Program-made: the position numbers and the translations under genes
Notes under the pieces: generated by a model
What the model was told of the DNA's origin: nothing
The model's database searches: none
What the model saw: the letters and a program-made list of their open reading frames with translations, nothing else
Part shown: positions 1 to 64,000 of the stretch, piece after piece
How the letters are laid out: every line of letters begins with the position of its first letter
How positions within the stretch are numbered: position 1 is the first letter of the stretch
Origin: Owenia fusiformis
Lineage: Eukaryota; Annelida; Polychaeta; Sabellida; Oweniidae
Length of the DNA: 64,000 bases
Direction: 5' to 3'
Assembly: GCA_903813345.2 (NCBI GenBank)
Contig: CAIIXF020000001.1
Location: 15,209,915-15,273,914, forward strand

Positions 1-410
1 ATTTTTGTTGAGTTGATAATCTTATATGTGTTCGATTGAACGGCTGTTGCGTATCTTTCTTCGCTCAACCATGCCAGAGTTAACACAGATACGCTGACAG
101 ACAACACCCTCATGAAGTTTCCTAGCTTGCATATGGATTCACCAAAAGGCCAGCTATGGACTGTGTAAATTGTTGCAGCGAATGGAACATACGTACAAAT
201 CAATAAAAGGTCTCCAATGGCCAGATTAACAAGGTACCAATTAGGTGTGTTGCGCATGTCTTGGTGTCGAACAACTATGTATAACAGCGTGGCGTTTCCA
301 ATCAGTCCAAGGATGAATATAATCAGGAACAGAATCGGCACAGTGACAGACTCGGGGGTCAATTGATAGCCACCAAGCGTGGTAATGTTCATAGCACTCC
401 TATTTTCCAT
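1..410 (-). CDS. Rhodopsin-type neuropeptide GPCR (bombesin/endothelin/CCHamide/excitatory-peptide receptor group), N-terminal part, partial
   Basis: Reading the minus strand from the ATG at 410-408 gives 136 open codons to the window edge. The predicted protein is a cell-surface receptor that would couple peptide binding to G proteins. The N-terminus is short, with two N-glycosylation sequons (NRS at residue 3, NIT at 8). TM1 spans about 23-48 with the G-N pair (38-39). The first intracellular loop has MRNTPN, typical of the bombesin/endothelin/CCHamide clade. TM2 has LAIGD (63-67). A conserved Trp lies in the first extracellular loop (W87), the TM3 disulfide Cys is C94, and TM3 ends in ERY (118-120), an acceptable D/ERY motif. 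Ligand class is inferred from loop and TM similarity recalled by eye; the rest of the receptor is outside the window. It points away from the neuropeptide gene at 6715. An upstream non-coding exon cannot be excluded. Confidence 0.85.
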   Translation of the reverse strand, partial: MENRSAMNITTLGGYQLTPESVTVPILFLIIFILGLIGNATLLYIVVRHQDMRNTPNWYLVNLAIGDLLLICTYVPFAATIYTVHSWPFGESICKLGNFMRVLSVSVSVLTLAWLSEERYATAVQSNTYKIINSTK

Positions 411-2947
411 TATACGAAATAGATTTCTTTATTGGCGCCAACAGAATAACACCTGGAAATGAAAAACAGTTATATTATCGTAACGATTATATAATTGTAT
501 GACAAGCAAAATAATATTTTCAAAGTACAATTAGTTCTAGAAAATTAGTATGCAAAGTATTTTTAAGCTACATCTATAAGATTATCAAACCATCCAACAC
601 CTTCAAAAACTTTATCGACCTGACCTGACCTGACCCCGACTGATTGCGAAGTTTTTTCAAGATGTATTCCTTCGTTATCGCACAGTGTTTAATGGCTTGT
701 CAACGCTTATCAAATTTAATTGCATGTTATTGAATACAATTTAACCTCTAGTTAAACATTGCCATGGTTGACATTTTAATTGCTTTAGTAATTGATTATT
801 TACAATTGTAGTTTTTCGAAAAACACTACTAGTGTTTGGCATGCCAAGTGTTTATAGAAAGTCATGTCCATTGGTACGATAATTAGAGCATGTTTTGCTC
901 TAAAGGATTGCTCTAAAGGATTTTAAACACTTATTGTGATATTGATCAATCAAAGGCAAAGGAGAAAAGTGGGCAATAATGGGAACTAGACCTTAGTAGA
1001 GTCTTAGATGCCAAAACTGTCATGCAAAGAATAAATGTGTGATTATTAAAGTAACTACGAATATTGAACATGAATATATGTAAATGTAATTACTTTTAAA
1101 TGTTTTTATTAATAAAAAAAGTCATAAAAATTATCCTTTAGTATGTCGATAAAATTGGTGAATGCAATAAAGTTGAAAACCATACGTCCCTTGTTATTCT
1201 CTCTTAGTAGAAAACACTATCAATGCAAAAATGGAAAAATATCATTTTTAGAGAATAAGTCCATAATTTTGAAAAATGGGATGTAGCGACTTTAACCCTG
1301 GATTATCTATTTTCTTTTCTTGCTTGGTGATTAAATAATGACGGACCCTCCACGAGACAACAAACGTCCCCATTATATGATAACTGCTAATGCCTGTTTT
1401 TGTTCCGGTTGCAAAACTTTTGGAGGGAAGTGTAGAATCGCTGCGCTGTATTGCTTTGTTCGATATGCCTGATCCCAAACTACAAAATGGGTATCATAAA
1501 TGATTGTATTTTCTAACATTGATCATCTTAAGTTTAGTTTAGCATATCATAGTGATTTTTCATATTGGGTCATTGTAATACCATTAATTCTTATTCATAA
1601 TCATAATTAATCACGAATAACTACTTTTCCATTTGCAAATAGACCATACCTGATAAATATGATTGATTAATCTACAATAATTTCGTATTACGTATGGACT
1701 TCTATATAATTTATTACTATCAAACGTCAATTTGGTTCATATCATTTTGCATACCTCTTTCTTCCGCAGATAAAGTTGAGCGTGCTGTTGTATTACATCG
1801 ATATCGACCCTAATATTCCAGAAATCGGCGTTTACCTTGCTAATTGCCAGTAAGATGCGCCTTATCTCAACTGCCCGGTGTTGAGGCTGGCGGTGATATG
1901 AGCTTTGTTCGTGATTTAAGAATTTTAAAAGCAACGATGTCTGGAATGTTGTATTTCCAAGATGTGATTGCAGATTCAAGTAGAGTTCACTTTATTAATT
2001 ATAAACATGTCTAACAACCCAAATAAAAGTGAAGTTTATTGACTTCTGTTATTTTCAGGCCCTTAAATTAATGTCAATGCAACTAGGTCTCTTATCTTTT
2101 TTTCTGTCTCCCACATCAAGTCACGTGATCTTATCTTTACACGCATATTATGACTAAATAAAAATAGCACTGGGGAATACAGTTGGAATGGAACATAGTT
2201 CTTCATTACTCAAATAAAGCCGAATATTTGGTTTTAAATATTTTCTCAAAGAAATACTCCGAAATTAAGCAACTCTAAGATTCCATACATAGGCAAGGAC
2301 TGGCTGAACTGTGTTTGTCCCACCATCTGTCAACCCAAAACTACTGGACACATTTATCTTTTAATATTATCGAAGCTTGTGTAATGGGACTATGTATTTA
2401 CCAGGCCCTAGCTGTTAAGATTGTTCTGGGGAATTTTATCAAATCGCAAATGAATAATTTCAATTACTGCTATCTAGAATGGAATGGAAAACACGAATTT
2501 AGTGCCATGGCGCCATAAGTCACTTTGCTTGAATAATGGTACCTCTCAATCATTCCCCTTTTAAGTCGACTTTGAAATCCATCTTAATCATTATTATTAA
2601 GTTCCACTTGAAAAAAGTTAGACGTGTAATTTTTCTTTATATGAAACATTTCTTGTTCCCACGATAGATGAAAACTGAAAAACTCAGTAGAACCAGACAC
2701 ATGAAATAAAACTAAATTAAATATATGTTTTGAGCGAGTCCCTTTGAATTTTATCTGAGATTGAGCTTACAAGGCAATAATTTGTATTTGAACGTCACAA
2801 ATTGTCTAATTTTGCTATGATTGTGATTTTATCATATGATCTTTATTCCAATAGTCGGGCACTGGACGAAAGTGTTCAAACTCTTCAATGTCGATCTTTC
2901 CTGTGAGAAAATATTTATCTCTCGTTCAGATTCCACGCCCTGTAGAC

Positions 2948-3373
2948 AAGATGTTAGTAGAAATTATCTTGATTTACATCATTAAATATTCAAAATTCAG
3001 TCAAAGTGATGTCATATTTGAAATCTACATGTAAAAGTACATCTATAAATATGGTTTAGAAAATTGTTTCATGATCAACTTTGAAATTTGTTTTTTGAAA
3101 ATGTGACTTCTAGTTCGGAGAGTTTCCCCATAGAACCCATGTTGTAAAACCACAAAAAGTGAAATATATTTTCTTGTATTGGACAGATAACACTTTCTTT
3201 TGCTAGACATATTTTAATTTGCATAACTATTAGATACACAAGGGTGGTATGAAAATTGAACCACTAAAAGCAGGTGTACTTTAAGATAAAGGGAACTTTC
3301 TACTATACCCGCCATGCTATCTAAACCGAACGAGCCACTGGGTGATGAAACTGGTAACTACTTGCTCACATCA
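2948..3373 (+). mobile_element. MITE family A, copy 1
   Basis: A ~430-bp non-coding element. It starts near a degenerate GATGCGAGTAGAAATAAT end and finishes in CTACT(C/T)GCATCTG, so the termini are short inverted repeats. The same internal order of motifs (AAATTCAGTCAAAGTGATGTCAT, then CCCATGTTGTAAAA, then CCACTAAAA, then GGTAACTAC) recurs at 8.1-9.3, 19.4-19.8, 30.6-32.1 and, reversed, 59.6-60.1 kb. No coding capacity is visible, so it would depend on another element's transposase. Confidence 0.75.
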
Positions 3374-3809
3374 GAGTTATTGGTACAGGTCCTTTGGTGA
3401 ATAGGGAAGACGCTACTATAAGACTTCGTTTCATTGCTTACGCACGATTGTGGAATGGGCAGACTTAATTTCAGTTCATGAGCAGAAAGACTGTCGATAA
3501 GCGCAGATTAAATGATTACGTGGCCTTGTTAACATGCGTTTTATGTTTAATTTGTCATCCTGGATACATGGTTGTTAGCTTATAACTAAAAGTATTTAGT
3601 CTATAGAATAGACATATGTACCATAATGAATGCAAATAACATTCATATGTTTTTACTCTATTCATTTATCTCTAACTTAATTACACGCTCGGTGACACAA
3701 TTATTGAAATTGAAAGGTACGGTGCGATAGGGAATCAAAATAGAACCTGATCAAGGTCACTGTCATTGTATCACACTCGTAAATCGCTGCTTTGTTTCTA
3801 TAACCCCCC

Positions 3810-4593
3810 TATCACACCAAACTAGTTCTTACCCGTTCTTGCCAGTCCTACGAAAACGTCGTAAAACGGGCTCAATCTGGCTGTGGTCGGGAAATATGTC
3901 TAAAATAATAGCTACTTCGTTCATAAACAGTCTTCAATACGTCCATCCCATTCGCAGTTCGTTCAGGTCGCACCACGTCGGTGTGCAACGTCGTATAACA
4001 CGTCCCTTAGTCTAAAAGGTCATCATGATCTAATTACAGAACGGTATGGTCGCCATCGAATTTTGAATCGATTCAAAATTCTAAATCACATTCCCCGTCC
4101 GGGAGAGTCCATGAACTTCGTAAACAGACCGTAGAACGTTGTAGCTTCGTTCATTCCGTTCGCACACAGTTTAAAACCAGTTTTGAAGAACGCAGTGGCA
4201 ACTTGCTTGGTGTGATAGCTATATTTTTGCTAACTCGTTGATAAATACGTTCTTAATCAGTTTTTACGCGTTTGCAATTAGTTCTACCTCGTTCTCGATA
4301 CGTCCTCAGACAGTTCAAATCGTTGTTAAAACGTCCCTAGTCTATTGAAGTACGACGGTTCGGTTCGTAGTACGTCCAGCTCGCCGTTAGTAGGTTGTCA
4401 CTCGTTCAAATTGTAGAACGTGACGACCAATAGAACATTTTGAGCATGTTCTAAGTTCTAAAGGACCTACCCGTTCGAGTACGTTCGATGAAGTTTGTAA
4501 ATAGACCCCAAACGGTTCTAAGTACATCCAGTCCGTTCGTACACAGTTGAAGCCCGTTTTCGAGAACGTATTGAGAACTAGTTTGGTGTGATA
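3810..4593. mobile_element. Inverted-repeat element with diverged internal dimer structure
   Basis: The left end TATCACACCAAACTAGTTCT matches the reverse complement of the right end (AGAACTAGTTTGGTGTGATA, 4574-4593). The same terminus recurs inside (TTGGTGTGATA, 4207-4217), so the element looks like two related ~390-bp units. The unit ends share motif order: a TAAACAGACC-type motif, then CCGTTCG(C/T)ACACAGTT, then an AGAACG-type string. The interior is rich in CGTTC and CGTCC strings, unlike the A+T-rich surroundings. There is no coding frame. Confidence 0.7.
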
Positions 4594-6714
4594 GTAGGAT
4601 CAAGAGCAAGAGAGAAATATGAGCGATGTCTTATGTAAGCACTGTACGGTGCACGCACGTTAGATAATAGCGAAAGTACGGCACCACGATTCACCTTTTA
4701 TGAATCCATGAATACAGTTCAAAGGAGGTTGACTTACAAATTAGGTTCCATTCCGATCCGCTATCTTGGCATAATAGAATTTCTATATTTCAATTTATTT
4801 GAGAGTAAAACAGATGCTGAAACAAGTGTCAAAGGTATGGCAAATGATTTTAGACAGTTGAATCTTGTATGACCAGGATTTTTTCTCACCATGAATGCAC
4901 AATTTCTCATCCAAATGGTTTCCTCCAAATGTTTATTAAAATCAAAGTTAAGGCAAGACTAGCCCAAACAACAGTTGGAAACACGTACTAGACGATGGCT
5001 AGTGAATAACCCAAAAATAACTGACACGTTAACCCATTCTCACGACATAAAAACTTAATTACATCTAAATAGGTTATACATGTTTAAGAGATCTCCTTCA
5101 AAGATGTGATGATGAAATTGAAAGCCTTATTTGGACGATATCAAGTCTTTATGACCAAGTTTAGTCTGAAAACAACGGACCGCTTGGGGTTCCCCAATTG
5201 GAAAATAACATCTTTATCGCATTTCAATTCAATTTCCCCTTTCAGAAGTCACTGACATAGGGCAGAAAAAACAATTGATATGGTAACAAGAAAAGGTCTT
5301 CTTTTAGAAAATAAGTCAATAAAAATGTGTCAAGATGGAGGTCATAAACAATGTCGACAAAAGGATTGATATTTTTATTAGCTTGATAGCTTTACTTTAA
5401 AGAAGTCCCGAGCTTTCCATTAAGAAATTATAACTTGTTAATATTCAGTTCATAAATACTTATAGTAAATCTGTTCGGACAAAAGGTTGTAGTATTCCAT
5501 CATTACGTGGGCCAATTTTGTCAAACTTTATCGGCCCGCCCTTTAGTTCTACTTCAGATGGTGTAGCTCTTAGTAATACCTATAAAAGCCTAAAGGTGAT
5601 ATCAATATTTAAACCAAATAGAAGGCATAGCCATTTAGTCCCCAGATACGTCAAGATCGGTAAGATTTATCTAAAGACGATTTGCGCTACCTGAATACGC
5701 AAATATTAAGTGGATCAGTTTTAATTGGTGTATCTAAGAATAGGGTTGTACAACAGCAGAAATCCAATCAAATTAGTAAGTGGATAATAGAGATGAGAAA
5801 CGGGACTTGAAATAAGCGTCTGTTTACGTCATTTAGATTAAAGGGTATGAAGTGGGTCTGGATTACAGCGCTTGAGTGGTCAGTTGAGAGGAACAAGCGA
5901 TTGATGCCTCAGTAAATATCACGATGAACAAACAAATTGTAAGGCGAGCCCTGGGCCACAACGGATATCTGTAAATCATATCAATTTCAATTATTCATTG
6001 ATTAATCGGAACATATTACAACAAATAGTTGCTTTGTATAAGAGTGATGGTACAAGTGGTAAGCAATTCAAACAAAAAGACACACAAGTGGAGACGCAGT
6101 TAAAAGTGTCCGACCTTTGTAGCTCTAGTTTGGACGGCTACTTGGACGGCGCGAACTTTCTCAACTTTAATTAGTATACGTTTAAGGGAATTGACTTACC
6201 TTGAGACCTGACTGCTGACTGCGACAATAATAATCGTTAGGGTTTCTATAAAAAGTAAAATCAGAAATTTGTAACATTGAAATATGAAACGTTATTGACA
6301 ATATTCGTAACACTAAGAGAAGAATGTAAAGACACACATTACAAAATAGAAACATTTATGTAACTTTCTAGATGTGAGTAAATGGGAGAATATCCAAGAC
6401 AAACATTATCTCGTGTAATGAAATGCTCAGAAAAGTAAAAACTGGATCATTATGTAAATATCTACACAGATCGTGTCAAATCAAATACAAGGAAACAAAA
6501 ACTTGATAAAAGCACGGACGAGTTTTATATTTGGACTTACAAAAGGTCACGATAATTGATTGGAGTTCGTGGCCATTCACAAATAACTCTTTACTAGAAC
6601 TAATCTAGCGTCTCCTCCCATCAAAGTTGAAACAGTCGACGACAAATAGAGATTAAATTAAAAGTAACTTCATAAACCTGCTTCAGCTAGTGGACCATAT
6701 CGGGGCCAGGTACG

Positions 6715-6799
6715 ATGAAACGGGAAAGTAACCGTGTGTTTGTAGTACTGATGACGATGGTATATATTCTCACATGTATCCAGACTATTGAAGCACGAA
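6715..6799 (+). CDS. Exon 1 of the GGNG precursor: signal peptide
   Basis: Encodes 28 residues and ends with one base of the Arg29 codon (A|GTAAGT). The N-terminus is basic (MKRESNR), followed by about 15 hydrophobic residues and a small residue at the predicted cleavage site. The preceding sequence is not coding in this frame in any recognisable way. A 5' UTR extends upstream by an unknown length. Confidence 0.88.
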
Positions 6800-9700
6800 G
6801 TAAGTATTCTAGTGGGTGGTAATAGGGGCATGTCAGTATTCAAGAAAACTAATCGCGATCCGTACTTGAACCAACAAGAAAAATGCATCTTATATAATGT
6901 CATTACTGGCGGGTTTTCAACCCTAATCTTAAAAATGTTGGTAATTAATTACACTTTGTCAAAACTGTATGAGGAAATGTGATAATGATCGATAAAAGAC
7001 TAGCTAAGTGACGTGAGTACTTCGGTAAAAATCTTCAAATTATAAGTTAAATTCTTAGCACTTATTTATATTTGACATTCTATGGGCCGGATATAACATT
7101 AAAAATATTGACAGTATTTGTCTAGTTTACTGTAATAGCAAAATTTGGATTTAAATACAATTTTGGAGTACTTGGTTCGAAAGTCAAATTCGTTTGTTAG
7201 GTGTGTTTTGAGAAATGCAAAATAATTACTGTAGATACCTAAAGAAAATCATTAAATAAATGTAAGTTCACAAAGTATAATATGGTATGTTGTGTACATT
7301 TACCTTCATGCTATGGTTGCGTACAATATCATATTATTGTCTTCTTTGAAGTTTTACCTGGCCATTGTGTTTACGGAACATGTTATCGTAACAATTTACA
7401 ATAAAAACGAGAGTATGGCTTGATCCTTCCCACCCCTTCAAAAAGAAAGTGTTGATAAATGATTTTCGTCGTGGATAATAAGATCTCATGACTGATGAAA
7501 TCCATGTCAAGCAGAAAAAATGCACCCCTTGTCCCCCTACCCTAACGTTCTTGTAATAATTCAATCGATATTATGATAGTTCCTTTCTAAATAAATGCCA
7601 TCCTCTTCACTCTTCACTGAAAAATAAGGTAAAAGCAGGAAGTGTACACCGTTGCTCAAATATCTGGAATATTGAGCACGACACAAAAATCAGCACACAA
7701 ATCTGAACTGTAACAATTACAAAGAAATAATTGTTTGAAAGTATGCAAAAATAATTATCCTAAAACGTTAATTAGTCACTCTGAAAATAATGTGAATTCA
7801 AAAATATCCATTCTTTAAAATTTGAGAGCGCATTGCAGCACATTGAAATTGAGGAAATCAATGGTAAATATTGGAAAACATTCTATATATATGAGCAACG
7901 GTGTATTGCTGGGCAATTCATCGCAATTATGATTTATGGATGACTCTTATTACATAAACGCTTAGCAACAAAGTGAAGCGATAAAACCTGTTGATCTTTT
8001 CAATTTTACATAAATATCTATTCTGAGCTGTCAGTTACGTTAATCTAAGATATACCATTTCTCAGAATTAATGCAATTTTTGGAAATACAAATTCATTAC
8101 TTCTGGATTACGATTATCTTTGCAACTTTTGAACGTCATTAAAAATTCTAAATTCAGCCAAAGTGATATCAAAGGAATGGTATCGATATGGTGAACTTTT
8201 TGAACACACGTTTCTCTTAAACCAGTCATAAGAAAAATCTAAAAATTCGACATATCGTCAATTTAATGGTCATCCTTTGAATGGCAACAATATAATTTGA
8301 AATATATATAATATATATACTTTCATCTATATTGTTTTAGAAAACACATCAAACACTTTGTTCTTGGTATCATGTTTCCAGAGTGAAATGAAACATCTTT
8401 CCGAACCTCATTGGAACAAAACGACATAAACACAACATGTTTAGGTCTCTCAATATTGTAATTGTACAAAGGAAATTTTGGTTGATTTAAAAAAAAGTAT
8501 CTTGTTAATGAAATAAAAGGGTTATCTTGATTTTATCTATTTTGGGGGATTTTGTTTTAATTTTTGAATACTTTTTTAAAATCAACCAAAAAATTTCTTT
8601 GTATAACTATAATATTGAGAGGTCTAAAAACATGTTTTATATGCTATTTTGTTCCAACAAGGTTCGGAAAGACATTTTATTTCCCAAGAATTGGTAGAAA
8701 GGAGCAAGCAAAAAACAATTGCACTAAAAAACAAAAAATGTTAACAAAAACAGTTATCTAAAATATTTCTAAATAATTTTCGCATTAAATTGTTGTCAAT
8801 CAGTCAACATTACATAAAATACTGTGTCTTTTTACAGAATGTTTTCAATAATTGGTTTAAGAGAAAAACATTGTTGAATTCAGTTCACCATATCGAAACC
8901 TATCTTTCAAGTCTACATGTAAAAATTACTTCTAGAAATGTAGTTTTAAAAAGTGTTTATCAACTTTGAAAATATAACTATAACTATAAATATAAAATAA
9001 AATGTGACTTTGAGGTCGGGGAGATTCCCCTCCCCTATAGACTCCATGTTATAAAATAACAAAAAGTGAAGTATATTTTCTTATATTGGGCTAACAAATT
9101 ATTTTCTTTTACTATTCATATTTTAATTTGTATAACTACCAGATAGAAGGGTTATATGAGAATTGGACCACTAAAACCGATGAATATTCAAGTTTAAGGG
9201 AACTTTCTAATACCCTACCACCCGGAATTGCCAACCACTGGTGAAAATGGTAACTATCTACTCGCACCTGGGTAATTTGGGTACCTTTTATAGCGATCGA
9301 TATATCTATTAGATTGTTGAAACTGTTTTTTTATAAAAAGTTGTTTCAATTAACTCTAGCTATTTATAAGCTTTCATATGGTACATAACGTCTAAGGGAT
9401 GCTACTTAGGATAGACGGTTGATTGAAGCTGTCATTATGAAACACCGTGTACATCGGTTTGAATCGAGTTCATAGTTCACCGAAGTTTGGAAGTATGCTA
9501 ATATACATGTATAACACTGGTATGCTTGAACGTCTTCTGGACCGTACCCGTGCTGTGTAGCATACTTCCAAACTACGTTGAACTTTGAACTCGATTCAAG
9601 ATTTTCACTTAGACCATGATCAAGTCTTGTGTTTTGGAATTTTTTGTTTTGAAATAAGACCAAAGCGATTCAAAATGTGAAGTGAACAAAAGAATGTCAC

Positions 9701-12700
9701 CCGGCAAAACAGTTAGACGTTTTTACACAATTCCTGAAATTAGGGTCGAAGAGATTTCTTTTATACACGTCGCACTAAACTTGGGACAATAAGCGTAACA
9801 TTATGGCGTCAAAATACCAAAGCAAAACAATGAGCAGTATAGGGCGCAAACACCCTTACAACGTCAAAAACGACGAGCGTCACATTTTTTCAAGTTTAAT
9901 CAACCCAAAAAGAAAATACTTTATCCTTATTTAATCATGATAAACTTCACTGATTAGCAAGATCTCGAGGACAATATTTCTAAAATGTTTTTGATTTTTG
10001 AAAAACGGTCAAGAAATCCACTTGGGGCGTTAGTAAAAATTGATATGTATTGAATTTGTGGTAAAAATCGATGCGTCACTTTTTTCACGTTTCGAAAATC
10101 AGCGCCGTAACAATATTGTGCAGTTAATTTTTTTTCAAATCAGACCTAAATTAGTTCTAAGGTAAAATCAAGGTAAACGGATTGCTCGTCCCCTTCGCCT
10201 TCAAAACCTTACACAATTTTGAAAATGTTAAAAGCGTTCATATTAAGCCCGGTATACACCAATGGGGCAAACCCACTTGCCCCATCGAGTCCCATCTTGC
10301 CCCATCGAATCCCAATTTGCCCCATCGAATCCCACGAAGTCCCATGTGACCTTCATGACTTTGCCCCATCGTGCCCCATGGTGTCCCATCAAGCCCCATG
10401 GAGTCCCATCAAATCCCACCGTGCCCCATTGGTGTATGTCGGGCTTCACACAACACGTCATATGATCGAAAATCCCACGATGCCCCATGGAAAGAATAAA
10501 CATGTTCATTCTCGATGGGACTCCATCGAGTCCCACCGAGTCCCACGTGGGATTTCATGGGACCCCGTGGGACTCGATGGGGCAAGAGGGGCAAAATCCC
10601 ACGAAGTCCCTAAAGGTCCCACGAGGTCCCACGCAATGTTATACATAGTATAACAAAGTCACGGTATTAAGTCTATGGAGGTCCCAACTTGCCCCATTGG
10701 TGTATACCGGGCAATTGTGACGTCATAAATGCACATGCTCCATTGAATAAAATGTGAACTTTTTGTGGGATTCTGATCATTATTTCAAAAGTTGTCTCAA
10801 TTTCAACGTCTTACAACATATTTGACGATGTTGGGGTATATTTAACTTTAAATATATGGTAGATCCAATCAAACTTTTCAAGGAAAAACAAATTCACTAA
10901 AATGCGAATAAAAAATCCTTCAAAATGATATATAAAACACATAGTTAGTTTTTCAAATAAGGCAGAGATTAACGCTTAAAGCTGAGCTTTGCTGGAGATC
11001 GACCCTGTGATTGATCCAGAAAATCAATTTAGGGAGAAAAGGTCCAACTAACTGTTGCCACTTCGCTTCAATCAACTCTTTAGACAATGTTTTTCAGACA
11101 AAAAGTTATAAAGGACTTTTTTTAACTTCTTTTTGTGGAGTAGTATTGTATACGTTTGGTTTTGAATTTGCTAGTCACATAAGATCACAATAAATTCATC
11201 TTGTTGATTGGCTAATCGTATTGTCTTTGAGAGTCTCTCATAACTGAATTAGCTGCTTATTATGATGACACAGAATATGTAAGTAGCTGTATTTGATAAT
11301 AAATCAGATCCGATAATTAGCTATTAGTAAGTTTTCGTGAAAAAGTACTCGCAGGAACCAATTAGCTACATCCTCCAATACAGAGTGGGCCAAACATTGG
11401 TTTAACTTCACAAACGTTTTCCAGGATTATGGTATACTTTAATACTATTCATTTGGCTCTAAATGCTGTAACGTAATCAGTCCCTTTAAACTGATGACCT
11501 AAAATGGCGGCATAAATTCACATCTTCTAACATTACTTGCTTCTTAAACCCCACTTAGGTAGCAACACAATAGAATGAGGTGTGATTTATTTTAAATAAT
11601 GTCATGTTGTATCAAAAGGAAAGTACATTCTTTGTCCATGTTTTTAAAGAATGGACACTTAGCGAGCTATCAAAAACCAATGTGGCACAAAAGACGATTG
11701 ACTGCAGTGCACAAAAGCTAAACTATCCACTCATTCAATAGTTGAATACTAGTAAACACAGGAAATCAAATTTTTAACTGTTACATGCAGTGCACTGGAG
11801 ATACACCATCTCACTTGTCAACAGTCACACTCTTACCTCATAGTCATTGCAAAATAAATACAGTTTTCTTAAGATTGAATTATAAGCCATTTAGCTTTCA
11901 CAATAGTATGTGTGGGGTTTAAGTTATTTAAACCATTCGTATTGGGCCTTTGGAGAACTAACAGCCTCGGCCTGGTGGCATCGGCTATTATTCTAAAACC
12001 CAAGTTTCAAATATTACCAGTTTAGAGATTTATAAATTAGCAAATCCCATGAGAAAGAAATTATTAATAAAAGATATACATGTATGTACAGGGACTAATT
12101 TTGTTTCACTAGGCGATGATATGTATTTCAACACCAGTTCCTTTAAGAATGTTAGAATCCATCGATCACTAAAGTCCAAAGCATGTTTATCGCCCAAAAC
12201 CACAATGGAACTTCAGATAAAACATAGATAAATCAAGTACATTTTATTCCTTCACAATCAACAGGGATAAGGTTCTAGCAAATAAGTGTCTGAATCTGCG
12301 TCAGTGACACTAAAGATATGACTTGTTTGAAATATCAGGCGTTTTGTGTTGATAAAAGAACACAACAAAGTACCATCCAGTAGGAAATTAATTTAATTAA
12401 TGCAACCGATCTTTCACTTCATGGATTATATTAGTCCTCTGACCAGATGCTACCACGGTAAATGATGTTGAAATTGTGACAATTGTTCTCTAGAGGAGGG
12501 CAATATATCGACTTATCTGGTAGACCGGATATCGTATAACAGTGAATGATCAAAAACAAGTATACTTAATCCAATCAACATTTCAAAAAATTAGTTTAAT
12601 TTTATTTATCGATCCACCAAAACAGATCACTCAACTCAGATCTTTTGTCATGTCAGAGAAAATAACCTTCTCATCCCAATTCTCCATGGGTTTATATAAT

Positions 12701-15700
12701 TTGTGGGTAATCTTTATTTTTGTTTGAAGTTCAATAACGCTTGGAGTAAAATCTATTTAAAACGGCCCTAGCGACACTGCTCTAAAATGTATGTTCTCTC
12801 TCCTCACTTTTAAAAATTTTGTAACTTGTTTATGTTTACACATTTCCATCATAACTCCTGAAGTATTTGTGAGACCTCGAGTCCTTTTTGGTCCTTTTTG
12901 CATTTTTTTGTCCGCTATAGGGGATCAGTTCAATCAGATTTCCTGATTTTCTTCCACCCCACTACCTCCAGAAAGCCTAGTAGGTACTTTCCGCAATTCT
13001 TAAAAGGTCGCATGAACCGTGACAGGCCTACTCAATAAATTCAAGGTTGATAAATTACATCCTTCACTAATTCACTAAATAAATTATATTGACTGAGTAA
13101 TGTGACATATCACTTACGTATCTCTGTTGTCGCAGACTTATTGTATCATTTACGAACAAATCAAATCAAATTATATCTTTCATTAATGAAAAAATCATGC
13201 CAATTTCAAAGGCAACACTAAATCACTATCAGAGATGAATTTGAAGATTGACACGATTCATCTTAAATGGATTATGAATCATTTACCTTTCATAAGACCA
13301 GTGTGGGTTCTAAGTAATATAAACCATGTGTACTAGCTGCTAGGAGATCTAATGGCCTCTGGCCAACGGCCCTCGATAAATATTTCACCTAGCCAGTACT
13401 CATGGTTTATACATTACATAATACCCGCTCTTTTCTGATAGCATTCTGCCTTGAATCATGTATCATAAAGACAGTGTAGTTTCGTTAGGACCTTCCATAT
13501 TTTTTTCGACTATCATTTTGCTTTATTAATTAAATACAAATATATTAATGAAATTGCGTTCCATAAATAAGATGAATCTGTGGTTTATTAGAATCATATA
13601 GATGCCATAGTTAATGAACGTATGAACACAACGACTCTAGAGTCGCTTATTGTTTGAACAAATTATTAATCTTTTTCGAATTATAGAAATGTTCATATCA
13701 CCTTACCTTCTTTTGAGGCCACTATATCGTGCCCTTCGTCTAAAGATAAATCCCTATGTTTTTACTCTGCCGGGTGTGAGTCATGTCGCTTTATACGGGT
13801 CATATCGTAATCATAAAATTTGAAATAAAATTTTCGCCATTTTTCCACATCACAATTTGAATTGCGAGTTTTGGTCTTATTACCTGACCAAAAATTCCAA
13901 AACACACGTGAAGTAATCAATATATTAGTTCATATCTTCTGGATTGCTAATTTAGAATTTACAGCCAGTTACTATTAATGTCAGACGTTAGCGACATTTA
14001 GTCCAATTTTCGAATATCGCCATTTTTCTTGGAGCCGTTTGTTTTAATTTTAAACGAAATCCTGACGAAATCATGCAATATCTCATCATGGAGCCCAGCC
14101 AGTTCCATTTCAATTCATGAAATATTAACATGACCGTTAGAATATATTACTTAAAATTGAACCCCGACTAGAAATTTTACAATAGTTCATGGTGACCCAG
14201 ATGGAATTACCTAGGCCAAGAATTGTCTAGAGACTGGAATAAATGTCACCAACTTGCATCTGTGATGCGATGTTGTGTTGCGTAATATTTTTGATATATC
14301 CATATTTTGACGAGTAAGGCATAAGTTCAAGTAAGAGAGGGTTGCATGGCGAATCAGATGACATATATTGTTTTGTCTGTTTTTCTTTTTCTTAATCACT
14401 TCCCTCTCTCCTTCTGAGATTCTTTTCAGCAACTACATAAAACGTCTTATTCAATGCTAATTATATGGTTAGTTATAATATGAGAACTAGTTGGTAAGAA
14501 TGAAATTATGTTATTTGTATCTAGATCAACGGTCAAAATCTAGGTCAGATCTTATATTTTTATAATATATTTTGTCAAGTATCGCAACAGATTTCGGACA
14601 GTCATATGTTGGATTTTGACTATTTTCTGAGGATTTAAACAGGTACATACCTGTTAGAGCAATGTATTACCTCCAGGAAAAGCACTCCTGGAGATGATAG
14701 AATAATTTCGACTATGAGACAGGGAAGATGCAAACAACCTACCCACATTTTTTTCTGAAATGTTTTCCTGATTTGCAACCCCTTCCACCCCTGCTTTTTT
14801 AATTTTTCTTGCATCAATATGTTGTGTTTTGACACACAGTTAACTCCTTTAAGGAATAAGTGATTCATTTTAGATAAAGTGGAAAACAATATTTCCCACG
14901 TTATTTTCCCATAGGGAAAACTCATGCGAACCATTGCTTTCAGCTAATTTTGGTCACCCATTTGGATATCTTTTAAACCCCCAAAGGAATCACTTATTCA
15001 TTTAAATGTGTTAACTGTGTGTTGTGTGTCAAAACACAACATATTGATACAAGAAAAATTAGAAAAGCAGGGGTGGAAGGGGTTGAAAATCACGAAAACA
15101 TTTCAGAAACACATGTGGGTGGGTCGTTTGCATCTTCCCTGTCTCAAATTCAAATTTCAAAATGCGATATGTTCCGTAAGATTTTAACCTTCTGAGAGCG
15201 TTGTTTCTTCAGTGGGATTTTAACCTTCTTCCAAAATGTTAGAGGGCGTTGTCCTCCGTAAGGTTGAGCTCTCAAATGACGTTGTTCTCAGCGAGATTCT
15301 AACCTTCAGATGGAGTTGTATTAAGTAAGAATGAAACCCTAAGAAGGCGTTTTCCGCTGAGATTTTTGCTCCTGTAAATTCCTAACAAACCATTTTTTAC
15401 CTCAGTGATTTAAGTTATTTTATCAAATATCAAATATCTTGTTTTTGCAGGAAAGTGTGTGGGGAAGTGGGCAATACATGCTTGTGGAGGAGGTGAGTTA
15501 AATAACAAGTATCTCAAGAGTATTCTAATCTTCATCAATTAACGTTGCATTCGTAGCTTTCTGTGAAAAATGAAACACAGTTAAAAAATATGATGTAGTT
15601 AAAGAAGAAATATATGTACTGTACATGTAATTATCATTTACAATAACATTTATTGCAAAAATTTTAGAATATATTTTGTCATAATATAGGACCAGTATAC

Positions 15701-18111
15701 AGGGTGTCTCAAAAATAGGGTGTACCCAAAAGTATATCAACAGCACAGATAAACCAATCAATATTTTCAGACATTTTTTGCATGGTCATGTAGCCAAAAC
15801 ATGAAAGTTTCCTCCCCAATACACCATTTTTATTTCAGTCTTGCCTTTTTGATGCTGTATCCTTACTGCTACATTGTTCATCACATTTGATAATAATTCC
15901 GGTGGAATGTTTTGGATTTCTCTTTGGATGTTGCCCTTAAGTTGTTATAGGTCTTTTTGCTTGGAATGAGTGTTAAAACACTCCTTAGAATAGTCACAGA
16001 GAAAGATGTTTGAGGATGACGATGGCAGAACAAACACAGAGAATCAGGTCTATGGTGTTTAAACTGCTTCTTTATTCGGTACATTAAATATTCCATAAAT
16101 ACCAAATAAAACAAACAATTTACCAAACCTTTACCCAATCTATCAAATGTTTTTTATTTTATCGATGTAATAATCTATACAATTTATATTCGCTAAATCG
16201 TTTCACTTGTTCTTTGTGTTTGCATTTACATTTGATATTTATACAAAGTGTACATGTATTTGTGTGATGCAGCGAATCTATTTGTTTTCCTCAACGCACG
16301 TATGATTTAATTAATTATTTGTACATTCGGTATTTACATTATTTATATTCGGTAAATACCGAATGACACATTCGATAATTTCGTTATTATTCGATACTTT
16401 ACGAGACTTTCAGTCACGTGATATATTTGAACAATGTAGAATAGCTGCGCGGCTTGCAAATCTCGATGTCATGTGACAAAATATCGAACAACAACGAAAG
16501 TTATCGAATATTACTTTATTGCATATCGGTAAATAGCAAATTAGCTTTCGGTAAATGCATCAACTATGTCATAGAAAAATAAACCATTTGGTAAATATAG
16601 GCAAACTTATTTCGGTAGGGTTCAAATAGAAATTCAATATTGTGCCTATAATACCGAATGGAAAAATGATTTAGCGAATATTAATATTTCCTATACAGAA
16701 TATATTTGAATTTAATGAATAAAGAAGCAAAAATAATGCCATACGGGTCAATTATCGGCAAATGATTCCAGAGTTACGCAGGCTAGCGTGGAGACCATAT
16801 GATATCCAAATGAATGTTGTGTGTCTCAAATTGATACACACAACAAAGGCTACACAACAATAGCCTGACTACGGTAAAGTCCGATACCGTTGTCACAAAT
16901 GGCGGACACAACCATCGCTTCAACTGTTTAATCACTTGGTCCTCATTTCATGGGATTTTATCGTCGCTAATTCTGTGCATGCATTAAGCTTTTGTGATAA
17001 TGTATCATATGAAATCCCATTTTCGATCAAATTGGGTCGTGAATTGCTACAATATATCGTCTTCGATATCGTCAATGACAACGGAATCTGAATTTGAGTT
17101 TAGAAAGACAACGGCATTGTCCGTTGTCCCGTATCTCATTTTGATCGGTTAAATTAAAGACTTTATTTCGATGGTAGAACGTTATTAACTGCACAATGAG
17201 TATTAAGACACTTTGATATAGTCTAGGTGCTCTATTAAACATACAGTTCGTGAAAATCTAATTGAAGTTACGGTTATATCCGCCATTTGTGACAACGGTG
17301 GCTATTCCGGGGTGACACTAGAATCCCAACCAATGCAATTTCTTGAATGTCTGACCTCTCTGTATAAGGGGGGTATAAGACATTGTGAGGGCCTCCCTAT
17401 TCACCAGATTTGACGGCCCATACTTTTTCTCTGGGGCTATTCGAAGGACCATTTTTATGCTAAACCCAAGCTAAGAGACCTAGAATAACTTAAGGCCAGT
17501 ATCTGAACAGATATCAAAACATTCCACCAGAAATATCAAAAGTGATGAACAATAGTAGTAAGGATGCAGACTATCATCGAAATATGAGGTTACATTGAAT
17601 ATGTGGTGTAAAGGGTAACGGGTAACCTGAATTAAAAACTGCGTATAAGGGAAAAACTTTCATGTTTTGTCTACAAGACCATGCAAAAAATCTATGTCTG
17701 TCTATGCCGTTGATATACTTTTTGGTACATTTTTGAAACACCCTATATAATCATTAATCTATTTGTTAGAGTTTTACTTGGTGTTTTCTAGGCAATGGAA
17801 AGAGATCCTCAAATGACGCAATTCAGACTCCACAAGTCACAGACCTTGAAGATGATAAATTCGACAATGTTGTGGTTGACCCTATGCATGATAGCAAAAC
17901 TGAAAAATACTACATTGATAATGCAGAAACGATTGAGAAATTGTGGATTATTATGATGCGAAATAAACCTAACAGCATCATGCGGAGATTGTTAGCTGTC
18001 CTCATTAGAGAACTGGTTGAAACGGGGGAGCAACCGGTAGATGACCAGAGAGTTATGAGCGATCAACTTAAGACACCTGGTCCTAGCAAAACAGCTTCCA
18101 AGTATACATAA
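6715..18111 (+). CDS. GGNG / excitatory-peptide-type neuropeptide precursor, three coding exons, 148 aa
   Basis: Coding exons 6715-6799, 15451-15492 and 17792-18111 (stop included) join in phase (1, then 1). Donors are GTAAGT and GTGAGT; acceptors are TTTTTGCAG and TTTTCTAG. Residues 1-27 form a signal peptide with a hydrophobic core VFVVLMTMVYILTCI and likely cleavage after IEA. An RR pair (28-29) precedes the peptide KCVGKWAIHACGGGN (30-44), then G45 (amide donor) and the KR cleavage site (46-47). The two cysteines nine residues apart and the W-A-I-H-(A/S)-C...GGN signature match annelid and molluscan GGNG peptides, which act on gut and muscle. The C-terminal ~100 residues (48-148) are an acidic then basic propeptide without another copy. 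Introns are 8.65 and 2.30 kb and carry transposon debris. The pattern is strong enough to rule out chance. Free acid (ending GGNG) versus amide is undecided. Confidence 0.92.
8115..9272 (+). mobile_element. MITE family A, copy 2, split by nested element B
   Basis: The left end of family A appears as AACGTCATTAAAAATTCT and TTCAGCCAAAGTGATAT (about 8131-8171). The rest resumes at about 8906 with CAAGTCTACATGTAAAAATT and runs to GGTAACTATCTACTCGCACC near 9272. Between the two parts sits family B. This dates B as younger than this A copy. Confidence 0.7.
8172..8905 (+). mobile_element. Family B element, copy 1 (nested in family A)
   Basis: A ~730-bp A+T-rich element. It starts AAAGGAATGGTATCGATATG and ends with the inverse (CATATCGAAACC), giving ~20-25-bp terminal inverted repeats. 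A long internal quasi-palindrome surrounds CAAAGGAAATTTTGGTTGAT and ATCAACCAAAAAATTTCTTTG. Related copies lie at 41613-42352 and 44393-44960. Open frames inside are random-looking. Confidence 0.7.
9459..9599. repeat. Fold-back hairpin, arms ~50 bp
   Basis: TTGAATCGAGTTCATAGTTC and AAGTTTGGAAGTATGCTA on the left match, reversed and complemented, TAGCATACTTCCAAACT and GAACTTTGAACTCGATTCAA on the right. The loop is ~35 bp. It is typical of a short palindromic MITE. The open frame across it is a by-product of the palindrome. Confidence 0.75.
10247..10712. mobile_element. C/G-rich inverted-repeat element filled with CCCATCG-type short repeats
   Basis: The ends GCCCGGTATACACCAATGGG and CCCATTGGTGTATACCGGGC are exact inverted repeats. 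The interior is made almost wholly of variants of CCCCATCGAGTCCCA on the left. On the right it is mixed, with short CCCAC/GGGAC runs. A third copy of the terminus (CCATTGGTGTATGTCGGGC, near 10424-10443) lies inside, so one unit may have inserted into another. Frames open on both strands here reflect the repeat, not a gene. Confidence 0.75.
13304..13427. repeat. Palindromic element, with a related half-copy at about 11905-11995
   Basis: TGGGTTCTAAGTAATATAAA and CCATGTGTACTAG on the left mirror CTAGCCAGTACTCATGG and TTTATACATTACATAATACC on the right. The loop holds GGCCTCTGGCCAACGGCC. The stretch starting GTGTGGGGTTTAAGTTATTT near 11910 has the same order (AAACCATTCGTA, then AACAGCCTCGGCC) and is a diverged relative. 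Confidence 0.6.
14716..15145. repeat. Long inverted repeat, ~150-bp arms, just upstream of the peptide exon
   Basis: The left arm (about 14716-14862) begins GAGACAGGGAAGATGCAAAC. The right arm (about 14988-15145) ends GTTTGCATCTTCCCTGTCTC. The arms match along nearly their whole length, including CAACCCCTTCCACCCCTGCTTTT and ATATGTTGTGTTTTGACACA. The loop is ~125 bp. In the pre-mRNA this would form a long double-stranded stem ending about 305 bp before the mature-peptide exon. Confidence 0.85.
15451..15492 (+). CDS. Exon 2 of the GGNG precursor: microexon encoding the bioactive peptide
   Basis: This 42-bp exon lies between TTTTTGCAG and GTGAGT. It completes Arg29 and encodes KCVGKWAIHACGG plus the first base of the next Gly. 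Both borders are phase 1 and the length is divisible by three, so leaving it out keeps the frame and yields a 134-residue precursor with no peptide. Confidence 0.9.
15698..17746. mobile_element. Fold-back element with Tc1/mariner-like transposase C-terminal relics in both arms
   Basis: The termini ACAGGGTGTCTCAAAAATAG and, reversed, ATAGGGTGTTTCAAAAATGT form an inverted repeat. On the minus strand about 15985-15790 reads LKGNIQREIQNIPPELL then VMNN, the typical C-terminal stretch of a Tc1/mariner-type transposase. The plus strand at about 17470-17690 carries a diverged, stop-containing copy of the same segment. Both arms therefore come from the same transposon end. The element lies in intron 2 of the neuropeptide gene. 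The interior holds TTCGGTAAAT-type strings (about 16310-16650) and another nested inverted repeat. Confidence 0.72.
16859..17310. mobile_element. Nested ~450-bp inverted-repeat element
   Basis: ACCGTTGTCACAAATGGCGG (about 16886) and CCGCCATTTGTGACAACGGT (about 17280) are exact inverted repeats, with looser matching outside them (AATAGCC...GGCTATT). It sits inside the larger fold-back element and has no gene. It is probably a non-autonomous DNA transposon. Confidence 0.65.
17792..18111 (+). CDS. Exon 3 of the GGNG precursor: C-terminal propeptide
   Basis: Begins by completing Gly43, then N-G-K-R, then a ~100-residue tail ending KTASKYT before TAA at 18109-18111. The tail has an acidic part (LEDDKFDNVVVD) and a helical-looking segment (IEKLWIIMMRNK, then RRLLAVLIRELVE). 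No second peptide copy is present. The 3' UTR probably ends after an AATAAA at about 18727. Confidence 0.88.
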
Positions 18112-18819
18112 TGAAATGTAATCGTCTTAAGTATTTATGGAGCTGAAGGTTATGGTTTGGTTTGTCTTTTAAGCTGTCACGTCACAGTGACCTTGACATT
18201 ACTCCTGATTTTTGATGATAGGCCTGTGGATTGCAGACAGTGAGATGTATGGCGACCGTTTTCTTTTGTGTCGGACAATTTTATTTTTGTTTTCTGGCAC
18301 AGATAGGATGAGAAGGAATTGATATTGAATTTAAACCTATAATGGAATTTTTCTGCAACTTTATAAACGAGAGGATTGGACTTGTAAATATATGAGTAGA
18401 TATTTCAGCAGACCATTGGATAATAGAAACACTAATAATAAGTGATAGAAAGACTTTATCGGAAGAATTCCCAGTTGGAAAGCAAGAGAACGATCGATTC
18501 ACCACCAACACGTGGCAATCCATGGCCACTGCACATGATTTAGAGTGTCTTCTTTCGCAAATATACCAAATTAGGAGTAGATTAGTTCAGTTCACAACAA
18601 ATTAAGTAAATTAACAGAAAGTAGCTGGGACAATATTACATTTTCCTCAAGCTTTGATGAAATCTAGAAAACAGGTGCATTTCTTTTACTTGTTTTGTGA
18701 AATAAGATAGGAAGAAAGGATAATGAAATAAAAGTAACTTGATTGTCCATTAATAAATCAATACATACATGTATACCGTACATTATGTAATAAGCATATA
18801 CATATAGAGGAGCCTCTAA

Positions 18820-19388
18820 AAGGGATATTCCTTGCCAGACAATTGATTTTCTGATATTGTCGCTCTTACTAGTATAAATATATCAAAAATATTTTAAAGG
18901 GTTGTCAACGTCAACTTGAAATGAAAAAGATTAGATTATCTGGAGAATTAAATCATAAACAAAATTGACAAAGAATATTTAGCTGTTTTTCCTTCTTATG
19001 CCTCCTTACCTAATGGTATATGGTTACTGATCTCTAGTTTTTTCAATGTTCCATATATGTTCCATATTCCTGTATATATATAGGGCATCATACCCTGAAA
19101 GTATGAAATTGTATGGTTTCAATCATCAAAAGTTATGAGCATTTCATGACGAAGCACAGAAAGTTTTGGACCAGAGGGTATACAAAGTTGAGAATCGATG
19201 ACATCACTTTCTGTGTGTAATCTTAAAAGGTGGCAGCTTACTTGAAATGAGCACTACATTTTTAAATAATCCCTATTGTCCATCAAAACATGCATTTTTC
19301 ATTTTTGCCAAACATACTGTAGAAACTATATATGGCCATTGCTACCTTATATAATTAGGAGAACTGGTCTCGCAGGGAATATTCCTTA
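18820..19388 (+). mobile_element. Family C element, copy 1
   Basis: Flanked by AGGGATATTCCTTGCCAGAC and GGGAATATTCC-type inverted ends. Internal order is GATGACATCACTTTCTGTGT, then AATCTTAAAAGGTGGCAGCT, then AAACTATATATGGCCATTGC. The same order occurs in the copy at 49245-49845. It is non-coding. Confidence 0.65.
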
Positions 19389-19404
19389 GAGCACCAATAC
19401 AATC

Positions 19405-19812
19405 AATAGACTAGATCCGAGTAGAAATAATTTTGATTTACGTCATAAATATTCAAAATTCAGTCAAAGTGATGTCATATTTGAAATCTACATATAAAAG
19501 TACATCTGGAAATATGATTTAAAAATTGTTTATCAACTTGAAAATGTGACTTGTATTTCGGAGAGATTCCCTATAGACCCCATGTCATAAGATCACAAAA
19601 AGTGAAACATCCTTTCTTGCATTAGACAGATAATATTTTCTTTCACTGGAGATATTTTAATTTGCATTACTATGATATACATATGGATAATATGAAAATT
19701 GAACTCCTAAAACTTATACCTAGTTACCTACGATGCTATCTGACCCGAACGAGCCACCTTGGGTGGTGGGCCACCTGGTGGTGAAACTACATGTACATAC
19801 TCGCATCTGAGT
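19405..19812 (+). mobile_element. MITE family A, copy 3
   Basis: Starts GATCCGAGTAGAAATAATTT, continues AAATTCAGTCAAAGTGATGT and ends near ACTCGCATCTGAG. It lies directly beside family C, separated by about 15 bp. Confidence 0.75.
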
Positions 19813-19893
19813 TATTACAAACCATTGGGTTATTCTTAATAATGATCATGTAATACAGTACCAACCTTGTATTCGCGAATGCAACTAACGCCT

Positions 19894-20003
19894 GGCGGCT
19901 ACCGGATTAACTAACCATTTTATTTAAATATAGTACCTGCCAGTATTCCATTCATATTTAAATGAATTGATCATAAAAGAGTAGGTTAATCCGGTAGCCG
20001 CTA
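19894..20003. repeat. Short fold-back element
   Basis: GGCGGCTACCGGATTAACTA and AGGTTAATCCGGTAGCCGCT are inverted repeats around an A+T-rich loop of about 70 bp. Confidence 0.7.
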
Positions 20004-23000
20004 TTTGCATATATAGCAAATAGAAAAATATAGCATGCAAAACACCTTACCTGCCTATCAAAAAAAAAAATTCAATAAAAATATCCCACGAAAATCAAAA
20101 GTTCCGCTCTTTTATATTGATGGAGTGGCAATACGTCATCATAATTTGTGTATTTTGACCAATTCACCCCTACCTTGCACATCTATCCACAGAAAATAAT
20201 CACAAATAGTCAGTCTACACTTTTCTGCTATGACCACATGCTTCCCAGTTATTCTGGGCATTAATCAGAGTATTCTATCCAAAGATGGTGCTATAGAAAT
20301 CCCCAAACAGGTTTTTATTAGAACTACTTTCCTCATACCACGAAATAAACAAACTAAGTGAGGAGAGTACACTCATCATCCCAAATCTCCATTTAGTAAG
20401 TGTTGCCATCTTTACTTTAACAGCAACGATGTTCAAAAATATAGCTTCGAACAAAAGTTCCAGAATTTGCAATATCAAGTTTATGTCTGCTGTCAGAGTG
20501 ACCTAGAACTAAAATCTGTTTCAAAAACAGCTTTCAGAAGTTTGAAATATTAGACACATAATCACTACTTATTTATTAGCTCTCACATACTCTCTCTTTT
20601 TATTTGTATTTATATAAGGCTGAGTTTATAGATGCATACCAATTATGTATTTCCATGCAACATGGGTGATTGGTTCAAGGGCGTTACAATACCCGGGAAA
20701 TTATCGGTTCGTGCAGTACTTGTTTGTGATAGCGCCCTCTGTAGGTCACTGTGCTTATAGCCTACAGTAATACGGGGTAGGATATCGGGAATTCGGTCAG
20801 TTTCTATCCGTCGATTTCGCTATGAATTGAAGCAAGTGTGACCACTTTATCCACTTAAACAATTTGATAATTGATTAAATCTTTAAACAAAATCGATAAA
20901 CACGTTATACACTTCCTGTCTCCTTAGAAATTAGCATGTATTTATGGATTGTGTTTTCGAACAAGGCTCGACCCATACCAATAGGGAAATCCTTATGCTA
21001 ATTAGTATGACGTCATATTTTCCTGGGGAATCCTAGATTTCAAAGCCTCAGTCTGTTATTGTGTCAAATGTAAACGCTCTTTTGCAGACAGAAAATTGAC
21101 AGATTAGCTTTTAACTTTCAGCTTTGATGTTTAAATATTCTGTATTTCTACCGGACTTCTTGCTGAATATCATATAATGTTATAACTTGATTTGGACAAT
21201 TGCCTGATTGATCATTCTGAAATTTTGATTGTGATTCATGATTGATTGGCAAGAAAAATAATTCCTATTGTTTTCCAGCGAAGTCAAAATGTTACAGCAT
21301 GAGTTATAATGTCGAGTTTGCATCATGTTAAATTCTGCTAGTGATTAGAAGTCCATGCACAAGCATACACATAAGAGACAAACACACCCAGGCTCCAGGC
21401 CGTGGATGGAAATATAAAACTATTTAAGGCACAAACTGGTATTAATAGACCGATATGTAGTGTCTGCCATGTATTGAAGGTAAACCAATCTGCATTATTA
21501 ATGTTTCTTCTATCAATACATGGATTGTGCAATAGAAAAGCAATGGCACAATCAAAAATGTGCATATCAATCGTGAATATCTCTCGGTTCAAAGCTTATT
21601 TCCAACAGAATCGTGTCAAAATATGTGTCTGAGTAACAGTTATACATTATAAGATCGCAAACTCTTACCAATTATCAGCCGAATGGCTCATTTTCAACGA
21701 AATGTCCTTAAGACAACAGCCCTGGGTCGCGCCTGAGACCAAAAACTACTTCAAATAGCCCTCCCCTAATTATATTGGATAATCACATTTATGCGTGCGT
21801 GCGCAGCTCATCCACTGAACGAAACGCCACTTCCCGCTGAAATCACCGGGTATTGATCTTTCCCTTGATTGGTTTATGACGTCATCTAGATATTTAGGGA
21901 AAGAATATGAAAATCTTGAAACTTATTGTGTGATTTTGTGGAAATCGCCATTTGGGATTGTCTTCTCAGTTCTCAAATACTTGAATACAAAACTGAATAT
22001 AATTAAAAAATTCAATGATGTAATAATTGATTGTGATGCCAAATAAATAAATAGTTACCATAGTTAGGAAAACTAGAACAAATTGTTTTCAGTTCGCTTG
22101 AGTTATAGACGGTCAACTTGAATATTATTCACTACTATAGGGATTTACATCAATTCAAACATAAGGTATATGACTCTGATTATTTATATATTATACATTT
22201 CGAATTTTATCAGTCAGCTGTAAAATGTATATTTTGAATATTTTCTATCGCACATCATCACGAGAGTGATCTAATATTTCTATATATCGTCAACAGTAAC
22301 GATGTGACGTCAAATGACTGTATCACTAAGTAAAAAAATTACGTATCTAACTAAATACAATACCATGGCGTCACATTAATTGAGGCCCTAAAAATTACGT
22401 CACAGTTATTGAGGTATATTTGTTACCATGCCTACTTAAATGTTTCTTTTTGTTTTGTTAACAAAATGCAAATAAATAAAATCAGTATATTCAGATAAAT
22501 CATTTTAAGACATACAAATGTAGGTGATAAAATCGTCAATGAGCAAGGCATTGAACGAAAGTGTTGTCTCTGTGGTGCCATCGCCATGAGCTTACTTTTG
22601 AATTTTAAATTTTTGTGTTGATAACGTCACCTTAACTAATTTATTAAATGTCGCTAAGACTGAAACTGCTTGATTTATAACAAAAATTTATTTTTACTAG
22701 CACACTGTTGACTTTGATCGCATGCCTTAGTAGAAGTGTACAAGTTAAAATAAAGTCAGACTAAGGCATTTTTTACACTGACTAGTCATATTTATCCATC
22801 GATTAATGAAAACGTTCTAGTATAAAAACATATCTTGAATTTTCAAGATTTTTACGATGCATTGCATTGTTTAATGTTTATATTTTAGAACTTATCAAGA
22901 GTGATTGAATTCAAATAATGCTGTACGTCGATGTTCTTATGTTTATATTTAGAGTGAAGTTTTTGGTTTAGGCATGCTCTAGTATCATGTTCTTCTAATG

Positions 23001-23424
23001 TTCATGTTGTTTTCATAATGTGAAATACAGTTGTAACCGTTTTGGGGGCTTGATTTTTTGGTCACCTTGTACGTTTTGACTAATTTCTCGCGATTCACTT
23101 ATTTTTATACAGATATGTTAGGAATTTGGTATATTTCATTTCCCCATTGCTGATGACAGGTTGAAGATAAAACGTGTTAATTTGATCAAAATGTTGACAC
23201 TATTTATTTTATGATTAAATAATTTATTGACGAGTGACTAAGCGTGCGCTTTAAATTTGCTATTTACTTTCAGAAGTAACTTTCAATTTTCAATTTAGAA
23301 GCTAAGTATATGCATACTTTGACACAAAGACCTACAGGCAACATTCTACTGCTGATCATTTGACCCTGCGTAAAAACTTTTCAATACGCTTTGTTCCACA
23401 TACAGAGGTGATACAGCAAAGAAT

Positions 23425-24960
23425 ATGGAGAATGACAGGAACATTGTACAAAACGTGGTAAGTTTTAAAGATAGTGATTTTGGAAGCATTGTACTGATAG
23501 AGAGTCGGTTTATAGAGGTAACCCCATCGGGTGATGCCATCAGGGTGTTATACGCAGGATTGACGCTAGACACCCTCATACTCGTGAAGCATAATCCTAA
23601 ACGAATCTTGGACTACATGAACGATAGACTCGATAAAAACGACAGCCGTTTTGACTCAGATATCAATGATTATGAAATAGATAGGATACTTCCTTTGGAA
23701 AATATGAATATTGAAATACAATGCCCGATGCTAAGAAAAATACGGCTTGAATTAAAAAACGGCGAGATGATTTATTTAGAACTAAGCGTGAGAAACTTTA
23801 AAGACATTTGGCACGAATGGGTGGATCAAATAAAGATATGCAATTCTAGGATCAACTTAACTAGTGTACATAACGTAAGTAACTCTTCGGGGGACGAGGT
23901 TATAAGTGATGCTATGGAATCTATTGAAGATCACAGGACAAAGGAACGCACTGAAAATATTGTTGATCAAGAAAAAGCTAATGTAGCACTGAAGCGAGCG
24001 GGTGTAAACGCTAGGACTCTAAGTCTGAACAACTTGATACAACTTGATCAATCCGACGACACAACAGCTAGCATGGTTAGTGAATGTGACGCTCGAGTTG
24101 GTGTTGTCAATGCGGCATTCTCAATGGATGAACATCTAGATAGCAACGGTGATAAAGTGGAAGCAAACTTAAACCAAGATGGCCATGTACCAAATCTTTC
24201 TCCGATAAGACGTGCATCAATAGCAATACAGAATACACTCAGCCGAATATTTTCGTCTTCGCACGCATGGTATGACATTCGTGAGAAGGAGCAAATCACC
24301 GATGCAACTTCAGTTGATAATATATCAGGAAATAAAATTCAAAATGACGTCACTGATATTAATTCGATTATTGGATTAGAAACCAATAGTGATAGCTCTT
24401 CAATTAAATCGAAAGATACACATAAACCCGGAACCTTATCTAACCACAACGAAAAACACTTGACTTCAGTGAACTCAATTAAACATAAAGCTCTTTCGAT
24501 TAATGAACAACCAGCGACATGCCAAAACAATGCCACGTGGATTAAACAAACTATTGAGAAAGAAGGAAATAATACTTGGAATGGTAATGCAACATCGATA
24601 CAAAGACTACAGACTAATTTCTCAGAGAGGTCGATTGTTATGGCAGGACGAAAAATGAGTTTGTTCGCAGGTGACTTGCTAGGTCTCCATCACCAGGCGG
24701 GTATATTTACAAACAGTTCAGCAGGTCATAGGTCATCGCTCTCAGCAATATATGACAACCCTTTAGAATTGTCATTTTATAGCACAGCTTCGCCGGAATT
24801 TCTTCATCCTTTAGAAACCAGGCAGAACATGAGGGCAACATCCCTGCCATCTATTCTACAACATAACGTCGCATTATTGAACGAAGGCCGTGGTCTGTTT
24901 CGAAAAACTAATGACAATACAGAGATGGGGTTTCATACAAAAGGGTCGTTTGAAAGGAAG
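23425..24960 (+). CDS. Exon 1 of the fusion gene: GARI/FAM71-like domain and polar linker
   Basis: Encodes residues 1-512 and ends AAG|GTACGT at phase 0. The frame runs on another 33 bp to a stop, so intron retention would give a 522-residue GARI-only protein. The domain has alternating beta-strand patterns and the hallmark R-I-L-P-L followed by a G-(E/R)-x-(F/I)-Y-L-(E/Q)-L strand. The remainder is Ser/Asn/Asp-rich with no repeats or membrane segments. Confidence 0.85.
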
Positions 24961-27900
24961 GTACGTTTCTTCTTGTATTTAATACAAAAATAAGTACACC
25001 GATGCGAAATACATCTTGTATATTGACAATTGAAGCGGTCTACTTAGGTGGCTCACTTTGATTATGGCTTCATATATTCTAACATTGTTGATAATATCTC
25101 GTTCTAGATTAAAGAGGCAAGGTCAAGCTTAGGGAAAACTGATTTAGAATTTGCCAGTTATCAAAATTCGAAGTATTCGCGTCCATCTTTGAGCATAGAA
25201 CGGACGTGCAGTTCTTCTAGCATAGAGAGCATTGACGAGGTGGTAGAGAACTTCAAGAAAACAGGTATATGCTGCACAATACATGTACACTAATGCACCA
25301 GTCACACATGATCTACGGCAACCGTACGGTGACCGTAGTTCCCCAAAATCGAGAGAAATATGCAGCATAAATGGGGACAGCAGTACGACGTAGACTTTCT
25401 TTATCGATTTTGTGAAGCTACGACGCCGTACCACCGTAAAGCAAATGTGACAAGGCTATTTAGCTCTACGTCTATATAGGGGACGAGCGACCAAAAAACA
25501 CACTCGCTCTAAAAAGCCCTAGAGTGTCGGCTAACACTTCTTTTTCAGAAACCCCATTTTGAATTGCAAAATTGCTTCATTGCAAAAATGATTCCTGCAT
25601 TTCCATCGAAAATATCTTCAATATATGCTATATCGCTACTAGTCAATGTATACAATAGTACTGTCTGTTATTTACACCTACCTAACACATTAAGTTTTCA
25701 ACCTAGTTTAATTTCCACCACGAATTGTAAACTTGAGACAATCAACTTCAGAGAGCATCCGTTAATTGCCGATCTTAAAACTACTTCGAAAATCACATCG
25801 TTAACTATTATTTCAAAAGTATGGAGTTAGTGTTTGACCTTGTCATCATTCGAATAAGATGAAAACAAAACAAAAAATAACTAATACAAATAAATAAGTT
25901 CACATATGTACTCGCTACTGGAAACAGACGTTTTGTGTGGCCCAATGTAGTTTAGGTCATACACGCTTTAACAATTATATCAGCGGGTATATTCAATTTG
26001 CATTTTAGAACCAAAACAAAAGAGACGCATCTTGGGTAGTATGCGTAAATATGGCAAGGCAGACAGTAAAGTTGATTTAATGATGGATGAACCTGATTAT
26101 GGAATAGGTTTGTATAGTAGTACTTACAAATGGGAATCAGTCTCACGCGCACAGAAACAATAAATGTACGAATTGAGGTGTTCAGATGTTTCCCGTTGAC
26201 CATATCATCGACGACTTGTTACAGTGTAGACGGTAGTATTTCATACTTGTATGGGTTTGGGGTAGATATCACCCGGGAATATATATCATATCTGAGGAGC
26301 GGGCAGGATATATTGCATATGTCCCGCTCTAGGCCAAATGCGGGCAGATATAATATATCCATCCCGCTCTCGGGAATTTTTTCAAAAGTTTAAAAAAGTT
26401 TAAAAATTTTAAAAATTTAAATTTCAGAAGTTTAAAATTTTTCAAAAAGTTTAAATGTTAGAATTCTATTGTATTGAACTGAAGGAATATTATGAAAATG
26501 TTAAACAAAAATTGTGCTTTTACAGTATAGGCCTATCTTGTCATTTGAAAAGGTGGTAAAGATTATATCTACCCCAAACCCACTCAAGTATGAGATACAC
26601 CAGTTATGTTCGGTCGGTTTTGGATACAGTGTGTATCCCGCGGGAAATATGTGTATCCCCCTCGGTCCATGCGGTCTCTCGTGAGATACACATATTTCCC
26701 TTGGGATAAACCCTGTATCCAAAACCTCCCAGTACATAACCCTTATTTATTCTATTGGTGTTTCTGTTTTGCTTCTGAATTATGCCTACTTTAATTTGCA
26801 ATTGTTGCTCGGAGTATTTTGCCGCTTTACTAAAGAAGTATTGTATTTCATCTTTTCTCTACACTTTATTACATATGAATAGATTGGTTCAATTATTGGG
26901 TTCATACCTTTTATACATTCAGATATGGAATCTCAAATAGACCATATGATGAGCAGAAAGAGAAGGTTTCATCTTGATATATCGTGTTGTCGTCGTAGAA
27001 AGTCAAATCCTCCGGATATGGTGCTACTTCAGCGGCGGAGAGGAGGGGTAACTAACATAGAATTTGCCAAATGCAAACCTGCAAAGAAAAGAACGCATAA
27101 ATCGTTGGTGTAAGTTGATGATTATGAGACATATATATACTCACTGTATACTTGTATAATAGATGGGGCACCGTGGGGTCCAAAATGTATACTCAATCTG
27201 AAATGTCTAATCATACAGAAGTTTCAAACAGAATGAATGATACAAATACACAGAGGATTTGAATGATTTTAATTCATAATTACAGTTTTAAACGTAAGCA
27301 GGTTGCTGGTGAGAGCTTGGTAGAACATGTCAGAGATGTCGACCCTGTGATCTTAGCACAAGAGATGAGTCTTATAGACAAAGAAATGTTTGTTCACGTC
27401 GAGGATGTGGAATTCATTGATTGTGCCTGGACCAAAAAAGACAAGGTTCGAACATGCCATTATTATAGTGCGTTGTGTCCCTGTGAGATTTGTTCATTAC
27501 AATTTTTAATTCAGTATCATTCTCATAAATGCCTAGGTCAACATTAGATTCAGTGATTGGCATGATTAGGGAACATGCCTTTCCTGGACAACCCGATTAG
27601 CATACATGTTGATCTGTAAGTGTGATTACCTTAAATGGGCTTATTGCTCTGAACCACTGAAATCTGCATTCCTGGCTTGAATGTTATTGGAGATGACAGT
27701 ATTCCTTATTATAAAAAATCATAAGCTATAAAGCTATACAACGTGTATGATGAGAATACGAGTTGACCATCGGGTGATTAGCAAAAGGGTAGATCTTGTT
27801 ATGATGCTTCAGAAAACATGACACAACCTTGTTATGAGAGAGGTCGATGCACCACATGAGTTGTTTGTTTGCAGAGAATAATGTTTATACATGTTTTAGT

Positions 27901-30294
27901 ACACCAAGTCCCCCAACATTATGGCGATGATAGACTTTTTCGAGAGAGTTGCAAATCTGGTGTGTACAGAGATCTTGAGCGAAGAGACTCCTCAACAGCG
28001 CGCCTCGGTGATGGCACAATGGATAACCGTAAGTCCACACAATGGCCATGGTGGTCTACATGGTTTCAGTTTTACCTAGTTCAGTTTCAAGTAACATTAA
28101 TTTTGCCTCTAAAGCTATTAAAGGCATCTTTCAGAAGTATTCTTCAAGATCTATATCGGAAACATTTACATAATTTTTTTTACGTTATAAGGTTGCACAA
28201 CGGCTATTGAAGATGTCCAACTTTAACTCACTTCAAGCCGTACTGGGGGGTCTTCAGCTGCATCCGGTATTCAGACTTCAGGACACCTGGGAGATACTGG
28301 AGAATAAATTCAGTAACAAATATAAGTATGTAAAACCGATCATGCCGTAGCTTTATTCTCGGTTGTTAATTTCTGAAAATCAGAACATCATATACATGTA
28401 GTGCAACATTTTGCTAGAAAACGATTGATAACAATTAGGAATACGTACGATCTTAATTGAAAACTACGTTTTGTTTCATAATGACTGGTAGAATCATATA
28501 TATATGTATTTCATTAAGGTAAATAATCGATCGTATTATGTTCTCTACTTGTTGGGTGTACCTGGAGCTGTCAGAAATAATGAGTTATGAAGACAACTAC
28601 AGGAGTTACCGTGAGGCACTTGAAACTGCCATTAGTCGTCCACCCGCCATGCCATTCCTCGGTGTTCTCCTTCAAACTGTCCTTACATCACAGGCCATGC
28701 AAGCCATGAGGGCCAAGCATAATGATGCTGACACGGAGAGACAAGGTGAAAAGAATTTAACATAGGGTGGTCTTAGTGTTTTTAAAGCTTACAGAGTATT
28801 GGTTCGAAAACAACTTGGTTTGCATATAGGCTAGGCTTGATAGGCCTACCTACGTCATGAGCAAAAAGTTGAAAACTTTAATCAAGTAGGATTGGCTCCC
28901 ATGGTTCCAACTCGATATTTTTAATCTCCAAGCAATTTGTTCAGTGCTGATGCCTACGGGAAAGAACGCACGACTGAACTGTAGGGAAAGTGGCCGATAT
29001 TCTTGCGACCTTGACCGATATTGACGATAACAATGAAATGTCGTTAATTTTTGACATTATAAGTGACTTTGTATTAATGATCAGCGATCCAAAAGATTTG
29101 AACTACGAGCTTTTGATCACTTCCTGTGTGTTGTGATTTTTTTGGAAATAAGACCAAAACTCGCGATTCAAATTCTGAAGTGAGAAATGACTCTTTATAG
29201 CTATGGCCAATGAGGATTGGCTCCCAGGAACGAAACTAGATATTTTCCAACAATGAAAATGTCAGAATGTCGTTATTTTCTGAGTTTATAACTGACTATA
29301 AGTTTATAATCAACAGTCAAAAAGATTCGAACCAATATCTCGATCACTTTTTGTGTGTTTTGGAATTTTTTGTTAGGAAATAAGACCAAAACTTGCGATT
29401 CAAATTCTTACAGCGTGTGTTTGAATTCGAATTTTGTAATCACGACATCTCCATATTAATTGCAATATATGGAGTTGTAACTCTTCTAATAATATATGGC
29501 AGAATATCGTATTGGAACCCTGGGACCCAATGCTCTTTGCCAATAGTTGTCCATCTAAGATATCCATTATTCTTTCAGAAGACAGCCCTTTGATATCTGG
29601 TAATAAAAGTCGACGTTCTTGCAGCTTCGAGAAGAAAAACAACAAAATAACTAATAGGAATATTGTTGAGAATAAAGTACCTCCACAGCTAGATCTCGTA
29701 TCTTCATGTGTCGTTCATACTTCAAATCAAAATGACGACATGGGTCATGTGAGTTTAGATTCCTCTCTAGAGATGCAATGTTGTGACGTTCTAGACTATG
29801 ATGTTGAAGAACAAAACGTTGAAAGTGAAGACATGGTTTTAGACTCTGTTGAATTTACGCAAGCAACGCCATATCATGAAACAAATAAGGCAAAACGTCT
29901 GATAAAAAAGAGCAATGAGACGTTGCATAATATTCTACAGGTGAATCGCACTACTCACACTGTTAGTAAATTGTCTAACCCTCAGTTCACCCCTGATGAC
30001 AACGAAAAGAAAAGATCAAGTGAAAATAAAGAATGTTCATGTGTAGCTGGAAATGACACTAGTTCAAATAGATTTAGACGTCACGTTTTGTTTAAAGAGG
30101 AAGAGAAACAAAATCAGGGATTGATGAGATATGTTGATCCTAAGGAGCTACTGTTTCAATATCAAATGTCATCTATTCATTACAATTTCACAACTGAAAG
30201 GAATATAAGAGATTTTCTACTGCGGGCAAGTTATAACACCAATGAAGAGAACTACCACCTGTCGTGTTCATTGGAGCCTCCGAGAAAGTGCTAA
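23425..30294 (+). CDS. GARI/FAM71-like domain plus RasGEF domain fusion protein, nine coding exons, 1,099 aa
   Basis: Exons: 23425-24960, 25108-25264, 26009-26107, 26923-27109, 27286-27445, 27900-28028, 28192-28329, 28568-28745, 29579-30294. All join in frame to 3,300 bp. Residues about 22-139 resemble the Rab2-binding domain of Golgi-associated Rab2 interactors: ESRFIEVTPSGDAIRV, then DRILPLENMNIEI, then IRLELKNGEMIYLELS and a W-x-E-W end. Residues about 140-660 are polar and probably disordered, with basic clusters. Residues about 675-855 are a clear RasGEF core (DPVILAQEMSLIDKEMF, AWTKKDK, SPNIMAMIDFFERVANLV, NFNSLQAVLGGL, then MPFLGVLL). The domain's last part (LLFQYQ, then LEPP) comes only after a ~190-residue insert. 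RasGEFs load Ras/Rap GTPases with GTP; GARI proteins act at the Golgi and in sperm. The weakest splice site is the acceptor before 28568. Start choice: first ATG of the open first exon; an extra 5' exon is possible. Confidence 0.85.
25301..25451. repeat. Short fold-back element in intron 2 of the fusion gene
   Basis: GTCACACATGATCTACGGCA on the left mirrors GTAAAGCAAATGTGAC on the right, with CCGTACGGT and CCGTACCAC just inside. The right terminus GCAAATGTGAC is shared with the hairpin at 50224-50287, so both may belong to one palindromic family. Confidence 0.6.
26230..26730. repeat. A+T-rich repeat cluster with CCCGC-rich motifs in intron 3 of the fusion gene
   Basis: Contains ATATCCCGCTC...GGGAATTTTT-type strings (about 26300-26385), a stretch of TTTAAAAATTT copies, then a palindrome (26611-26728) with GGTCGGTTTTGGATACAG against TGTATCCAAAACC. 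Relatives lie at about 37.5-38.0 and 38.86-39.66 kb. No exon is supported between 26108 and 26922. Confidence 0.6.
27286..28745 (+). CDS. Exons 5-8 of the fusion gene: RasGEF catalytic core
   Basis: Four exons encode the N-terminal three quarters of the RasGEF fold. The family features are in order: the DP..LA.....I.....F..V....F....W.KKDK segment, the FF..V..LV..EIL helix, the NFNSL..VL.GL helix, the TWE.L..K and Y..YR..L segments and the PP..PFLGV start of the helical hairpin. In the hairpin (LLQTVLTSQA) the position matching the SOS1 hairpin glutamate appears to be Ala rather than Glu, aligned by eye. Donors are GTTCGA, GTAAGT, GTAAAA and GTGAAA. Confidence 0.88.
29020..29410 (+). repeat. 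Tandem pair of a dispersed repeat in the last intron
   Basis: Two ~200-bp units each end in a GTGTGTTTTGGAATTTTTTG-like string followed by AATAAGACCAAAACT(C/T)GCGA and TTCAAATTCT. Single related copies lie near 9630-9685 and, reversed, 13850-13920. The second unit ends within 175 bp of the last exon. Confidence 0.6.
29579..30294 (+). CDS. Last exon of the fusion gene: long insert and RasGEF C-terminal helix region
   Basis: The acceptor is TTCTTTCAG. The frame fits exon 8 (phase 1). The first ~185 residues are polar and low in complexity. The end (KELLFQYQMSSIHYNF, NIRDFLLRASYN, then SCSLEPP) matches the usual close of RasGEF domains, a Q-Y-Q...Y.(F/L) helix followed by (S/L)LEP. This recovers the missing piece of the domain and supports joining this exon to the gene. 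Stop TAA is at 30292-30294. Confidence 0.82.
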
Positions 30295-30616
30295 CGAATC
30301 TCATTGCGTACATTAAGTTCAGGGATGACTTAAATGCTCAAATATACATGCATGAGACACTTCACTGCCAAGCTTAAGTGAACACTGTATCTGCTAGCGC
30401 GCATGCGCTTGTCGCTGCGCTTATCATGTACGTTATATCAAAACTCGAGTATATTTACTGAATATTGCGATAACAAAGACACACTGTTTTTTGGTTTTTA
30501 GATATCAGAATATCAAAACAGAAAAATCTAAAATATTTGTTGTGAAAAAAACCTGAACTAAATGGTTCTAATCAGACAAGATTCGAGTCAAGGTTATGAT
30601 TGAATCAAATAGCCTG

Positions 30617-32115
30617 GATGCGAGTAGAAATAATCTTGATTTACGTCATTAAAAATTTAAAATTCAGTCAAACTGATGTCATATTTGGAATCTATGTACA
30701 ATTGCATCGAGAAATGTGGTTTAGAAAAGAGTTTATCAACTTTGAAAATTTAATCTTTGAAAATGTGACTTAGGTCGGGGATTTTCCAAATATAGACCCC
30801 ATGTTGTAAAATCATAAAAAGTGAAGTATCTTTTCTTGTGCTGTGTAGATAATTTTTTTATGTCACCACCAAAAAGTGGTGACATATTGTGGTGGTCTCC
30901 ATTTTTGTGACGGCGGTTGGCGATCGGCGGTTGGTTGTTGGCGTTTTCGATCGGCGTCTGTAACACATTCTTACAACTTCCAATAACTTAAAGCCCCCAT
31001 ATAAAGTTTTAACCACTTTGGCTTATATTGTAGTCTTAACCAATATTATCAAAGTGATATAGTTTTTAAAGGACTTTTTGTTCGAAATATCGTGAATTCA
31101 TTTAAAACTAACTTTTAGAGGTCACACGTATCTTTTAATATGCGATAACTCATACCAATGCATAGCATCCATCCTCACATGCTTTGCCGAAAAAGATAAG
31201 AAAATCGCTTCGTAAATAAGCGAAAAATGAACTCATCAATGCATGAAAATGGTTCAGAGAAGAATGCATTTCAAAATTCTAGTTCTCATAGAAACCAATG
31301 TTACAATAAAACATAATATATTCTTCCTTTTAACCTGGTTAGGCCATCAACATTGGTTTATTTTTGAAGTTTAGCATATTTAGAAGAAAAGAGCCACCTG
31401 AGTGAGTCATAATGACATCATTTAGGTTGCAAAATATTTTTATATGCTAAAACATTGAGGTGGCACATTAAATATGGCATTTTATTATTGAAATAGTGTG
31501 TCCAACTTTACACGGGTACTACAACAACCCATTACAACAAATACTGTTTAGAATGACTTCAATTTTTAATTTAAAATCATCTTCACGTTCTCTGAAGTTC
31601 AAATCTGACTTAAGATTTAAGATTTGACTTTCTTAAGGTCAAAAAAGGTCAAAAAGGTCTTTTTTCAACTAAAAAATCATCTACAAGTTCTCAAAAGTTC
31701 AAATCGGACTATAGATTTAAAGTTTGACCTTTTTCAGGGTGAAAAAAGAATTGACCATCTCAAAGTCGAAAAAGGTATTTTTTCAACTTGCTTAAAATTG
31801 ATCATTTTCTCAATTGATCAAGTTCTCAAAAGTTCAAATCAGACGATAGATTTGAGATTTAACCTTCTCAAGGTCAAAAAAAGATTCATAATATTGTGAG
31901 CAACTAGGTGATGACATTTTGTCATTTTAATGCCTTGTCTTTTACTTGACATATTTTAATTTGTATATAACTAACAGATACATAAGGGTAATATGAAAAG
32001 TGAACCACTAAAATTGACGATTATTCAAGTTTAGGGGAACTTTGTAATACCCTGCCATTCTATTTCCCCCGAATTAATCATCTGGAGCCGAAACTGGTAA
32101 CTACCTACTTGCATC
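30617..32115 (+). mobile_element. MITE family A, copy 4, split by a ~1.1-kb insertion
   Basis: The first part (30617-about 30857) starts GGATGCGAGTAGAAATAATC. The second (about 31945-32115) resumes with GACATATTTTAATTTGTATA and ends near CTACTTGCATCTGG. The insertion begins TGTCACCACCAAAAAGTGGTGACA, itself a 24-bp palindrome, and ends GGTGATGACAT. Inside it, about 31570-31890, three diverged tandem copies of a ~110-130-bp unit carry AGTTCAAATC(T/G/A)GAC. Confidence 0.7.
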
Positions 32116-33302
32116 TGGGTGGCGTGGCGTTTGGTTTTCGTCGTTATGGCGCGAGCATCACGTCCAAACGTCATGATTATCTCACTTGTAATTCGCGCGC
32201 TCAACGGCAGCTATGCCATAATACTATCGCTTATCGTTTGATGCACGATCGTTCTCTTTTAGTTGTCCTTTTGAATTTCTGCGTATGTGTAAGCTTCGCT
32301 TGCTTTTCTGGTTACGTTTGATATGTACAGAATGGACACATTTTAGCAAAAAGATATATTTTGTGACATATTTCGAAATTGTGGTCTTTTGGACAACTGA
32401 GCTACTTTGATACTGTTCCAGACTTCCAGGTGTCAAGTATTGAAAAACCGGGTAGGCGGGCAGATTTTCAAAATAAAGGATCTCGGATGATCTAACAATG
32501 TATGTCTTGTTTCCAGATCTTTGAATGAGTGCGGCACTCGATTTACCTACATACTTTTCATTTTGCATTTGTTAATTTCATAATAACCCGCCTATTCTTT
32601 AAAGTACCACAATGCCTAATAGAAAAGTTGTCAAAGTGATATGGTAAACTACACATATCATTGCCAATTGTTGCCCACCTCGAATGAAATATATGCACTG
32701 ATACATGTATGTCTTCTTTGGGCAGCTAGTTCCCACCATTGTAACAGTACGTATATGCATTGGTAAAAAAATGAATAAATGAAAAAATCCTGGCAAGAGT
32801 ATACAAATAAATTTGTATATAAATAAATGTGTATGCTCTTGCCACAAAAACTTTTTAAAAGTAGACTCACCTACTAGGATAGGTGGTTGAGTTCAGAGTT
32901 GGTGCAAGACTTTCTACAAGTTTATAGACACTGCTAGTTTACGAGTAATAAACGGTTTAAATTGTCAGTAAAACTGAGGCAAACAGAGTCTTTACACAGA
33001 CATTTTTATTATATAAAATATATCATATCACTAAAGTAAGATGGGGAAATAGAATAAGATATAAATCATATAACGTCATCTCAATTTTCCATCTCTGATC
33101 CACTCGTATTCTCAACTTTTGACATAAGTTTCCTCGACCCGCAAGGTCATCCTGGGGGTCACAACAACCAATGATTTATCAACCAAATAATTGCGCGTCT
33201 CGTCCTCAAGGTGGCGCTGTTGGGGAGGAAATTACATATCATGAAGCATCATAACGAACTGAGTGATTCAATATATGGAAAACCTTTCAAAAACGCCTAG
33301 AC

Positions 33303-33632
33303 GCTGGTCCCCACCTGGTTAAACAGACGTAACGTCTTCATAACAAAATGGATAAACTTCCGTTGGAGGAAATTCGTTAGATTTTCATTTTCATAATTTT
33401 CACCATGGGTTTTCTATTGAATGCCCATGTTTTCACCGTCTTTACAACCAGAGGGGTCATTCTTCAAGCTATCGCAAGCACGTCGCAAGCCTGCTATGTC
33501 GCAAGGGGCCTTTTTAGCGATTACGTCCTATTCATCAATCTCGTGCGACTTCCATCGGTAGAATTTTCTGCGACGTCGCAGTGATTGCGATATCTTGATC
33601 AATAACCCCTCAGGTGGGGGCCAGTGCTAGAG
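33303..33632. repeat. Nested inverted repeats
   Basis: Outer pair: GCTGGTCCCCACCTG and CAGGTGGGGGCCAGTGC. Inner pair: GAGGGGTCATTCTTCAAGCT and ATCTTGATCAATAACCCCTC. The inner element (about 33451-33611) is rich in CGCAA/TTGCG strings. Confidence 0.6.
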
Positions 33633-33832
33633 GAGTACTTTCACACAAAGGCTTCTCTTCTATACAATTATGTCATATGCTTTCTTATATACATGTGTGA
33701 GATTCTAGATTATACAACAGAACTTATGTGATCACAAGTAGTCATCTCATACATATACTTAATTAAATAAACTACGTAAATGGTGTTACACCAATGTTGT
33801 TGTAACCGGCATTGATGGTATTCATGCATATC

Positions 33833-33964
33833 AGAGAGATTCCGCAACTCACTTATATAGCATGTTTATTATTCCCGTGTAACGTATAATGTTTGATTAC
33901 ATCATTATTGCGCAGCTCTATAGGTCCAGGAGTGTGATATTCCTATAGTTGCGAAATCTCTCTA
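33833..33964. repeat. Short fold-back element
   Basis: AGAGAGATTCCGCAACT and AGTTGCGAAATCTCTCT are 17-bp inverted repeats around ~98 bp. Confidence 0.6.
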
Positions 33965-36109
33965 TTATTAATTATTTCACTTATGGTTATGATATCAATA
34001 ATCATACCATGATACTTAACGGAGAATATGATAACAACTGGGAACATAATTGATATTTAAATAATCTCTCCTCCCATTTTATCATTATTTTTGATCCTTT
34101 CAAAAACAATTCACTTTTCAAAAATCTTCAAAATTTTCAAAAAAATTTTCAAGGATAATTAGTTTCCTCAAATGGTTTCATTTACTTTCATTTCTCCATT
34201 TATATACCTCTGGTCGAAGGCCATTCACCTTAATATGATCGAGTGATAGGGTCATGACACAATAGGAGGTTACTAGCATCCCCACGTGCGTCATTTGAAA
34301 CTGATGATTTTTTTCATTAATTTTGGAATTAATCATTGGACAAATCTGGTATCATATACTTATCCTATTACTAACATGAAACTATGCAGTGAAATTATCT
34401 CAATATTATTCATGATAACAATACTTATCTACTACACGTATCGCATTACACTTCTCGATACTCGTCACACCTTTATATGCTACCTTTTCTATCGTCCGAA
34501 TTCGCTTCTTAAAAGAGAGCTTCTTCGGTAGTTTATAACCACTAGCATGAAAATAGAAGGCCGTGATGTTTCCCGATGCGTATTTACACGCATTCCAATT
34601 ATCATTTTAGTATAACAACATGACGATTTAATTATATCGTTGAATGTTGAAGCACGTTTTCCTTTGCAAGAACATCAACGACATAATGAGTTATAGTCTA
34701 CTTGGGAAACAACGATAACATTTAATGAACAAGTTTCAGTATCAAAGCCCTATTATACAGCATACCGATCCCACCAGTTAAAAAGCTTGGCTCGCATACA
34801 AGAACTCCTTTATCAAATCCACCCACAATTCATTGAGTCAATCCTTTAACAAACCATTTTGTAATTTCTCATTACCATCGATTTAAAAAAAATGTATAAA
34901 TTCTTTTTTTTTGGAGGGGGGGGGGTTAATACCATCAATATGAACCATGGTCAAGAGCTCATTACTTATAACCAATACTGAACTAACATTGGCGTAATTA
35001 CAATACTTTCAAAGGAATATTTCAATACTATGATGAAATTGGTGCTGTTGAGATCACTAGACTAAACCTGGATAATAAATAGGACAGACAACATTATATA
35101 TCACCGATACTGTGCACTACTTTGATACCTTCGCAATTAAGATGGGAAGTGTCGATTTCGATGTTTTTATGAATTTTCATCGAATAACTCATAAATGTTC
35201 AAATATTGTTCACCGATTGCTCTACCGCTTAAAAGGAAGATTACTGGGATTTTGGTTTCATGACCGTTACCAAATTACACATTTCCAGTTACCCTACCTT
35301 ACGTGGTTGAAGATATCATTGAACTGTGGCGCCCACGGACAATATATGAACAAATTATCATACCGATGAGTCTGATTTAGTGAAAATATCAAGGCATTAC
35401 GTCACCTATAAAGTAGTTTAATTCGATGAAAACTAAAAATATTGAAATCAATACTTCCCGTCCGCCATCTCAAAAGCGAAAGTGACGGCTGCATACTTCG
35501 CTTGAAACTGACCAGTGTTTGATGGGCTCATTCGCCTAGGAAAATGGATCAATGCCACACAAGTAGTAAATACGGCGAAAATTAACGTATTTTTACTATT
35601 TCCTCTGCAAACATTAGCTAAATCGAAGCAAATGTCCAAATACATTTGTTTCTCGAAAAGGTCGTAACCTTTCAGTCGGAAAACAGCATCTTAAATTTCC
35701 TACAAAAACATTCCTTACTAGTTTTACTTAATAAGAAGGGTATGGTACATGTACATATATGGTAAACAAAATATTGACCTAGTTTACACGGATTCGAGGA
35801 TAAAAAGAACTTACGAGTGGCTGTCCATTTTGTTACGCGAGTGGCCCGTCGTGTAACTTAGTCGGTGAGCATTTTATTTATCACTCCATTACGATGGAAC
35901 ATTGCACCCTTCGAACGTGCATTTTATGTCATTTTTAAGCTTGAAGAAACGGACGATGCTCAATGTTTTTACAGTCAAAAATCTTTGCTCATTTCACGTA
36001 TAACATTCATACGATATAAAGACCAGTCCTTTTTTGACATGAAGTGTATTCGTGTTTAATTATGATCATGAGCACCTTTCATTTACTTAAGCTGCCAGCA
36101 ATGATCTGT

Positions 36110-37465
36110 CTATATAATAACGTAAGCGATCATTGCGAACAAAACATTTCCCATCACAACAAGTCCCTGGACTTCAGCTTTGTGGCCATGGTTTGATTGT
36201 TTGCCCAGATCGCTCACCTCTTCAACTACGCACTTATCTTTCATATCCATGTTACGAGCATAGAAACACTTGCCTTGTCCGGATGTGCCCGTTGTTGACG
36301 AGTGGATTGGTTTTTCAGAAGTTACTAACTCTTCATCGAGATCATCTGCCGGTGTTGCCATTCTATCTTGAGCAATGCGTGTTTCCGCTCGCTTTTTTCT
36401 TTTTTTGCTAGCTTCAATTTGTGATGGTGTTGTTGATTTGGGTGCTGTTTCAGTTTTGTTGCCATCTTCGACAGGAGGTGTGGTTGACATCTTGGAATCT
36501 ACATCGGGCGCTCCAGTGTTTGTCTTGGCCTGATCTGATGTCGTCGTCGTCGGAGTTAAGGTTGTTGATACCATGGATGGGGGTTGCACAATTCCTCTAT
36601 GCAAGCTTCTACCCATGCCACGTAGGAAAGATTGTTTATTCGAACCCCCTACAAAGGGCTTTGGGGTCGTCTTCGGACTTGACGTCGTCGATTTCATATC
36701 CATAGGCGAACCGATACTACGTAAATGCTGATGAGGCTGTATTGCTGGCCCGACTTTGCCTGTACGGGGTCCCCCAGAAGCAGAGGGTTCCTCGATAGAT
36801 TCAGACTCTTTATTCATCTCAATAATGCTTCCATCTGTAGTGCCCCTGAAACAACCAAGTACGTAGGGAAAGGTTTTGGACAGATAGTAGCCATATTCCC
36901 CATTTGCTTTCATTTTGCCGTTACATTCATCTAGTGAAGACCTATCAGCAATAGGACCATGTATAGGATGACCATCCATTGCTATTCCAACCAAATCTGT
37001 TTCTCGGCTGTCGCTGTAGTCGCAGAACAACGAATGGTGGTTGGCTCCGACATTATCGTATTTGTGATTACACAAGTTTTCATCCGAAACTAGAGTCGCG
37101 ATGTCACACCCATCTTCGGTAAATGGCGACATAATCGGCACTCCTTTTATGGTGATACCGATAATACTGGTATGCCTGTCACCTCCTGACAAACACCCTG
37201 GGGAACTCGCAACCGTAGTATCTAGTGGAATCGTCAACGAGATGCTTTTTAAATCGGCCGAAACATCACCTTTGGTAGTTATTGTAAAGTTCCCGTCGTG
37301 TTTCGTCAACGTGATAGTTGGGTGTTTCTCTTCGATCTCTTTTATGTTCTCCTGGCTAAGTCCATAACTTTTCTTCAATGAAAGAGCCAGAATAAGCATC
37401 AAGCATCCAATGGACATAGAGAAGGACATCATCGACGTCTTGCTCTCACCGAGAACCTGGAACAT
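36110..37465 (-). CDS. Secreted or GPI-anchored YHYH-domain protein, 451 aa
   Basis: An uninterrupted minus-strand frame from ATG at 37465-37463. A second in-frame pair of ATGs (residues 12-13) precedes the hydrophobic segment GCLMLILALSL and may be the true start of the signal peptide. Residues about 55-210 fit the YHYH family: V-P-I-M-S-P-F (109-115), LVGIAMDGHPIHGP (158-171), LDECNG (178-183), YGYY (191-194) and FPYVLGCFRG (199-208). The eponymous histidine tracts are altered (NHHSLFCDY and YGYY). Cysteines in the domain suggest disulfides. Residues 210-420 are Thr/Pro/Ser-rich and stalk-like, with a basic KKRKKR. The C-terminus VQGLVVMGNVLFAMIAYVII is hydrophobic and ends the protein, as in GPI-anchored proteins. 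The function of this family is poorly known; metal or phosphate association is only suggested by relatives. Confidence 0.85.
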   Translation of the reverse strand: MFQVLGESKTSMMSFSMSIGCLMLILALSLKKSYGLSQENIKEIEEKHPTITLTKHDGNFTITTKGDVSADLKSISLTIPLDTTVASSPGCLSGGDRHTSIIGITIKGVPIMSPFTEDGCDIATLVSDENLCNHKYDNVGANHHSLFCDYSDSRETDLVGIAMDGHPIHGPIADRSSLDECNGKMKANGEYGYYLSKTFPYVLGCFRGTTDGSIIEMNKESESIEEPSASGGPRTGKVGPAIQPHQHLRSIGSPMDMKSTTSSPKTTPKPFVGGSNKQSFLRGMGRSLHRGIVQPPSMVSTTLTPTTTTSDQAKTNTGAPDVDSKMSTTPPVEDGNKTETAPKSTTPSQIEASKKRKKRAETRIAQDRMATPADDLDEELVTSEKPIHSSTTGTSGQGKCFYARNMDMKDKCVVEEVSDLGKQSNHGHKAEVQGLVVMGNVLFAMIAYVII

Positions 37466-37469
37466 AGAA

Positions 37470-37990
37470 TATATAGAGATTATCCTATATGAGGTTCAGG
37501 AATATCCTGAACCGACTATAGGATGATCTGTTTATCCCACACCATTCTTGGTCATCTGGCTCCAATTGTTCAATTGGACCCCGGAATTGGCCATAGTTCA
37601 ATCGTGGAAATATTTTAGAATATTCATGCCCAGTTTTATTTTCTTGGCTGTGGCCGGATTTTCCTGTTCTTTCGGATATTCCCACATTTATTTTCTCGAA
37701 TTTTTGATCAACCGGATACTGCTTCCCTTCTTTAACATGTTTAAACCATCAAACAGATCGCATATGTCTTTCTCCATGGTCGTTTACAATTATTATGCGA
37801 ACTTTACAAAAAATTAACTAAAATGCGAGCGGTGATTAACATAGCGGGCAGATATAGTAGCGGGACGTAAAGCTATATTTGCCCGCTGATGAAAGTATAC
37901 GTTTTTACAAACCTGCTTTGTACCTGTAACACGTACTTGGACGTGTACGGCACTTGGGCAGATATATTATATTTGCCTCGGGATATCCCA
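37470..37990. repeat. Dispersed inverted-end repeat, copy 1
   Basis: Left part GAGGTTCAGGAATATCCTGA and right part ATCATGAACCTCATCTAATA are inverted. The middle shares CCACATTTATTTTCTCGAAT and GTTTTTACAAACC(T/G)GCTTT with the copy at 39225-39660. The first bases lie next to the start of the YHYH frame, so the element is close to or within that gene's 5' UTR. Confidence 0.6.
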
Positions 37991-38045
37991 ATATCATGAA
38001 CCTCATCTAATAGGATAATCTCTCTCTATACATATATACTACAAT

Positions 38046-38830
38046 AAAGTGTGGTCCAAAAATGGGACACTTGTATTTCCGAAAAAAATAATTATTTTCT
38101 TGATGAAAACATGTCATATTATATACCAGTGGATAGGGAATTTACCTATCTTTAATTTGGTATATCATAAGTTTAAAATTATAGTGTCTGTCAACCAGCG
38201 TCCATAATATAAATGACGTCATTTTCGTTTCAAAACGGGTATTTCCGAAACTTGCAAAGAACAAGTTTTATTGTCAACTTTATTTACATAACCAGACGTT
38301 CAGTATGTCCACCATTTTGATCAATGGTAGCCCTCAATTGTGGCCTAAACTGGCCAACGGCATCATTGATATGCTGTTGAGACAATGAATTTCACTTCTC
38401 AATAATTCAATTATGTTCTTAAGAGACTGAATAGATGTGAAGGATTCATGGTACACAAATTTTGTTAGTTCTTCCCATACGTGGTAGTCGCAGACGTTGG
38501 GTGATCGAGTGATCTGGGGATGGGAGGCAGTGATTAGCCATATTTTCCTTTAATGGTCTAAAAACAACATAATTGGATAATTATAAAGTCTGTGACTACC
38601 ACGTTCTGGGAAAATTAAAGAATTGGTTCACTGTGAACCCCTTACATCTACTCAGTCCTTTATTAAGGATAGACTTGTTGAGAAGTGGATTTTATTGTCT
38701 CAACAGCATATCAATAATGATGCTTTTGACCAGTTAAGGCCAAAATTGAGGGCTATTATTGATCAAAATGGTGGGTATATTGAACGTCTGCTTGTGTAAA
38801 TAAAGATGATAGAAAAGTTAACAGCCTTAG
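38046..38830. mobile_element. Fold-back element made of two opposed Tc1/mariner-like transposase 3' ends
   Basis: The right arm (about 38580-38800, plus strand) reads DYHV-like and LVEKWILLSQQHINNDAFDQ then RPKLRAIIDQNGGYIERLLV and a stop. The left arm (about 38500-38270, minus strand) reads a diverged copy of the same C-terminus, starting DYHVWEELTKFVY. The arms match over ~220 bp and the inter-arm spacer is about 80 bp. There is no N-terminal or central transposase part. It is a dead derivative. Confidence 0.75.
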
Positions 38831-39099
38831 TGTCATTATTACTTATCGAACGGCCTATATCTATCCCGCTCCCGGGAATTTTTCAATATAATTCAATATA
38901 GTTCTTTTCTTCGTGCAGAGTAATGATGCATTGTGGGAATTCTGCAGACGAAAAATTAAAATAAAACCAGAAAAGTCGAGTGAATTCTGTAAAGACATGG
39001 ATAATAGAGTCATAGACACGAAAATGACATTAATTTGAGTGATAAAGAAGGATCTACCAACCTAAGATTCGAAAATCAAATCGATGCTGAGGATTTTCT

Positions 39100-39660
39100 A
39101 TTGATCTCAAGTATAGGCTAAGATTACACGTCCAGATATGTACGGTCGGTTTTGGATATAGGGTATATTCCTCGGGAAATATTTATATCTCCCCTTGGTC
39201 CATTCGGTCCCTCGGGGAGATATATAGATTATCCTATATGAGGTTCAGGATATTGGGATTATCCCGAGGCTAATATAATATATTTGCCCGAGGGCCGCAG
39301 GTCCTGAGGGAAAATATATTATATTGGCCAAGGGATAATCCCAATATCCTGAACCGACTATAGGATAATATGTTTATCCCATACCAATCTTGGTCATCTG
39401 GTTCACATTGTTCAATCGTGGAAATATTTTAGAATAGTCGTCATGTCCAGTTTTGTTTTCTTGGCCGTGGGCGGATTTTCCTGTTCTCTCAAATATTCCC
39501 ACATTTATTTTCTCGAATTTTCTGATTGATTAAGTGGATGCTCCTGAAAATATAAGTTTTTACAAACCGGCTTTATGTACCTGTAACACGTCCAAGTATG
39601 GGATAAATAAATATATCCATCAAGATATACCCTAAGTGTACACAAGACAGCGGGCCAATA
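39100..39660. repeat. Dispersed inverted-end repeat, copy 2
   Basis: GGTCGGTTTTGGATATAGGG (as at 26611) leads into GGAAATATTTATATCTCCCC, then the TGAGGTTCAGGATATTGGGA unit and its inverse CCCAATATCCTGAACC. It then matches copy 1 up to CTGTAACACGTCC. A ~60-bp palindrome (ATATATTTGCCCGAGGGCC and its inverse) lies in the middle. Confidence 0.6.
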
Positions 39661-39858
39661 TAAGTTTTGAAAAGCCCGCGCCCGCTAATTTTCTGATTGG
39701 TCAAGGCGCTGACGTCATAACCAATCAATCGAAGATAAAACTGCGCGAGCAATTTTTCTAAACTCATTTCAATCATTTTCAAACCATTTGTTTGTCAATT
39801 CTATAAGAAAACGGTACTCTCTGACCAGTCTACATCAGCTTAGGTATGTTATAAATCG

Positions 39859-39972
39859 TTTATGTCACTATCGTGGCACATATGCCCTCGGTGCTCAGAG
39901 ATCAATGTCCCTCCCAAGGTCGGGCCATATATCACTGAGACCTCGGGCATATATGCCACGATAGTGACATAA
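39859..39972. repeat. Near-perfect hairpin
   Basis: TTATGTCACTATCGTGGCAC followed by ATATGCCC pairs with GGGCATATATGCC followed by ACGATAGTGACATAA, with ~57 bp between. Near-identical arms suggest recent origin. Confidence 0.75.
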
Positions 39973-41612
39973 CCTCTAAATATCACCCGGTGATCATGGG
40001 ATCAAATGGGACGGAGGGGGATCAGTCATGTTTTGCTAGAAAATTCAACATATCTGGAAGATTTGTTTTCTTAAGAAAAAGTTTACTATTGAATTACTGA
40101 ATGGATAGGCGAACGGTATGGTGTTAGGTCTTCCGAGATTTTTCTGAACCGATATGCTTCTAAGATATGAGTTCTATTTAAAAAGGCGCAAGGCCACCAA
40201 TGAGCAAAATTAGTCAACGTTTTTGCTATAAATCAAGCAACAAGTCTCCACAATCTGTAATAAATACGTGTAAGAGATGTTATCTTCGCTACATCGAAAA
40301 AGTTCCAAAAGTGACCGCCAGAAAACAAGATGGCCGTCTAAATATAAATCTAGAATTCTCCATTTTGTGTACGAATTTGAAGAAATTCGAAGGAGCTAAC
40401 TGTTTTCCTAGCTCGCGATGACAGGATTTATCAAAAAGTTCCAAAATGGCCGCCAGTATCCAAGATCTTAGTTCATCATCTTTTGAATTTGTTTTCCTCT
40501 ATCATGTGTAAAAAATATGTGGTTTTCCTGGAATAGTGACAAGATTTATCAAAAAAGTTCCAAAATGGCCGCCAAAATCCAAAATGGCCGCCAAAAAGTT
40601 AATAAACTTTAGAACTTGTTATCCTCTATGATTGTATACTCTAATGAGTACGACTTTTAAGAAAATCCAACGAGTGGTTTTCCTGGAATCGCGATGACAA
40701 ATATTCATGACGCATCGCAATCAAGATCACGATAACGATCACGCTGCCACCAACATGAAGGCTGGCATATGTGTATATCTTTTTCGGGCAGAGCATGCTT
40801 GATCAAAATTTGTTTAGGGGAATTGATTGTATTTTGCATTGAAAACAATTGCACTGTATGAACAGTGATGGCCTATTATTACAAGTGCCTGAGTAATGAC
40901 TCGACAAGATCTGCAAAATTCTAAATGTCGGAGGAAAGGCATGTTTGTTTCTCTTTTCTTTACCACTGTAATATTATTTTACCTACAGTATAGATGGTAT
41001 TCCATAGTACTATGCTGTATAAGAGACTCAAGATTCATTTGGAAAAAGGATTCAATGATTGGCTTAAAGATGCAGTATACCATATTAGGTTTCTCACCAA
41101 GACAACGGTGTACTATTCTTATTGCTCATATAATATCTCACATAGCGTGGATATTTGAGAATAACTTAAATTATTAGTAAATTATTGCCGAAATATTGAA
41201 ATAATCAACAGAACAACCAACCTCCAGAATTAAACACAATCGATTCCCGTTGAATCTACCAAACCTACGACACAGTCAGGCCAAATTCATTAACACTGGG
41301 TTGCATTGTTCAGAGACATATAAATGGCTCTGCATTGTTGTAGTCATCTGTAAGTTTTTTGTGATGATCTCAGCAGGCTAGTTTGAGTCTAATCAAATAT
41401 CAAGTACAAAGGGAAGAAAAGTGAATGGCAGCATACGCATGTTGAAGACCAACTGGTCTGGGCTACCCAAGTGTTTTGACTCTTGCTCAACTATTCTAAC
41501 AACACAAGTATTCCGAGTTCAATTATTTTGTCAGAGAATTCACAACAGATGGTGCCAACAAAATATGTTGATCCCTTTTTGAAGATCAAAACAGATCCCT
41601 GTCGCCAATAAG

Positions 41613-42352
41613 TAGGAAAAGGATTGGTATCGATATGGAGAACTGAATTCAACAATGTTTTTTCTCAAAAACCAATCATTGAAAACATTCTGTAAAAACA
41701 CGGTATTTTATGTAATGTTGACTGATTGACAACAATTTAATGCAAAAATCATTTAGAAATATTTTATATAACATTTTTTGTTTTTTATTGCAATTGTTCT
41801 TGCTCCTTTCTATCAATTCTTGAGAATGAAATGAAATGTCTTTTCGAACCTTGTTGGAACAAAATAGCATACAACATGTTTTTAGACCTCTCACTATAGT
41901 TATACAAAGGAATTTTTGGTTGATTTTAAAAAAGTATTCAAAAGATAATTTTTAATAACCATTTATTTCAAATATATACTTTACATACAATAATACAATA
42001 ATAACGTTTGACTAGGTTACAAGTAACATTATTGTCAAACTGAAAATTTCCTTTGTACAATTACAATATTGAGAGACCTAATCATGTTGTGTTTATGTCG
42101 TTTTGTTCCAATGAGGTTCGGAAAGATGTTTCATTTCACTCTGGAAACATGATACCAAGAACAAAACAAGTGTTTGATGTGTTTTCTAAAACAATATAGA
42201 TGAAAGTATATATATATATACTTCAAATTATATTGTTACCATTCAAAAGATGACCATTAAATTGACGATGTGTTAAATTTTTAGATTTTTTATGGCTGGT
42301 TTAAGAGAAATGTGTGTTTAAAAAGTTCTCCATATCGATACCACTCCTTTGT
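41613..42352 (-). mobile_element. Family B element, copy 2 (reverse orientation)
   Basis: GGTATCGATATGGAGAACT and AGTTCTCCATATCGATACC are inverted ends. The interior matches the copy at 8172-8905 in reverse. About 100 bp of extra sequence (about 41940-42040) lies at the centre. Confidence 0.7.
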
Positions 42353-42489
42353 ATTGTTTTTTAATATCTTGTATTTAGTTGCATCTAAGTTTAGTTCATG
42401 TTTAACCACCGCTAGCGCATTTTTTCTCTCAGAGGGCAGGACAAGAGTTTATGTTGTGTTGTCTCTCGAACTCCACAGTCGAGGTTAGG

Positions 42490-43500
42490 TTATCATTGAG
42501 CAAATTGTTCCCGTTTCCATTTTTTTACTAATTGAGCCTGGTAATTTGTAGTCGTTGGTTGTTCTATGAACTCGCGTCTGGGGTGATTTATATCGTTCAA
42601 AAATCCGTTTTACTAAGATGGTACCAAATTGATATGAATCTTGAACATAACGCGCAATTTATGTTCATCCCGTCTATTTTGAAGATTACCCCCAATTTAA
42701 TATTTTAGGTTTTTTCTTTGCTTGCTCCTTGCATAACACCAGAACAAATAACAGCTGCCCTATAATGTAGCTTGTCTAACTGGTCTAGGTCTAGCTGGAG
42801 CAGCGTCATAATAATATCACAATAGTCCAGATGAGACAGGATAAAGGAAGAGTAAATTTTTCCAGGTGTTTTTTATGGTGCGAAAGTTAGTCACCACTAA
42901 GTTAGTTACCACATTTGGATATAAATTAAGTCTTCTTGAAGGACCTGGCTGTTTGTTTAGTGATTGATTGGGTCAATCGGACAAAAAAATGTGATATGTC
43001 ATCCGCATAGATAAAACATTTTGATTTTAAGTCGTCTATGTCATTTAGGTATAATAAAAAGAAATCGGTCCCCATATTGAGCCTTGGGGGACTCCAGAGT
43101 TGATTTGACCGACTTTAATTGACCTAGACAATTCATCATTGATCCTAATTTTAATTGTTCTGCTCTTTGAGGTAAGATTGAAAAGGTCAAATAGTGATTT
43201 AGCTATACCGTAGGATTTTAGTTTCTGAAGAAGGAGTACATGAGGGACTTTGTCGAAGGCTGATTGAATGTCCAAAAATATTGCTCTAACATCAAGACCA
43301 TTTTCAAAATTTTGAAGAATGTAGATTGTTATAGCAGTTAGTTGAGTGTTGTGTTCTTTAAGAAATCTTGATTGCATTTCATAAATTAGGTTATTTGATG
43401 TCAAATGGGTTATCAGTTTACAATTTACTATTTTTTCGAAAAGTTTAGAACTTGTTTAAAGTAAAGTTACAGGCCGATAGTTTTTTATCAGAGATTTGTC
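42490..43500 (-). mobile_element. Degenerate non-LTR retrotransposon fragment (reverse transcriptase)
   Basis: Read on the minus strand: KNYRPVTLL (about 43480), FLDIQSAFDKVPHVLLLQKL (about 43280), SGVPQGS (about 43100), then in another frame FLLYLNDID and FIYADDIS (about 43050-42990), and later ILSHLDYCD and HYRAAVICSG (about 42840-42750). The order is that of a CR1/Jockey-like reverse transcriptase. Stops and frame changes make it inactive. The 5' end is truncated. Confidence 0.85.
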
Positions 43501-44392
43501 ATGAAATAGTCAGAAATATCAGAAATAGTGATTCTTGATCATTTTGTCCTAGCTATTACATTTGTCCATAAGATTTTGGAGTTATACAAATGCCAAGCCC
43601 TCGACAATTTGTTTTTATTAAAATACGATCGTTTTGCTAATAGGTGTGTTTTGTGAAAATATCAAGGAAGAATATAAGATGGAAATAAAGAGCAGAATAA
43701 AATGAAATGGTTAACCAATAGCGCTTCTCTCAAGTCCAGATTCCTCTTTGTCCAATACTCCGATAAGATCCTTTCTAAACTCGATATGTTTAATGACAAG
43801 ATAGAACGATTCGCTAACAAGAACAAGAATCTAATGATATTAAATTAAACTTAAAACAATTAATGATGAAATGAATTACAAATAAAGCATATTTCTTACC
43901 TAAGTCGTCAATTGTTAACAAGAGATGATCAACCTCTTCTTCGATTCCCGTGTGCCTGTGTAATGATCTATTAAAGCCAACACAGTATATTAAATATGAA
44001 GAAAGCGCAAAGCATCTATATACAAGACACCTGGAGAAATTGAATACCGAGTGTAGATGGCATTCTGTGAAATTAATTTGTCTCTAGGTGATACCATATA
44101 CCGAGGGGCAGATAATTACATGGATATATAATACTTACATATTTAAGTACGATTCAAGTAAAAACAAGTTTACCGTAGACTGTCTCCAATTGATCAAAAC
44201 ATGTGACTGGGGGTAAATTCGCTCTGGTCACTTTTCAAAATGACATTTTTCAATTTTCCTTCAAGCATATCGCATAATCATTATGTGGTTTCAGTCAAAT
44301 CCTCTCCTATTTGGTGCATGATTAAAAAAATATATTTATTATTATCTGATTTATAAATTATTAAAAATATGTCCGATATCTCAATAACAAAA

Positions 44393-44960
44393 AGGATGAG
44401 TATCGATATGGTGAACTCTTTGAACACACGTTTCTCTTAAACCAGTCATCAAAAAATTCAGAAATTTTACACATCGTCAATTTAATGGTCATAGTTTGAA
44501 TGGTAAGAATATAATTTGAAATAAATATATATACTTTTCTCTATGTTGTTTTAGAAAACACATCAGACACTTCTTTTGTTCTTGGTATCATATTTTCGGA
44601 ATGAAATGAAACATCCGAACCTCATTGGAACAAAATTACATAAACACAACGCGTTTAGGTCTCTCAATATTGTAATTGTACAAAGGAAATTTGTGGGTGT
44701 TTGTTTTAACTTTTTGAATACTTTTTTTTAAATCAACTAAAAAATATCCTTTGTATAACTATAATATTGAGAGGTCTAAGAAAATGTTGTATATGCTAAT
44801 TTGTTCCTACAAGCTTCGGGAAGATATTTTATTTCATTCTCAAGAATTGGTAAAAAGGAACAAAAAAAGAATTGGACCAAAAAACAAAAAATGTTAACAT
44901 AAACAGTTATATAACTGTAATAAAATATATAAAAATAATTTTTGCATTAAAGTATACCCG
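44393..44960 (+). mobile_element. Family B element, copy 3 (incomplete)
   Basis: Begins GAGTATCGATATGGTGAACT and follows copy 1 as far as AATTTTTGCATTAAAG. The right terminal repeat is missing or too diverged to see. Confidence 0.6.
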
Positions 44961-46290
44961 TTTTTGTGTAACTTTCATGCTGAATCAAAAAATTAACAAT
45001 TACAACTATTAACAGAGAATCACCAATGAAGTTGCTGCTCTCCGCCAGAACCCACAGGCTTTCGCTGATTCCTCATCACTATGGTTTCCAAATGGTATCA
45101 CGAAGCAATTACGAACAAGACAGGCACATGTCGCGTAGAAGATTCAGTTTGTTGCAGATCTCAAGGTCTGTCAATCTTAAGCTGAGTGTCGTACATTTAA
45201 GATCATCGAAAAGAAGGTTCGATTTATTGTTATGAGGTAAGAAAAAAGATCACAGATCAAATAGATTCGAGAGCATTTCCCTGTATTTGTGAATCACTGT
45301 TTGCCTTGATTAATTAGAAGAATTGGAAGAAACCATCTCATGAGCGCAAGAAGGCGGTTTAAGTGAATGTAAATTTTAAATTTTCAGTACTCATTGAAAC
45401 CAATGGAACAGATGCTTAATCCATCTTTTTAACTTAGGCCAACAATATTGCTTTGAAAGATTTTTTTATAAAATATTCCTCTGATAATAGCATGATACAT
45501 TTTGAGAAAATAATGTACGCCATTCTGATTTATCAGTTCTAATGGATAGTGTAGGCTTGGCTAATAATTTTATTTATTTATTCTAAATAATGCTCTTTGA
45601 GTCTAGCCAAATGTCATTGTAATGATTGATGATTTTGTGAAATTAATAGTATTGTAGTATTGGATAGTATTGGCTGTGGATCTTAAGTCAGATTTGAACT
45701 TCTGGCAAATTCAAGATGATTTAAAAGCCTCTTTAAAGCCTGTTAAAGCCCTTTTATCTTTGGATTTTTACTTACTTAACCTGCTATGAAAACACTTATA
45801 CTATTGATGGAAACGTAATTTGACTTTATTTCCAATACCTCCAAATTTTCTCATTTTTTTACTCATTTACAATAGGTCGAAAATTGATAAATTTGATGAA
45901 TTTCTGAAAATCGACATTCTCATGCTAACCAAGAGAATCTTTTTGTATGGTATTATTTTGAAATATAAATTATATGAAGTAAGATAAACATTTAGTAAAA
46001 TATAAAACATAGGCACTTTTCTTTGATGATACCACTGATAATAGATGACTTCCATCTACTTTTCAACTAAGTTTTTTCTCCCCTTCTACCTTATAGCTGC
46101 GCCCTCTTCCCTTTTAGATTTTCATACCAAGGAGCTAATAAGATATTTAAAAACCATTCTATCAAGTTGTATGCTTAAAAATGGGTAGTGCACAGCAGAC
46201 AAGAATTTGCCATGGAAAGTTAACAATAATACCGTACCTTTCTTAGGTACGATAAAAACCAAATAAACGGCTTAGTATAACAATCGACAC

Positions 46291-46296
46291 TTTATT
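46291..46296 (-). terminator. Candidate filamin polyadenylation signal
   Basis: AATAAA on the minus strand, about 710 bp beyond the filamin stop codon, in the sequence ATTGTCAATAAAGTGTCG. It would give a ~0.7-kb 3' UTR. No other gene intervenes. Confidence 0.55.
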
Positions 46297-47003
46297 GACA
46301 ATATGGTAAACACAAGTGATACTAGCTATAGTACATACCCAGTATTTAATACTAGTATTTAGAACAATCCTTATTTAAAACATTTTACACAAGAATAAAA
46401 AATGCAAACTAGTAGAATAAAGTGAAATGCAAATCGATTTTTGTTTTAATATGATATATATAAATTAAGAAAAACAATCATGATGTATTATGAACAATGG
46501 CGCAACTGTGTGAATGTCCGTAATCATCGATGGGATTGACAGTGCTAAATACGTCAAATTAATTATAGGTATGAAACCCTTTGACACATCTCTTGCCACC
46601 GTTGATTAGTTGTTGATTTGAAACATTAATTGGGAGTCCTGCGAACACTTTCTTTTCACACATCACATGATCCTCTCGCCATGTCGTATATATACCAGCT
46701 GATAGTCGGAAGATATCGGTTAACCAGCAATGATTAAAAGTTCTAATGCTCTTTATACATTCATTATTCAGTACTACATACAAGATGAAACTTATTGAAA
46801 TCAACAAAATCACTCAAATCTATAATCTTGATAAAAAGCATTTAAAACATTTACGTTATAATAATATCATTACATAGTTATAGAAATCTTGTAGAATATT
46901 TCCAAAGCATTGTTATTGCTGTTCTGCTCCCCGCGCATGCGCGTGGTGCTAAAATGGCAGTGTCGAGCAGTGTCTAACGTGTGCATAAATCGGATTGGTT
47001 GCT

Positions 47004-47197
47004 TTATGTCACGTGGATCTGGAAAGGACTTCCTGGAATATCCTCGCCTCCCCAACGAACGTAAAGTTGGTGCTCTCCCTTCTCGCGGCCAGCCTTGTAG
47101 CTGCATGTATAGACCGTCTTGGTTGTTTTCTTGATGGTTACTTCTTCAGCCAGTTGTCCATTTGGACTGATCATATTGATAAAGAGAATGGCGGTAC
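47004..47197 (-). CDS. FLN: Filamin last exon: dimerisation repeat (IgFLN24-like) and stop
   Basis: Encodes the final 64 codons, from T-A-I-L-F-I-N to [15 protein letters not shown] and TAA (47004-47006). In vertebrate filamins the last repeat forms the homodimer interface. The family core W-G-(D/G)-E-(x)-(V/I)-PGSP(F/Y) is present. The acceptor is TTCCAG at 47198-47203. Confidence 0.93.
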
Positions 47198-50100
47198 CTG
47201 GAAGTAAATAACAACACATAATTTTGTTTCTTGTTTCTACTGATATAATCCTGGCCAAGGTCCCCAACAATATAAGTTTCTGCCACCAGACTGATTCGTT
47301 ACCAGTAAAGTAGTTTCATAATACAGGGTGGTCAAAAAATGGAAACCCTGCATTTTCCTCATATCTTCGTCATTTTGGGTAAATATTCCCTGAAATTTGA
47401 GACACATGTACAACATTCAATTTCCTACCAGCTTACCATATTTCATGACCATCAGATTGATAGTCACAATGGTACAGCACTTTGAACAAAAATCACGATG
47501 TCAGAGGAGTGTTTCTTGATATAGAATCTGCGTTTGATTCCGTTCCGCATTTCCTTTTGATAAAAAAAACTTAAATCAAATGGCTTTTCAGATACTATAA
47601 CTCAACCTTTGCAGTCGTATCTTTTCAATTGTAGACTTCAAGTTAAAGCTAATGGAGAATGAAGCAATCTCAAATGAATACTTCATAAATAGTTCAGTGC
47701 CGCAGGGATCCATAATTGGGCCGTTTTGCTTTCTGTTATATATAAATGACCTTCATGAAGTCATAAATCATAGTCAACTTTACCTTTATGCAGATGATAG
47801 TTCAATCTTTATGTCATTTAATAGGAAAGCTAATATCATTGAACAGAACCAGCATTTACAAGCTGACTTAAATAATTTATGGGAATGGTCACAGAAATGG
47901 AAGCTTAAATTTAAACCTTCTAAAAGTCAAGATATGATTTTAAAGGCTCAAGGAGGTGCAATCTCTTATACCCTCCTCTCTACCTAGGAAATGAGGTCAT
48001 TAATAGAACCAGAACTCATAAACACTTAGGAGTCATTCTAGATGAGCATTTGAATTTTGAAGCCCATTTACAGGATATCATAAAAGCATGTAATATAATG
48101 TTAAATCCATTGAAAGTTCTTAAGACCAAGATTCGAGCTAAACACCTAGAGAAGATGTATCTATCATTTATTCTCCCAAACTTAGAGTATGGAAGTATAT
48201 TATTTGAAAAATCTACCAAGTATAATATTATGAAACTAGACCAAGTTCATTATAGAGCAGCATTATTAGTAAGTGGCTGCATTCATGGAACATCTACTGT
48301 AAAGGTTTTGAAATGTCTAAATTGGAATACCCTGCCTGAGCGGAGAAAGGAGAAACGATTACGTTTAATATATGATGTTAGACAGAAATTGGTCCAAACT
48401 TATGTCAAAATTTTTTTTGATAGTTATCAAAATAAGCAACACAATATTAATTTAAGAAAATCAAGAGAATACACTATTCCAAAGTTAACTGCACGTTCAC
48501 AAAAGTCACCAATAATAAATTCCATAAGAGAATGGGAAGCCATTCCAAATTATCTAAAAAGTGCACCATCAAGAGTCACTTTCAAAACCAATTTACGTAA
48601 ATATTCAGGGAGAATGAAGCATTTAACAACCACAAACCTGGATCTTACAAGAAAAGAAGAAATTTTACTGAATAGAACAAGATGTGATTTCATTTTTACT
48701 GGTCATCTTTTTCAACATAATTTTCAAGGTATTGACAGTCCCAAATGCATCTGTGGTTTTAAACAACAAACTACAAAGCATCTAATCTTCAAATGCCCTC
48801 TGTTGAATGTTATAAGAGAGAAACTTTGGGGGGAACTCAGGAACATGCCAGAAATGAACATTTTCTTTACAGGATGCTCTACAGAGCAAAAGCTAAATAT
48901 CTTAATGTATGGCAGAGATGGAGTTAGCATAACATGCAATTCTTCAATATTGAAGCATTTTACATCCTTTTTGTGTGAATGCATTGATATAATTATATAG
49001 TTTTAACACATTCCTACCATGCATACATACATGTTGGTAGTCATTTTGTTGCTATTTTGTAAATTTGAATAAACTTTGTATTAACAGGGCCAATAATGCT
49101 GATTTCAGCCTCGGCCCTGTCAATTGTAGCTAATTTTGTAAAGTAAAATAAAGAAACCATAAAAACTAAAAACTATGAAATATGGTAGGCCGGTAGGAAA
49201 TTGAATGATGTACAAATGTGCTAAATATCAGGGAGTAATTTCCTTAAGGAATATTCCTTGCCAAACCATCTCTCTCCTCATATGGTAGCTATAACCATAT
49301 ATATGCTTGCCATGTTTAGCAAAACACGCAAAAATGTTTTGTTATGGTTAAATTTGATCACTTAGAAATGTGATGCTCAATTCCAGTAAGCTGCCATCTT
49401 TTAAAATTTCACACAGGAAGTGATGTCATCGACTCTCAACTTTGCATATAGCATTAGGTGAGGAGCTATTAAGAATTACAAAACCAGCTAAATATTCTCT
49501 TTCAACTTTGTATCTTATTTAATCCTTCTGAAAATCTCTTCTTTTATTCTAAGTTGACAAGCCCTGAAAATATTTTTGCACAGAATGTAATGATCACTTG
49601 TCTAGAAGTGATTTTGTGCTACTTTCCTATACTCAAGGTTATAGAAAATGAGAGTTGATGACATCACTTCCTGCAAGAAATCTTAAAAGATGGCAGCTCA
49701 CTGGAAATAAGCACTAGATTTTTAAATGATCAATATTGACCACATTAAAACAGTTTCCCATGTTTTGCTAAATATGGAAACTATATATATGATTATAGCT
49801 ACCATATCAAGAGAGAAAGGGTCTGGCAAGGAATATTCCTTTAAATGATAAAGATATGAGGAAAATGGCGACAGGGTTTCCATTTTTTTTACCACCCTGT
49901 TTGCTCGAATAATTAAATAAAATAGTAGATATTTTCGTGGCAATATGAGCATGGACGCCAAAACAAATTGGGCCTTCTCGTATGTTTTCCGCAATCATTT
50001 CTTTGATCATTTCTTTCTCGGGTCACGCTGATCGCGAACTCAAAATTATTGCAACTTGTATAACTTATGTTTAAGAGAAAAGAAGTGAATTGGTACAATA

Positions 50101-53100
50101 ATTAATTGAAATTGAGACTGTTTGTCTTGTAACCTTGTTATGTATTCACCAGTTATTTACTAATTTCCAGTTTGTCTAATGAACTTGATTGGCATTTTTG
50201 TATCAATATAATTGCAATATGTTATGCCGTGGTCACATTTGCTCCGATTTTTACTTCGGTAAATCGGAGCAAATGTGACCATGGCATTAATCTATTTCTA
50301 TTATATCATCTCTCCTACAGTACTATTGTCGTTTCCATGCAAATGTTATGCAATAGTACTATAATATATCAGTTATAGTGTGTTAATTGGGCAATAGTAC
50401 ATACAAACCGTTGCGAATCATAATAAATGATTTCTGATGTTAAATTTCCCCTGGTATTTGTCTCGAATAGGGCTAGATTTCTTTAGGCCAGTATAGTTAA
50501 ATGGGGACACAGTGGTGACTTTTACAATTCAAACGTCATTACAATTTAACTTTTCTTCCTCTTAAAACGATTTTACCAGGACGGGAACAGGTTTAAATGC
50601 CATGCCTACCTGCGTCCTTTACGTCAATCGTGAATGGAGTGCTCCTTCCCATGAACGCTTTCTTCAATCCATTTCCTCTAGCAATAACCTTTGCAGCATC
50701 TCCCGTGAACTTCTTCTTGGCCACTTGGCCTTCTTTCTTGTCTATACACTCAACTACTATGCCAGACTGCTCAATCACGCTGCTCTTTTTGCCTGCGCCT
50801 GGAGCAAAATAATGGAATACAATAAGAAACGAGGAGTGAAAGTGCTTTATGCTCTTACATGGTATAGGCTTTTTTAAACTGGCATGTTCTAGAGGATCAT
50901 TCTCGGCCTGTAGAAGTATTTCCGAATTTATCATGACGTATAAAGAAAAAACTTAGCCGAATCTGAACGTTAGCATTATTGAACGTAATGACTCTTAAAT
51001 CTTGATCAGTGACTACTAAAATATCGACAAAATATACTAATTTAGTAATTATGGTATTTACCTGTAACGTTAACCTTGGCAGGACTTCCAGCAATGGTGA
51101 TGTTGCTGTACTTTATGTTGATCAGGTAATCGCCAGGAGACATAGGAGTGTAGTTAAATTCATAACCAGTGTCTATCTCCTTGCACATTACCGCCACCTT
51201 TGAAGGTCCATCAACGGTTACCGACATGAGTCCCTCTCCCGCACCAACAGTGTTTACAACGAACGCTGACTTTTTACCTGGAAAATTGTTCAAGGAAATA
51301 TATTTATAATTGGTTGATTTCTAATGTTATTAACACGACGTTTTGTTTTGTTTGTTTTGTTATCATACCTATATCCTAATCTAACCATGGTATTTAACGT
51401 CAGCTTGCTCTTTGAATTAAGTGACGGTTTAATAAAACTAAATATACCGCATATGATACATTATCTTATATATTATGTTAGTCTCAGATAAATGCAATGA
51501 GTTTATAGACTCTTACCAACTGCTCCAGTGACGAGCCCGTCTCCAGCGGCGTGTACCATAGCAGGATCTGCTACTAGTCTGCCGACCATCATGGGGAAGG
51601 GGCTGCCTGGGATATGAGCTTCGTTGAGGAAGACACTGACATAGTGGATACCATTCTCCCTGTGGCACATAATTCAACATTAGTATTTAAGTTCCATACT
51701 TTCAGAAATAATTGAAAAGTGGGAAAATGGCTAATTCGATACAATTTGAGAAAAATATTTGTTTTTGGACTATCATTTTACTATAACGTAAGACTATCCA
51801 AACATATTTTAAAAATATTATTTCATGCATTTTTGTTATGGTCGAAAACTGATCAATCATTCCATGCACATGTTGTTTATCTCTTGGGTATCAACTCATT
51901 TCGAACAAATATTTGCACATTGTTAATCTCCAATTCATACTTATGACATGCACGTTAATTGAAATACTTGTGAAGATAATGACATTCAAGACCTCTCTGA
52001 GTGAAACAAAAGTGTGATATTTCTATTATATAATTCGTTGATTAATTAGCGAAGCAGATTGACGACTTATTAACACCTCGGTCGACATAGGGCGTTTGCA
52101 GAACTCACTTTGGTATGAAACGAACGACATAGTTGTCGTCAGGGTCGATCTCTTGCACAAAGCAATCCTCGGTGGCTCCAGATGGTGTGTCCACAGAGGC
52201 ATGGGTTGTTCCCGTGGCGCCGTTGTATTTCACGTTAAACGTTGCTGCTTTTCCAACCTACAAAAAATATTTGCATCTTATTTGAGATTGCGAGTGTATC
52301 TCATTAACGTTCAAATGCCTGACAACTGTCTTAGAGAAAGTAAACTTAAAAAGATACAAATATATTGAATTTCATATATAATTATTTATCGCATGATCTG
52401 TAAAATGAAGCCCTCTGATTGGTCAGTTCTTGTGCTGTACCAATCTGTATTGCTACTGAGATTGTCCGCGTTGATCATCTCCGTCGCAATACAGAAAATA
52501 TTGGTACGGAGGAGACAATCTCAGTAGCAATACAGAGGATAACACGATAAAAACGTTATTGAATGATTTGAAGTGCAATACAGGATATATTCTGTCTCGA
52601 TATTCTGTATTGGCACTCGACTTCGTCTCGTTCCAATACGGAATTTCTCGAACAGAATATATCCTTATTGCACTTCAAATCATTCAATAACTTATAATAT
52701 CGTTGTCATGGTGACATGACGATATACTGTATGCTATCATAATTACTCTTATGTATTCATATTTAGCATACTGTCGGACTTTTTCTTTTTATTAAGATCG
52801 TTTACGTGTGGTATGTCAATAACACAGGGTGATCCAAAGAGTGGTCCATTCTAAATGAATAGTAGAAAATTAATTTTTCGAATTTTGATTAGATAAAAAC
52901 TTTAGTTTGCCGTTTTTTCATCTTTTTCTTCCAGACTCTCTTGATGACACCATACTATATGTCCTTAGCGTTGGTCTTTAAGCTTTGTAAACAAATGCAA
53001 TTGTCTCTTAGCCGTGATTAGAATGTGGAAAATGTGCCTCTGGACTTGAAATAGATTTGTGTGTAATGCACTTTCTTACCTCTTGATCTTGCATGTGCCT

Positions 53101-56100
53101 TTCTTCCTGATCACACTTATATTTTGGGTTATCATTAACAATGAAACTAAACCTTTTCCCCAAATCATTTACATCGGGCACCCAGTGTCGATGCTATTTC
53201 ACCTCAACAAAGTTAAATAGCAATATACCAATTCGAAATAAAGCGTTTTAGCAAAAGATTCGGCAAAAGCAAGCTTTCATATACGTTGCAGAGGATAAAC
53301 CATTGACCGAACAATGCATTTGGGCGGAAAAATTAATTTTCTATGCAAGTTTAACAAATATTCCACCTTTTCGGACTACCCTGTTTAGTTATGCTACCAT
53401 GTATGCAAATACTAGTTAACTGATTAAAAAGCACGCAACGAGGCCTGCAAATCATAAACCAGAACGATTACTAGAACGAGCATCTTTGGTTTTATGTGTA
53501 CATCTATCTATTCTATGTATAGCAGGATTAGAGAAGATGGATTTCATTTAGGGGAATCTGCGGCATGAATGGCAAAGATGTCCAATTGACACAATTCCTT
53601 TTGCATTATGACCACGAACTTATTGATATAAAATATGTATTTATTTTATTTTTTTTATTTATATAAAACAATGAGAGGAAAACTGTGTGATGCCATTGGC
53701 AGAATACTTGAACATATATGTGCTATCACATCACGAGTGAACAATTTTGGGAGGACAGTCTTTCTCGCATGGCCATCTTGCCTCAGGTTCCCCTAATGTT
53801 CTACAAAATCCGGTAACTGCTTACCCCATTTAGTTTATATCATATGACAAATCACACCTTGAACAGTAACGACTATACTATTACTAACTCTTTCTATTCT
53901 ATTTGTTATCACAATCTGCGTCACCAACAATTAGAAGGATTTTGGAAGATATCTTATGGTATGGGTAGTTTGGTTATGGGATCTAGTTGGTGGGATAATG
54001 ACTCAAATTTGTAGCTAGGTTAAAATGGGTAATCATTGGTAATCTAGGGGTATTTTAAGTATGTTATTATTGGTACAACAACAGTTTATTCTAAAAGTTA
54101 AAATAGTATTTTTCTATCATACCATAGCATTATCGAGTAAGTCTCGTGAAATTATCACATGAAATCAGTTTAGCTGATTTGTCCAAAAATCAACTTCACC
54201 ATAAATACAACTATACGATAATTTAGATCAAATGTACCAATTCGAAACAATGTGAGAACCTTTAATTATGCAAACAGCACACAACAAAGCGTCCATAATA
54301 TATCATTGTGACAATGGGGTGAAACTAAGTGCATCACTTTGAGCAAGCCACGATGTCACGTATGATGACCATGACAACCTACCTGGAGCCCCCTGTCCTT
54401 GAAAGCATGTACTGACACTTTCTTTGAGTCAACGCTGGAGGGAGTGACATGAACGATGATTGGTGACTTTGGAATATGATTGTCATCCCACTTAACATGG
54501 ATTCCATATGGGCCTAAAGACACAGATATTCAACTACTATAACTAGAGTACACGCAGTTTGCGTTAGTAAACGCGTAACGACGATACATGTAAAAGCAGA
54601 ACATAACAATATTCATATTATTAGGCTTTGTCATTAATCTGAATCCATGGATGAAAGGTTTTAATCTCAACATCCCAGGTTAGACTGACTAAACATCCCT
54701 TTACTTCATCATGTTATGCACGATTGGGAAAAGGATATTTTGATGACGTAAATGATATGAATATTGTTGCCTGGTGTGTTATTTTACGTACCTGTTTCCA
54801 AGAAACATGTGTGTGGGCAAACGTTGTTGAGTTTGAGAGCCATCTTTTGGCCATCTACTACTTACTGATCTGATTGTATTGATGCCAAATATGATATAAA
54901 ACATTGCCATGGTAAATATGATTGGCATATCATGCTTGACATCAAAAGTACGATAATTGTTCGTAAAAGTGTTACAGCAAATGATCGCACATTTTAGAAA
55001 TAAATCAAAGGTGTTTGTGAAATTCGGTCTACTGTCCACACATGCGAACCCGGAAACTAGCTACAATAAAGCTGCCAGCTGTGGCTGTGACTGCGATAAT
55101 GCAGCAGAAAGAGGCACAAACACGCCATAAGCGCATATCTAGTGAACGGTAAGGCATGTCTAACCTCCAAACCACGGTCTCTCAACGCGTGAACGGAGAG
55201 CTTTGTTGCCTCGCCACTGTGAGGAGTCACGTGACAGTTTAATGGTGACTTAGGTGTGTGTACATCGTTCCACTTTACGTGGACACCATACATTCCTACA
55301 GGTCAGACACACATATAATCCCTAAACAATGGTAGCTAGTCTAATAGCAAATCAGTCATGACATTGCTCTTTTATTATCTTTTAGACCCGTTGAGTATTA
55401 CTAGACGCACAGAGATCAAGACCTGTGGCAGGGAGAAGAGTGTTATACAATGGTGCATCATTCACAATAAACTAGATCGGGTTAACAAAAGTATCCACTG
55501 CTTTACAAAGAGACAAATAATAGATACACTGCATTGAAAATAATGAAGGAACATCTATTATGAGAGCATTGACGTTGACATAACATCCTATTAACTAGCT
55601 ACCTGATTTTCAGAGCTACAAGGAGAGACAGGATCACAAAGACTCGTGGGGACAGAGGATCAGAGGGAAATCATAGATGTAAACAAACATGTTAAATAGA
55701 ACATTAGTATATTCATATCTTGAAAATATGTGCATTAATGCTCAGTTAAATCCATTTATCAAGAAAATATTTTGCAATTTCGAATCTTTGAACTATATAG
55801 CGTATAGTCTACGTAAGTGATTGGTGGGCATTTTTTTCAAAAATTATGCTACGTGCCAGCCAAAATATCCTCCCATTATTCTTATTAGTGATAGGAAGAT
55901 TCACACCAATTTTCAAGATATCAATATTAAGACGAATATTTACAAATAAAGAGGATTTAAATCACAATTACAATGTTTTGAATATTAATAATGTATATGG
56001 GGTTATTTTCTGAAATGAAGATTTTTAATCACTTAATCACAGACTCACAGTAGAGAAACTAAGATAAACTAAATATTGGGATAAATTCCAGGAGCAGGTT

Positions 56101-59100
56101 TTCCAAGCAGCTTGTCTTGCATTGGGTGTGAGGGTACCTAGAGAATATACCTTTATTATTAGTTATGATGGGAACGTAAGCATATTACGGTGATCTTGGT
56201 GTCTGGGGTCAGGGTGCTACACAATTCAATGTGCCGCTCTTACATCTTTGTTCGGATCTATCATATACCTCCATAGCTCCTTGGTTTCTTTCATCGTCGC
56301 TAGCTTTAGTGGTCGCTCAATGTTCTAGCATTCACCTACCTACGCGCACAACTCTAAAACATGTTCCCAGTGTTCACAGAGCACAAAATACCACTATATC
56401 AAAACCACCACCAACACAAATCACCACAAAGGTCAGTATGTTTACAAGGTGCACATTAAGTACCAATATTCATTGAGGTTGTCTTTCTTGGGACGGTTCA
56501 TGAGTGGTTCTTTATGATTCGGTTCAGGCCATGCATGGTTCACCAGGTCACTGACAGTTTACGGTCAACAAACCTCTAATCCTCGATCTTTAAAAGCGTG
56601 CACGGTGACTTTATTAGCATCCGCCGCATCAGGGGTAACGTGGATCATGATCGGGGATGCATGAGCGTGCTCATCGTTGTACTTTATATGGATACCATAG
56701 TTCCCTGTTAATACCAGTAAGGAAGGAAATATTAATAGAATTTATCGAGTTGTCTAACAGATCATATGTCAGTTGGGGGATATGGGCGTAGCTAGCTATG
56801 AGGCAGGCGAAGCAACTGCCAAATACTGAAAAATATTTTTAGACGTTTTCTTATCTAAAACATTTTGTCCTGTTGAAGTTTAATATCCTCTTTGCCATTT
56901 TAACTTTTACCTCGCCTTTGGAACCTTGCCTCAACTTTCTGGACGCTGGCTACGCCCATGAGAGAGTTGACGTGGAGGAGTAAGAAATAATAGGTGATAG
57001 CTGCAATAAAGAAAAGTTAAGACATAGGGCCTGAAAGGTGAAAAGATTGATCAGAAGGTATAGCGTGCAAAGAAGAATGAGAGAAGGAATGCATTAGGGA
57101 GTTATACATATCGAATGTCCAAACCTCCAACCCCTTGTCTTTGACATTGTGTACTGTGAGGTTATTTGCCTCCCTAGAAGTCGGTAGGATTTGGACGTAG
57201 ATTGGAGACTCTGGGACGTGTTCCTCGTTCATCTTGATATGTACGCCATATGTACCTATGAACAAATACTTGCATGTCTTTATTTACTTTATTTTTTATT
57301 TAATTGATATTTTATTTTACTTTTATAGAGGTTGTTGCTAATGTTAGTGATTATCGTATTATGTATATATGTATCAAACACACATAGTACGTAGATATGC
57401 TCCAATAATCTGTCGTGAAAATGAAGTTGCTGAGTTATTCTTCAATTATAAACCCTCTTCGGGAAACCCAAGAAGATCTAAGATTGAATTGAAAGTTTGC
57501 AATTTTGTGCCATACTAATTGAATGTAAATATAGTTCTTTTAAAGTATAGTTTTACAATGTGTTCTCACTCTATAAAGTGGTAACCTTTGGAAATCAGTT
57601 ATTGAAGAGTATCAGATAATGAGTTTTGATTAAAAGGCATATGGTGTAAGTGTCTTGTGACAATAACAATTATTAGCAATTATTACTATTGAAATGCCAG
57701 ATCGTATTGTGCAAATGAGTCGAAAGTCGTGCTTACCTGGTTTTGAAACTTCGTAGCTAATACCAATAAAACCATTTTTACGATCTTCAAACCCAATTTT
57801 GGCCTTCGATGGTCCTTCCACGGCAACAGACAACTGCCCGGGGCCAGCTTCTCGTGTGTAGATGTTGAACGAATCTGAAAAGGTAAAACACTTGTATCAG
57901 CAGATAGTCAAGTTACGTTGTTACCCTATATCCCAAAGTCACTCACTCCTTTAAGTATACCTTCCGGATAAAGTTTCTAATCACACTTCTCCTTGATTTT
58001 TACTTTCAGTGTGTGAAATGCTTTAATACAATATTATTGTTTATATTATAGTTAAATATGATGTTTTGTTGAGAACATTTGACATGTACATTGGTCAAAA
58101 CATCAACACTGACTCACTTTTGACGCCAACCTCCCCTCTTTCCAGGCCTGTTCCGCCGACTTCCACTTTGTGTGGGCCTCCAGCTGTCAGTTGACCCACT
58201 GTGTATTGGAAGGGACTACCGGAGCAATGAAGACCTCTATATTTCAATGAAACCGTGTGGACACCCTCCATTTTAGGAGAGAATTTAACATCATATTTGG
58301 AATCCTCAAGATCTCGGATTTCACACAGTTCTGTTTTTCCCTCTGGGTCTGTCAAAGATGCTTCAAGATCAAATGGATTTGTACCTAAAACACATAAATC
58401 ACTACAGATATAGTTATACCCAATCTATTCAATCATATGACTTATAGTCCATATTACGTATTTTTACCTAACCTTTTAGACCTTATGTATTACATTGAAG
58501 ATTATATAAGATTGTATAAAATATCGTATGAAACAATTGTCTCTGATTAGAGATTTTTGAGCCAGTAATATAAATATCGCAATAGTTCCGATTTCAAGAG
58601 TTGAGCATACCGGGTATTTTGAGCATGAATTCACACTTGCTGCCAACACCCACATTGTCGGCCTGGGGTATATCTTTCACCAACGTTTCACGGGATCGCC
58701 CAGAAGGTTTTCCTCCAACGTTAACAACAAAAGGACTTCCTGTAACATAAACAAGTTTATTATGTTTTGTTGCAATTGAAAGTTATAATTACTCTAAATG
58801 CATTCGTTCAACTACACGCTTCTTAAAAGAGAGCTTCGTCGGTAACTTGATGCTGAGCGCATGATGGTTTCATAGTTTCCAATAGGATAGTTTCTAAATA
58901 GCAGAAAAATCAATGAAATCTCGTGCTGCCATCTTTTATTCAGCTTTTAACTCTGGCTAGAGCTCCATTCACTTACATGCTAAAATCTTGGAAAAGTGGC
59001 TTAATTTCATGATTTATCAAAGTGTGTTTGTTGAATCTGTATAAAACTTGAATGATATACCACATGATGACCCTGTTTATGAACATGTTGTGATTAAACA

Positions 59101-62100
59101 TGCTAATGTTGATTGACATACAAATAATCCACGGTTTTAAAGAATTTTAGCATTGCATCTATGGACATTTGGCCCAACTTTTTTTAAATTGTCATAGAAA
59201 ATTATTCAAATTACATAACTTCGTAAATCAAAGCTATTTTAGGAGAAAACATTCCACTGAATTCAAATATACCATTTAAAAGAAGGTAATGTAAGTCATT
59301 AGAGGTCTAATATGCAAGTCTCTTAAAATCTCACGAAAAACGAGATTTAGCGAGATTTCAAAAGCTATATGGAAACTATACTATAGGATAGTTTCTGCAT
59401 ATAGTTATTTTCAGATTAGGGGGATAAGTACGGCAACGAAGATTATTATAAAATACGAATCATATTTTATCAATGTATCATCTAAAGTTCAAACAATTAT
59501 TCAATTTAAAACTACGTACTACATTTCAAATTAAACGTCATCAGTTTTAGTTGTCATTTATAAGTTTATATTTGGAGTATCTCTTCACTTGGGATTCAAT
59601 TAAATAAGAAATTGACAAATTGCAGTACAATAACGCAGATGCGAGTAGGTAGTTACCAGTTTCGCCACCAGGTGGCTCGTTTGGGTCAGATAACATGGCG
59701 GGTATAGTATAAAGTTCCCTTTAACTTGAATTACATCTGTTTTAGTGGTTCAATTTTTATATAACCCTTATGTATCTAATAGTTATGCAAATTAAAATAT
59801 GTCCAGTAAAAGAAAATGTTATCTGTTCAACACAAGAAAAGATATTTCACTTTTTGTGATTTTGTAACATGGGGTCTAGATGAGGAATCAACCTGAGCTA
59901 GAAGTCACATTTTCCCAAAAGATTAAATTTTCAAAGTTGATAAACAATTTTCGAAACCATTTTTCTAGATGCACTTTTACATGTAGATTTCAAATATGAC
60001 ATCACTTTGACTGAATTTTGAATATTAAATGACGTAAATCAAGATTATTTCTATTCGCATCTAGTCTATTGTTTTTAGATTCATCAGTAGTACCTGGTAT
60101 ATGTTCATCGGCGAATATAACATTGACAAGATATATGCCAGGTTCGTGGGGTTTGTAGTTCACAGTGATAACACCCTCGGCGTCTACTGTATGTTTAATG
60201 TCGGATCTGTGGCCGCCCTCTATCGACACACCGCAGTTACCGTAACCTAGAAAAATGAACATCAACTCCTCGTTCATTATTTCAGATTAGCATGACACAT
60301 ACTTACGATCATTTTAAAGATATATTTGATGAGTAGTATCACCCATTGATACGATGGACATATGGTTGTTTGGATTTTAACTTCGCATTTATTAACCAAT
60401 ACTTTATTGAAACATGTGATACAAAAATAAAATCCAAACTAATGCAAACAACTATTTTGATCTAAATATTTAGAATGCAACCATTGTAAATCTGATACTT
60501 CTAAATGGCCCAGATATCGCAACAGTATGAAATGAAAATTTGATTAATTCTTCCAATCGTTGACGCCATCCTCGCTCCTCACCTGCGCCTGCTGTGAAAA
60601 TAGTGAACTCGTTGTCTGCGTTAGACACTGCATCTGAGATACCCTTGCCGGACACTTTCACCTTGCTGGCACTTGCGAGCTCCTTGTCACCTATGGACAC
60701 TGATAGTGGACTACCTTTGATGTTCTTCTCATCTCTCTTTATCTCAATAGTATGTGTGCCCTTCTCCTTTGGTTGAAATGACGAAATTCCTGCGGTAAAC
60801 AAAAATAATTCATGCTAAAATATTTCCTGGGTAAAAAGTTAAGGTAAAAAGTAGACCATAATGAAAATGTGTCTCAGTGATAATTGGTCCAGTTCTATAA
60901 CAATCGATACACTAAATGTGTATAAAAGGTTAACGTTGCAAAAAGAGGGAGGGCCCCGGACTACCACATGCTCACTACCATTATATCTGTCACGTGGGTG
61001 TCACATGATATACAAACCTAAATGCCCGTTTGGCAGCTTCTTTAAGATGCATGTTTCAACTGATCCACTTGGGTTTTTATGTGTTCCAACAAGACCAACT
61101 AGATCTGCCTCACTTATTTTAGTGTCATATTCGCTGCCTGTGCTTACAGATATTTGGGAACGTTTTCGACCTTCACCAGATACCTTGGCAGAAAATGGCG
61201 ATCCAGATATATTCCTGCCTTTATTTTTGACTGAAATAGAGTATTCGCCTGGAGACATAGGAGTATAGGCAACGCCGACTGTGCCGTCTCTGTTTTTGGT
61301 CAGCTTTGCGTCACATTTAGATGGTCCGTCAATTGAGACTGTGATATCGCCTGAAAGAACATGTTTAGTTTCTTTTTACATCATCCCTGCAATTCTCGAA
61401 TCCGTTATCTAAATGGAACTGAAACGGGGCTTGTATAGACTAAAGACTTCAGTTTCAGTTTCATAGTGCATACTGTCACTGGGGCATTTCCTATTTTACA
61501 TGACTGACTTTAAACATGTGTTTCCCCACAACAACATCGATAAATAATAAGGGATACACGGCTTTGACTACTAGATATTTAAAACTGTTGAACAAGGTGA
61601 GAAATCACAAGATTTTAGCTCTGCTTAGGAGTCTCAGATTGCAGCTACCCTGTGGTTCTTCAAGCTTGTACACATGTTATACCACGCATATGGTAAGCCA
61701 CACCATAATACATTCAAGAAATATAGAAATCAGGTGCAAGAAATCCTTTCTTTGAAATTCCTACCTGGGTTTTGGGCTGCAACGTGAAATTCTGTTACAT
61801 CACCGCTCATGCCGGAAGAAAGTCCATGGCCGTAGGCGGTTACGTATCCGCTACCAACTGCGTCCACGTGACAAAGAAATGGGCTACCTGGAGAATTGAA
61901 CGTAACATGATTTATATATTATATAATATAATATATTTTATCCCACCCTAAGTGCTTTATATGATTGTATAATAGCATTGTATAACTGCAATATAAAACC
62001 AACACTCATCGTATACAACTCTTGAGAACGAGTACAGTACAACTCCTGGATAGCGTAACTCCTGGGTAGCGTATACAACTCTTCGACTTGATATACAACT

Positions 62101-62887
62101 GCTGAATTTAGATTAATCTTTTATTGATCAAATATTAGGGTGGGATAATAAGATCATATAATGGTTGATTCTGTATATCGTTATACTCTCGTGAGTATAT
62201 ATTATATTCACTCTTTCCCTTCAGTCACTCGTGAATATATCATATATACTCACTTGAGTATAAACACGATATACGGAATATACGGAATCAACCATTATAT
62301 AATCTCATAATGTAAGCGCTAGTTTATCAGGGTACTATATCAAAAAGCTAGAACCAGCCTGATATACAGTTACAAAATTGCAAGCAACATTTACCAAGCC
62401 TAATATTATCTAAAAAGTATGATATACAATGTACGATGTTATTTAAGATCCATAAATTGCAGAAATACGTTAAATTTTCACATCGTGGTATCAAATACGT
62501 TGATAGAAAAATCATGAATCAAAATATGGGCTTCCAGAAGACTCTTAAAGCCAGTGATCAAACATGATTAGTTTATTTACATTTTACACGTATGGACAGT
62601 TGTCCCAAACAGGAACTTTATCAAATCTCATAGGTATGCTTTTTTGCGATTGTTATAAGCTTACGTGTACATGTATTCATAGGGTGCTATCCGTTTCACA
62701 AAGATTCCTAACAAGGTTATTGCTATGATGTACGAGTATGCTTATTGCTTACCGTCGACGGGCTGGTCATTGTAGCTCATCACCATTTCGTGGATGCCCT
62801 TGGCACTGGTCTGATATGTGACTCCCACTGATCCATCTTTGTTGGCAGTCACCACGGGGTGTGGATTTCCTGAAGGCATTTTGGATT
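47004..62887 (-). CDS. FLN: Filamin, C-terminal part (IgFLN repeats, hinge and last repeat), 5' partial
   Basis: Filamins crosslink actin and bind integrin tails through chains of ~95-residue Ig-like repeats. Coding exons in transcript order: 62753-62887, 61765-61887, 61018-61350, 60583-60789, 60094-60246, 58611-58739, 58118-58384, 57737-57874, one of four 131-bp exons (57125-57255, 56574-56704, 55165-55295, 54383-54513), then 52109-52257, 51517-51659, 51062-51277, 50610-50798, 47004-47197. Every join keeps phase and every intron is GT-AG. Hallmarks: repeated GSPF motifs, VEGPSKA and IDGPSK strings, YTP(M)SPG strands. Order and sequence suggest repeats equivalent to about 17-24 of vertebrate filamins, ending HVT-stop. 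The actin-binding domain and earlier repeats lie right of the window. The hinge before the last repeat is short. Several introns carry transposons. Confidence 0.96.
47500..49165 (+). mobile_element. 5'-truncated, frameshifted non-LTR retrotransposon (CR1/Jockey-like ORF2)
   Basis: Plus-strand pieces in different frames: [20 protein letters not shown] then a stop (about 47500-47574), [20 protein letters not shown] and LYADDSSIF (47652-47987), and [16 protein letters not shown] through 49000. The last piece ends with a Cys-His pattern C-x-C...H-L-x-x-K-C-P, common at the C-terminus of such elements. A 3' region with AAAATAAAG and A-rich tail ends near 49165. It is antisense to filamin and inactive. 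Confidence 0.88.
49245..49845. mobile_element. Family C element, copy 2
   Basis: GGAATATTCCTTGCCAAACC and GGTCTGGCAAGGAATATTCC are inverted ends. Inner halves also mirror each other (GGTAGCTATAACCATATATA, with its inverse TATATATGATTATAGCTACC). It disrupts the outer element's right arm. Confidence 0.72.
50224..50287. repeat. Near-perfect 64-bp hairpin
   Basis: ATGCCGTGGTCACATTTGCT plus CCGATTT pairs with AAATCGGAGCAAATGTGACC plus ATGGCAT, with a ~10-base loop. It lies in the last filamin intron, about 320 bp from the hinge exon. Confidence 0.8.
50610..50798 (-). CDS. FLN: Filamin exon: short hinge and start of the last repeat
   Basis: Encodes [20 protein letters not shown], a lysine-rich stretch, then [20 protein letters not shown] and FTIDVKDAG. 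The second half matches the opening strands of the last filamin repeat. The Lys/Glu-rich first part replaces the longer proline-rich hinge 2 seen in vertebrate filamins. Confidence 0.88.
51062..51277 (-). CDS. FLN: Filamin exon: IgFLN23-like repeat
   Basis: Reads [20 protein letters not shown], then VDGPSKV, then [17 protein letters not shown] and [10 protein letters not shown]. All of these are standard filamin-repeat strands. Confidence 0.92.
51517..52257 (-). CDS. FLN: Two filamin exons encoding the IgFLN22-like repeat and start of the next
   Basis: Exon 52109-52257 ([16 protein letters not shown], then [17 protein letters not shown], then YVVRFIP) joins 51517-51659 ([20 protein letters not shown], then GDGLVTGAV). 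The Lys codon at the join is split 2+1. The first exon begins at phase 0, matching the end of each of the four alternative exons. Confidence 0.92.
52445..52535. repeat. Perfect 22-bp-arm inverted repeat in a filamin intron
   Basis: CTGTATTGCTACTGAGATTG(TC) pairs with (GA)CAATCTCAGTAGCAATACAG across ~47 bp. It lies about 190 bp upstream (in transcript sense) of the constitutive exon 52109-52257. Confidence 0.75.
52555..52691. repeat. Long inverted repeat beside the previous one
   Basis: GTTATTGAATGATTTGAAGT, GCAATA and GGATATATTCTGT pair with ACAGAATATATCC, TATTGC and ACTTCAAATCATTCAATAAC. Arms are ~40 bp, with a second small palindrome in the loop. Confidence 0.78.
52824..53384. mobile_element. 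Inverted-repeat DNA element (~560 bp)
   Basis: The left end ACAGGGTGATCCAAAGAGTG and the inverse of the right end ACAGGGTAGTCCGAAAAGGT match loosely. They are followed by a shared AGAAAATTAATTTTTC string. Termini of the ACAGGGTG type resemble those of the elements at 15698 and 47324. No coding frame. Confidence 0.65.
53385..54382. other. Filamin intron sequence, no recognised features
   Basis: About 1 kb of A+T-rich DNA between the inverted-repeat element and alternative exon d. No fifth 131-bp exon copy or other coding pattern was found here. Confidence 0.5.
54383..54513 (-). CDS. FLN: Filamin alternative exon d (fourth in transcript order)
   Basis: 131 bp, phase 1 in and phase 0 out. Encodes [17 protein letters not shown], then IIVHVTPSS, then [12 protein letters not shown]. 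Acceptor TTTAG, donor GTAGGT. It is the copy nearest the constitutive downstream exon. It spans the last strands of the IgFLN21-like repeat and the first strand of the next. Confidence 0.9.
55165..55295 (-). CDS. FLN: Filamin alternative exon c (third)
   Basis: 131 bp, same phases as d. Encodes [17 protein letters not shown], then LNCHVTPHS, then [12 protein letters not shown]. Acceptor CTGTAG, donor GTTAGA (weaker). It includes a Cys not present in the other copies. Confidence 0.9.
56574..56704 (-). CDS. FLN: Filamin alternative exon b (second)
   Basis: 131 bp, same phases. Encodes [17 protein letters not shown], then IMIHVTPDA, then [12 protein letters not shown]. Donor GTTTGT, acceptor AACAG. 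The usual (V/I)P(x)SP turn is changed to AHASP. Confidence 0.9.
57125..57255 (-). CDS. FLN: Filamin alternative exon a (first)
   Basis: 131 bp, same phases. Encodes [17 protein letters not shown], then IYVQILPTS, then [12 protein letters not shown]. Donor GTTTGG, acceptor TCATAG. The EEHVPESP turn is closest to the common filamin form. Confidence 0.9.
57737..58384 (-). CDS. FLN: Two filamin exons: IgFLN20-21-like repeats
   Basis: Exon 58118-58384 holds [19 protein letters not shown], then [12 protein letters not shown], then GSPFQYTVG and [13 protein letters not shown]. Exon 57737-57874 holds [20 protein letters not shown], then [14 protein letters not shown] and [10 protein letters not shown]. 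The latter corresponds to the strands that bind integrin tails in vertebrate repeat 21, and it is spliced directly to one of the alternative exons. Confidence 0.93.
58611..60789 (-). CDS. FLN: Three filamin exons (60583-60789, 60094-60246, 58611-58739)
   Basis: The first reads [20 protein letters not shown], then GSPLSVSIG, then [14 protein letters not shown] and FTIFTAGAG. The second reads [19 protein letters not shown], then [20 protein letters not shown]. The third reads [13 protein letters not shown], then [14 protein letters not shown]. Phases are 1 throughout. The intron between the second and third contains a family A MITE whose end is about 31 bp from the donor. Confidence 0.9.
59643..60063 (-). 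mobile_element. MITE family A, copy 5, in a filamin intron
   Basis: CAGATGCGAGTAGGTAGTTACC on the left and ATTTCTATTCGCATCTAG on the right are the family ends, here in reverse orientation. It is the most complete copy. It lies 31 bp from the exon 60094-60246 donor. Confidence 0.8.
61018..62887 (-). CDS. FLN: Three filamin exons (62753-62887, 61765-61887, 61018-61350)
   Basis: The first reads [20 protein letters not shown], then [19 protein letters not shown]. The second reads [20 protein letters not shown], then FHVAAQNPG. The third reads [13 protein letters not shown], then [17 protein letters not shown], then [15 protein letters not shown] and [12 protein letters not shown]. The first of these is the most 5' exon in the window and starts at phase 1, so further exons must lie to the right. 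Confidence 0.92.
62151..62305. repeat. Inverted repeat in a filamin intron
   Basis: AGATCATATAATGGTTGATT and CTGTATATCG on the left pair with CGATATACGG and AATCAACCATTATATAATCT on the right. Both are flanked at a distance by TATCCCACCCTA (61940) and TAGGGTGGGATA (62137), which suggests one palindrome inside another. Confidence 0.7.
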
Positions 62888-63049
62888 CTGAAACACACAA
62901 TAGCATAGTGTAGAAGGAAGCATTAAACAATTATGACGAGAAGGTTTTGGAAAAAGAACAACCGTTAAATTATGAGCGTTTTATTACTTTTTTGCCATTT
63001 GTCTGACCTATTCCGTCTTGGATGCAGACGATGATAAAGAATAATTTGA

Positions 63050-64000
63050 CTTATGCCCCCAACACTCAAAAGTGGCAGCATGATAGGTTTCACTCAAAAG
63101 TGACAGCAGAATAGATTTCACCCAAAGTGTTCTGCAGAATGGGTTTCACTCAAAAATAGCAGCAGAAGGAATTTCACTCAAAAGAAGCAGCAGAATAGAT
63201 TTCACCCAAAGTGGTCTGCAGAATGGGTTTCACTCAAAAATAGCAGCAGAAGGAATTTCGCTCAAAAGAAGCAGCAGAATAGATTTCACCCAAAGTGGTC
63301 TGCAGAATGGGTTTCACTCAAAAATAGCAGCAGAAGGAATTTCACTCAAAAGAAGCAGCAGAATAGATTTCACCCAAAGTGGTCTGCAGAATGGGTTTCA
63401 CTCAAAAATAGCAGCAGAAGGAATTTCACTCAAAAGAAGCAGCAGAATAGATTTCACCCAAAGTGGTCTGCAGAATGGGTTTCACTCAAAAATAGCAGCA
63501 GAAGGAATTTCACTCAAAAGAAGCAGCAGAATAGATTTCGCCCAAAGTGGTCTGCAGAATGGGTTTCGCTCAAAAGTAGCAGCAGAAGGAATTTCACTCA
63601 AAAGAAGCAGCAGAATAGATTTCACCCAAAGTGGTCTGCAGAATGGGTTTCACTCAAAAATAGCAGCAGAAGGAATTTCACTCAAAAGAAGCAGCAGAAT
63701 AGATTTCGCCCAAAGTGGTCTGCAGAATGGGGATCGCTCAAAAGTAGCAGCAGAATGGGTTTCACTCAAAAGTGTCAGTAGAATGGGTTTCACTCAAAAG
63801 TGGCCGCAGAATGGGTTTCACTCAAAAGTGTCAGCAGAATGGGTTTCACTCAAAAGTGGCCGCAGAATGGGTTTAACTCAAGTACTGTCAGCAGAATGTG
63901 TTTTTTTTCAAAAAAAACTCACAAGAAGCAGCAGAATAGATTTCACCCAAAATGGTTCCTCAAATGTGCGAACAGAATGGGTTTCACTCAAAAGTGTCAG
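63050..64000. repeat. Satellite-like tandem array: 28-bp unit in an 84-bp higher-order repeat
   Basis: The base unit resembles GCAGAATGGGTTTCACTCAA plus eight bases (28 bp). In the middle, three diverged units form an 84-bp block: CCCAAAGTG at 63121, 63205 and 63289 recurs exactly every 84 bp, up to about 63720. Beyond that, single 28-bp units dominate up to the edge. It lies in the filamin intron right of exon 62753-62887 and continues past the window. Confidence 0.92.

Follow-up and report, generated by a model that had tools for sequence, protein, structure and literature searches.

The window, a 64-kb stretch of DNA (35.5% G+C; C1:15209915-15273914 of the 498-Mb genome of the annelid Owenia fusiformis), carries on its minus strand a filamin gene, whose mRNAs each join 14 coding exons from position 62887 to the stop at 47004 (window positions, here and below). 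Filamins are scaffold proteins of the cytoskeleton. The leader exon lies 2.4 kb past the window edge and encodes the 31-aa leader of P0001, a public O. fusiformis protein of 865 aa. Residues 32-865 of P0001 are identical to the spliced model with cassette d, one of four homologous exons listed below, and the models with cassettes a, b and c differ from P0001 at 25, 17 and 17 residues, respectively. The gene had been called a filamin in the initial annotation, and this is supported by the match of the repeat 21-22 stretch (with d) to PF00630 (Filamin/ABP280 repeats; E 1.8e-20), as well as by the nearest solved structures, which are filamins. The product is nevertheless a short form without the actin-binding domain, not a full-length cross-linker. 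Among the 27 CH-domain matches in the genome, the sole one on C1 is at 30.4 Mb and none is near this gene. Since P0001 begins with its own leader and the sole CH match on C1 is that remote, the gene is, judged from its sequence, a short filamin of 865 aa that comprises repeats ~16-24. Its exons are as follows.

62753-62887, 61765-61887, 61018-61350, 60583-60789, 60094-60246 and 58611-58739, minus strand: six upstream exons, repeats ~16-20; protein identical to P0001
58118-58384, minus strand: exon E20, 267 nt, repeat 20 and the start of repeat 21
57737-57874, minus strand: constant exon E21, 138 nt, repeat 21 strands B to E including C and D; donor CAG/GTAAGC
57125-57255, minus strand: cassette a, 131 nt, 44 residues; acceptor catag, donor GAG/GTTTGG (weak)
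56574-56704, minus strand: cassette b, 131 nt, 44 residues; acceptor CAG, donor GAG/GTTTGT (weak)
55165-55295, minus strand: cassette c, 131 nt, 44 residues; acceptor TAG, donor GAG/GTTAGA (weak)
54383-54513, minus strand: cassette d, 131 nt, 44 residues; acceptor TAG, donor CAG/GTAGGT (strong); the copy in P0001
52109-52257, minus strand: constant exon E22, 149 nt, begins in phase 0; body of repeat 22
51517-51659, 51062-51277, 50610-50798 and 47004-47197 (stop), minus strand: downstream exons, repeats 22-24; protein identical to P0001

The layout of the four cassettes, as first proposed, was borne out when exon boundaries, phases and splice sites were checked. All four homologous 131-nt exons have GT-AG sites, start in phase 1 downstream of 57737-57874 and reach 52109-52257 in phase 0, and the introns around them (481, 420, 1278, 651 and 2125 nt) are all GT-AG as well. 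In tblastn searches of a 144-kb stretch, each copy matched the other three on the same strand (E 4e-12 to 3e-17), and no fifth copy was detected by tblastn within 52000-57800, where the next best match had an E of 20. That is, tandem homologous exons with common phases lie between the same two constant exons, which is the arrangement of a mutually exclusive cluster.

The flanking exons also fit any single cassette, as had been claimed: each of the four yields an open frame of 834 aa that ends at the natural stop. When the 16 ordered combinations of zero to four cassettes were translated, only these four single-cassette ones stayed open, and the other 12 (none, six pairs, four triples and all four) run into an in-frame stop after 501, 544 or 590 residues. 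With all four cassettes together the length would restore the frame (524 nt and 131 nt are congruent modulo 3), yet a stop is met inside the second cassette. The statement in the initial annotation that two cassettes break the frame is thus right, with a stop in all pairs, but not that the frame enforces the choice: the frame polices the outcome and does not make the splicing choice.

Divergence and possible use of the four copies

Then, are all four copies maintained as protein? The cassette pairs are identical at 19-27 of their 44 residues and at 75-83 of 132 bases. Silent divergence amounts to 0.60-1.06 per site, which is near saturation, versus 0.24-0.34 for replacement changes, in all six pairs, and pn>=ps occurs in 0/1000 bootstraps for five pairs and in 8/1000 for a-d. 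Note that the three pairs without d (a-b, a-c and b-c) are among the five with 0/1000 each. In 33 short filamins from other animals nine columns never vary, and all four copies keep them; seven of the nine are independent, since columns 495 and 498 had served in the criterion for selecting the 33 relatives. H500 is found in all four copies, in 33/33 short filamins and in 0/93 other proteins, and H530 in all four copies and in 29/33 short filamins. The open frames alone are weak evidence, because neutral copies often stay open: in a neutral simulation a copy keeps its open frame in 19-59% of runs, depending on the number of changes, and in 19-25% after 80 changes. Judged by the substitution pattern, the copies are under selection as protein.

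Among the matches listed, public protein searches found the Owenia protein with d (P0001) and none with a, b or c. The 67-residue fragments of the four variants gave no candidate in a protein search, and the 220-residue variant fragments gave eight matches at E <= 1e-20, with identities of 41-58% and therefore none from Owenia. The donors of a, b and c, all of which carry T at +3, score 3.4, 4.6 and 5.9 bits versus 10.1 for d, when scored with a donor frequency table; the 12 other donors of the gene within the window range from 3.6 to 11.3 bits. The constant exon 61018-61350 also has a donor of the T-at-+3 type, with 4.0 bits. Weak donors such as those of a-c would also suit rarely used exons. 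It could be argued from these data that only d is used in the protein, and that a-c are relics or "poison" exons, whose occasional inclusion would add a stop and so lower the amount of filamin. The public protein seen has d, the strong donor is in d alone, and any second cassette leads to a stop. However, replacement changes remain below silent ones in the a-b, a-c and b-c comparisons, and the constrained columns and the splice sites are intact in all copies, so that we regard the sole use of d as improbable.

Place of the cassettes in repeats 21 and 22

P0001 was modelled with AlphaFold2 from a 40-row alignment (mean pLDDT 83.9, pTM 0.53). In this model the cassette, residues 526-569, spans strands 526-534 (F) and 544-549 (G) and strand 559-561, the first of the next repeat. 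The strands at 492-500 and 505-510, which are read as C and D, are encoded by the constant exon E21. Among solved structures, the best matches include a crab filamin pair and, from human filamin-A, Ig19-21, Ig20-21 in complex with a migfilin peptide and repeat 21 by itself (TM 0.94 on target). The matches to human filamin-A Ig19-21, Ig20-21 and repeat 21 agree with the location first given for the cassette, that is, at the end of repeat 21 and the start of repeat 22.

Integrin and migfilin are bound in the groove between strands C and D, which repeat 20 masks. Strands C and D of repeat 21 are presumably the ligand groove here too. The link to integrin binding drawn in the initial annotation therefore holds in part: the cassette does cover the end of repeat 21, but the groove strands lie in 57737-57874 and are constant according to the model. 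Because the groove is constant, with variation confined to the supporting strands and the hinge, any effect of cassette choice on integrin-type binding would be indirect.

Probable site competition, frame and the choice of one cassette

We consider it probable that the four tandem exons form a mutually exclusive cassette cluster in this short filamin gene, in which the choice is policed by frame and mRNA decay. Each mature mRNA would carry one cassette. Sites of unequal strength may compete, with d, owing to its strong donor, as the likely default, and the inclusion of a-c would need trans-acting factors. Any number of cassettes other than one, from zero to four, introduces a premature stop, and nonsense-mediated decay would remove such an mRNA. 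The choice would leave strands C and D constant and swap F and G of repeat 21 together with the linker and the opening strand of repeat 22. Consequently, it may tune the hold of repeat 21 on its ligand or on its auto-inhibiting neighbour, as well as the hinge between repeats 21 and 22, rather than replace the binding site. If the cassettes are used, they would make up a natural four-way variant set beside a force-sensitive ligand groove in one protein.

Could exclusivity instead be brought about by competing RNA pairing? In insect Dscam, one docking site has been proposed to pair with one selector per cassette, and the general model is described in PMC6071210. We looked for such a system in six scans, in which duplex energies were computed between 30-nt windows and the 200 nt that precede each acceptor or follow each donor. 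In one scan, windows of the d-E22 intron against the sequences downstream of the donors, the weakest of the four pairings reached -21.2 kcal/mol, a value attained by 4/60 shuffles. As the best of six scans, 4/60 is not significant, however, and in the five others 26/30, 6/30, 11/30, 8/30 and 17/24 shuffles were equally strong, so that the six intron scans hold no significant docking or selector signal. Moreover, a genome-wide repeat accounts for the region's strongest fold-back, which lies within 52440-52700. We find a Dscam-like arrangement as improbable here as the sole use of d.

Somewhat less probable still is alternative use without strict exclusivity, in which double inclusion would serve as a regulated switch-off. 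The intron lengths would allow any two of the exons to be joined, and all 11 multiple-inclusion products carry stops; this reading does not by itself explain, however, the protein-level constraint on four diverged copies. Steric exclusion is unlikely, because with introns of 420-2125 nt no steric block is expected. The safest reading is site competition combined with frame-coded decay.

Several other candidate signals in the introns were rejected. The perfect hairpin in the d-E22 intron was dismissed as a docking element on account of its repeat nature: a genome search with 52440-52700, in which 40 of 1683 candidates were scored, gave at least 40 matches (the window's own included) that share at least 257/261 bases at 97-100% identity, among 120 matches on both strands. 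Downstream of the a and c donors, possible remnants of E22 (11/21 and 13/21 bases) were considered as the trace of a longer duplicated exon; fractions of 0.044 and 0.004 of the 901 GT sites in the gene are followed by an equally good match. Taken over all four copies these remnants do not convince, and local alignment gave nothing, with 98 to 312 of 500 shuffles as good. The sequence before the acceptors showed no significant resemblance to E21 either (111 to 480 of 500 shuffles as good). The splice-factor motif TGCATG occurs once, 39 nt after b, with 0.2 expected in that intron, which is not significant, and it was not found in the four other introns.

Relatives, known clusters and the second filamin gene

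Among the 120 of 230 matches listed, the proteins most similar across the region (58-63% identical) nearly all have lengths of 819-875 aa, and the named ones among them come from molluscs and one annelid, Paralvinella. A tree was built on 44 columns from 33 short filamins and the four cassettes, with seven of 93 other proteins as outgroup; the relatives were drawn from the 120 listed of 230 matches, and P0001 was left out, being the same as d. The tree groups a-d with the Paralvinella protein and seven further ones inside the short filamins (support 93/87). Cassettes a, c and d form long branches whose placement is flagged as unsure, the tree gives no firm branching order, and one clade for a-d is not rejected (p-AU 0.30, on 44 columns only). 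The cassettes share 18-28 of 44 residues with the eight annelid-like orthologues, which share 23-39 among themselves. The copies are thus as divergent among themselves as they are from those eight; either the duplications are old or the copies have sped up.

The mean identity of d to the short filamins is 54% in the cassette, 65% in the exon before and 58% in the exon behind (n=33; 32 behind). A cluster in other filamins, for which the initial annotation had suggested a search, was not seen among the other short filamins compared, where one representative per 90% cluster hides isoforms. In pairwise comparison of 34 short filamins including P0001, no swapped cassette was detected. In the 37 pairs with flanks more than 75% alike, the cassette matches roughly as well as the flanks do, or better, the largest shortfall being 0.08. 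Of the 15 pairs with the largest cassette shortfall, 7 involve Owenia.

Mutually exclusive exons are well known, and a cluster in filamin appears not to have been reported, as far as our limited literature searches show: no report of one was found among the literature matches listed. Arthropod muscle myosin heavy chain genes carry such clusters, some with three to six variants (PMC2257972). As there, the Owenia filamin has tandem homologous exons, one per mRNA as predicted, that encode a short segment in a constant protein. The myosin clusters belong to another gene family, transcription of some of their exons is backed by ESTs and they were compared over 22 arthropod species (PMC2257972), whereas the filamin cluster comes from one genome and its use is predicted. 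Human tandem-duplicated exon substitutions are similar in that the proteins are identical but for one homologous region, with changes that are mostly conservative and events that are mostly old (PMC9741552); the Owenia filamin differs in having four copies, and the term filamin does not occur in that paper according to the search listing.

Within filamins, the Drosophila FLN90 (the short isoform of cheerio/filamin) is likewise a C-terminal filamin without the actin-binding domain, of ~90 kDa, and the passages on it describe no cassette cluster (PMC5173320). FLN90 is a second transcript of one gene (PMC5173320), in contrast to Owenia, where the public protein and the gene model point to a separate short gene with a 31-aa leader beside a second filamin gene on C5. 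For human FLNB exon 30 (hinge 1), alternative splicing alters filamin function, and QKI and RBFOX1 act there; what is reported is the skipping of one exon, not a choice among homologous copies (PMC6103745).

For annelids of the Owenia lineage, we put forward tentatively that the cluster could select, by tissue or stage, among four versions of the C-terminal mechanosensing rod of a dedicated non-actin-binding filamin. The groove would stay constant and F/G and the hinge would be swapped, so that ligand release or unmasking force could take four settings. The cluster may date back to the annelid radiation, because the divergence among the copies is as large as that between them and other annelid-like orthologues.

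The second filamin gene on C5 has CH matches 5' of it on the same strand, at C5:30529930 and 30550283, and it is probably the long actin-binding filamin. In this gene a single 269-nt exon (= 138 + 131) corresponds to E21 plus the cassette, with the same phase-0 end and in single copy, and the 2.3-kb intron behind it holds no cassette-like match better than E 0.55. The 3' boundary of the cassette is thus common to both genes, and the 5' boundary at CAG/G either belongs to the short gene alone or has disappeared from the other, two options between which a comparison of two genes does not discriminate. In the short gene the counterpart of the 269-nt exon is split by a phase-1 intron at CAG/G, and its 131-nt half is present in four copies. 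The comparison suggests a route in which the exon was divided by an intron at CAG/G and one half was then multiplied, so that intron gain would have preceded duplication.

Donor site of a constant exon and an intronic minisatellite

The donor of the constant exon at 61018-61350 of the filamin gene reads TAG|GTTTGT, with T at +3 as in cassettes a, b and c, and donors of this type are therefore tolerated in the gene. A minisatellite at 63063-63868, with a unit of 84 bp, 9.6 copies and 93% matches, lies in the intron that separates the leader exon from the first repeat exon.

A repeat within the gene and a possible tandem array upstream of it

The intron between cassette d and constant exon E22 contains the following feature:

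52440-52700, fold-back repeat with perfect arms of 26 and 23 nt

At least 40 genomic matches (its own included), obtained from the 40 of 1683 candidates that were scored, cover at least 257 of its 261 bases with 97-100% identity. Given these near-identical copies, the repeat is probably a mobile element that has spread recently.

On the 5' side of the leader exon, at a distance of about 30-41 kb (L005:2272 to L006:3799), matches are mostly 1328 bp apart among the first ten, and this spacing suggests a long tandem array.

A possible filamin-like gene on another contig

On C7, a further contig of the same genome, a weak filamin-repeat match (E 3.8e-4) was found at 14138811-14139020 (L018), and a CH-domain match is located 6 kb from it, at 14145148. 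Judged from these sequence matches, this third locus may represent another filamin-like gene.
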